DNA of 45,346 bases, taken from positions 1-45,346 of the forward strand of contig JAFYJV010000019.1 in assembly GCA_017537965.1 (NCBI GenBank), written 5' to 3'. Under the pieces are notes generated by a model. The model saw only the letters and a list, made by a program, of their open reading frames with translations. It did no database searches and was not told the origin of the DNA. Shown here piece by piece: positions 1-45,346 of this stretch (position 1 is its first letter; every line of letters starts with the position of its first letter). Origin of the DNA: Bacteroidales bacterium (GTDB taxonomy: Bacteria > Bacteroidota > Bacteroidia > Bacteroidales > F082). The position numbers and the translations under genes were made by a program.

Positions 1-18
1 AACCCTAAACTCTCAACT

Positions 19-1701
19 ATGTTTAAGGGACATCCTAAAGGCCTCTATGCGCTCGCCCTCGCCAACACGGGCGAGCGCTTTGGCTATTATACCATGTTGG
101 CCATCTTTGTGCTTTTCCTGCAAGCCAAGTTCGGCTACAACGAGGCACAAGCTGGTAACATCTACGGCATCTTCCTCGGATGCGTTTACTTCATGCCCCT
201 CATCGGAGGTATGCTTGCCGACCGTTTCGGCTATGGCAAGATGGTGAAGTCGGGCATCGTGGTGATGTTTCTGGGTTATCTCCTCTTGGCGATGCCCATG
301 GCAACGACTACGGCCAAAGTCACCATGTTCTCGGCCCTCGCGCTGATCGCCATCGGCACAGGACTCTTCAAGGGCAACCTCCAGGTAATGGTGGGCAACC
401 TCTACGACGAGGCCAAGTACAGTGCCTTCCGCGACAACGGCTTCAGCCTGTTCTACATGGCCATCAACATCGGTTCGATGTTCGCACCCATGGCGGCTAC
501 TAAGGTAACTGACCTCTTCCTCGGGAAGGCAGGTTATACCTATGTTCCTCAGATTCCATCATTGGCACATCAATACTTGGATGGCACCATCACAGCTGAT
601 GCCCTGTCGAGCTTCGAAGCTTTGGCCGTGCAGCAAGGCGGCAACGTGAACGACTTGGCGGGTTTTGCCAACAGCTATATCGACGCCCTCTCAGGCGCCT
701 ATAACTATGGATTTGGCGTGGCCTGCATCTCGCTGATCCTGTCCATGGCCATCTACCTGAGCTGCCGCAAGTGGTTCAAGCACGCCGATGTCAACACCAA
801 ACAGGCCAAGAAGATGGAAAGCACCACCGTCAACGTGGTGGAACTTTCCAAAGAGCAGACCCGCGAGCGCATCACCGCCTTGGTGATGGTCTTCGCCGTG
901 GTCATCTTCTTCTGGATGTCGTTCCAGCAGGCGGGCCTCTGCCTGACCTACTTCGCCCGCGACTACACGCAAAGCACCGTTTCGGGCTTTACCCGGTTCG
1001 GCTTCAATATCTGGTCGTTGACCTTGGTGGCCATCTCCATCTATACCCTATTTGGAGCGTTTCAGGCCACCAAATCCCTGAACCGTGGCATTCTGTGTGG
1101 CGTTACGTTATTCCTATGGATTATGGCAATCATGCTCTATAAGACCATGCCCGATCCGATCAACGTATTGCCGCAACAGTTCCAGCAATTCAATCCCTTC
1201 TTTGTAGTCGCCCTTACTCCCGTCTCGATGGCGGTGTTCGGCGCCTTGGCAAGAAAAGGGAAGGAACCGTCCTCGCCGCGTAAGATCGGAATGGGTATGA
1301 TTGTGGCCGCTCTTGGTTTTCTCATTTTGGTGATTTGTTCCTTCTCGTTGGCCAGTCCGGCCGAGCTGAAGGCGCAAGGTGGTGTAAGCAGCACCTTAGT
1401 CTCACCTAATTGGCTGATTAGCACCTATTTTGTGCTGACCTTCGCCGAACTGTTGCTAAGTCCCATCGGCATTTCCTTCGTGACGAAAGTGGCTCCGCCC
1501 AAATACAAGGGCATGATGATGGGCCTGTGGTTCTGCGTGACCGCCATCGGCAACTACCTCACCAGCGTCATCGCCCGCATCTGGGGCACCGGCATGCCGC
1601 TCTGGATGGTCTGGGGCGTGTTAGTCGTGCTCTGCCTGCTCTCCGCGGTGTTCATTTTCTCCATCATGAAGCGACTCGAAAGAGCTACTTCAGGATGCTA
1701 A
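19..1701 (+). CDS. POT/PTR-family peptide MFS transporter
   Basis: A 560-residue, very hydrophobic protein with about 12-14 predicted membrane segments; it belongs to the proton-dependent oligopeptide transporter (POT) family of the major facilitator superfamily and acts in the inner membrane. The N-terminus carries the family signature around residues 16-24 (NTGERFGYY), corresponding to ExxERFxYY of POT proteins, but the first Glu is Asn here. The MFS loop GGMLADRFGYGK follows at about residues 63-74. Known members import di- and tripeptides with protons; the substrate cannot be read from sequence. The ATG at 19 gives a normal N-terminus for this group. It ends 12 nt before queF, so the two may be co-transcribed, which leaves open a link to queuosine precursors. 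Its promoter lies outside the window. Confidence 0.88.
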   Translation: MFKGHPKGLYALALANTGERFGYYTMLAIFVLFLQAKFGYNEAQAGNIYGIFLGCVYFMPLIGGMLADRFGYGKMVKSGIVVMFLGYLLLAMPMATTTAKVTMFSALALIAIGTGLFKGNLQVMVGNLYDEAKYSAFRDNGFSLFYMAINIGSMFAPMAATKVTDLFLGKAGYTYVPQIPSLAHQYLDGTITADALSSFEALAVQQGGNVNDLAGFANSYIDALSGAYNYGFGVACISLILSMAIYLSCRKWFKHADVNTKQAKKMESTTVNVVELSKEQTRERITALVMVFAVVIFFWMSFQQAGLCLTYFARDYTQSTVSGFTRFGFNIWSLTLVAISIYTLFGAFQATKSLNRGILCGVTLFLWIMAIMLYKTMPDPINVLPQQFQQFNPFFVVALTPVSMAVFGALARKGKEPSSPRKIGMGMIVAALGFLILVICSFSLASPAELKAQGGVSSTLVSPNWLISTYFVLTFAELLLSPIGISFVTKVAPPKYKGMMMGLWFCVTAIGNYLTSVIARIWGTGMPLWMVWGVLVVLCLLSAVFIFSIMKRLERATSGC

Positions 1702-1713
1702 AACATTAAAACC

Positions 1714-2184
1714 ATGTCAAGAAACGAACAAGAACTGAAAGGCGTTACTTTACTGGGCAACCAGAATACCCAGTATAGTTACGACTATACTCCCGAGGTG
1801 CTTGAGGTGTTTGAAAACAAGCACCCCGAAAATGACTACCTGGTGACCTTGGATTGTCCTGAGTTTACTTCGTTATGTCCTAAAACGGGACAGCCTGATT
1901 TTGGACACCTTATTATTAATTATATTCCTCGTACGCTGATGGTGGAGAGCAAGAGCCTCAAGCTTTACCTCTTCAGCTTCCGTAACCACGGCGATTTCCA
2001 CGAGGATTGCGTGAACATCATCATGAAGGATTTGGTAAAGCTGATGGATCCCAAATATCTGGAAGTCATTGGCTTGTTCAATCCCCGTGGTGGTATTTCC
2101 ATCAAGCCCTTTGCCAACTATGGAGACGCTGAGCATCAGGAAATGGTGAAACAACGCTTGTTGGATAGTTTTCATAGGAATTGA
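1714..2184 (+). CDS. queF: NADPH-dependent 7-cyano-7-deazaguanine (preQ0) reductase QueF
   Basis: 156 residues, the normal length of the short (unimodular, YkvM-type) QueF. It reduces the nitrile of preQ0 to the amine preQ1 with two NADPH, the last dedicated step before tRNA insertion by Tgt. The catalytic Cys is Cys55 in [12 protein letters not shown], with the conserved Asp62 seven residues on. The QueF motif [13 protein letters not shown], which binds NADPH, starts near residue 78, and the HxxE-like NHGDFHEDC follows near residue 91. It is the first of four consecutive que genes; queC follows after 38 nt that hold a CTTCTTA-type repeat. The product is cytoplasmic. Confidence 0.96.
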
Positions 2185-2186
2185 TG

Positions 2187-2217
2187 CTTACTTCTTACTT
2201 CTGTCTTCTAACTTCTC
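2187..2217 (+). repeat. Short pyrimidine repeat (CTTCTTA type), queF-queC gap
   Basis: Copies of CTTCTTA / CTTCTAA fill most of the gap between queF and queC. The same degenerate unit (AGAAGTA on the other strand) occurs at 3828-3846, 7641-7673, 11137-11168 and 44790-44815, each time at a gene border. Confidence 0.7.
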
Positions 2218-2222
2218 AAAAA

Positions 2223-2879
2223 ATGAAAGATGCTGTGATAATCATCTCCGGCGGCATGGATTCGACGACGATGCTGTACGAATTCAAGGATGAAATAGCC
2301 CTGGCTATTACCTTTGACTATGGCTCCACCCAGAATGGCCGTGAGCGTATTTGCGCTGTCACGCATTGCCAACGTTTGGGTATCAAACATATCGTTGTTC
2401 CGCTGGAGTTTATGCACCGCTATTTCAAAAGCGCCTTGTTGATGACCGCTGATGACATTCCAGAGGGCAACTATGACGACGAGAACATGAAATCGACAGT
2501 GGTGCCTTTCCGTAATGGCATCATGTTGGCCATCGCCGCAGGCATTGCCGAAAGCAACGGTCTGAAACGGGTGATGATCGCCAACCATGCCGGCGACCAT
2601 TCCATCTATCCTGACTGTCGCCCTGATTTCGTAAATGCCATGTCGGAGGCGATGTCGGCAGGGACATACGAGAACATCACCGTCTATGCGCCTTATACCA
2701 ATTTGAGTAAGAAAGAAATTGCCGAACATGGCAAGGCCTTGGGATTGGATTACAGCGAAACCTATTCCTGCTACAAAGGTGGCGAGAAGCATTGTGGCAA
2801 ATGTGGCACCTGCCGTGAACGCATCGAAGCCCTTCGCGCTGCCGGCATTGACGACAAAACCGAATACGAAAACCAATAG
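2223..2879 (+). CDS. queC: 7-cyano-7-deazaguanine synthase QueC
   Basis: 218 residues from the ATG at 2223; the frame stays open back to 2181, but the upstream part is encoded by the CTTCTTA repeat and is not family-like. QueC converts 7-carboxy-7-deazaguanine (CDG), ammonia and ATP to preQ0. The PP-loop SGGMDS sits at residues 9-14 and binds ATP. Near the C-terminus four Cys (CYKGGEKHCGKCGTC) form the zinc site. The central EGNYDDENMKSTVVPFRNG region is typical of QueC. It lies between queF and queD (3 nt gap), so the cluster is almost certainly one operon. Confidence 0.96.
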   Translation: MKDAVIIISGGMDSTTMLYEFKDEIALAITFDYGSTQNGRERICAVTHCQRLGIKHIVVPLEFMHRYFKSALLMTADDIPEGNYDDENMKSTVVPFRNGIMLAIAAGIAESNGLKRVMIANHAGDHSIYPDCRPDFVNAMSEAMSAGTYENITVYAPYTNLSKKEIAEHGKALGLDYSETYSCYKGGEKHCGKCGTCRERIEALRAAGIDDKTEYENQ

Positions 2880-2882
2880 CCT

Positions 2883-3236
2883 ATGTATTACGTCCGAAAA
2901 ACATTAGAAATATCCTCTTGCCACCAGCTTTATCTTGACTATGAGAGCAAGTGCGAGAACCTTCACGGCCACAATTGGAAGGTGAATGTGTATTGTCGCG
3001 CCGAAAAGCTGGATTCAAATGGCATGGTGTGTGACTTCACAGAGATCAAGCGCTTGATTCACGGAAAGATAGATCATACCAACCTGAACGAAGTACTGGA
3101 CTTCAATCCCACTGCTGAAAATCTGGCAAGGTGGATTGTCGATACAGTGCCGAACTGCTACCGTGCCGACGTATGGGAGTCGCGCGATAACAAGGCGTCC
3201 TATATCAAGGATGACGCTCCGCAAAACTTCGATTGA
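2883..3236 (+). CDS. queD: 6-carboxy-5,6,7,8-tetrahydropterin synthase QueD
   Basis: 117 residues, normal for QueD. It turns 7,8-dihydroneopterin triphosphate into 6-carboxytetrahydropterin, the first committed queuosine step. Zinc ligands are His14, His28 and His30 (the latter two in ENLHGHNW); the nucleophile is Cys24. CDFTEIKRL, KIDHTNLNE and NPTAENLARW are the usual downstream family motifs. The stop codon overlaps the ATG of queE by one base (TGATG), which points to translational coupling. The GTP cyclohydrolase that supplies the substrate is not in the window. Confidence 0.95.
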   Translation: MYYVRKTLEISSCHQLYLDYESKCENLHGHNWKVNVYCRAEKLDSNGMVCDFTEIKRLIHGKIDHTNLNEVLDFNPTAENLARWIVDTVPNCYRADVWESRDNKASYIKDDAPQNFD

Positions 3237-3826
3237 TGTATAGGATCAACGAGATTTTTTGCTCCCTTCAAGGCGAAGGTTTCCATACGGGAACCCCTGC
3301 TGTTTTCGTGCGCTTCAGCGGTTGCAACCTACGCTGCGCTTTCTGCGATACCCAGCATCAACAGGGTGTCTCCATGTCGCTCGAAGAGATTGTCGCCGAG
3401 GTGAATCGATATCCTCATGTGCCGTTGTTGGTGCTTACCGGTGGGGAGCCCTCTTTGTTTATCGATGAGATCTTTGTGGCCGAGCTGAAGGTCAAGACAT
3501 GCAAATACATCGCCATTGAAACGAACGGCACTCGGCCTTTGCCCACCAACCTCGACTGGGTGACGCTTTCGCCCAAAACGGGTTTCGACGGAGGGGATAT
3601 GGAAACTTGTGTACTGACAACTTGTGATGAGTTGAAGGTGGTTTATCTCGGCCAGGATCTCTCACAATACAACGGCATCAAAGCCACCCATCGGTTTCTC
3701 CAACCTTGTTTCTCGGAGGATGAAACCCAGCGTCAAATCAACATGAAATCTTGTGTGGAGGCGGTCATGCAGCACCCTGGCTGGCGACTCTCCCTCCAAG
3801 CCCATCGCATCTTAAACATTCAGTAG
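3236..3826 (+). CDS. queE: 7-carboxy-7-deazaguanine synthase QueE (radical SAM)
   Basis: 196 residues from the ATG at 3236; a TTG one codon earlier is possible but less likely because ATG overlaps the queD stop. QueE is a radical SAM enzyme that rearranges 6-carboxytetrahydropterin to 7-carboxy-7-deazaguanine. The 4Fe-4S cluster ligands are Cys30, Cys34 and Cys37 in SGCNLRCAFCDT, the CxxxCxxC form. The SAM-binding LTGGEP follows near residue 72. The substrate-binding N-terminal QGEGFHTGTPAVF is typical. It ends the que cluster and converges on rsmI, with only 5 nt between the stop codons and no terminator hairpin visible. Confidence 0.95.
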   Translation: MYRINEIFCSLQGEGFHTGTPAVFVRFSGCNLRCAFCDTQHQQGVSMSLEEIVAEVNRYPHVPLLVLTGGEPSLFIDEIFVAELKVKTCKYIAIETNGTRPLPTNLDWVTLSPKTGFDGGDMETCVLTTCDELKVVYLGQDLSQYNGIKATHRFLQPCFSEDETQRQINMKSCVEAVMQHPGWRLSLQAHRILNIQ

Positions 3827-3827
3827 G

Positions 3828-3846
3828 CTTCTTACTTCTTACTTCT
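3828..3846 (+). repeat. CTTCTTA-type repeat between queE and rsmI, overlapping the rsmI 3' end
   Basis: CTTCTTACTTCTTACTTCT fills the convergent gene border. Read on the minus strand it encodes the last residues of the RsmI-like protein (RSKK) and its TAA stop, so the repeat has become part of a coding region. Confidence 0.7.
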
Positions 3847-4551
3847 ATAAACAAGAAATACCGCTGGTTTTTTGTTCAAATCCTCTTTGAACGATTTCCA
3901 TTCCCCGATGCTCTGACTGATGATCCGTTCGTCTTCGCAGGTGAGGTTGCTTGCAATGCATAGCAGTGTGGCGGGATGAAGGTTCTTGCAAAGGTCCTGA
4001 AGCATGGCATTATTGCGGAAAGGCGTTTCAATAAACAGCTCTGTCTCGTTGTTGATGGCGGAGCGGCGTTCCAGGTCTTTGATGGCGTTTTGCCTTTCTG
4101 GACTTTTGATGGGCAGGTATCCGTGGAAGGCAAAGGCTTGGCCGTTGAAGCCCGAAGCCATCAAAGCCAGGATCATGGCGTTGGGTCCTACCAGTGGAAC
4201 CACTTGGATTCCGGCGGAGTGGGCCAAATCCACCACCAGTGCACCTGGGTCGGCGACGCAGGGCGTGCCGGCCTCCGACATCAGCCCCATATCCTCTCCG
4301 TTAAGGCAGGCGCCGAGGTGCTCCATGAGGTCGAGGTTACGGGCGTTATGTTTGTCGAGTTCAATAAACTCGATATCGTCGATGGCATTGTCCATGCTGA
4401 TGCGGCTCAGTACTCGGCGGCTGGTGCGGGTGTTTTCCACCACGAAATGTTTCAGTCTTTTGACGATTCCCAATGTCCCGACGGGCAACACCTGTTCGGG
4501 TTTTGTTGCTCCCAACAGATTGGGCACTAGATAGAGTTTTCCGAAAGACAT
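3832..4551 (-). CDS. rsmI: RsmI-like SAM-dependent methyltransferase (tetrapyrrole methylase fold)
   Basis: 239 residues of the COG0313 family. RsmI methylates the 2'-O-ribose of C1402 in 16S rRNA. The N-terminal LYLVPNLLGATK, the central MSEAGTPCVADPGALVV (near residues 93-109) and PLVGPNAMILALMASG are the SAM-binding signature regions. It is shorter than the E. coli enzyme (about 286 residues), as are other Bacteroidota members, some of which have two COG0313 paralogs; the exact rRNA target is therefore an inference. It starts 5 nt after the dnaA stop, so it is probably co-transcribed with dnaA. The C-terminal RSKK is encoded by a short repeat. Confidence 0.78.
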   Translation of the reverse strand: MSFGKLYLVPNLLGATKPEQVLPVGTLGIVKRLKHFVVENTRTSRRVLSRISMDNAIDDIEFIELDKHNARNLDLMEHLGACLNGEDMGLMSEAGTPCVADPGALVVDLAHSAGIQVVPLVGPNAMILALMASGFNGQAFAFHGYLPIKSPERQNAIKDLERRSAINNETELFIETPFRNNAMLQDLCKNLHPATLLCIASNLTCEDERIISQSIGEWKSFKEDLNKKPAVFLVYRSKK

Positions 4552-4556
4552 GTAAA

Positions 4557-5975
4557 TCAGATAAGGATTTTCTTTTCGATCTCCGCCATCATCGCCTTGA
4601 ACTGCTTGTCAGTGTCCATGCGGTCGGAGACGGTCTTGCAGGCATGGTGTACCGTGGCGTGGTCTTTGTTGCCGCATTGCTGTCCGATGACCGCCAAACT
4701 GGCCTTCGAGTATTTCTTGGCATAGTACATGGCGATTTGCCTGGCCTGGACCACTTGATGCTTGCGTGTGCTTTGCGAAAGGACCTCCAAGGGGAGTGAG
4801 AAATAATCGCAAACCACATTCATGATGTATTCCACAGAGACTTCCTTGACGGAGTTGCGGATGAATCGTTCGATGATCTGTTGCGCCAACTCGATGGTGA
4901 TGGCCTTTTTGTTCAGCGACGATTGGGCGACCAGCGAGATCAACACGCCTTCCAGTTCCCTGATGTTGGTGCGTACGCTGGTGGCAATGTATTCGATGAT
5001 CTCATCGGGAAGTACGATGCCGTTGGTATAGAGCTTGTTCTTCAAGATGGCGGCACGAGTGGCAGAATCGGGCATCTGAAGGTCTGCAGTGAGACCCCAC
5101 TTGAACCTCGAGAGCAGCCTCGGTTCCATGTCTTGAAGGTCCACGGGCAACTTGTCGCTGGTCAACACCAACTGCTTGTTGTTTTGGTGCAAGTAGTTGA
5201 AAATGTGGAAGAAGGTTTCCTGTGTCTTTGTCTTCTTGGCCAGGAATTGAATGTCGTCGATAAGCAACACGTCAATCATCTGGTAAAAATGCACGAAGTC
5301 GTTCAGGTTGTTGTTTTTCGAGGCGTTGACAAACTGGTTGATGAACTGCTCGGTCTGGACATACAAAACGGTCTTGTCGGGGAACTTGTGCTTGACGTGA
5401 AGTCCGATGGCGTGGCACAAATGCGTTTTCCCTAAACCAGTCTGACTGTAAATCAATAACGGGTTGAAGGCGGTCTTGCCAGGATTCTCAGCGATGGCCA
5501 TGCCTGCTGAACGAGCCAGCCTGTTACAATCTCCTTCGATGAAGTTGTCAAATGAATAGTTCTCGTTTAGCTGAGAGTCGATCTCCAACTTCTTCAGTCC
5601 GGGGATGATGAAGGGATTGATAGGTCCCTCTGTCAACTTTTCAGGTGCGGGACCCAGCGTGGTGTTCTTGATGTCGTTGCGGTTGGTTCCAGGTACGACC
5701 ATGCGATATGTCTGGTCGTTGCTGTCCATGATGATGCTGTACTCCAGTTTGCCTTCCGTCCCCAAAACTTTCTTGATGGTCTTCTTCAACAAGTCAATGT
5801 AATGCTCCTCTAACCACTCATAGAAAAACTGGCTTGGTACCTGGATGGTCAACACGTTGTTCGAGAACCCGATGGGAATAATGGGCATGAACCACGTAGC
5901 ATAACTCTGCTCCGTGGTGTTGTCCTTGATGATTTCAAGGCACTTTCTCCATATTTCATTGTGGCTCTTGACCAT
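4557..5975 (-). CDS. dnaA: Chromosomal replication initiator protein DnaA
   Basis: 472 residues with the full DnaA architecture: domain I (about 1-85, IWRKCLEIIKDN...YATWFMP), a short linker, the AAA+ domain from about residue 135, and the DNA-binding domain IV at about 385-465 with the DnaA signature (GNKDHATVHHACKTV). Walker A is SQTGLGKT at 177-184; the first position is Ser where the consensus has Gly. Walker B is VLLIDDIQF at 236-244. DnaA-ATP melts the origin and recruits the helicase. dnaN and recF are not next to it, which is common in Bacteroidota. A possible -7 box lies at 6014-6021; clear DnaA boxes were not found in the upstream gap. Confidence 0.97.
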   Translation of the reverse strand: MVKSHNEIWRKCLEIIKDNTTEQSYATWFMPIIPIGFSNNVLTIQVPSQFFYEWLEEHYIDLLKKTIKKVLGTEGKLEYSIIMDSNDQTYRMVVPGTNRNDIKNTTLGPAPEKLTEGPINPFIIPGLKKLEIDSQLNENYSFDNFIEGDCNRLARSAGMAIAENPGKTAFNPLLIYSQTGLGKTHLCHAIGLHVKHKFPDKTVLYVQTEQFINQFVNASKNNNLNDFVHFYQMIDVLLIDDIQFLAKKTKTQETFFHIFNYLHQNNKQLVLTSDKLPVDLQDMEPRLLSRFKWGLTADLQMPDSATRAAILKNKLYTNGIVLPDEIIEYIATSVRTNIRELEGVLISLVAQSSLNKKAITIELAQQIIERFIRNSVKEVSVEYIMNVVCDYFSLPLEVLSQSTRKHQVVQARQIAMYYAKKYSKASLAVIGQQCGNKDHATVHHACKTVSDRMDTDKQFKAMMAEIEKKILI

Positions 5976-6013
5976 AGATCAAATACGTGTTTCTTCACTC
6001 GATTTTGAGACTG

Positions 6014-6021
6014 CAAAGATC
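6014..6021 (-). promoter_or_regulatory. Possible dnaA -7 promoter element
   Basis: GATCTTTG on the minus strand matches the Bacteroidota -7 consensus TAnnTTTG except for the first base. It lies 38 nt from the dnaA start codon. No clear TTTG -33 box is visible. Confidence 0.35.
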
Positions 6022-6100
6022 GAATGAAAAAAGTTAATAAAAAATTTTTTTTGCTATTGACTTTATACTTTTTTTGGTATAAATTACGAAGGCATTGTGT

Positions 6101-6130
6101 TGTAAAAAATTAAGCAATTGATAAATTGCT
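6101..6130 (-). terminator. Intrinsic terminator after yigZ
   Basis: On the minus strand, just after the yigZ stop, AGCAATT and AATTGCT form a 7-bp stem with a 4-nt loop, followed by TAATTTTTT. It would separate yigZ from dnaA transcription. Confidence 0.6.
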
Positions 6131-6133
6131 GAT

Positions 6134-6748
6134 TTACACTGTTTTAATATAAGAAACGGTTACACCGAAGATGTTTTTGAATTTTGAGACAATTCTGTCA
6201 GCATCGTTTTTTCTTGTTGAAAACTCCAGGTAACAGTCCATTTCGAAGCGGGTGTTGCGTTGCTCCAATCCCAGCTCTTTCATCACCCTCATCACCTCAT
6301 TCATCAAAGGATAGGCAAACTGGAGGCTGTACACTTCATCAACGGTTTTTTCGACAATGGTGGCGTTGTCCAAGGCTTCACGTGCAGCAGTCTTATAGGC
6401 GTTGATTAGTCCGCTGACACCCAGTTTGATGCCTCCGAAATACCGAACCACGATGATGCAGACGTTGGTGACATCCTTGGAAAGGATCTGGTTGAGGATG
6501 GGTTTTCCAGCCGTGCCTGACGGCTCTCCGTCGTCGGAAGAGCGGAATGCCGCCTTGTCGGGACCGATCATAAAGGCGTAGCAGTGATGCCGTGCATCAA
6601 AATATTTTTTCTTTGATTCCGACAAGGCGGCTTTCACTTCCTCCTCGCTGGTAACGGTGAAGGCTGAGGCGATGAACTTGCTGCCTTTCTCCTTGTATAA
6701 TCCTTCGCCAGGCGCGCTGAGCATTTTATAGGTGTCGTCGAACATCAT
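6134..6748 (-). CDS. YigZ/IMPACT family protein
   Basis: 204 residues, the usual size of the YigZ (IMPACT, UPF0029) family. The N-terminal IMPACT domain contains KGSKFIASAF, DARHHCYAFMIG, SDDGEPSGTAGKPIL and VRYFGGIKLGVSGLI; a small ferredoxin-like C-terminal domain follows from about residue 135. Eukaryotic IMPACT modulates Gcn2, but the bacterial role is not settled. The ATG at 6748 overlaps the stop of the upstream transporter gene by 4 nt (ATGA), which supports this start over the next ATG codon and suggests coupled translation. A terminator hairpin follows. Confidence 0.88.
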   Translation of the reverse strand: MMFDDTYKMLSAPGEGLYKEKGSKFIASAFTVTSEEEVKAALSESKKKYFDARHHCYAFMIGPDKAAFRSSDDGEPSGTAGKPILNQILSKDVTNVCIIVVRYFGGIKLGVSGLINAYKTAAREALDNATIVEKTVDEVYSLQFAYPLMNEVMRVMKELGLEQRNTRFEMDCYLEFSTRKNDADRIVSKFKNIFGVTVSYIKTV

Positions 6749-7617
6749 GACTTATATGCGATTAAGATGACGGCAACAATGGCGATGCCCAGTCCGAGAT
6801 AGTTTTTCCATGTGAGTTTCTCCTTGAAGAGTAGCCACCCCGTCAGTGCAGTCAGACACACGACTCCAATGTTATATACGGGGAAGAGCACCACGTTGTC
6901 GAAGACCCGCATGGCATGGTAGATAAAGAAGGTGGAGAAAAAGTTGACTCCACCAAGGACGATGCCTCCGACAGCGTTTTTCCATTGCCACTTTGAACGG
7001 CCTTTCCATAGGTCATAACCCATGAGCAGCAGGCTGAACAAGAAGGAGATGCCATAAATAAAGGCGATCATGGGGGTGAGGTCCTCGGCATGGTTGGCGG
7101 TCTCGGTGATTTTCATCAACACATCGCCAATGCCGGTTCCGAAAAAGATGAACAGCGGCAACAGCGCGATCAAGGCAGAAGACCTTGTCGCTTTCTTGTC
7201 GCCCTCTTTTCGTCCGCCTACCACTAAAACCAAAGCTACCAATGCCAACGCGATGCCTATGGAGGGCAGTAGCCCCAGGTGCTCTTTCAGAACCAAGACA
7301 CCGAATAAGGTGGGGATGACCACGGAGAGTTTGCTGGATAGCGAGGTGACTGTGACGCCAGAGCGTTGGCTGGAAAAGGTCATCAACACATAGGTCAAGA
7401 TAAACCAGAACCCTGTCAACAGGGAGAGTGGGAACCACGCCTCCGATGTCGGTGAGGTGACGGGGCCGTTCATGGCACTCATCAGATATCCGATGGCGGT
7501 GGCGGTGGCGTAATTCCAAGCCAAGCCTTGGTGGTTGTCGATGTCGTATCGGCTGAATAGCCGCATCACCACGAAGATGGCTGTGGAACAAAGTATGGCG
7601 AGAATGAGATAGATCAT
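6745..7617 (-). CDS. EamA-like (DMT superfamily) membrane transporter
   Basis: About 290 residues with roughly ten hydrophobic segments in two halves, the layout of EamA/drug-metabolite transporters in the inner membrane. The second half ends in FPVYNIGVVCLTALTGWLLF and a C-terminal helix with IAVVAVILIAYKS, as in this superfamily. The substrate is unknown. The frame is open upstream to 7635, but a -7 box (TATCTTTG) at 7625-7632 would lie inside that longer version, so the ATG at 7617 is preferred. That leaves only 7 nt between the -7 box and the start codon, so the mRNA may be nearly leaderless. It overlaps yigZ by 4 nt. Confidence 0.85.
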   Translation of the reverse strand: MIYLILAILCSTAIFVVMRLFSRYDIDNHQGLAWNYATATAIGYLMSAMNGPVTSPTSEAWFPLSLLTGFWFILTYVLMTFSSQRSGVTVTSLSSKLSVVIPTLFGVLVLKEHLGLLPSIGIALALVALVLVVGGRKEGDKKATRSSALIALLPLFIFFGTGIGDVLMKITETANHAEDLTPMIAFIYGISFLFSLLLMGYDLWKGRSKWQWKNAVGGIVLGGVNFFSTFFIYHAMRVFDNVVLFPVYNIGVVCLTALTGWLLFKEKLTWKNYLGLGIAIVAVILIAYKS

Positions 7618-7624
7618 GATGAGG

Positions 7625-7632
7625 CAAAGATA
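7625..7632 (-). promoter_or_regulatory. -7 promoter element for EamA transporter-yigZ
   Basis: TATCTTTG on the minus strand is a perfect match to TAnnTTTG. It ends 7 nt before the ATG at 7617, so the transcript would begin at or next to the start codon. Confidence 0.65.
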
Positions 7633-7640
7633 CACTTTTT

Positions 7641-7673
7641 TAGAAGATAGAAGTTAGAAGATAGAAGAAAGAA
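7641..7673 (+). repeat. AGAAGATAGAAGTTAG-type repeat between divergent promoters
   Basis: About 33 nt of tandem, degenerate TAGAAGA / TAGAAGT units lie between the back-to-back -7 boxes of the EamA gene and prmC. It is the reverse-oriented relative of the CTTCTTA repeats at 2187 and 3828. Confidence 0.7.
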
Positions 7674-7675
7674 TG

Positions 7676-7683
7676 TATTTTTG
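7676..7683 (+). promoter_or_regulatory. -7 promoter element for prmC
   Basis: TATTTTTG matches TAnnTTTG exactly and ends 5 nt before the prmC ATG, so transcription should begin at or very near the start codon (leaderless or almost so). Confidence 0.6.
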
Positions 7684-7688
7684 CGGCC

Positions 7689-8555
7689 ATGATCGGTTTT
7701 AATCTGAACAAAGCGAAACGGCATTTTACCGAGGCACTTGCCGAAGTGTTTCCTCAGCGTGAGGCGGAGCAGTTGATGCGTACTCTTTTGGAAGATCTCT
7801 TCGACATCGACTTGAAAAGACAGTTGCTGGAGCCGGAGTTGCGGATCGACGAGAGGCAGCACGCCCTTTTGGAATCAGCGGTGAAACGCCTGCTCCAAGG
7901 CGAGCCGGTCCAGTATGTCACAGGGAAGGCGCATTTCGATGGACTGGTTTTTCAGGTGGATCCCTCCGTGCTGATACCCCGGCCTGAGACGGAGGAACTG
8001 GTGTGGAAGATCGCCGAGACATTGCCTGCCGACCAACCCTTGCGCATCTGGGATGTAGGCACGGGCTCGGGCTGTATCGCCATCGCCTTGGCAAAACGGC
8101 TTCCGATGGCCGAAGTGGTTGCCTTTGACTTTTCGGAGGAGGCACTTGCCATGGCGCGTCAAAATGCGGAAAGCAATGGAGTTGACGTGACCTTTGTGTG
8201 TGACGATGTGCTACATCCGCAGTCGGAAGAATGGCACCAACCGGTGGATCTGGTGGTCAGCAATCCACCTTACGTCAGGGCCTCTGAACGTGCATCCATG
8301 GAACGCAATGTGCTTGACTATGAGCCTTCCACAGCGCTCTTTGTTCCCGATGACGATTCGTTGTTGTATTATCGTCAGATTCTCAAGCTCGCCAAGTCGC
8401 AATTGAATCCAGACGGCGTTCTCTGGTTTGAGATCAATGAGGCTAAGGGGCATGAGATGCTCCTTTTGTGCCAACAACAAGGCTTCCAAGCTCGTCTTTT
8501 TGAAGACTTTGCAGGGAAGCCTCGTTTTGTCCATGCGTCAAGGCTTCTGCCTTGA
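7689..8555 (+). CDS. prmC: Peptide chain release factor N5-glutamine methyltransferase PrmC
   Basis: 288 residues. PrmC methylates the Gln of the GGQ motif in release factors RF1 and RF2 using SAM. The N-terminal helical domain covers about residues 1-75 and carries EPVQYVTGKAHFDGL at its end. The Rossmann methyltransferase domain has the SAM loop DVGTGSGCIA (122-131) and the catalytic NPPY at 192-195, which holds the Gln substrate. The start is the ATG at 7689, directly after a -7 box. It converges on the S8 protease gene with a 10-nt gap and no visible terminator. prfC, at 42.7 kb in this window, acts in the same process but is far away. Confidence 0.95.
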   Translation: MIGFNLNKAKRHFTEALAEVFPQREAEQLMRTLLEDLFDIDLKRQLLEPELRIDERQHALLESAVKRLLQGEPVQYVTGKAHFDGLVFQVDPSVLIPRPETEELVWKIAETLPADQPLRIWDVGTGSGCIAIALAKRLPMAEVVAFDFSEEALAMARQNAESNGVDVTFVCDDVLHPQSEEWHQPVDLVVSNPPYVRASERASMERNVLDYEPSTALFVPDDDSLLYYRQILKLAKSQLNPDGVLWFEINEAKGHEMLLLCQQQGFQARLFEDFAGKPRFVHASRLLP

Positions 8556-8565
8556 GATAGATTCC

Positions 8566-11103
8566 TTATTTCATCACACAGATCTTCTTGGTCGCCGGAC
8601 CTTGCTCTGTTTGCAAGGTGACGATATAGACGCCGTTCGGCAGATGGCTTGCAATGTGCATTGTGATGTCGGATTGTACGTTGGCGTCGTAGAGCATCTG
8701 TCCCAGGGTTGAATAGACCGTGATCCTGCTGATGCCTTCAAGTGCTTCGATTTCTTGCACGGCCACATAGTCTTTGTCGATGCAATCTGACCAGACGATG
8801 GTTTGGCCGCCGTCGGTGCTGATGCCGTATTGATAGTGCCCAATGGGAAGCGATTCCCATTCAAAGTCGTTGTAGCTGTCCTCCGCTGTGGTTGCGAGAT
8901 GGGTGAGGTTGTTGCCATCGCAGTCGCTGCGGTAAAGGTCAAAGCGGTTGCCCACAATGATGTCGTCGATATAGAAAGCGTTGTCGTATTCGCCTTCGTT
9001 CAACTGGTTGGCGTATTTCCACTCGAGCAAGTGGTTCCCTGGACTCAATGGGAACGAGTAGTTTGTCCACGGTACTTCGTCCTTGATAGTCTCGCCGTAC
9101 TGCACATTGTCGATGAAGAAGCCGCCGCCGTTGAGGGGGAAGCAGCTGATTCTGGCAAAGTAGCTCACCGTGGTGCTGACATCGACGCTGACTGCCAAGG
9201 AGACCTTGCTGGAGCTGAACATCGCCGTGTTGACGGATTTTAGACAATAGGAGCCGCTGTGTGGGTTGGAGGTGGTGATGACCCACGGACTGGTGGCGTC
9301 GTTGAACCACATATTCTGGTTGATATTGCCCGACTCGAAATCCTCGGCTAGACAAGAGGGCAGGTTCCAGGTGATGATGACCCTGCTGTTGTTGATGACT
9401 TGTGTACCGACTATGGTGTCGATGGTGACGGTGACGTAATTGGAGGGTAGGGTGAGGATGCCATTGTCGAGTTGTGCCTTTACATAATAGGTGTAACTGC
9501 CACCGTATGAAAGCACGTCGAAATAGTGGGTCGTGGTCAAGTTGTTGGCGATGCAGAGACCGTCACGGTACAGGCTGTACGACACCGCTTGATCCACGGT
9601 TTCCCATTGAAGGTTTACGACGTCGTCGTATTGGAGTTCGGCAGTGAGATTGGCGGGGGCGTGGTAAAACAGGGCGTTGACGGCAGCCAACGCGTCGATG
9701 CGTCCCGATCCGGTGATGTTGTTCTTTTTATAGTTGCCGATCTTCACGGCAGATAGTTCGATGAGGGAATCCACCTGGGCGGGGCTCAACGTGGGCTCGG
9801 CTTCGAGGAGCAGGGCCATCACGCCTGCGGCGCAGGGCGTGGCCATTGAAGTGCCGTCGTATGCAACGTAGCCGTTGTTGGAGGCGTAGTTGAGCGAAGT
9901 GATGTTGGATCCCGGCGCAGAGATGTCGGGACGAATCAGTCCAGTCATGGCAGCGTTGCCGTTTTCGTAGGGATAGTCGTTGTAGTTGCCGATGTTGGCG
10001 CCTTCTGCCCAGGTAACGGGGCCCACCGCGGAGAAACTGCAGTGGCCGTCGTTGGCATCGGTGGCACCAATGCACACCACAGCGGTATGGCCGCCGGTGA
10101 GGGTTTGGTCGGGATGGAACCAGGGTGGGGGACAGTTGCCAGGAGCCTGGACATTATAAGGTACTGGATAGGCATATTGCTGATCGCCGCTGTTTCCTGC
10201 CGCCACAGCCGCCACAACGCCGGCAGCCAAGACAGTCTCAGTGACTTGACGATAGGGTGCGTAGGGTCCGGTCTCGGGATCCCCAAAAGAACAGCTAAGG
10301 ATGTCGGCACCGTGTTCAAGAGCGAACTCGACACCTTCAAAGAGCTGTTCGTCACCACCATAGCCAGTGTCATCCATCACTTTGATAGCCATGATTTTGG
10401 CTCCAGGGGCGATCCCCGTCTGGGTGCCAGCGTTGCCTTGACCAGCCACGATGCCGGCGCAGTGGCTGCCATGCCCATAGTCGTCCATGGGGTCATTGTC
10501 GTGGTTGACGACGTCGTATCCGTGGTGGGGAAACTCGGAGCCGCCATCCCACATGCTACCTGCAATGTCGATATGGTTGTAGTTGACGCCAGTGTCCAAT
10601 ACGGCCACGATGACGCCGTTACCTGTATAGCCGCTGCCGCCGTTGTAGCTCCATACTGCGGGCGCGTTCACCTTATTGACATGCCACGCATAGTCTTTTG
10701 CCTCAACGGGGTAAGGCTTCTCGTTTTCGGGAATCCTGTTCCGAAGTTCGTCATTGTAAACCAACCCGATGTCATGGCGAGCTTTAAGCAGCTGGATTAT
10801 CTCATCGCTGGCGTCACAGGCGAAGCCGTTGAAGCTCCAGAAGGGATGGATGTTCTCCACTTCACCCTTGAGGCTGCCAAGGAACGCCATGACCTCGGCT
10901 TGCGATGTCTCACAGAATGCCTTTCGGTCCATGATCACAAACTCACGGCGTTGTGCCTTGTCCATGAACTGGGTCTTGCGACTCAACTCAACGTTGTCGT
11001 ATTGTTCCGACATCACAACGATGACGCGATGCAATGGGTTGTCCTGCCCAGACATCATGCTCCAGCAGCACACAAAAAACAAAAGGAAAAATGCTCTTCT
11101 CAT
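8566..11103 (-). CDS. Secreted subtilisin-like S8 protease with T9SS sorting domain
   Basis: 845 residues. A signal peptide (about 1-19, ending MMSG before Gln20) is followed by a propeptide region (about 25-140), the peptidase S8 domain (about 150-475), a fibronectin III-like segment (about 480-565), a jelly-roll/choice-of-anchor-like segment (AEDFESG... FFIDNVQYG) and a C-terminal domain of about 65 residues. The catalytic triad is Asp170 (VAVLDTG), His211 (GHGSHCAG) and Ser419 (DGTSMATP), with the oxyanion Asn304 (AAGNSG), so it should be active. The C-terminus (ITVYSTLGQMLYD... LPNGVYIVTLQT... KKICVMK) is a type A T9SS sorting signal, so the enzyme is likely exported across the outer membrane and anchored or released. 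The substrate is unknown. Confidence 0.92.
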   Translation of the reverse strand: MRRAFFLLFFVCCWSMMSGQDNPLHRVIVVMSEQYDNVELSRKTQFMDKAQRREFVIMDRKAFCETSQAEVMAFLGSLKGEVENIHPFWSFNGFACDASDEIIQLLKARHDIGLVYNDELRNRIPENEKPYPVEAKDYAWHVNKVNAPAVWSYNGGSGYTGNGVIVAVLDTGVNYNHIDIAGSMWDGGSEFPHHGYDVVNHDNDPMDDYGHGSHCAGIVAGQGNAGTQTGIAPGAKIMAIKVMDDTGYGGDEQLFEGVEFALEHGADILSCSFGDPETGPYAPYRQVTETVLAAGVVAAVAAGNSGDQQYAYPVPYNVQAPGNCPPPWFHPDQTLTGGHTAVVCIGATDANDGHCSFSAVGPVTWAEGANIGNYNDYPYENGNAAMTGLIRPDISAPGSNITSLNYASNNGYVAYDGTSMATPCAAGVMALLLEAEPTLSPAQVDSLIELSAVKIGNYKKNNITGSGRIDALAAVNALFYHAPANLTAELQYDDVVNLQWETVDQAVSYSLYRDGLCIANNLTTTHYFDVLSYGGSYTYYVKAQLDNGILTLPSNYVTVTIDTIVGTQVINNSRVIITWNLPSCLAEDFESGNINQNMWFNDATSPWVITTSNPHSGSYCLKSVNTAMFSSSKVSLAVSVDVSTTVSYFARISCFPLNGGGFFIDNVQYGETIKDEVPWTNYSFPLSPGNHLLEWKYANQLNEGEYDNAFYIDDIIVGNRFDLYRSDCDGNNLTHLATTAEDSYNDFEWESLPIGHYQYGISTDGGQTIVWSDCIDKDYVAVQEIEALEGISRITVYSTLGQMLYDANVQSDITMHIASHLPNGVYIVTLQTEQGPATKKICVMK

Positions 11104-11125
11104 AGTTAAAACAAAATTGGTTCTG

Positions 11126-11133
11126 CAAAAATA
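11126..11133 (-). promoter_or_regulatory. -7 promoter element for the S8 protease gene
   Basis: TATTTTTG on the minus strand fits TAnnTTTG and lies 22 nt before the ATG at 11103. The upstream sequence is the purine-rich short repeat, with no clear TTTG. Confidence 0.5.
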
Positions 11134-11136
11134 CTA

Positions 11137-11168
11137 TTCTTTCTTCTTACTTCTTCCTTCTTACTTCT
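11137..11168 (+). repeat. CTTCTTA-type repeat between S8 protease gene and rnpB
   Basis: CTTCTTAC and CTTCCTTCTTACTTCT units fill the space between the minus-strand promoter of the protease and the rnpB promoter. It is the same unit as at 2187, 3828 and 7641. Confidence 0.7.
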
Positions 11169-11179
11169 AAAAAAATCCC

Positions 11180-11187
11180 TACCTTTG
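11180..11187 (+). promoter_or_regulatory. -7 promoter element for rnpB
   Basis: TACCTTTG matches TAnnTTTG and ends 5 nt before the start of the P1 stem of RNase P RNA, the distance expected from -7 box to transcription start. Confidence 0.75.
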
Positions 11188-11192
11188 CCGCC

Positions 11193-11558
11193 GCGATGAG
11201 AGGGACTGTCGCGGGCCGGGCAAGCCGGCGCGAGGAAAGTCGGGACAGCGCAGAGCACCATACTTCCTAACAGGAAGGGGTCCGCAAGGATCACAGCAAG
11301 TGCCACAGAAAACAACCGCCTCTTCGAGGTAAGGGTGAAAACGTGAGGTAAGAGCTCACGCATCGGATGGCGACATTACGATGGGGTAAACCTTATGGGC
11401 TGCAAAACCAAGTAAGAAGATGCAGGTCCGCAAGGACCGGAAGGGCTGCTCGTCCGAGTCTTTTGGGTAGGTCGCTTGAGCCTGCGGGTGACCGCAGGCC
11501 TAGAGAAATGACAGTCGCTCCGCAAGGGGAACAGAATCCCGCTTACCGCTCTCATCGC
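11193..11558 (+). ncRNA. rnpB: RNase P RNA, bacterial class A
   Basis: The catalytic RNA of RNase P, which cuts the 5' leader from pre-tRNAs. The ends pair as a 10-bp P1 helix (GCGATGAGAG at 11193-11202 with CTCTCATCGC at 11549-11558). Universal core elements are present in order: GAGGAAAGTC near 11231, CACAGAAAACAACCGC near 11304, GAGGTAAGGGTGAAAACG near 11327, CAAAACCAAGTAAG near 11403 and ACAGAATCCCGCTTA near 11531. It is about 366 nt long. It has its own promoter, and a T tract follows P1 directly, so P1 may double as a terminator stem. No protein gene lies here; open frames in this stretch are spurious. Confidence 0.96.
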
Positions 11559-11570
11559 TTTTTTTATAAT
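11549..11570 (+). terminator. Termination site of rnpB (P1 3' strand plus T tract)
   Basis: The 3' strand of P1 (CTCTCATCGC) is followed at once by seven T residues. The long-range P1 helix together with this tract could act as the terminator. Confidence 0.45.
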
Positions 11571-11632
11571 TTTTCCCGTAACCGCTCGTTGTTTCAAAAA
11601 CATTGTGTAATTTCGTACCAAATTTGCACAAC

Positions 11633-14600
11633 ATGAGAATGCGACACTTATATCTTGCTTCTGTATTCCTTTTGGGAATGTTGCCAGTTTCCGTTTTGGC
11701 GCAGAAGCAAATCCCTCACTATGAACCGAATGCACTTTACGAACAGGGACGGATGCTGTTCCAAAATGGAGAATATGGCGCTGCGTTGGAAACCTTCACG
11801 CAATACCTCGACCGTGTGGAAGACAAGAAGTTGCAAAATGCGGTGGATGCCCAGTATTATATCGCTGTCAGTGCCCTTTATGCAGGACAATCGGATGCCG
11901 AAGCCAAGATCAAGGCATTTGTCAGTGACCATCCAGGAAGCACATGGTCGCTTCATGCCAACTTCCTCTATGCCAATATGCTGTTCAACAAGAAGAAATA
12001 TGCCGAAGCCTTGGAAATATATAGCCAGACACCGGCAGCATCGCTCACTCAGGCTGAAGCACAGCAGATGCAGTTCAACATGGGATATGCCTATTTCCAG
12101 ATGAATGACCTTGACAGGGCTTTGCCTATCTTCCAAGGTGCCTCTTTAAACGAAGGAAAATATCGGAACGAAGCCACATATTATTATGCCCATATCCAGT
12201 ATTTGAAAGGAAAAGACCTCGAGGCGCTCCGCTATTTCGAGCAGCTGCGCGACCAGCCTGTCTATTCGAAGATCGTGCCAGCTTACATCATGCAGCTCAA
12301 CTATCGCAACGGTGACTATGCCGCTGTCCTTCGTGACGGTCCCGAGGCGGTGCGTAATGCCGATTCCAAGAAGAAAGGGGAGATGGCCATGATCGTTGCG
12401 GATGCCTATTTCCACCAAAAGGACTATGAAAAAGCCCTTGAATACTACGAAATCCTCAGTCGTAACAACTCGGGCCATGTCATGAGTCGTGAGGCCTATT
12501 ACCAGATGGGAACTTGCAAGATGAAGACAGGCAACTTGAAAGGGGCTATTGCCGACTTGCAAAAGGCAGCCAGCGACAAAGATACCACGGGTCAATACGC
12601 ATCGTATTACCTTGCTTCTTGCTATGCTGACACAGACCAGCCGAAATATGCTCGCAATGCTTTCTATACTGCCTATTCCGCCGGGTTCGACAAAACGATT
12701 AGCGAGGACGCTCTGTTCAACTATGCCCATCTAAGCCTCATTCCCGGTACGGATCCATTCAACGAAGCAGTGTCGCAACTGGATGCATTCGTAAAAGAGA
12801 ATCCCAGCTCGAAACGCTGCCAAGAGGCTGAGGAGCTCTCGGTTTATTTGTTACTCAACGCCAAGAACAATGAGGAGGCCCTTTCCCGTTTGGAGAAGAT
12901 GCGTAAGAAAAGTCCGGAACTGAAAACGGTATATGACGAACTTCTCTTTACAGCAGGCATTGAGAACTACCAGAACAAACAATACGATAAGGCGCAACCT
13001 TATTTCTCGAAGATCCTGAATAGCAAACAGTCGAGCGGCAAAAAGACGGAAGCGGCTTTCTGGCTTGCAGAATCGGCATACGCAGCCAACGACTTCGTGA
13101 CAGCGGAACGCTACTTCCGACAGGTGAAAAACAACAGCTCCGCTCCACGAGAACTCGTTGGCATGGCGGACTATGGACTGGGTTACATCAACTACCAGAA
13201 GCCGGATTATGAGACTGCCATACAGCATTTCAGGAGCTTCATACAGCGCTGTGACGAGCAACGGACGGATCTCAAGTCGGATGCCTATATCCGTCTCGGT
13301 GACTGTTTCTTCGTTGACCGCAACTACGATCTGGCAATCAACTACTATGACATGGCTACCCGTGTGGGCAAGATGAACGCCGACTACGCCCTCTTCCAAC
13401 AAGGGCTTTGCTATGGAGCCAAAGGCGACTCCAACCGCAAAATCAACATGCTGAACGATCTGGTTACCACCTATCCCAGTACGAATTACTACGACAAGGC
13501 GTTGTTTGAGATCGGGAACACCCATCTCGTCTATGGCGACAAACGCTCTGCCATCGCGGCTTTCAACAGGCTTGTGCAGGAACGCCCCCGTTCTTCCTAT
13601 ACCCGTCAGGCGCTGATGAAAGTCGGCATGATCTACTACAACAACAACCAATACGATCAGGCGCTGACTAACCTCAAGACCCTTGTGGAGAACTATCCCA
13701 ACACCGATGAGTCGCGCGAGGCGCTTTCCATCATCCGTAACATCTTCATGGAGCGTAATGATTTGAACAGCTATTTCGCCTACGTCGAGAAGTCGGGTTC
13801 GGGTCAGGTTCAAGTCACGCAACAAGACTCGCTTGCCTTTGCCAATGCGGAGAACTTCTTCCTTGACGGTCGTTACCAGGATGCAGAGAAAGCGCTGAAA
13901 TACTATTTCGATCATTTCCAGCGGGGCGCTTATTCGCTGAAAGCCCATCAGTATGCCGCTGATTGTGCAGAGAAGGTGGGAACGGAAGCAGAGGTGGTCA
14001 ACCACTTGACTTACATTGTCAACCAACCCAATAACGACTATACTGACCAGGCGCTGCTGAAGTTGGCACGTATCGAATACGACCGAGGCAACTACGAACA
14101 GGCAGGGACCCATTATGCCCGTTTGGCAAACATCACCGAGGAGCCACTGAGGAAGTTGGAAGCTTTGGAAGGCAGCATGAAGAGCTATTACTTCCGCGAC
14201 AACTACGACAAGGCCATCGAGATGGGAGAGAGCTTGGTCCAGTCAAAGGACTTGACAACGGAACAAACCATGCAGATCAACCATATTGTTGGGAAATCGT
14301 ATTTCATGAAAGGCAACTATAATGCGGCACTCCAATGGCTTGACAAGAGCGCCAAGGTTGACAATTCGGTGTTTGGTGCGGAGAGTGCGTACTATTCAGC
14401 GGTGTCGTCGTTCAAGTTAAACGATCTCGATGCTACGGAAAGCAAGGTGTTCGATATCTCCGACAAGTTCTCCACCCACGAATACTGGGTGGCCAAGTCG
14501 TTCATTCTTTTGGCCGATGTGTATGTCGCGAAAGACAACGCCTTCCAGGCAAAGGAGACCTTGCGCAGTATCATCGACAACTGCTCCATCGCTGAACTGA

Positions 14601-14641
14601 AGACGGAAGCACAGCATAGGTTGGAGCATATTAAGGAGTAA
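11633..14641 (+). CDS. Secreted tetratricopeptide-repeat protein
   Basis: 1002 residues from the ATG at 11633 (a second ATG two codons on is equally possible); the longer frame from 11603 has no signal peptide. The N-terminus MRMRHLYLASVFLLGMLPVSVLAQ is a signal peptide cut before Gln, so the protein is periplasmic or associated with the outer membrane. Nearly all of the rest is made of TPR-like helical pairs, with recurrent ALxxYxxxxxxxP and Y..A...F..... patterns (for example DYEKALEYYEILSRNN and YDQALTNLKTLVENYPN). Such scaffolds bind other proteins. The gene is followed after 30 nt by an outer-membrane beta-barrel gene, with which it probably works. The function is not known. Confidence 0.85.
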   Translation: MRMRHLYLASVFLLGMLPVSVLAQKQIPHYEPNALYEQGRMLFQNGEYGAALETFTQYLDRVEDKKLQNAVDAQYYIAVSALYAGQSDAEAKIKAFVSDHPGSTWSLHANFLYANMLFNKKKYAEALEIYSQTPAASLTQAEAQQMQFNMGYAYFQMNDLDRALPIFQGASLNEGKYRNEATYYYAHIQYLKGKDLEALRYFEQLRDQPVYSKIVPAYIMQLNYRNGDYAAVLRDGPEAVRNADSKKKGEMAMIVADAYFHQKDYEKALEYYEILSRNNSGHVMSREAYYQMGTCKMKTGNLKGAIADLQKAASDKDTTGQYASYYLASCYADTDQPKYARNAFYTAYSAGFDKTISEDALFNYAHLSLIPGTDPFNEAVSQLDAFVKENPSSKRCQEAEELSVYLLLNAKNNEEALSRLEKMRKKSPELKTVYDELLFTAGIENYQNKQYDKAQPYFSKILNSKQSSGKKTEAAFWLAESAYAANDFVTAERYFRQVKNNSSAPRELVGMADYGLGYINYQKPDYETAIQHFRSFIQRCDEQRTDLKSDAYIRLGDCFFVDRNYDLAINYYDMATRVGKMNADYALFQQGLCYGAKGDSNRKINMLNDLVTTYPSTNYYDKALFEIGNTHLVYGDKRSAIAAFNRLVQERPRSSYTRQALMKVGMIYYNNNQYDQALTNLKTLVENYPNTDESREALSIIRNIFMERNDLNSYFAYVEKSGSGQVQVTQQDSLAFANAENFFLDGRYQDAEKALKYYFDHFQRGAYSLKAHQYAADCAEKVGTEAEVVNHLTYIVNQPNNDYTDQALLKLARIEYDRGNYEQAGTHYARLANITEEPLRKLEALEGSMKSYYFRDNYDKAIEMGESLVQSKDLTTEQTMQINHIVGKSYFMKGNYNAALQWLDKSAKVDNSVFGAESAYYSAVSSFKLNDLDATESKVFDISDKFSTHEYWVAKSFILLADVYVAKDNAFQAKETLRSIIDNCSIAELKTEAQHRLEHIKE

Positions 14642-14671
14642 TTGAAAATTGAGGATTTAGAACTTAGAGAT

Positions 14672-16384
14672 ATGATACGGATCAAACATATTCTTTTGGC
14701 AACGGCGGTTGTTTCGAGTTTGGGACTTTTCGCTCAACATAACGAGGAAGTCACGATTGAAGGCACCTATCGTCCCAAAATCAACAAGGTGGATAAGATA
14801 TTAATGAAGGCGGAGATGCCGGAGCATACCTTTGAGATGCCTTCTACCGAGGTGGGCGTGCTCGACATCGAACACCGTTTTCCCTTGGAGTTGGAGAAAC
14901 TGAGCGCGATGCCTTTCAATGTCAAGGGCAGCCTCCAGGAAACGCCTACCAAGAACTTTCTCATGGCCGGAATGGGAACCCGTCTGTCGCCAGTCTTCTT
15001 CTACAAGCACAACTCCATGCTCACCAAGACCCTTGGATTGGGAGTGGGTATCAAGCATTATTCCTCGTGGCTTGACATCAAGGACTATGCCCCGTCGGGC
15101 TTTATGAACAACGCTTTCGATATCAGCCTTTTCAGCAAGCAATCCGATAAGCTTCAGTTTAAAGGGAATGTCTATTATAAGAATGATGTAGTCCATTATT
15201 ACGGAGTGCGCAAGTCGGAGTGGATGGGTACGGAAGCGGCATTGGAGAAGGCGACGCCACGTCAGGCATATAACACCATTGGCATGCATTTTGAAAGTTC
15301 TTCTACCACGACAAGATTGAGGGAGATCTCTGAGGAGGCCGCGGTAGATTACCATTACATGTACTCTGGGTTTGGGAACACAGAGCATTTCTTTGGCCTT
15401 AATTTCAGGACGACCTATTCCAACAATTGGTGGGGCGGCAAGAACAATCCACAGACGGTGGGTCTTGATTTTGGCTTTACGGGCGATGTTTTCAAGTCGG
15501 TGAATACAACTGTTTCTCCTGGATCCAGAATGGCTTTGTTTTACATGAAGCCATTTATCGAGATGAAAGACGACTATTATCGCTTGCACTTGGGGTTCGC
15601 ACTTGATACCAAGGGTTCGGCTCTTAACGGCGATTCTAGAATAACAATGCATCCCGATTTGCGAGGAAGCCTCTATGTGTTGGACAAGACGGTGGAGTTT
15701 TATGCCGGTTTGAACGGGGGACGGCATGTCAACACTTACAGTGAGGTCGTTGGGAAGAACCCCTTCGTGGGGGACGCATTGGATCTTCTGCTGACCAACG
15801 TGAAGTTGGGATTCGAAGGCGGTGTCCGCACCAACATCATGAATACGCTGGATATGCATCTTGGTGTCCGTTACCGTCATACCGACAACGATCCGTTCTA
15901 TACCGTCTTGGGTCAGATGATCGACAACCAATGGGTGAACAATACTTTTACCTTGTTTTATGACGAGACCAAGGTCGTGAGTTTGCTGGCTGATGCGCGA
16001 TGGTTGGCCGTTGATCGACTTACCGTTGATGCTGGCTTTACCTATAATAATTATCGTATGGAACTGTTGGATCAGCCGCTTTACCGTCCAGCCACCGAAG
16101 GCCGTCTCAAGGTGAATTACGATTTTGATGACAATCTGGCGATTTATTCCTCCTTCCTCTATCAAGGCGGACGCTATGCCCGTTTGGATTCCCCTTTGCT
16201 CACGACTCCTAGCTTCAAGCTTAAACCGGTGCTGGATCTCGGAATCGGTGCCGATTATAAAGTAAAGGATGAACTGACGGTGTTTGGCAAGGTGGACAAC
16301 CTTCTCCATCAGAAATACCAACTATTTGCCAACTATCCCGTGACGGGTATCCAGTTGTTTGCCGGCGTGAAGATGAGATTCTGA
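14672..16384 (+). CDS. TonB-receptor-like outer-membrane beta-barrel protein
   Basis: 570 residues from the ATG at 14672; the frame extends back to 14642, but only the ATG at 14672 begins a signal peptide (MIRIKHILLATAVVSSLGLFAQ, cut before Gln). A short N-terminal stretch (EEVTIEGTYRPKINKVDK) precedes a region rich in alternating hydrophobic and aromatic strands, and the protein ends in Phe after VDNLLHQKYQLFANYPVTG, the typical C-terminus of TonB-dependent receptors. It is shorter than a full receptor, and I see no plug domain. It probably sits in the outer membrane and pairs with the TPR protein encoded just upstream. Substrate and role are unknown. Confidence 0.78.
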   Translation: MIRIKHILLATAVVSSLGLFAQHNEEVTIEGTYRPKINKVDKILMKAEMPEHTFEMPSTEVGVLDIEHRFPLELEKLSAMPFNVKGSLQETPTKNFLMAGMGTRLSPVFFYKHNSMLTKTLGLGVGIKHYSSWLDIKDYAPSGFMNNAFDISLFSKQSDKLQFKGNVYYKNDVVHYYGVRKSEWMGTEAALEKATPRQAYNTIGMHFESSSTTTRLREISEEAAVDYHYMYSGFGNTEHFFGLNFRTTYSNNWWGGKNNPQTVGLDFGFTGDVFKSVNTTVSPGSRMALFYMKPFIEMKDDYYRLHLGFALDTKGSALNGDSRITMHPDLRGSLYVLDKTVEFYAGLNGGRHVNTYSEVVGKNPFVGDALDLLLTNVKLGFEGGVRTNIMNTLDMHLGVRYRHTDNDPFYTVLGQMIDNQWVNNTFTLFYDETKVVSLLADARWLAVDRLTVDAGFTYNNYRMELLDQPLYRPATEGRLKVNYDFDDNLAIYSSFLYQGGRYARLDSPLLTTPSFKLKPVLDLGIGADYKVKDELTVFGKVDNLLHQKYQLFANYPVTGIQLFAGVKMRF

Positions 16385-16408
16385 AATAGATCGTCAATTC
16401 CGTAATAA

Positions 16409-16440
16409 TTTGGATGCGAATCCAAAAATTGCCCTTTTTT
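16409..16440 (+). terminator. Possible terminator after the beta-barrel gene
   Basis: TTTGGAT and ATCCAAA form a 7-bp stem with a GCGA loop; a run of T follows 8 nt later, so it is a weak candidate. Confidence 0.4.
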
Positions 16441-16511
16441 CTGCCATTTAAGCCATTTTTGGCAAAAAACTTTTTTTTCAACTTTTTTGCTCATCTTTCG
16501 TAAAAATTGTT

Positions 16512-16519
16512 TATCTTTG
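16512..16519 (+). promoter_or_regulatory. -7 promoter element for gyrB
   Basis: TATCTTTG is a perfect TAnnTTTG. It lies 52 nt before the gyrB ATG. A TTTG at 16486-16489 is a possible -33 box, with a 22-nt spacer that is slightly long. The leader between contains a small AAAAAC/GTTTTT hairpin. Confidence 0.65.
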
Positions 16520-16562
16520 CTCCTTCAAAAAAACGAGTGTTTTTATAAGCGTATTTTTTTAA

Positions 16563-18539
<1,977 letters not shown>

Positions 18540-18581
18540 TGCCGTCGTGTCCGGTCGATCCTGGATGGCATGAAAAACCTT

Positions 18582-18612
18582 AAAAAAGAGATGGAGACAT
18601 CTCTTTTTTTTG
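18582..18612 (+). terminator. Intrinsic terminator of gyrB
   Basis: AAAAAAGAGATG and CATCTCTTTTTT form a perfect 12-bp stem with a GAGA tetraloop, running into a T tract. Confidence 0.88.
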
Positions 18613-18642
18613 TTTTCTGCTTGCGTAAACCATTTTTGTTTT

Positions 18643-18664
18643 GGATATTTGTACCCAAATATCC
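18643..18664 (+). promoter_or_regulatory. Perfect dyad overlapping the likely A2M promoter
   Basis: GGATATTTG, a 4-nt spacer (TACC), then CAAATATCC: a perfect 9-bp inverted repeat. Its left arm contains GATATTTG (18644-18651), one base off the -7 consensus, with CTTG 20 nt upstream at 18620-18623. It could be an operator or a hairpin at the 5' end of the transcript. Confidence 0.5.
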
Positions 18665-18700
18665 TGACGTGACGGAATCATTTAAACACCTAATTATATT

Positions 18701-21700
18701 ATGAGTACCAAAACAGTAAAAATCACTGGAATCCTGACCCTTGTTGTCGGGATCCTATTCCTCGGTGCTTTCACTTCTTCATGTAAAAAAGACACGAAGA
18801 AGACGGAACAACAAGTGCAAAACTTCAGCCTCATCGATGTTGAACCGACCTATTCCGCTGACGAGGTTCAATACAATGCGAAGGTTTTCTTCACGATGCC
18901 ATTGGAAGATGAGGACGCCTTGAAAATCTTCTCCTCGGATTTCGTCAAACAGTATGGGGTTACTCCATCCTATCTTGGCGACAGGAAGTATAACTTCCAG
19001 ATCAATAACATCAAACGTGGCAGCAGCGATGCTACCATCGAGATGGTGTTGGACGGAAAACCCTTGAAATCGAAGTCGAAAGTCACTCGTACCTTGGACG
19101 TGTGTGCCAAGGACGTATTCAAGGCTGTTGACCTCAAGGTAGACAAGGAACACAGTTCGGCAACCCTAATCTTCTCTCAGCCGCTCAAACAGCACAATAT
19201 CGACGGTTTCCTATCACTGAAGCCGGAAATGGGCTATCGTTCGGAGATCGTTGACAACAAAATTGTGCTTTATTTCGACAAGTCAAACGTTTATAGCTAT
19301 GAGCTCGAAGATGTCAGCTTGACCGTGGGATCGGGCATCAAGGACATTGATGGCAATTCCCTCAGAAACCCGCAGTCGTTTACCTTCGACTTGACGGATC
19401 TCCTGCCTAAAGTGCAATGGACTGAGAAAGGTGTCATCGTTCCTGAAGTGGGGGATGCCACCATCTATTTCGATGCTATCTGCCTGAAATCAGTGGTGCT
19501 CCGTATTGTCCGTGTCTTCGACGACAACATCTTGTCGTTCTATCAAGACAACGATCTCGATGATGTGGATGGCATCCGCCAAGCCGGACGTCTTGTAAAG
19601 AAGGTGACCCTTACCCTTGACAATCCCGCACCGAACCAATGGAAGACTTTCCCCATCGTACTGTCTGACTATGTGGATGTGAAAGCTGGCGACATGTACC
19701 AGCTCATTCTTGACTTTGGTCCCGCCGACTACGCCTTCGCCACCGACGAATCCAAGGAACTTACTTTGGAGGACGATGATCTGGAGGCCCGTTATTGGGA
19801 TGGCAATGCCTACTCTTTCAAGCTTCATGACTATGAAGGTGATTGGGATGATCCGCTTTCGTTATCATACTACAACTGGGTGGAAAGAGAAAAGAACGTG
19901 ATTGTCACCGACCTCGCTATGACTGCCAAGATGGGTAGCGACGATGCCATCGACGTTTACGTGTTCCAGATCTCCGATGCACAGCCTGCCTCGGGTGCTG
20001 AAGTCATCGCATACAACTACCAACGTCAAAAAGTCGCCTCAGGTAAAGCCGACAGCAAAGGCCACGTGCATCTTGATTGCCCCAACCGTCCTGCTTTTGT
20101 GGTGGCAAAAGACCGCAAGGGTGGACAGTCCATCATCAAGACTAACAATGGCAAGGCTTTGTCATACAGTAAATTCGATATCGGTGGTGAGTCGATTGAG
20201 AAAGGCGTGGCTGCCTTCGCTTACTCCAACCGTGGCGTGTGGCGTCCAGGTGATGAGCTCCAACTCAACCTCATGCTCTCCGACTTCGGTTCCAAGCTTC
20301 CTGCCGACTATCCCGTGGTGATGGAGGTCCGTGACGCTTCCAACAGGATGTATGCCCGTCAGTCGAACAACAGCCCTGTCGGCGGCATCTATACCTATAA
20401 GGTCCAGACCAGTCCCAACGATGAGACCGGCCTTTGGAGAGCTAGCTTCAAGATCGGAAACAGCGTCGTGGATAAGTACCTCAGAGTGGAGACGGTGAAA
20501 CCCAACCGCTTGGAGATCAAGTTCAACACTCCGGAAGTCATCAGTCTCGGAAATCCGCGTATCGCCAAGTTGAATGCCAAGTGGCTCAACGGCTTGATTG
20601 CCTCTGGACTCAAGGCGGAGATCGATGTCAGGGTGCGCCAAGGACATACTTCGTTCAAGAGTTTCCCGACCTATACCTTTGGCAATGACTCAGAGCGTTT
20701 CTATCCTGAAGAATACGCCCTCTTTAGCGGACCGCTTGATGGTCAAGGAAATGCCTCCGTCGGCTTCGAGCCTTTGTCGGATCTCTCATCAGAACAGATG
20801 TTGAATGCCACCTTCACCACCAAGGTCTTTGAGCAGGGCGGCGACTTCAGCATCTCATCGTCATCGGCCATGCTGTCACCCTACGAACGCTATGTGGGCG
20901 TCGAGTTCCCTGAGACGGAATCGAAATACGGAAGCTATTACTTCACCAACCGCGACTGGAAGTTCCCTGTTGCAGTAGTCAAGGAGAATGGCGAGTTGGC
21001 TAAGTCAACCATCGCACTCAGTTATCAGTTCTACAAACTGGATAAGTATTGGTGGTGGTCGAGCGAGGATTCATATACCCTCCAGAAATACATCAATGGC
21101 ACCTACAAACGTCCAGAGATGAGCGGCACCATGACTTGCAACAACGGCAAGACAGAACTGACCCTCAACGTTCCGGATGAGAAATGGGGTTTGTATCTGC
21201 TGGTCATCACCGATGACCAAGGCGGCAACACATTCGCCAAGGTGATGCGTTTCGACTGGAACTACGCCACCATCCACTCCACGGGCGACTCTGACGGTCC
21301 AGTGGAACTTGCCATGAGCAGCAGCAAAGATACTTACAAGGTAGGCGAGAACATCATCGTGAGTTTCCCTGCCAATGAAAAGGCTAAAGCCCTCGTCACG
21401 GTTGAAGCCAACGACAAGGTGTTGCAGAGCATCTTGGTTGATAAGCTCGGCACGGAAGGTCAGGTGGAGATCAAGGCAACCGAGGAGATGATCCCGAATG
21501 TCTATGTCTATGTCTCCCTCATCCAACCCCGCGACGCTGGCAACAACTTGCCGTTACGCATGTACGGCGTGGTGCCTGTCAAGGTGGAGGACAGCCAGTT
21601 GCAGCTGAAGCCGGTGCTGACGGTGCCTGAGACTTCCAATACCAAGAAAAACATCCAGGTGAATGTCAAGGAGGAGAACAACAAAGCCATGACATACACC

Positions 21701-23884
21701 CTCGCTGTGGTGGATGAAGGCATCCTTGGTCTTACCAACTACACCACTCCTGATCCTTACAATTATTTCAACGCGAAACAATCGCTCAAGGTCCGCACTT
21801 GGGACAACTATGAATATATCATTGACGCCTTCTCCGGCGAGATGGGCACCTTGTATGCCGTCGGTGGCGATGGTTTCATCAATCAGGAGATCACCCTCGA
21901 CAAGCGCTTCAAGGCTTATGCGATCACCTTGGGACCCTTCGAGCTCAAGGCTGGCAAGACCAACACCCATGAGTTCGAGGTGCCGCAATGCTCAGGCGCA
22001 CTTCGCTTCATGGTCGTGGCCAAGGGTGCTGGCAAGTCGTTCGGTGCCACCGAGAAGGAGATGAAAGTCGTCGATCCGATTACCCTCTATCCGTCCGCTC
22101 CGCGTGTCACTGGGCCTGGCGATGAGATGAATCTCAAGGTGCAGGTTTTGGCTCCTACGATGAAGGGCAAGAATCTCAACGTCACGGTGAACAACAAGAA
22201 TCTCAACGCTGTGGGCGAGATTCCGTCATCCGTGAAGGTAGATGAGAACGGAGAAGCCTTGGTTGTCATGAAAGTCAAGGTGCCGGAGACCCTCGGCAAT
22301 GCCACCATGGATGTCAAGGTCTCAGGCGGTGGCTTCGACGCTCAGACCACAACCGTCATCCCTATCCGAATGCCTTATGCCGAGAAACGTACAACCTATA
22401 CGGAGGAGATCGAGCCGAAGGGCACCAAGACCATCAACTTCGATGTCAAGGGCCTCGCTGGCACTCAGGAAGGCAATGTCATGGTGGCCTCGTTGATCCC
22501 TGTTGACTTCTACAGCAGACTCAACTATCTCACCACCTATCCATACGGTTGCCTCGAACAGGTGGTCTCCGCCGCTTTCCCGCAACTCTATTTCAACTAT
22601 TTCATCCAGCAAAGTGATGAGGATCAGACCAAGACCCGTGATGCCATCCTCAATGGCATCAACAGCCTGAAGTCCTACCAGAAGGCCGACTTCTCGCTCA
22701 CCAATTGGGTGGGAGGCAACTATACGGATCCTTGGACGGAGATCTATGCGCTGCATTTCCTCGTGGAGGCCAGGAAACAGGGCTTCGATGTGCCCGACTA
22801 CCTCTATGATGGCCTGATGAAGCACCAAGCCGACATCGCCAAGGCATGGAGAAACAATCCCGACTTCCCGCAAGGCGAGACCATCCAGGCATACCGTCTC
22901 TTCGCATTGGCGCTTGGCGGTGCTCCTGAGATGGGTGCGCTCAACCGTTTCAAGGAACTGAAGCTGAAATATAGCCTGAGTTCCTTGCTGACAGCGGCCA
23001 CCTACGCCCAGGTGGGTAAGAAAAACATGGTTTCGCAGTTCTGGCCCACCATGAACGAGGGTGAAGCCCTTTCGGACTATATCTCTTCGTTCGGTTCCCA
23101 GACCCGCGACCTCGCTTTCTTGACCTATTCGGAGATGCTTTGCAGCAAAGACGATGCACTGGTTCAAGGTCATATCAATGACCTCTGTGAGATCCTTAAC
23201 AGTAACCGCTGGCTCGACACCCAATCGACAGCCTTTGCCCTCTTCACCTTGGGTAAATATGCCGAGAAGATGGGAACTACCAACTCGCCCATCTCCGCCA
23301 CGGTGAAGGTCAATGGTGAGGAGCGCACCTTGAACACCAACATGGGCTCCGCAGCCTTTGCCATCACTCCGAAACTGGGTTCCAACAAGTTGGAACTCAA
23401 GAACAACTCTGACCAGAAGGTCACTGCGAAGGTCTTTACCAAAACGGCGCTGGCCGAATATGAGACAACGGAAAGCGGCAACTTCATCCAGATGAAGGTG
23501 AACTATTACGACAAGAAGGGTGCGGCACTCAATCCGGCTTCGTTGCCGATGGGTACCGACTTCTCAGTGGAGATCGTCGTGGAGAATCCGAGCGACTACC
23601 GTGTGACGGAACTGGCATTGTCATACTACCTCGCCTCGGGATGGGAGATCGTCAATGAGCGTGTGAACGGAGAAGGCGGCGACCAAGGTGCCAAGCATCT
23701 TGACATCCGCGATGACCGCGCTTACTTCTTCTTCGATCTTTCATCAAAGTCAAAGAAGACCTTCCGTCTCAAGTTGAATGCCACTTACGAAGGCTCCTAT
23801 ATGTTGCCGGCAGTCCGTTGCGAGGACATGTACAACAACGAGATCTTCTACAACGTTCCTGCCCGTCAGGTGACGGTCCGTTGA
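18701..23884 (+). CDS. Alpha-2-macroglobulin family lipoprotein with thioester
   Basis: 1727 residues. The N-terminus (MSTKTVKITGILTLVVGILF then TSSCKK) is a lipoprotein signal with Cys28 as the lipidation site, although Thr stands at -4 and Ser at -3. The family macroglobulin domains follow; NRGVWRPGDELQLNLML (near residue 510) and VDEGILGLTNYTTPDPYNYF (near 1005) are hallmark segments. The thioester motif is CLEQ with Cys1284, so the protease-trapping chemistry should be intact. The alpha-toroid surrounds it, and a receptor-binding-like domain ends the protein. Bacterial A2Ms lie in the periplasm or outer membrane and trap incoming proteases. The next gene is PBP1C, the usual partner. It could be regulated through the dyad at 18643. 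Confidence 0.94.
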   Translation: MSTKTVKITGILTLVVGILFLGAFTSSCKKDTKKTEQQVQNFSLIDVEPTYSADEVQYNAKVFFTMPLEDEDALKIFSSDFVKQYGVTPSYLGDRKYNFQINNIKRGSSDATIEMVLDGKPLKSKSKVTRTLDVCAKDVFKAVDLKVDKEHSSATLIFSQPLKQHNIDGFLSLKPEMGYRSEIVDNKIVLYFDKSNVYSYELEDVSLTVGSGIKDIDGNSLRNPQSFTFDLTDLLPKVQWTEKGVIVPEVGDATIYFDAICLKSVVLRIVRVFDDNILSFYQDNDLDDVDGIRQAGRLVKKVTLTLDNPAPNQWKTFPIVLSDYVDVKAGDMYQLILDFGPADYAFATDESKELTLEDDDLEARYWDGNAYSFKLHDYEGDWDDPLSLSYYNWVEREKNVIVTDLAMTAKMGSDDAIDVYVFQISDAQPASGAEVIAYNYQRQKVASGKADSKGHVHLDCPNRPAFVVAKDRKGGQSIIKTNNGKALSYSKFDIGGESIEKGVAAFAYSNRGVWRPGDELQLNLMLSDFGSKLPADYPVVMEVRDASNRMYARQSNNSPVGGIYTYKVQTSPNDETGLWRASFKIGNSVVDKYLRVETVKPNRLEIKFNTPEVISLGNPRIAKLNAKWLNGLIASGLKAEIDVRVRQGHTSFKSFPTYTFGNDSERFYPEEYALFSGPLDGQGNASVGFEPLSDLSSEQMLNATFTTKVFEQGGDFSISSSSAMLSPYERYVGVEFPETESKYGSYYFTNRDWKFPVAVVKENGELAKSTIALSYQFYKLDKYWWWSSEDSYTLQKYINGTYKRPEMSGTMTCNNGKTELTLNVPDEKWGLYLLVITDDQGGNTFAKVMRFDWNYATIHSTGDSDGPVELAMSSSKDTYKVGENIIVSFPANEKAKALVTVEANDKVLQSILVDKLGTEGQVEIKATEEMIPNVYVYVSLIQPRDAGNNLPLRMYGVVPVKVEDSQLQLKPVLTVPETSNTKKNIQVNVKEENNKAMTYTLAVVDEGILGLTNYTTPDPYNYFNAKQSLKVRTWDNYEYIIDAFSGEMGTLYAVGGDGFINQEITLDKRFKAYAITLGPFELKAGKTNTHEFEVPQCSGALRFMVVAKGAGKSFGATEKEMKVVDPITLYPSAPRVTGPGDEMNLKVQVLAPTMKGKNLNVTVNNKNLNAVGEIPSSVKVDENGEALVVMKVKVPETLGNATMDVKVSGGGFDAQTTTVIPIRMPYAEKRTTYTEEIEPKGTKTINFDVKGLAGTQEGNVMVASLIPVDFYSRLNYLTTYPYGCLEQVVSAAFPQLYFNYFIQQSDEDQTKTRDAILNGINSLKSYQKADFSLTNWVGGNYTDPWTEIYALHFLVEARKQGFDVPDYLYDGLMKHQADIAKAWRNNPDFPQGETIQAYRLFALALGGAPEMGALNRFKELKLKYSLSSLLTAATYAQVGKKNMVSQFWPTMNEGEALSDYISSFGSQTRDLAFLTYSEMLCSKDDALVQGHINDLCEILNSNRWLDTQSTAFALFTLGKYAEKMGTTNSPISATVKVNGEERTLNTNMGSAAFAITPKLGSNKLELKNNSDQKVTAKVFTKTALAEYETTESGNFIQMKVNYYDKKGAALNPASLPMGTDFSVEIVVENPSDYRVTELALSYYLASGWEIVNERVNGEGGDQGAKHLDIRDDRAYFFFDLSSKSKKTFRLKLNATYEGSYMLPAVRCEDMYNNEIFYNVPARQVTVR

Positions 23885-23926
23885 CCTTCTCTTGAATCGT
23901 CAAAGGAACTGATCAATTAGGATCCG

Positions 23927-27759
<3,833 letters not shown>

Positions 27760-27794
27760 TGATATTAGTATTGAAAGTTCAACAATCCAAAACT

Positions 27795-29813
27795 ATGAAT
27801 AGAATGAAAGTATTGAGAATCGGTGCGTTTGCCATATTGTTGATGTCGATATTGAGCGTTTCTGCCCAGTCAAGACTCGACAAGCAAGTGTTGATGACCA
27901 TTGGTGACACTCCAGTGACTGTCAAGGAGTTCTGCGACGTCTATAACAAAAACAACCTGAAAGGCGATGTCATTGAAAAGAAGTCGGTGGATGAATATCT
28001 GGATTTGTTTATGAATTTCCGCATGAAGGTCATGGAGGCATACGAGATGAAACTCGACACCAGCTCCAAGTTCAAAAGAGAGTTGGAAGGCTATCGGAAA
28101 CAGTTGGCAAAGCCTTATTTCACCAATGATGAAATCAGTGAGGAGCTGGTCAGGGAAGCCTATCAGCGCAAACAGAAGGATGTTAGGGCTTCACATATCT
28201 TGATTTCCTGTGACCGTCATGCCTTGCCGGAAGATACTCTGAAAGCTTACAACCAAGCCATGGAGATTCGCAAGAGAGCCTTGAATGGAGAAGACTTTGG
28301 GAAGTTGGCAGTCCAATATTCCCAAGATCCTTCGGCGCGTGATACGAAAGCCACTGAACAGATGCCCGCCAGAAAAGGTAACAAGGGAGACTTGGGATAT
28401 TTCACTGTGTTCGACATGGTCTATCCTTTTGAGACCGGAGCCTATAACCTCAAGGAAGGAGAGATCTCCATGCCTGTGCGTAGCGACTTCGGTTACCATA
28501 TCATCAAGCTCAACAGCATCACTGACGCCCTGGGTACCATTGAAGCAGCCCATATCTTCCTGCGTGTGCCCCAAAACGCCACCGAAGAGGAAGAACAAGC
28601 CTTGAAGCAAAAGGCGGACAACATCTATGCGGAGTTGATTGATCGTAATGGCAAAAACTGGAAAGAGATGGTTGCCAAGTATTCTGAAGACAAAGGGACT
28701 ATTGAGAGCAAAGGCAACCTGACTCCTTTCACGGTCAGCAGACTGGTGCCACAGTTCATTGAAGCCATCAAACAATTGAAACCTGGTGAAATATCCAAGC
28801 CGGTCCGTACGAACTATGGATACCATATCATTCGTTTTGTTAGTGCGTCGGGCGTGGGAAGTTTTGAGTCAGAGAAAAAAGGCTTGGAAAGCCGAATTGA
28901 AAAGGACATGCGTTCCAAAAAATCGGAAGAGGTGGTCGTTCAACAGATCAAGAAAGACTATAAGTTCAAGTCAAACGATAAGAACATCAATGATTTCGTT
29001 GCCACCGTTGACAGCACCATCCTGCGTGCTTCGTTTGTGCCTTCTTCTAAAGCTGATTTGAATGCCGAACTGTTCCAAATTGGCGACGCCTCCTATAAGG
29101 TTAACGATTTCATAACCTATATCAAGGCAAAACAGTCGGCTCAACGCTATCTTTCTGCTTCTGCCTATGCGTTTCAGCTTTTTGATGCTTTCCAAAACCA
29201 GAAGGTTCTCGATTATGCGGATCAACATCTTGAAGAGAAATATCCTGATTTCAAGACGTTGGTGCAGGAATACAATGACGGCATTCTGCTGTTTGACTTG
29301 ATGGAGCAGCAGGTTTGGAACAAAGCCATCGTGGATACGGTTGGACTTCGCAATTATTATGAACTTCATAAAAATGAATACATGTGGAGCGATCGTGTGG
29401 AGGCTTGTGTCGTCAACATTGCCATGCCAGAGTCGCTCCCCAAGGTCAAGGAACTATTGGAGAACGGTGTGACTTTCGATAGTTTGCAAAGTGCTGTCCT
29501 CAGGGATTCCATCAGTTATGTTTATGTGAAAAGAGGTTTTTATCAGCATGGTGACAACGGCTTCGTCGATGACACTGAATGGAAAGCTGGTGTGACGAAA
29601 GAGTTCCCACCCACTGTTGACAAATCGACAATTATCGTACATATTTTCCAAGTGCGGACGCCTGAACCGAAGACTTTGCGTGAAGCCAAGGGCCTGGTGA
29701 CCTCCGACTATCAGGTTGAATTGGAAGCCCAATGGATGGATTCATTGCACGAGAAATATCCCGTGAAGATTGACGAGAAGGTTCTTAAAAAGGTTAGAAA
29801 GCGTTACCAATGA
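27795..29813 (+). CDS. Periplasmic peptidyl-prolyl isomerase/chaperone with parvulin domains
   Basis: 672 residues from the ATG at 27795; the longer frame (27756) overlaps guaB and lacks a leading signal sequence. The signal peptide MNRMKVLRIGAFAILLMSILSVSAQ ends before Ser/Gln. After an N-terminal chaperone region, two parvulin (PpiC) domains are seen at about residues 120-240 (VRASHILIS... GDLGYFTVFDMVYPFETGAYNL, then VRSDFGYHIIKL) and 245-350 (AAHIFLRVP... KPVRTNYGYHII). The C-terminal third is helical. It belongs to the SurA/PpiD-like foldase group and should help outer-membrane proteins fold. The next gene overlaps it by 4 nt. Confidence 0.88.
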   Translation: MNRMKVLRIGAFAILLMSILSVSAQSRLDKQVLMTIGDTPVTVKEFCDVYNKNNLKGDVIEKKSVDEYLDLFMNFRMKVMEAYEMKLDTSSKFKRELEGYRKQLAKPYFTNDEISEELVREAYQRKQKDVRASHILISCDRHALPEDTLKAYNQAMEIRKRALNGEDFGKLAVQYSQDPSARDTKATEQMPARKGNKGDLGYFTVFDMVYPFETGAYNLKEGEISMPVRSDFGYHIIKLNSITDALGTIEAAHIFLRVPQNATEEEEQALKQKADNIYAELIDRNGKNWKEMVAKYSEDKGTIESKGNLTPFTVSRLVPQFIEAIKQLKPGEISKPVRTNYGYHIIRFVSASGVGSFESEKKGLESRIEKDMRSKKSEEVVVQQIKKDYKFKSNDKNINDFVATVDSTILRASFVPSSKADLNAELFQIGDASYKVNDFITYIKAKQSAQRYLSASAYAFQLFDAFQNQKVLDYADQHLEEKYPDFKTLVQEYNDGILLFDLMEQQVWNKAIVDTVGLRNYYELHKNEYMWSDRVEACVVNIAMPESLPKVKELLENGVTFDSLQSAVLRDSISYVYVKRGFYQHGDNGFVDDTEWKAGVTKEFPPTVDKSTIIVHIFQVRTPEPKTLREAKGLVTSDYQVELEAQWMDSLHEKYPVKIDEKVLKKVRKRYQ

Positions 29814-30658
29814 GAGTCTCAACCTTTTTGAGTGTCATCTTGCTGCTTGTCACGACTGGATGTCGCGATTATCTCGCGAAATCGGATCGTGTCGTGATTG
29901 CTACATGCTACGGTAACAAGCTGTATGCCGAAGACCTGGCAGGCGTAGTGCCCAGCGATGCCTCAAGAATGGATAGCATCTCACGTGTCAATGCCTTCGT
30001 TGACTCTTGGATTCGGCGACAATTGCTCCTTCATCAGGCAGAACATAATCTCACCCCAGAACAACGTGACTTTTCGAAACAGTTACAGGATTATGAGAAT
30101 TCATTGATCATCTATGCCTATGAGACTCAGTTGATTGAACAATATCTTGATACGGTGGTGAGTGAGGAAGAGATCGTTGAGTATTATGAGGATAACAAGC
30201 AGAATTTTCAGCTAAGGTCAACTATGGTGAAAGTGGCTTATGTGATTTTGCCGAACGAATCGAAACACCGAAAGGACTTCCAACAGCTAATGAGTAATCG
30301 TGACACGCTCATGCTTCCCAAGTTGGATGCACTGGCTGCCCACCATGCTGTGTCGAGTTTTTTGGATGTTGACTCATGGGTGCGACTGGACGATCTGCTT
30401 CAAAAGGTGCCGATGGAAATCTATAACACCGAGAGTTTCCTTAAGAAGAATCGATTCGTCATGTTTGAGAAGGATAATCTTGTCTTTATGGTGCGTTTCG
30501 AGGACTTTCTGATGGCGGAGAGTGTCTCGCCTTTGGAGATAGAACGTGCCAACATCAAGAACATTCTTCTGCTGAAACGTCAGAAAGCACTGCTTTCCCA
30601 GATGAATAATGACTTGTATGAGAAAGCGGAAAAGGATAATGTATTTGAAATCTATTAA
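29810..30658 (+). CDS. SurA-like lipoprotein without an intact PPIase domain
   Basis: 282 residues. MRVSTFLSVILLLVTTGC is a lipoprotein signal with Cys18 as the lipidated residue. The helical region (about 40-130, with VDSWIRRQLLLHQAEHNL) resembles the SurA/PpiD N-terminal chaperone fold. A typical parvulin core (the ASHIL and GYHII motifs) is missing; a faint remnant may exist near residues 138-250 (MVKVAYVIL). It overlaps the previous gene by 4 nt (ATGA) and lies 7 nt before surA, so the three are co-translated. The role is probably as a lipid-anchored helper of periplasmic folding, inferred from context only. Confidence 0.75.
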   Translation: MRVSTFLSVILLLVTTGCRDYLAKSDRVVIATCYGNKLYAEDLAGVVPSDASRMDSISRVNAFVDSWIRRQLLLHQAEHNLTPEQRDFSKQLQDYENSLIIYAYETQLIEQYLDTVVSEEEIVEYYEDNKQNFQLRSTMVKVAYVILPNESKHRKDFQQLMSNRDTLMLPKLDALAAHHAVSSFLDVDSWVRLDDLLQKVPMEIYNTESFLKKNRFVMFEKDNLVFMVRFEDFLMAESVSPLEIERANIKNILLLKRQKALLSQMNNDLYEKAEKDNVFEIY

Positions 30659-30665
30659 AAAAGAT

Positions 30666-32051
30666 ATGTTGAAACGAGTTTTTTTGTTCATGGCAGTGAT
30701 TCTCACCATGGCTGCGGCAGCTCAGCCGAGCGGCCAGTCGCAAGTGGTGGATAAGATTGTTGCCGTGGTTGGTAAGAATATCATCCTTCAATCGGATGTT
30801 GAAAGTCAGTACCAGCAGTATCGGATGCAAGATGGTGTGACGGGTTCTGCGTCATCCGTGCGTTGTGAGATTCTCGAAGACCTATTGTTTCAGAAACTGA
30901 TGCTGAACCAGGCCGAGATGGACAGCCTTACGGTGTCGGATGAAGAGGTGGATTCTGAGCTGAACCGCCGTATCACCGATTTGATTGGTCGTTTTGGCTC
31001 TCAAGAGAAACTTGAAACGGTCTTCAACAAGACCATGACGGAGATCAAGGATGAACTTCGTCGGATGGTGAGAGACAGGATGCTCCAAGATCAGGTGAAG
31101 GCGGATATCCTGAAAGGGGTCGTGGTGACTCCTGCTGAGGTCAAGAGCTTTTATAATAGTATTCCTCAAGACAGCTTGCCGATGATTGGGACGGAATATG
31201 AGATTGCACAGATTGTGAAACGTCCGCCGATCAGTATCGACGAGAAGTTGAGAGTGAAAGACCAACTGTATCAGATCAGGAAGCGAATCCTAGAAGGGGA
31301 GAGCTTTTCCACCATGGCCATCTTGTATTCGGAAGACCCAGCGTCGGCGAAGAAAGGAGGAGAGCTCGGCTTCAATGGCCGTGGCGATTTAGTGCCCGAG
31401 TTTGAGAATGTGGCCTTCAACCTTAGGGACGGTGAGATTTCGGAAGTTGTAGAGACCCAGTATGGTTTTCATATCATCCAACTTATTGAAAAGAGGGATA
31501 ACTATGTGAACTGCCGTCATATCTTGATGACTGCAAAAGTTCCTGTGGAAGCGCTGGAGGAGGCCCAACGCGAACTCGATTCTGTTGCCACATTGATACG
31601 CAATGGCGACTTGAGTTTCGAGGAGGCATGCAAGAAGTTCAGCGACGACGATTCCAAGACCAACGGAGGGTATCTTTCCAATGCCGCATACGGAGGCAAC
31701 AGAATCGGACTTCAAGACCTGCAAGAGCTTGAGAACTATTTCCCTGAATACAAAAATCTTGCTTTTGTCATCAGCAAACTGGACGTTGACGAGGTGAGCG
31801 ATCCCGTTCCGATGACTACCAACGACAACAAGGATGCTTTCCGGTTGGTCATGGTCAAGAAGAAGGTCGAAACACATAAAGCAAATCTCAAGGATGACTA
31901 TTGGCGTTTCCAGTCCTGGGCGCTCAACGAAAAGAATCAGGCCGTCATCAAACAATGGATCAACAACAAGGCCAAGAAAGCTTTTATCCATGTGGATGAG
32001 GACTTCTCTGATTGTGGATTCCAGTTCGAATGGCACGGCAAGTCGATGTAA
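30666..32051 (+). CDS. surA: Periplasmic chaperone/peptidyl-prolyl isomerase SurA
   Basis: 461 residues from the ATG at 30666, the only start that leads into a signal peptide (MLKRVFLFMAVILTMAAAAQ). SurA_N follows (VVDKIVAVVGKNIILQSDVES, about residues 30-170), then two parvulin domains at about 175-275 (EYEIAQIVKRP... ETQYGFHIIQL) and 280-390 (NCRHILMTA... NGGYLSN), and a C-terminal helix. SurA guards unfolded outer-membrane proteins on the way to the Bam complex. It lies in a cluster with two related proteins and is followed by a MoxR gene that has its own promoter. Confidence 0.92.
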   Translation: MLKRVFLFMAVILTMAAAAQPSGQSQVVDKIVAVVGKNIILQSDVESQYQQYRMQDGVTGSASSVRCEILEDLLFQKLMLNQAEMDSLTVSDEEVDSELNRRITDLIGRFGSQEKLETVFNKTMTEIKDELRRMVRDRMLQDQVKADILKGVVVTPAEVKSFYNSIPQDSLPMIGTEYEIAQIVKRPPISIDEKLRVKDQLYQIRKRILEGESFSTMAILYSEDPASAKKGGELGFNGRGDLVPEFENVAFNLRDGEISEVVETQYGFHIIQLIEKRDNYVNCRHILMTAKVPVEALEEAQRELDSVATLIRNGDLSFEEACKKFSDDDSKTNGGYLSNAAYGGNRIGLQDLQELENYFPEYKNLAFVISKLDVDEVSDPVPMTTNDNKDAFRLVMVKKKVETHKANLKDDYWRFQSWALNEKNQAVIKQWINNKAKKAFIHVDEDFSDCGFQFEWHGKSM

Positions 32052-32063
32052 TTATTATTGTAT

Positions 32064-32071
32064 TATCTTTG
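32064..32071 (+). promoter_or_regulatory. -7 promoter element for the MoxR gene
   Basis: TATCTTTG is a perfect TAnnTTTG and ends 13 nt before the ATG at 32085, just after the surA stop. Confidence 0.7.
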
Positions 32072-32084
32072 AAAGTCAGAAACA

Positions 32085-33047
32085 ATGTATAGTTCGGATA
32101 TTGAAGGAGCCAAAGCCCTTGTGGAGAAGTATGGGCGTTTGCGTGAAGAGATCGGCAAGGTGATCGTAGGGCAGGAGGATGTCATCCATCATACGGTGCT
32201 CTCTATTTTTTGCCAGGGTCATGTGCTGTTGGTGGGTGTGCCTGGCCTGGCGAAGACCTTGCTCGTAAACACCATCGGTCAAGTGCTTGGCTTGAGTTTT
32301 AGCCGTATACAATTCACTCCCGACCTGATGCCATCCGACATTGTCGGAACGGAGATTCTTGACGAGTCGCGCCAGTTCCGTTTCATCAAAGGCCCGGTTT
32401 TTGCCAATATCGTTTTGGCGGATGAGATCAACCGTACTCCTCCCAAGACCCAGGCTGCTTTACTGGAGGCTATGCAGGAGAAGAGCATCACTGTTTCGGG
32501 CAAGACATACCGTTTGCAGGAGCCGTTTTTCGTGTTGGCTACCCAGAACCCCATTGAGCAGGAAGGGACTTATCCGTTGCCGGAGGCGCAGTTGGACCGT
32601 TTCATGTTCAATTTGATGCTCGACTATCCTTCATACGAGGAGGAGGTGGAGATCGTCAAGAGCACTACTGTCGGCAAGGAGGTGAAGGTGGATCCTGTGC
32701 TGTCGCCTGAAGAGATCGTCTATTTCCAGCAGTTGGTGCGACGCGTGCCGGTCTCGGACCATGTGTATGAATATGCCGTGTCCTTGTCGGCCAAGACCCG
32801 TCCAGGAACGGATTCGGCGCATGAGTGGGCTAACCGTTTCTTGAGTTGGGGAGCTGGTCCGCGTGCCTCTCAGTACCTGATCATTGGTGCCAAGGCCAAT
32901 GCGTTGCTTTCGGGCAAGTATGCTCCTGACATCGAGGATGTGCGAAAAGTGGCTATCCCCATCTTGCGGCATCGTATCATACGAAACTACACCGCCGAGG
33001 CCGAGGGTATAAGCATTGAGGCCATTATCCAAGAACTGATGAGATAA
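32085..33047 (+). CDS. MoxR-family AAA+ ATPase
   Basis: 320 residues. MoxR ATPases act as chaperones or remodellers, usually with DUF58 and von Willebrand factor A proteins. Walker A is GVPGLAKT (near residue 50), Walker B VLADEINRTPPKTQAALLEAMQE (near 113), and sensor LATQNPIEQEGTYPLPEAQLDRF (near 150) is the family signature. The lid domain covers about residues 200-320. The usual partner genes do not follow; the next gene is on the other strand, so this copy is an orphan within the window. It has its own promoter and a hairpin after it. Confidence 0.92.
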   Translation: MYSSDIEGAKALVEKYGRLREEIGKVIVGQEDVIHHTVLSIFCQGHVLLVGVPGLAKTLLVNTIGQVLGLSFSRIQFTPDLMPSDIVGTEILDESRQFRFIKGPVFANIVLADEINRTPPKTQAALLEAMQEKSITVSGKTYRLQEPFFVLATQNPIEQEGTYPLPEAQLDRFMFNLMLDYPSYEEEVEIVKSTTVGKEVKVDPVLSPEEIVYFQQLVRRVPVSDHVYEYAVSLSAKTRPGTDSAHEWANRFLSWGAGPRASQYLIIGAKANALLSGKYAPDIEDVRKVAIPILRHRIIRNYTAEAEGISIEAIIQELMR

Positions 33048-33055
33048 ATAACAAA

Positions 33056-33081
33056 GGGAGGCCGGCTTTCGCCGGCCTCCC
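33056..33081. terminator. Bidirectional hairpin between moxR and the XRE gene
   Basis: GGGAGGCCGGC and GCCGGCCTCCC form a perfect 11-bp GC-rich stem with a TTTC loop. On the minus strand it is followed by a T-rich tail (TTTGTTATTTA), on the plus strand by none, so it suits the XRE gene better, but it may stop both convergent genes. Confidence 0.7.
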
Positions 33082-33109
33082 TGCGTATTCAGGATTGACC
33101 ATTAAAGGA

Positions 33110-33427
33110 TTAGATGCCTTGATTCGAGGAAATTCTTCTCTTGGCTTCTTTGGAGAAAATGGTGAAGAAGTCGCGATGCAGGATGATGGAGATGCGCATC
33201 AACAGCTCCGTGTCAATGTCCTGACGACGGAAGATGTTGTAAACGTTGGTGCGGTCACAATCCAGTTTGCGTGCCAGCCACGAAACGGTGCGTTCCTGGT
33301 TTTTCAATTCCTGTTGGATGGTGGTGCCGATAAAGATGGCGTTTTCATCACCTTCAGCTGCTTTAGCTCTCTTTGCTCTAGGCTTTCTAGTGCCTTTCTT
33401 GGTTTCTTTGATCTCGTTTGTTTCCAT
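33110..33427 (-). CDS. Small XRE-family helix-turn-helix protein
   Basis: 105 residues from the ATG at 33427; the longer open frame (to 33493) runs into the hairpin region and has no better start. The first 25 residues are very basic (KKGTRKPRAKRAKA), then a HTH domain covers about residues 38-95 (IQQELKNQERTVSWLARKLDCDRTNVYNIF, ending in LHRDFFTIFS), as in many Bacteroidota XRE regulators. It should bind DNA, with an extra basic tail that could add non-specific affinity. The target is unknown. A possible -7 box lies about 310 nt upstream, and the leader between holds a terminator-like hairpin, so expression may be controlled in the leader. Confidence 0.8.
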   Translation of the reverse strand: METNEIKETKKGTRKPRAKRAKAAEGDENAIFIGTTIQQELKNQERTVSWLARKLDCDRTNVYNIFRRQDIDTELLMRISIILHRDFFTIFSKEAKRRISSNQGI

Positions 33428-33461
33428 GGTCTTTTTGTAAGTTTTTGGCAATAGGCACCAC

Positions 33462-33540
33462 AAAAAAGATGTGGGATCACTATTCACGTTCACAAAAAGC
33501 CTAGGGAAAACTTGTTCATCTCATAGTGTGTCCCACATCT
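33462..33540 (-). terminator. Terminator-like hairpin (IR1) upstream of the XRE start
   Basis: On the minus strand AGATGTGGGA (33531-33540) pairs perfectly with TCCCACATCT (33467-33476), and ACTAT pairs with ATAGT (33479-33483) after a small internal loop; the loop is 39 nt. Six T follow at once (33467-33462), as in an intrinsic terminator. The XRE start codon is only 34 nt further on. Confidence 0.6.
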
Positions 33541-33643
33541 ATGTTTAGATGTAGTAGAACACTAGCTATATTGAGATTGGCCAAGTATTGAACCGATTCG
33601 ATTAAAGAAATGTTTCCTAGGCTTTTCTTTAACGTGAAATAGT
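33479..33643 (-). repeat. Imperfect inverted repeat (IR2) of about 33 nt
   Basis: The segment at 33479-33511 and the one at 33608-33643 are inverted copies: ACTAT-TCACGTT, a divergent part, then AAAAGCCTAGG. Four or five of its bases (33479-33483) are also used by IR1, so the two cannot form fully at the same time. The 165-bp block could also be read as a decayed MITE. Confidence 0.6.
33535..33552 (-). other. Small alternative hairpin inside the XRE leader
   Basis: ACATCT at 33547-33552 (minus strand) pairs perfectly with AGATGT at 33535-33540 over a 6-nt loop. AGATGT is the first half of the 5' arm of IR1, so this hairpin would compete with it. Confidence 0.45.
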
Positions 33644-33735
33644 CGCTAATGCCGTATTGATGTTATAATAATTAGTTGATTGTATCCTTTCTTGTATCTC
33701 TTTTTTTGTGCTTTCTTTATCTTTCTTATGCAATG

Positions 33736-33743
33736 CAAATATA
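33736..33743 (-). promoter_or_regulatory. Possible -7 element of the XRE gene
   Basis: TATATTTG on the minus strand matches TAnnTTTG exactly. It predicts a leader of about 300 nt. No TTTG is seen at -33, so the call is tentative. Confidence 0.45.
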
Positions 33744-33859
33744 GCAATTTCTAATTCATATTGCCGAGATAATAATAAAATTATTGAAAAAATGTCAAAT
33801 TATTGACGCAGACATTTATTATACAATATATTATAAATGTAATTTATTCTAATTCTAAA

Positions 33860-34528
33860 TTAGTCGTCAATGAGAAAAACGGCAATTTGCCTGGGACCGT
33901 GTACGCCAAAAACGAGGTTTTGTTCGATGTCATAGGTCCTTGTCATGCCAGTGAGTATGATGGCCTGAGAAATCTCGCTTTCGTCAAGGGTGCCGTTGAG
34001 GTTGTGGAGAGCTTCCTTGAGGCCGCTGACGATCTGGTCGGTGTGTGCCAAGATAAGGAGCACGTCGGCCTCTGTATAAGTGCGTCTTGAACGGGTGTCA
34101 AGGTCTGTCAAGAGGATGCTTCCCGTTTGGGCAATCAAATGCTGGCAGGAGGTGAAGGCGACGAGTTTTTGATGTTCTTCGCGTTGGCATTCATTGCTGT
34201 AAGCAATGCCGTATCGGTTCAGCAACTCTTGCATGGCGGGATGACTGCACCATAATGGCTCCCAGCCATTTTGTGGCGCCAATTGTTTCATGCACTCGCC
34301 AAATTCGGCTTCGTCTTCAAGGTAGATGAAGATGCCACCCATGTCCTTGAATTTCTGCACGAAGGTGATGGCATTGCCGTCTTCCTCCTTGATGGGCATC
34401 CAAGTGTCGGTCCTCAGGTCGATGTCCTTGAACATCGCCTCGGGCTTTTCGATGGTGGCGTTTCTCACCTTGGCAAGGATCTGCTCCTTGGTGGTGGTTC
34501 CTTTGTCTGAGCGCATTCTATCCTTCAT
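33860..34528 (-). CDS. LUD (LutC/YkgG-like) domain protein
   Basis: 222 residues of the LUD domain family, whose best-known members are LutB and LutC of lactate utilisation. The C-terminal half carries the family pattern (CQHLIAQTGSILLTD and GMTRTYDIEQNLVFGVHGPRQIAVFLID). The N-terminal half (about residues 1-90) is less conserved. LutC itself works with the Fe-S protein LutB and LutA; neither is in the window, so lactate oxidation is not implied. The start ATG (34528) overlaps ftsH by 11 nt; another ATG lies at 34516. The position after ftsH is conserved in Bacteroidales, as I recall. Confidence 0.82.
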   Translation of the reverse strand: MKDRMRSDKGTTTKEQILAKVRNATIEKPEAMFKDIDLRTDTWMPIKEEDGNAITFVQKFKDMGGIFIYLEDEAEFGECMKQLAPQNGWEPLWCSHPAMQELLNRYGIAYSNECQREEHQKLVAFTSCQHLIAQTGSILLTDLDTRSRRTYTEADVLLILAHTDQIVSGLKEALHNLNGTLDESEISQAIILTGMTRTYDIEQNLVFGVHGPRQIAVFLIDD

Positions 34529-36410
34529 GGTCCTCTAGTGTTTTGTCGTTATTGCCCCAAGGGCGTTTCCCGAAGATGAGTTCCAAGTCTTCGCCAAAGA
34601 TGACTTCCTTCTCAATCAGTTTCTCGGCCAATTGTGTCAAGCCGTCGCGGTGGCTGTTGAGGATGGAGAGTGCCTCTTGGTAGGCTTTTTCAACCAGTTT
34701 GCTCACCTCTTTGTCTATGATCTCAGCTGTCTTTTCGCTGTAAGGTTTGGTGAGGCTGTAGTCTTGTTGTCCGGTGGAGTCGTAGTAACTCAAGTTGCCG
34801 ATTTCCTCGTCGAGGCCGTAATAGGTCACCATGGCAAAAGCCTGTTTGGTGACCTTCTCCAAATCGGAGAGTGCTCCTGTGGAGATTTGGCCGAAGACGA
34901 CTTGTTCAGCAGCGCGGCCTCCCATGGTGGCGATCATCTCATGGTAAAGCTGCTCCTTGGTAGTGATCTGCCGCTCTTCGGGGAGATACCATGCGGCGCC
35001 CAGCGACTTGCCTCGGGGTACGATGGTCACCTTGACGAGCGGATGGGCGTATTGCAGCAGCCAACTGGTCGTCGCATGGCCAGCCTCGTGATAGGCGATG
35101 ACCTTCTTTTCGTCGGCGGTGATGATTTTGTTCTTCTTCTCCAGTCCTCCAATGATGCGGTCGATGGCATCCATGAAGTCCTGTTTGTCGATCGATTCCT
35201 TTCCTTTGCGGGCGGCCATCAATGCGGCTTCATTGCACACGTTGGCGATGTCGGCTCCTGAGAAGCCTGGTGTTTGCTTGGCCAGGAAATCGCGATCCAC
35301 ATCGGGACCGAGTTTCAGGTTGCGCATGTGGACTTCGAAGATCTCTTTCCTGCCGATCAGGTCGGGGAGCTCTACATAGATCTGGCGGTCGAAACGTCCT
35401 GCGCGCATCAGCGCTTTATCAAGGATGTCGGCACGGTTGGTGGCAGCGAGGACGATGACGCCTGAGTTGGTGCCGAAGCCGTCCATTTCGGTGAGCAGCT
35501 GGTTCAGCGTACTCTCCCGTTCGTCGTTGCCGCCGTTGATCGGGTTCTTCCCGCGTGCGCGTCCGATGGCGTCGATCTCATCGATGAAGATGATGCACGG
35601 CGACTTTTGCTTGGCGTTGTTGAAGAGGTCGCGTACTCTGGAGGCGCCAACACCGACGAACATCTCCACGAAATCGGATCCGGAGATGCTGAAGAATGGC
35701 ACGTTGGCTTCGCCAGCCACGCTCTTGGCCAGCAAGGTCTTGCCCGTTCCGGGAGGGCCTACCAAAAGGACACCCTTAGGGATCTTGCCGCCTAGCTTGG
35801 TGTATTTGTCGGGGTTTTTCAGGAAATCCACGATCTCCATGATCTCCACCTTGGCCTCTTCCAATCCCGCTACGTCCTTGAACGTCACGTTGATCGGCAC
35901 GTTGTCCTTGTCAAACAGCTGGGCTTTCGATTTCCCAATGTTGAAGATCTGACCACCACCTATGGAACCGCGTCCCATGCCACGCATGAGCACGATCCAA
36001 AAGACAATCAAGAGACCAAAAGGCAACAGAATGTTCAACAGCAAGTCCAATCCCCATCTCTTGTGCTCCACATTGGTGATATAGATGGGATCTTGGATGT
36101 CTTTTTCAAGCTGAACCTTTTCGACGGTCTCTTCAAAACGCTCCAATGAACCGATGCGATAAGTGTATTTGACTGTTTTCGGATCTTCTTTCGTGTAAAT
36201 CTCGGCGTTTTCCTTGTTGACCAGTTCGATCTTGGAAATCTCGCCTTTTTGCAGCAACTCAATGAGTTGTCCCATCTCGATTTCCTCCCGAGGGGTCTCG
36301 TCCTTACCGGAAAAATACAATGCGAACAATATCACAGTCAGGATGACATAGATCCAGTAGAAATTGAATCTTTTCTTGCCTCCTGGCTTGGGCTTTTGAA
36401 ACTCTTCCAT
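34518..36410 (-). CDS. ftsH: ATP-dependent zinc metalloprotease FtsH
   Basis: 630 residues. FtsH is a membrane-bound hexameric protease that degrades misfolded and short-lived membrane and cytoplasmic proteins. Two membrane segments (about residues 17-34 and 121-142) flank a periplasmic domain. The AAA+ domain has Walker A GPPGTGKT (218-225), Walker [12 protein letters not shown] (273-283) and the second region of homology ([21 protein letters not shown], about 323-343). The zinc protease site is HEAGH (441-445). The C-terminal region is intact. It lies between rsfS (20 nt) and the LUD gene (11-nt overlap), forming one operon with them. Confidence 0.97.
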
Positions 36411-36430
36411 AAATCAAATGTGTAACTGGG

Positions 36431-36805
36431 TTAATCCTCCTCTTTCACGATCCGTTCTGCATCCGCCCATAGCTCTTCCAATTGGTAGAAGCTTCGCGCC
36501 TGTTGCAGGAAGATGTGAACCACGACATCAACGAAGTCGATCAGGATCCATTCGGTGTTGTCTTTCCCCTCAATGTGGTAGGGTTTAGTCTTCGTCTTTT
36601 CTCTTACCAAATCGACGACCTTGTCGGCAATGGCTTCCACCTGGACCTTCGTGGCAGCATGACAGATCACGAAAAAGTCGGTCACTGCTGTTCCTGTCTC
36701 CCTTAAATCCAAGGTGACGATCTCTTTCCCTTTGACGGAATCCATGGCTTCGACCACTGTTGCCACAATCTCTGCTGTATTATCGGACTGATGCCTAATT
36801 CTCAT
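36431..36805 (-). CDS. rsfS: Ribosomal silencing factor RsfS
   Basis: 124 residues. RsfS (RsfA, Iojap family) binds uL14 on the 50S subunit and blocks joining with the 30S during starvation. The family motifs are VTLDLRETGTAVTDFFVICHA, QVEAIADKVVDLVREK and EWILIDFVDVVVHIF, all in the usual order. It is the first gene of the rsfS-ftsH-LUD operon, with a -7 box 28 nt upstream of the ATG. Confidence 0.93.
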   Translation of the reverse strand: MRIRHQSDNTAEIVATVVEAMDSVKGKEIVTLDLRETGTAVTDFFVICHAATKVQVEAIADKVVDLVREKTKTKPYHIEGKDNTEWILIDFVDVVVHIFLQQARSFYQLEELWADAERIVKEED

Positions 36806-36833
36806 GTTGATCTATTTTTTCATAATTAAACTA

Positions 36834-36841
36834 CAAAAATA
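36834..36841 (-). promoter_or_regulatory. -7 promoter element for rsfS-ftsH-LUD
   Basis: TATTTTTG on the minus strand fits TAnnTTTG and ends 28 nt before the rsfS ATG. Confidence 0.55.
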
Positions 36842-36894
36842 CACAAATAGTTTGATTCCAGCCATTTTTTTGATCGGATATGGCAAAAAATGCC

Positions 36895-36902
36895 TATTTT
36901 CG
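36895..36902 (+). promoter_or_regulatory. Possible -7 element for the kdsC-like gene
   Basis: TATTTTCG differs from TAnnTTTG by one base; TTTG stands at 36869-36872 with a 22-nt spacer. It lies 22 nt before the ATG at 36925. Confidence 0.4.
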
Positions 36903-36924
36903 TGCTTCAAAAAACGAATTCAAT

Positions 36925-37446
36925 ATGGATGATAATAAGGCTTTGTTGTCACAGGTTACCACTTTTATCTTCGACTATGACGGTGTGATGACAGATGGAA
37001 CGGTGTATATGGACAGCCACGGCGATCCGCTCCGCACTTCGAATGTGAAGGATGGCTATGCGTTGCAGCTGGCTTGCAAACTGGGTTACCACGTGGCGGT
37101 CATCTCTGGAGCAGTCTGCACCAACATCACGAAACGGATGAATTCCCTTGGCGTGCAAGATGTGTTTATCGGCGTTCCCGACAAGGTGGTGAAGTTGGAG
37201 GAATACATGGCGCTGCATCGGCTCCGTCCGGAGCAGGTCGTCTTCATGGGAGACGACATCCCGGATCTCCGGGTGATGCAGCGCGTTGGAATCCCAGCCT
37301 GTCCTGCCGACGCTGCCGATGAGGTCAAGGCTATCAGTGTCTTTGTCAGCAGCCGTCCCGGCGGAAAAGGATGTGTTCGCGATATCATCGAGCAGACACT
37401 CAAGGCGCAGGGGAAATGGATGACAGCAGAAGCCTATTCATGGTAA
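36925..37446 (+). CDS. kdsC: KdsC-like HAD phosphatase (KDO-8-phosphate phosphatase type)
   Basis: 173 residues from the ATG at 36925; the longer frame (36880) starts ahead of the probable promoter. This is the small, capless C0-type HAD family that makes KDO for lipopolysaccharide. Motif I is FDYDGVMTDG (residues about 16-25, nucleophile Asp17), motif II ISG, and the last motif MGDDIPDLRVM. KdsC forms a tetramer in which neighbours supply the lid. The related YrbI and NeuA-linked phosphatases look alike, so the exact substrate is inferred. The stop overlaps the 5' region of maf, and lpxB lies further along the same strand, so an LPS role fits. Confidence 0.85.
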   Translation: MDDNKALLSQVTTFIFDYDGVMTDGTVYMDSHGDPLRTSNVKDGYALQLACKLGYHVAVISGAVCTNITKRMNSLGVQDVFIGVPDKVVKLEEYMALHRLRPEQVVFMGDDIPDLRVMQRVGIPACPADAADEVKAISVFVSSRPGGKGCVRDIIEQTLKAQGKWMTAEAYSW

Positions 37447-37457
37447 ATGACAATGAT

Positions 37458-38039
37458 ATGATCTTAGATGCTTTGAATCGTTATTCGGTGGTCCTCGCCT
37501 CCAAGTCCCCCCGCCGACAGGAGCTGCTGAAAGGGATGGGGGTGTGTTTTGTCTGCATGACCAAGGAGACTCCCGAGTCGTATCCCGAGATGCCTTTCGA
37601 CCAAGTCCCCGAATACCTCAGCTTGCAGAAGTCGCTGGCGTTTTCAGATGCGGAATTGCCCGAGAATTACCTGCTTATCACCGCCGACACGGTGGTGATT
37701 GCCGAGAACGAGATCCTTGGGAAACCACGTGACCGAGAGGATGCTATCAGGATGCTGCAACTCCTGTCGGATAGGACACATCATGTGGTTACTGGCGTCA
37801 CGGTGCGTTCACGAGCCAAGACGGAGACCTTCTCCGTGACGTCACAGGTAACCTTCGCCCGCCTCGACCTTGAGGAGATGGACTATTATGTCGATAGCTA
37901 TCGCCCTTACGACAAGGCGGGCGCCTACGGCATCCAAGAGTGGATCGGCTATGTCGGCATCTCGGGTCTCGAAGGCTCTTTCTATAATGTCATGGGACTG
38001 CCGACCCGCAGGTTGTACCAGACCTTGAAAGGTTTTTGA
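37458..38039 (+). CDS. maf: Maf-like nucleotide pyrophosphatase
   Basis: 193 residues from the ATG at 37458, which gives the family N-terminus (MILDALNRYSVVLASKSPRRQELL); an upstream ATG at 37440 would overlap the previous gene by 7 nt. Maf proteins hydrolyse non-canonical or certain canonical nucleoside triphosphates. The motif LASKSPRRQELL binds the phosphates, TADTVV (near residue 74) carries the catalytic Asp, and DKAGAYGIQ (near 155) is conserved. It was first known as an inhibitor of septum formation. It lies between kdsC and surE, and surE has its own promoter. Confidence 0.92.
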   Translation: MILDALNRYSVVLASKSPRRQELLKGMGVCFVCMTKETPESYPEMPFDQVPEYLSLQKSLAFSDAELPENYLLITADTVVIAENEILGKPRDREDAIRMLQLLSDRTHHVVTGVTVRSRAKTETFSVTSQVTFARLDLEEMDYYVDSYRPYDKAGAYGIQEWIGYVGISGLEGSFYNVMGLPTRRLYQTLKGF

Positions 38040-38054
38040 TCCACTGCGATCTGT

Positions 38055-38084
38055 TTTGTGATTCCGAAAAATGGACTATCTTTG
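38055..38084 (+). promoter_or_regulatory. Promoter of surE with -33 and -7 boxes
   Basis: TTTG at 38055-38058, an 18-nt spacer, then TATCTTTG at 38077-38084. This is the most complete consensus promoter in the window. The -7 box ends 15 nt before the surE ATG. Confidence 0.75.
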
Positions 38085-38099
38085 CAAAAAGTTTTTTCG

Positions 38100-38900
38100 A
38101 TGAATACGACCCGACCACTGATTCTTGTCACCAACGACGACGGCTACCAGGCCAAAGGCTTGAAGAAGCTGGTGTCGCTGATGAGGCCTTTGGGAGAAGT
38201 GGTGGTCATCTCCACCAACCAGCCAATGTCGGCTAAAGGCCATTCCATCACAACGACTCCCACCTTGTCGGCGACTCTTGTCAATGTGGAGCCTGGGTTT
38301 AAGGAATACGTTTGCAACGGCACGCCTGTCGATTGTGTGAAGATCGGCTATCAGTGGCTGCTTGACCGTATACCCGATCTGGTGGTCTCGGGGGTGAACC
38401 ACGGCAGCAACGCCTCTACCAACGTCATCTATTCGGGTACCATGGGTGCCGCCATAGAGGCATGCATGGACGGCATCAACGCTATCGGTTTCAGCCTTGA
38501 CTGCTATGATCCTGATGCCGACTTCGACCATCTTGACGATGCCATCGTGGCGATCACCAAGGAGGTGCTGGACAAGGGACTTCCAGACGGCGTTTGTCTT
38601 AACGTGAACTTCCCCAAGCGGAGCGAGACGCCTTTCAAAGGTTTGAAGGTGTGCCGACAAGCGAAGGCGAAATGGGTAGAGGCCTATAGCGAATGCCAGA
38701 GCGAGACGGGAGGGACTTGCCTGAAGCTGGGAGGCGCGTTCATTTTCGAGGATAGCGGAGGCGACACGGATTACGAGGCTTTGCAGGACAACTACATCTC
38801 GCTGGTGCCCACGCATTTCGACCTTACAGCCAAACAATATATGGAACCGATGCGACGTTTTGAAAATTTAGTTTTTAATAATCATGAGAATCAAGGATAA
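38100..38900 (+). CDS. surE: 5'-nucleotidase SurE
   Basis: 266 residues from the ATG at 38100; the frame opens earlier (38058), but that part lies inside the promoter. SurE is a metal-dependent nucleoside monophosphatase found in many bacteria and active in stationary phase. The N-terminal ILVTNDDGYQAKGL holds the metal-binding Asp13 and Asp14 pair. SGVNHGSNASTNVIYSGTMGAA (near residue 95) is the other family motif. The 3' end overlaps the next gene by 17 nt, suggesting coupled expression of surE, the small membrane protein and lpxB. Confidence 0.93.
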   Translation: MNTTRPLILVTNDDGYQAKGLKKLVSLMRPLGEVVVISTNQPMSAKGHSITTTPTLSATLVNVEPGFKEYVCNGTPVDCVKIGYQWLLDRIPDLVVSGVNHGSNASTNVIYSGTMGAAIEACMDGINAIGFSLDCYDPDADFDHLDDAIVAITKEVLDKGLPDGVCLNVNFPKRSETPFKGLKVCRQAKAKWVEAYSECQSETGGTCLKLGGAFIFEDSGGDTDYEALQDNYISLVPTHFDLTAKQYMEPMRRFENLVFNNHENQG

Positions 38901-39129
38901 TTTCTGGCTGGGACTCCTGATCGGTGCAGCAGTATTCGCGCTCTGCTTCCTTCTGCTTTCGCTGATCCCGTGGGGCGAAGCCTATACAAGAGCACCTTAT
39001 CTGCTTGCCTTCATCCCGGGTGTCGTCCTCTTTAGGATGGCCATGGTGAAATGGAATTTGGAACGCTGTGGCAAAGGCATCCTTGTGGTGACTTTTGTGG
39101 GCATGTTGCTGGTGTTCTTCCTGATCTGA
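38884..39129 (+). CDS. Small hydrophobic membrane protein
   Basis: 81 residues with three hydrophobic stretches (about 8-28, 38-52 and 64-81): LGLLIGAAVFALCFLLLSL, YLLAFIPGVVLF and ILVVTFVGMLLVFFLI. I do not recognise a family by name. It overlaps the surE stop by 17 nt and is 15 nt from lpxB. A similar small gene between surE and lpxB is, as I recall, kept in Bacteroidales, so it may help lipid A synthesis at the membrane; that role is an inference from place only. Confidence 0.7.
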   Translation: MRIKDNFWLGLLIGAAVFALCFLLLSLIPWGEAYTRAPYLLAFIPGVVLFRMAMVKWNLERCGKGILVVTFVGMLLVFFLI

Positions 39130-39144
39130 TAGAATGACTGAGCA

Positions 39145-40260
39145 ATGAAATACTATATCATAGCAGGGGAAGCCTCGGGCGATCTCCATGCTGCCAACCT
39201 GATGGCGGAGATCCGCAAAAAAGATCCCAAGGCGGAGTTCAGGGCATGGGGTGGCGATCGGATGAAGAAACAAGGGGCTACCCTCGTAAAACACTATCGG
39301 CATACAGCTTTCATGGGTTTTGTCGAAGTCGCAGCCAACTTGCGCAAGGTGTTGGGCAATATCGCTGAATGCAAGAAAGACTTGCTGACATACCAACCTG
39401 ACGTTTTGATCTTGGTTGACTATCCGGGCTTCAACCTTCGTATTGCGAAGTTCGCCCACAAAAACCATCTGAAGGTATGTTATTACATCTCACCTCAGAT
39501 TTGGGCTTGGAAACGGCATAGGGTCCATGCCATTAAGAAAAACGTTGACAAGATGCTGGTCATCCTTCCTTTCGAGGAACATTTCTATAAAGAATATGGC
39601 GTGAATGTCAACTTTGTAGGACATCCTCTCCTTGATGAGTTGGCAAAGCTTGAACCGGCTTCTCGTCATGGGTTCGTGCGGCGTAACAACCTCTCGGAGA
39701 AACGCGAGATCATCGCCTTGCTCCCCGGTAGCCGCAAACAGGAGGTGGAAAGGATGCTCGGCACCATGCTGAAAGTCATCCCTCATTTTCCGCAATACCA
39801 GTTCGTTATCGCTGGCGTGTCGTCGCTCGAAAAGAACGTATATCTTCACTGGATTGGTGACGTTGACGTCCGTTTGATTGAGGACCAGACCTACGAACTA
39901 TTACAGAACGCCAGTGCCGCCCTGGTGACTTCGGGTACTGCTACCCTTGAGACCGCCTTGCTTTCCGTTCCGGAAGTGGTGTGCTATAAAGCCAACGGAC
40001 TATCCTATCACATTGCCAAGAGTTTGATAAAGGTTCGCTTCATTAGTCTGGTCAACCTGATCATGGATCGTGAGGTGGTCAAGGAGTTGATACAGGGCGA
40101 TTTCAACGAGGAGAATCTTACCAAGGAGCTGGAAAGACTCTTGTCTGATCCCAAGCGTCAGCGCAGGATGTTGGAAGATCTGGATGTGCTCAAGGAACGG
40201 CTAGGCAATTCAGGCGCCTCGGAGAAAGCTGCAGATGTAATAATATCAATGATAAAATAA
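39145..40260 (+). CDS. lpxB: Lipid-A-disaccharide synthase
   Basis: 371 residues, the usual length. LpxB (glycosyltransferase family 19) joins UDP-2,3-diacylglucosamine and 2,3-diacylglucosamine-1-phosphate to form the lipid A disaccharide, at the cytoplasmic face of the inner membrane. IAGEASGDLHAA opens the protein (residues about 5-16), YISPQIWAWKRHRV is at about 114-127, LLPGSRKQEVERM at about 193-205, and TSGTATLETALLSVPEVVCYK at about 260-280 is the donor-binding loop. All signature motifs are intact. The upstream small gene is 15 nt away. Confidence 0.96.
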   Translation: MKYYIIAGEASGDLHAANLMAEIRKKDPKAEFRAWGGDRMKKQGATLVKHYRHTAFMGFVEVAANLRKVLGNIAECKKDLLTYQPDVLILVDYPGFNLRIAKFAHKNHLKVCYYISPQIWAWKRHRVHAIKKNVDKMLVILPFEEHFYKEYGVNVNFVGHPLLDELAKLEPASRHGFVRRNNLSEKREIIALLPGSRKQEVERMLGTMLKVIPHFPQYQFVIAGVSSLEKNVYLHWIGDVDVRLIEDQTYELLQNASAALVTSGTATLETALLSVPEVVCYKANGLSYHIAKSLIKVRFISLVNLIMDREVVKELIQGDFNEENLTKELERLLSDPKRQRRMLEDLDVLKERLGNSGASEKAADVIISMIK

Positions 40261-40286
40261 AAATAATTCAAATTATTTTATCTTTA
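40261..40286 (+). promoter_or_regulatory. AT-only hairpin and possible comEC -7 element
   Basis: AAATAATT and AATTATTT are inverted around CA (40261-40278), directly after lpxB; a TATCTTTA at 40279-40286 is one base off the -7 consensus. It could end lpxB transcription or begin that of comEC. Confidence 0.3.
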
Positions 40287-40332
40287 ATAATTCTATTTTT
40301 TGTAACTTGCGCCAGTTGATGAAATAGTAGTC

Positions 40333-42438
40333 ATGAACTGGAATCAGTATCCGTTTTTTCGCTGGACGTTGGCCTGGATGTCGGGCATCGTCCTCAGTGA
40401 TGCGCTACGGGATGTCAGGCTGGATTCAAGGTTGATCTTCGGGCTGGTGCTTGTCCTGTTGTTGGTAGCGTTTGTGTTGCATCGTCATATCCGCCAATAC
40501 CGTCGCCGTTGGGTTGTAGGGATAGCTTTTATATTGGCTTTTATGTTGTCGGGCTTCTTGTGTTTGCGCCTTCATGAACCGGATGTTGTTGCCGACGATT
40601 ATAGAAAGGTGTTGCAAGATGTCGCCGATGGTTATTGTCTCGCCCTTGTTTCCGAACCTCCCGTTGAAAAGGAAAAGTCCGTAAAGATCGTGCTGGAATT
40701 AAAAGGATTTCGCGATCATGCCTCGACATGTCCTGTTTCGGGCAAAGTACTTGCCTATTTTCAAAAGAACGATGCAGCGTTGTCGTTGGGCTATGGCGAT
40801 CTGTTGGCATTCTCGTCAACGGTGGAGCCAGTGCCGCCCTCAAAGAACCTTGGTGAATTCGACTATCGGACTTTTTTGGAACGTCGTGGCGTGACAGGGA
40901 GGGTGTATCTGAAGGAAGGAGTATGGATCCCTTTGGGAATCAAGGAGGGGAATCCCCTTGTGGCATTTGCCATCCGTTTTCGCAAGCGACTGCTTGATGC
41001 TCTGTGGCGTTGTGGCGTTACCGAGGACGAGTTCAGCGTCGGGGCGGCAGTCCTTTTGGGTTATGACGACAGCCTTCCACCTGTGCTGCGGCAGCAGTAC
41101 ATGGCGGCAGGCTCCATGCACATCCTTTGCGTATCGGGGATGCATGTGGGCATCATCTATCTGCTGGCCTCGTTCGTGTTGGGTTTCCTGGGTAGTGGCA
41201 AGAAGTTGGCCTTTTTGAAGAACAGTATCCTTCTGTTGTTAGTCTGGTTTTATGCACTGATCACCGGGTTGACGCCATCCATTCTTCGCTCCACCTTGAT
41301 GATTTCCATGATCATATTGGGATCGATGCTTGGGAAGAAAGGCGTGACGCTGAATTCTGTGGCAGCATCGGCTTTTGTCATACTGTTGTTTCAGCCAAAC
41401 GACTTGTTTTCCATGGGCTTTCAACTCTCTTATGCAGCCGTAGTGGGTATTGTCGTCCTGCAACGCCCGATCTATCTTTTATTGTTCGTCTCCAACAAAT
41501 TGTTGGACAAAGCATGGGAGATCACCTCGGTTGCTCTGGCTGCCCAGTTTTCGACGTTGCCTTTCACTGTGTTCTACTTTCACCAATTCACGCCCTATTT
41601 CTGGCTGAGCAACCTTTTGATGACGCCATTGTCTTTCTTGGTGATTTTGTCGGGCATGTTGCTGCTGTTGTTGTCATGGGTTCCAGGGCTCAATGTCTTT
41701 ATGGGCAAGTTGGTTTGGGCATGTCTTCACGGGATGAATGCTTCGGTTGCATGGATTGAGAGCTTGCCTTGCTCGTTGGTGAAGGGTCTTTACATGACTA
41801 AGTTGGAATTTGGCTTGAGTTTGTTGCTCTTGTTGCTTTTCATGCTTCTCGTCACGTTGAGGAAGAAGCGGATGTTGTTGGAGTTGTTGACAGTCGCCTG
41901 TGTTTTCGCGGGGTTGTTGGCGGCTCGCGGACAGCGAGCCGCCAACCAGTGTCGCATCATGGTCTATTCACTAAGGGACCATACCGCCATCGATATGATT
42001 CAAGGCACATCTCATCTGTTACTTTGTGACGAGGAATTGCTGGAGGATCCTTCTTCCATCGACTACAGTTTGAGAGGGTCTTGGGCGAAGCAGCAACTGT
42101 CCATGAATCCACCTTGTTATACCTTGTCGGAGGATGTCGATACCGATATGGTTGTGAAACGCAAACACCTGTGCTCCTTCCATGGATGCCTGCTGGCAAT
42201 ATGGGATCCTTTCGTGATGTTGGATTCGGGTGACACGCCAATGTCGGTGGATGTCCTGTTGGTTCGGGGGCGGCAGGCACCTGATCAGCGACGTCTTAAT
42301 AACACCTATCGTCCCAGGATATTGCTTTTAGATGGCACGGTGCCTGCCGCACAATCTGCCGAATGGAAAAGAGTGGCGGCGGCATTGGAACTTCCTTGCC
42401 ATGTCCTTGAAGAGGGGTGTTTTGTAATGGATTTATAG
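40333..42438 (+). CDS. comEC: ComEC/Rec2-family DNA-uptake channel protein
   Basis: 701 residues. ComEC forms the inner-membrane channel for single-stranded DNA in natural transformation. An N-terminal hydrophobic region and DUF4131-like segment (about residues 1-200) is followed by the competence domain with ASGSMHILCVSGMHVGIIY-type sequence at about 256-275 (MAAGSMHILCVSGMHVG) and the multi-helix channel (about 275-545). The C-terminus (about 555-701) is short and lacks the HxHxDH metal motif of the metallo-beta-lactamase domain seen in many homologues. Whether the strain is competent cannot be told. It stands alone between lpxB and the tRNA. Confidence 0.88.
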   Translation: MNWNQYPFFRWTLAWMSGIVLSDALRDVRLDSRLIFGLVLVLLLVAFVLHRHIRQYRRRWVVGIAFILAFMLSGFLCLRLHEPDVVADDYRKVLQDVADGYCLALVSEPPVEKEKSVKIVLELKGFRDHASTCPVSGKVLAYFQKNDAALSLGYGDLLAFSSTVEPVPPSKNLGEFDYRTFLERRGVTGRVYLKEGVWIPLGIKEGNPLVAFAIRFRKRLLDALWRCGVTEDEFSVGAAVLLGYDDSLPPVLRQQYMAAGSMHILCVSGMHVGIIYLLASFVLGFLGSGKKLAFLKNSILLLLVWFYALITGLTPSILRSTLMISMIILGSMLGKKGVTLNSVAASAFVILLFQPNDLFSMGFQLSYAAVVGIVVLQRPIYLLLFVSNKLLDKAWEITSVALAAQFSTLPFTVFYFHQFTPYFWLSNLLMTPLSFLVILSGMLLLLLSWVPGLNVFMGKLVWACLHGMNASVAWIESLPCSLVKGLYMTKLEFGLSLLLLLLFMLLVTLRKKRMLLELLTVACVFAGLLAARGQRAANQCRIMVYSLRDHTAIDMIQGTSHLLLCDEELLEDPSSIDYSLRGSWAKQQLSMNPPCYTLSEDVDTDMVVKRKHLCSFHGCLLAIWDPFVMLDSGDTPMSVDVLLVRGRQAPDQRRLNNTYRPRILLLDGTVPAAQSAEWKRVAAALELPCHVLEEGCFVMDL

Positions 42439-42520
42439 ATAAATGGAAGCAATCAGGTGTAATGCAATAATCAGAAAATCAACTAGATAAAAAATAATTG
42501 AAAAAAAATGACAAAAAACG

Positions 42521-42551
42521 CTTGTGTATTTGGAAAATGGTTGTACTTTTG
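42521..42551 (+). promoter_or_regulatory. Promoter of tRNA-Asp
   Basis: CTTG at 42521-42524, a 19-nt spacer, TACTTTTG at 42544-42551. An A-rich block (about 42499-42518) lies upstream. The layout repeats that of the rRNA promoter at 45092. Confidence 0.75.
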
Positions 42552-42589
42552 CATCCGCAAAGCAAAGCAATAAAGTTCTTTTTCAGGCT

Positions 42590-42664
42590 GGTCCGGTAGT
42601 TCAGTTTGGTTAGAATGCCTGCCTGTCACGCAGGAGGTCGCGAGTTCGAGCCTCGTCCGGACCG
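42590..42664 (+). tRNA. tRNA-Asp (anticodon GTC)
   Basis: A 75-nt cloverleaf. The acceptor stem pairs GGTCCGG (42590-42596) with CCGGACC (42657-42663), then discriminator G. The anticodon stem is CCTGC/GCAGG with loop CTGTCAC, so the anticodon is GTC, which reads Asp codons. The T loop GTTCGAGC is standard, and the CCA end is not encoded. It is followed by a terminator and then prfC. Confidence 0.96.
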
Positions 42665-42667
42665 CTG

Positions 42668-42698
42668 AAGCGCAAGTCCAAAAGACCTGCGCTTTTTT
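42668..42698 (+). terminator. Intrinsic terminator after tRNA-Asp
   Basis: AAGCGCAAGTC and GACCTGCGCTT pair over 11 positions with one mismatch and a 5-nt loop, followed by a T tract. Confidence 0.8.
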
Positions 42699-42717
42699 GT
42701 TTTAAAAATGATTGTTT

Positions 42718-44292
42718 ATGTCTTTTTTAGATGAAATCAATAGGCGAAGGACTTTCGCTATCGTCAGCCACCCCGACGCGGGTAAGACAACTTTGACAGA
42801 GAAGTTGTTGCTCTATGGTGGTGCCATCCAAGTTGCCGGTGCCGTCAAGTCGAACAAGATCCGCAAGACCGCTACTTCCGACTGGATGGAGATCGAACGC
42901 CAGCGTGGCATTTCGGTTGCCACCTCCGTTATGGGCTTTGACTATCAAGGGATCAAGATCAATATCTTGGACACCCCTGGACATAAGGACTTCGCAGAAG
43001 ACACTTTCCGTACGCTTACCGCTGTCGATAGCGTCATCGTGGTCATTGATGCCGCCAAAGGTGTGGAGTCGCAAACGGAGCGGTTGGTCGAGGTCTGTAG
43101 GATGCGTAATACACCTATAATAATATTCATCAATAAAATGGACCGTCCCGGCAAGGACGCCTTCGAGTTGCTTGATGAAATCGAACAGAAGCTTATTCTG
43201 CGTCTCACCCCGCTAAGCTGGCCGATCAACATGGGGCCGAAGTTCAAGGGCGTGTACAGCATCTACGACAAGAGCCTTTACCTATTTAATTCTGACAAAC
43301 AGCACATCACCGAGGGGATCGGATTCGATGACTTGAACAATCCCGAACTGGATCGTGTTCTCGGCGAGGATGCGGAGACGTTGCGCAATGAGACTGACTT
43401 GGTGCAGGGAGTCTATGACGATTTTACCCGAAATGCCTATTTGAAGGGGGATATTTGTCCAGTGTTCTTTGGCTCGGCTTTGAACAACTTTGGCGTGAAA
43501 GAGTTGCTTGACTGTTTCATCCAGATTGCTCCGACACCCATTGGACGCGACACCGAGGAACGCCATATCGAGCCTACCGAGGAAAAATTTACGGGTTTTG
43601 TCTTCAAGATTCACGCCAACATGGATCCCAACCATCGTGACCGCATTGCTTTTGTGAGGGTGGTCTCTGGAAAGTTTGAGCGCAACAAGAACTACTTCCA
43701 TGTCCGTCAACGCCGTGAGCTGAAGTTCTCCAATCCGACCGCTTTCATGGCCCAAAAGAAATCGGTATTGGATGAAGCTTATCCTGGCGACATCGTCGGC
43801 TTGTACGATGCGGGCAACTTCAAGATCGGTGACACCCTGACGGAAGGGGAGATCCTTAATTATAAAGGTATTCCGAGTTTCTCGCCAGAACAATTCAGGT
43901 ATGTCGAGAATGCCGATCCGATGAAGGCAAAGCAACTGGCCAAGGGCTTGGAACAACTGACCGACGAGGGCGTGGCACAGCTTTTCACAGGCAAGATGAC
44001 AGGAAGGAAGATCATCGGTACGGTGGGGGAGCTCCAGTTTGAGGTGATTCAATACCGATTGCTGCACGAGTACAACGCTTCCTGCCGCTATGAGCCCATC
44101 TCGCTTTACAAGACGGCTTGGATCACCAGCGACAATGAGGAACAACTGAAGGACTTCAAGAACCGCAAGGCGCTGAACTTGGCGGAGGACAAGGATGGGA
44201 GGGATGTCTTCCTGGCCGAATCTCCTTATGCCTTGCAGATCGCTATGGAGAAATATCCTGATATCGAGTTCCATTTCACCTCTGAATTCTGA
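42718..44292 (+). CDS. prfC: Peptide chain release factor 3
   Basis: 524 residues from the ATG at 42718; a TTG two codons earlier is the only alternative. RF3 is a GTPase that removes RF1 or RF2 from the ribosome after termination. The G domain has SHPDAGKTT (G1), [10 protein letters not shown] (G2 region), DTPGHKDF (G3) and NKMDRPG (G4). RF3-specific regions follow, with TAWITSD near the C-terminus; length and spacing suit RF3 rather than EF-G. A hairpin just after the stop is likely the terminator. Confidence 0.96.
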
Positions 44293-44332
44293 AAAAAACT
44301 TCTTTCGCTTTCATTATCGAAGAGGGTTTTTT
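44292..44332 (+). terminator. Terminator of prfC
   Basis: AAAAAAACTTCTTTCG and CGAAGAGGGTTTTTT pair over about 15 positions, including G-U pairs and one mismatch, with a 10-nt loop; the T tract is part of the stem end. It abuts the mscL -7 box. Confidence 0.6.
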
Positions 44333-44334
44333 CT

Positions 44335-44342
44335 TATGTTTG
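44335..44342 (+). promoter_or_regulatory. -7 promoter element for mscL
   Basis: TATGTTTG fits TAnnTTTG and lies 42 nt before the ATG at 44385, directly after the prfC terminator. Confidence 0.55.
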
Positions 44343-44384
44343 CATGGATTAATTATTTGTTGTTCATCATTAAATAATAAAACT

Positions 44385-44798
44385 ATGGGACTTTTAAAGG
44401 AATTCAAAGAGTTTGCCGTTAAAGGCAATGTCATGGACATGGCTATCGGTGTCGTGATTGGTGGTGCTTTCGGCAAAATCGTCACCTCGTTGGTGTCCGA
44501 CATCATCATGCCGTTGATCAGTGCTGCCACAGGCGGACTTAAGTTTACCGACTGGAAGTGGGTGATCCGCGAAGCTGTCATGAACGGCGAGGAGGTCGTC
44601 AAGCCTGAACTCGCCCTCACATGGGGTAATTTCTTGCAGGTGATCTTCGACTTCATCATCATCGCCTTCTGCATCTTCCTGGTGGTGAAAGGATTGAACA
44701 AGATGAAGAAGAAAGAGGAACCTGCTCCTGCTGCTCCTGCTGAACCTTCGGAGGACATTAAGCTCTTGACCGAGATCAGGGATCTTCTTAAGAAGTAA
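44385..44798 (+). CDS. mscL: Large-conductance mechanosensitive channel MscL
   Basis: 137 residues from the ATG at 44385, which gives the canonical MGLLKEFKEFAVKGNVMDMAIGVVIG start; the longer frame (44340) includes the -7 box. MscL is a pentameric channel that opens under membrane tension and prevents bursting on osmotic downshift. TM1 is at about residues 14-44 (with the pore helix GKIVTSLVSDIIMPLI), TM2 at about 82-104 (LQVIFDFIIIAFCIFLVVKG), and the C-terminal bundle ends with EIRDLLKK. The last codons, the stop and the following bases are part of an AAGAAGTAAGAA repeat. Confidence 0.96.
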   Translation: MGLLKEFKEFAVKGNVMDMAIGVVIGGAFGKIVTSLVSDIIMPLISAATGGLKFTDWKWVIREAVMNGEEVVKPELALTWGNFLQVIFDFIIIAFCIFLVVKGLNKMKKKEEPAPAAPAEPSEDIKLLTEIRDLLKK

Positions 44799-44815
44799 GA
44801 AAAAAGAAGCAAGAA
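44790..44815 (+). repeat. AAGAAGTAAGAA-type repeat at the mscL 3' end
   Basis: Degenerate AGAAGTA units overlap the last two codons and the TAA stop of mscL and go on for about 17 nt. It is related to the repeats at 2187, 3828, 7641 and 11137. Confidence 0.6.
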
Positions 44816-44818
44816 TGT

Positions 44819-44852
44819 AGAGACGTCAATTTCTTGGCGTCTCTTTTTTTTA
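44819..44852 (+). terminator. Intrinsic terminator of mscL
   Basis: AGAGACGTCAA and TTGGCGTCTCT form an 11-bp stem (one T-G pair) with a TTTC loop, followed by a long T tract. Confidence 0.85.
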
Positions 44853-45091
44853 TTATGGTACTTCCTTTTTTTTCCGAATTGTGAATAATGGATCCGTTTT
44901 AGTTTGTTTTTTTAGGCAATACCTAATTATTAATATACTTTTTTTGCAGGATTCGCCTGTAAATCCCCCTGATTTTTGTGGCTAACGACTGAATTTTTCG
45001 TGTTAACAACCTAAATAAAATATTCTAATATTCTTAAAATCAGCTAATTGTAACATGTTTTAAATTTTTAAGAAAAAAAGTTGCGAAAAAG
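44853..45091. other. AT-rich non-coding region upstream of the rRNA promoter
   Basis: No gene seen. The stretch is AT-rich with small inverted repeats (TTAGG-caata-CCTAA at about 44914) and ends in an A-rich block (about 45070-45090) directly in front of the promoter, where an UP element would be expected. Confidence 0.5.
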
Positions 45092-45122
45092 CTTGCCAGT
45101 AATGGAAAAAGCTGTACTTTTG
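45092..45122 (+). promoter_or_regulatory. Promoter of the rRNA operon
   Basis: CTTG at 45092-45095, a 19-nt spacer, then TACTTTTG at 45115-45122. The A-rich stretch AAGAAAAAAAG just upstream resembles an UP element. Same boxes and spacing as the tRNA-Asp promoter. Confidence 0.85.
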
Positions 45123-45311
45123 CACCCGTTTTCGGCCCGGAAAAATGGGCGTGGAAGAGGGGTTGGCCGGAAGCGGAGTTCTTTGAAAGCTTGATGCCAG
45201 CATAAGAAGCGAGGGTCCTGCGCGCCGCCTTGGGGCGCCGCGCCGGGCCGAGGGAAAAAGGAATCATAGCGGAGCCCTGTAAACAGGAAAAAGAAAAAGT
45301 ACAGAAATACT
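45123..45311 (+). other. rRNA leader with a strong GC hairpin
   Basis: The pre-rRNA leader between the promoter and the 16S gene. It contains GTTCTTTGAAAG (near 45178), similar to a motif often seen in Bacteroidota leaders, and a long GC-rich hairpin (45214-45229 with 45234-45249; 14 of 16 pairs, TTGG loop). No T tract follows, so it is not a terminator; it is probably a processing or folding element. A minus-strand open frame here is spurious. Confidence 0.7.
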
Positions 45312-45346
45312 ACAATGAAGAGTTTGATCCTGGCTCAGGATGAACG
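45312..45346 (+). rRNA. rrs: 16S ribosomal RNA, 5' end (partial)
   Basis: The last 35 nt hold TGAAGAGTTTGATCCTGGCT, the universal 5' end of 16S rRNA, then CAGGATGAACG, the form common in Bacteroidota. Alignment by eye with the E. coli 5' end puts base 1 near 45312. The gene runs off the window. Confidence 0.95.

Follow-up and report, generated by a model that had tools for sequence, protein, structure and literature searches.

A covarying leader RNA with competing helices, apparently undescribed, precedes DNA methyltransferase and small HTH-like genes in Bacteroidales

Transcription attenuators and terminator-type riboswitches are built from a promoter, a long structured leader with mutually exclusive helices, and a GC-rich stem with a U-tract after which the gene starts within a short distance, and the leader RNA family described here shares each of these parts. 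SAM-related riboswitches likewise are leader RNAs standing before SAM-using enzymes, and epsC/EAR and JUMPstart are leader elements too, some of them lying before polysaccharide genes. Among structured RNAs of the same phylum as the family, the motif table of PMC2864571 gives Bacteroidales-1, Bacteroides-1, Bacteroides-2, Bacteroid-trp, 6S-flavo, Flavo-1 and GUCCY-hairpin as Bacteroidetes motifs, and it lists epsC/EAR and JUMPstart for Bacillales and gamma-Proteobacteria.

The locus to be compared with these systems lies in what we call the window, the whole stretch of DNA analysed (45,346 nt; contig C19 of G000, a Bacteroidales MAG of 2.32 Mb in 41 contigs). On its minus strand a LUD-domain gene (PF02589; 34528-33860) is followed by the leader and then by a small gene of 105 aa (33427-33110, ATG at 33427), for which a protein scan of public genomes returned 14 orthologues of 88-97% identity, making 15 loci with the window; the genomes that carry them are MAGs, several from ruminant-gut sources. 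As the product has no match in Pfam or NCBIfam, its XRE/HTH label, which comes from the original prediction, is putative. The -7 box that had been predicted was found at 33743-33736 (TATATTTG); it fits TAnnTTTG, the promoter type of Bacteroidetes, and the alignment has TATATTTGCAT in 15 of 15 orthologous loci, the window included. We infer a transcript start near 33729 and a leader of about 33729-33428, the A-rich first part of which (33729-33654), variable in sequence between promoter and structured domain, is apparently unstructured. Two ordinary features were also seen in the window: a strong intrinsic terminator of 12 bp with 10 GC pairs behind the XRE gene (33082-33055, minus strand), and an RNase P RNA of bacterial class A (11193-11562, plus strand; 254 bits).

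Read on the minus strand, as are all elements of the leader given here, AGATGTGGGA (33540-33531) pairs with TCCCACATCT (33476-33467), and a run of T's follows at 33467-33462, with the ATG of the XRE gene 34 nt further on. The terminator-form hairpin and its U-run were thus located as predicted; the ten pairs and the six U are both present, with the T at 33467 counted in each. The stem is absent from the list of a simple terminator scan, because its loop is far longer than such a scan allows. The long inverted repeat upstream, 33638-33605 with 33516-33483 (34 nt, 79% complementary), had been taken for a rival of the terminator; it is there and it is conserved, and it proved to be not merely a rival: it is the core helix of the domain, P2 (33638-33631 with 33490-33483) together with P2b (33628-33616, around GCCTAGG, with 33505-33494), the 3' strands of both being placed by pairing statistics in the family alignment A1 and in the XRE leaders described below. 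Inside the core, P4 (33577-33560, ATCTCA ... TAGTG, with 33528-33518) is placed by pairing statistics in the XRE leaders. Around the core, the putative helix P1 joins GGCATTAG (33653-33646), which fits a GCATTAG signature at the 5' end of the family, to CTATTGCC (33454-33447) through 7 of 8 pairs.

Three short segments carry the argument that follows. Segment B (GATGTGGGA, 33539-33531), which we call the switch strand, can take as its partner either the ACATC part of segment A (ACATCT, 33552-33547) or segment C (TCCCACATC, 33476-33468), the 3' arm of the terminator-like stem, immediately 3' of which lies the U-tract (33467-33462). The competition foreseen for ACATCT was confirmed, as it pairs with AGATGT of the stem.

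The alignment of orthologous leaders and the search for compensatory changes, both proposed with the original prediction, bore it out. The structured domain is present in 13 of the 15 species. Over these 13 leaders the structure made of P2, P2b, P4 and B:C has 94.4% standard pair cells, against 37-50% in slid controls with partners shifted by 1-3 columns, and both sides have changed in 13 of 40 pairs, a number reached in 0 of 500 shuffles (3.5 +/- 1.5). With A:B in place of B:C the figure is 93.5% standard cells, and the four counted pairs of A:B alone have 96.2% of cells paired. Taken singly, P2 has 95.6% and P2b 92.9% of cells paired, and the window leader carries both; double changes fall in 6 of 9 pairs of P2 (4/9 in A1) and in 2 of 11 pairs of P2b (6/8 in the wider family). 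B:C is nearly invariant in this set, as 5 of its 9 pairs never vary and one shows a double change, for which L058 is the sole leader with both sides altered (A-U to G-C). For P1 no covariation was detected, since 344 of 5000 permutations reached the observed value in a swap test on the XRE set and 1027 and 462 of 5000 did so in the family tests, none of which is significant. As had been predicted, no ATG-started leader peptide was found: no ATG open reading frame is conserved in position or sequence among the 15 leaders, which thus lack this mark of a peptide-leader attenuator.

The two leaders lacking the domain (L061 and L064) keep promoter and gene, and a short hairpin of P1-like strands replaces the domain. 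The two are sisters, with support of 1.000 on about 2.5 kb of upstream sequence and 0.994 on the gene, and they stand beside the domain-bearing L065 with support of 1.000 on the upstream sequence and only 0.316 on the gene. Given this sisterhood beside a domain-bearing relative, a single loss is the simplest account.

The original prediction had not foreseen that the leader belongs to an RNA family found chiefly beside EcoRI-type DNA methyltransferase genes. A DNA search showed that the core recurs at another type of locus, and with the sequence of that locus relatives were detected in 22 of 99 genomes from the genus. Of 19 references prepared from these, 18 were aligned without structural guidance as A1 (L100, a near-copy of L099, was omitted), none of them an XRE leader. 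RNAalifold on A1 gave 36 pairs, 21 with double changes, and when P2, P2b and the long-range B:C were written in by hand, 98.7% of cells were paired and 14 of 26 pairs double-changed, against 28-46% of cells paired in slid controls. B:C by itself has 98.1% of cells paired in A1, with 4 double-changed pairs.

The covariance model R1, built from A1, picks up each of the 13 structured XRE leaders but not the two that lack the domain, and it matches the window leader over its full length (positions 1-227 of 227) with 63.4 bits and an E-value of 8.5e-14, E-values being rough by the tool's own statement. The XRE leaders are a divergent subclass of a wider family of RNAs about 200-230 nt long. Up to E 0.01, R1 has 101 matches in 59 of the 99 genus genomes, a count that includes at least two opposite-strand shadows of stronger matches. 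Three of the matches are in the window's own genome, where besides the leader there is a copy of 155 bits before a GDSL-like gene (G000:C27:28270-28491, minus strand) and a weaker one of 56 bits with no open reading frame directly behind it (G000:C10:17663-17890, minus strand). The distribution in other Bacteroidales families is patchy: in a sample of the order 39 of 393 genomes match at E 0.01, with scores of at least 56 bits in 22, of which 17 belong to eight families outside the genus, and with lower scores in the other 17, and in a sample of the phylum 2 of 395 genomes match at E 1e-4, one being the window's own and the other reaching 31 bits. Sixty genus matches, 18 loci from the order search and the 13 XRE leaders were aligned as 91 members, which are chosen matches, some near-identical, and not a random sample.

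Several copies per genome at different loci (three in the window's) and long inverted repeats are what a DNA-level element would also show, be it a mobile, MITE-like inverted repeat or a protein operator. We hold such an explanation to be very improbable, as R1 is strand-specific at the window (63.4 bits on the minus strand against 22.2 on the plus strand), as 88 of 91 members share the orientation of the next open reading frame and stand a short distance from it, as promoter boxes lie upstream, and as L061 and L064, which lack the domain, still have an intact promoter and gene. Moreover, the changes within covarying helices often pass through G-U pairs (A1), and therefore favour RNA over DNA. 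A mobile inverted repeat as such was rejected, since the core AAAGCCTAGRAAAC was found 11 times among the 99 genus genomes, in 11 of them, with 8 of these matches falling at the orthologous site, and the covariation is strand-specific, as for an RNA. Viral carriage of the RNA was rejected as well: the EcoRI-family methyltransferase occurs in 92 plasmid and 13 phage records, blastn with the DNA of one member found nothing similar in plasmid and phage records, and 4 methyltransferase relatives and 11 contigs with a match to a 16-base core in IMG/VR gave no R1 match better than E 0.45.

If B does exchange partners, then A, B and C should change together across the family, and they do. Segment B could be extracted for 90 of the 91 members (L211, with no aligned B segment, was dropped) and has 26 distinct sequences. 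Swap tests with one member per distinct B and 20,000 permutations gave, for B:C, a score of 20.0 with the member's own downstream region and 14.9 +/- 0.56 with swapped ones, and for A:B 15.9 with the own upstream region and 12.6 +/- 0.57 with swapped ones; 0 of 20,000 permutations reached the observed value in either test. Thus GGTGTGAAC goes with GTTTACATC or GTTCACACC, and GGCGTGAGC with GCATACGCC or GCTCGCGCC. Behind C, at least 5 T in 10 nt were counted in 59 of 64 distinct combinations with good B:C pairing, with a mean of 6.8 T against 2.7 expected from base composition, identical combinations being counted once, after removal of 19 of the 90 rows because their B:C score was under 18. 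Nine of the 11 rows in which B is GGTGTGAGT, all within these 19, have hardly any C partner (scores 8-11), and A:B scores below 14 in 16 of 90 rows, of which five are XRE leaders (L058, L063, L066, L068 and L070) and none is the window.

Based on these comparisons we propose that the leader RNA is probably a cis-acting two-state switch that controls the gene behind it by attenuation. With B held by the upstream A inside the closed P2/P2b/P4 domain, transcription would read through, whereas B held by the downstream C would form a GC-rich helix of 9-10 bp beside the U-tract and terminate transcription prematurely; a signal or a trans-acting factor would shift the balance between A:B and B:C. Comparison shows conservation of the promoter-like box, of the folded domain with both of its pairings and of the U-tract, together with covariation of the helices, and from this we infer the two outcomes and the factor that shifts between them. 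Attenuation is favoured because a conserved GC-rich helix abuts a conserved U-tract and has a conserved competing pairing; the family has the GC-rich stem, the U-tract and the kept antiterminator pairing of an intrinsic-terminator attenuator, some rows excepted. Against it stand the poor B:C or A:B pairing of those rows, the U-tracts interrupted in four XRE leaders (L058, L062, L063 and L068), a P1 without significant covariation, and a small hairpin, P5, whose loop and 3' arm contain C in many members, so that part of the U-richness is explained by pairing.

A further point against attenuation comes from predicted stabilities. The 310-nt leader folds with a z of -4.69 relative to dinucleotide shuffles, 0 of 100 of which were as stable, and the closed domain in an RNA reaching to 33478 is predicted at -60.8 kcal/mol. 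When the window RNA is taken in isolation and cut off at the U-tract, the nested B:C form reaches -43.9 kcal/mol and the best fold -65.3 kcal/mol, which leaves the nested terminator about 21 kcal/mol weaker than the closed fold. It follows that B:C must form with P2 open, or as a pseudoknot, which is what it is topologically when P2 is formed, or with help; by these calculations B:C may coexist with the core helix as a pseudoknot, or may need a trigger. The attenuator or riboswitch layout originally described for this leader holds for the conserved leader, the mutually exclusive pairings and the U-tract, and termination at the U-tract, given the weak nested form, is a plausible proposal.

The main rival, which we judge to be rather unlikely, is a translational or mRNA-stability switch in which the domain would control access to the start codon, B:C would be a native pseudoknot and the U-tract would be structural. 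The far greater stability of the closed fold, and the conservation of B:C together with P2, with which it forms a pseudoknot, agree with it. It owes its rank to the start-codon hairpins that most of the relatives tested carry: in 42 of 44 non-XRE contexts (those of 60 loci listed that have an ATG 10-60 nt behind the model end) RNA and ATG are separated by a hairpin of 8 bp or more, with one mismatch tolerated and counted without a shuffle control. These hairpins end 0-13 nt ahead of the ATG, a position that suggests an effect on translation rather than on termination. Conversely, no such hairpin precedes the start codon of the window's XRE gene when sequence and fold are read by eye, its start region being A-rich, and the U-richness after C in 59 of 64 combinations has the form of a terminator.

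In either case the family is closely tied to the genes that follow. An open reading frame of at least 60 aa in the same orientation starts between -15 and +130 nt of the model end in those 88 members, in most of them within about 35 nt. Fifty of the 88 are EcoRI-family adenine methyltransferases (PF13651), 13 are XRE genes of the window's type, 4 GDSL, 3 glycosyltransferase family 2 and 2 DUF2334, 3 encode another small HTH-like protein, Eco57I, L187 and L205 account for one each, and 10 are others. Seen from the genes, the RNA lies upstream and on the same strand of 49 of 68 EcoRI-family methyltransferase starts in the genus (76 matches minus 8 that begin far inside the profile), with 38-57 nt between model end and profile start in all but one (225 nt). 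TAnnTTTG is found 20-220 nt upstream in 67 of 89 members, where shuffling leads one to expect 0.11 (two members, with under 150 nt available upstream, are excluded), and several of those without the box closely follow an upstream gene on the same strand. The second HTH-like protein is distantly related to that of the window (a single comparison gave 29% over 48 residues and E 2e-8) and is encoded behind high-scoring RNA members at L176, L189 and L208 (G022, G094 and G073), so that the RNA accompanies this type of gene at two kinds of locus.

Separately, seven members (L193, L217, L219, L220, L221, L224 and L226) apparently occupy one shared locus in several species, judged by a similar neighbouring open reading frame of 851-893 aa on the other strand; their RNAs differ greatly in score and their methyltransferases in sequence, which suggests that RNA and gene were exchanged together there.

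The glycosyltransferase, GDSL, DUF2334 and methyltransferase targets resemble the genes served by specialised NusG paralogues, and a processive antitermination element, or a loading site for a UpxY/RfaH-like NusG paralogue on horizontally acquired genes, would suit them. We consider this improbable, as the next open reading frame mostly starts no more than about 35 nt from the RNA, and as at most one NusG-domain match is present in 19 of 59 genomes with the RNA and in 15 of 40 without it, counts that are lower bounds in draft genomes; shares so similar mean that no paralogue is required. Dependence on a NusG paralogue was accordingly rejected, there being no association with presence of the RNA over the 99 genus genomes.

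A promoter box of its own and a U-tract would also befit a free small RNA that ends in a terminator and is merely adjacent to the downstream gene, and G020 does contain an sRNA-like partial copy of the family with its own terminator-like hairpin. Against this explanation, to which we give very little credence, members stay linked and close to the start codons of genes from families that are unrelated to one another. The partial copy (L090; G020:C20, near 83388), which R1 does not match, has the promoter box TACCTTTG, a hairpin with loop CCCACA and another with loop AAAGCCTAGGAAACA, and, last, a strong hairpin plus TTTGTTTTT. Its likeness is to the 5' half of the family, and it exposes complements to B and to the 3' strand of P2b, through which it could regulate in trans the XRE leader that G020 carries.

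Little is understood of how Bacteroidales of the gut and rumen control their stand-alone DNA methyltransferases and other accessory genes. A large leader RNA with strong covariation, found repeatedly in front of such genes, offers a testable handle, one fold for many targets; its competing helices are obvious targets for mutation, and two species naturally lack the domain. Going beyond the cis-acting switch, we tentatively suggest, while leaning somewhat against it, that the family could be a class of signal-sensing switch RNAs of Bacteroidales, either a riboswitch or a factor-responsive attenuator working by the A/B/C exchange, in which case solitary EcoRI-type and other DNA methyltransferases would answer to the same cue as small HTH-like regulators and surface-glycan genes. 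The target genes support no candidate ligand for a riboswitch; if a ligand or factor were found, this would be a new class of regulatory RNA.

As for the described systems, the original prediction recognised no known riboswitch class, and among the 4227 models of Rfam none matches the window's leader at gathering or permissive thresholds (E up to 5), while ten relatives searched up to E 1 returned only three sub-threshold matches to microRNAs. A literature search that extended to sources other than subscription papers and preprints, PMC2864571 among them, found no description of such an RNA. The Bacteroidetes motifs of the PMC2864571 table are set apart from the family by this absence of Rfam matches (window E up to 5; ten relatives E up to 1), a comparison that applies to those with an Rfam number in the table, which are all but Bacteroides-2 and GUCCY-hairpin. 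From epsC/EAR and JUMPstart the family is distinguished by the Rfam result and by the taxa listed in that table. SAM-related riboswitches were considered because many targets are SAM-dependent methyltransferases; no class of them matches in Rfam, and the XRE, glycosyltransferase and GDSL targets are off the SAM theme. Unlike attenuators and terminator-type riboswitches in general, the family has neither a leader peptide nor a recognised aptamer, it stands before DNA methyltransferase, small HTH-like and glycan genes, and its B:C stem, which encloses a large loop, can be a pseudoknot. Within the limits of Rfam and of the literature searched, this leader RNA family is apparently undescribed, and in kind it is a cis-regulatory leader RNA.
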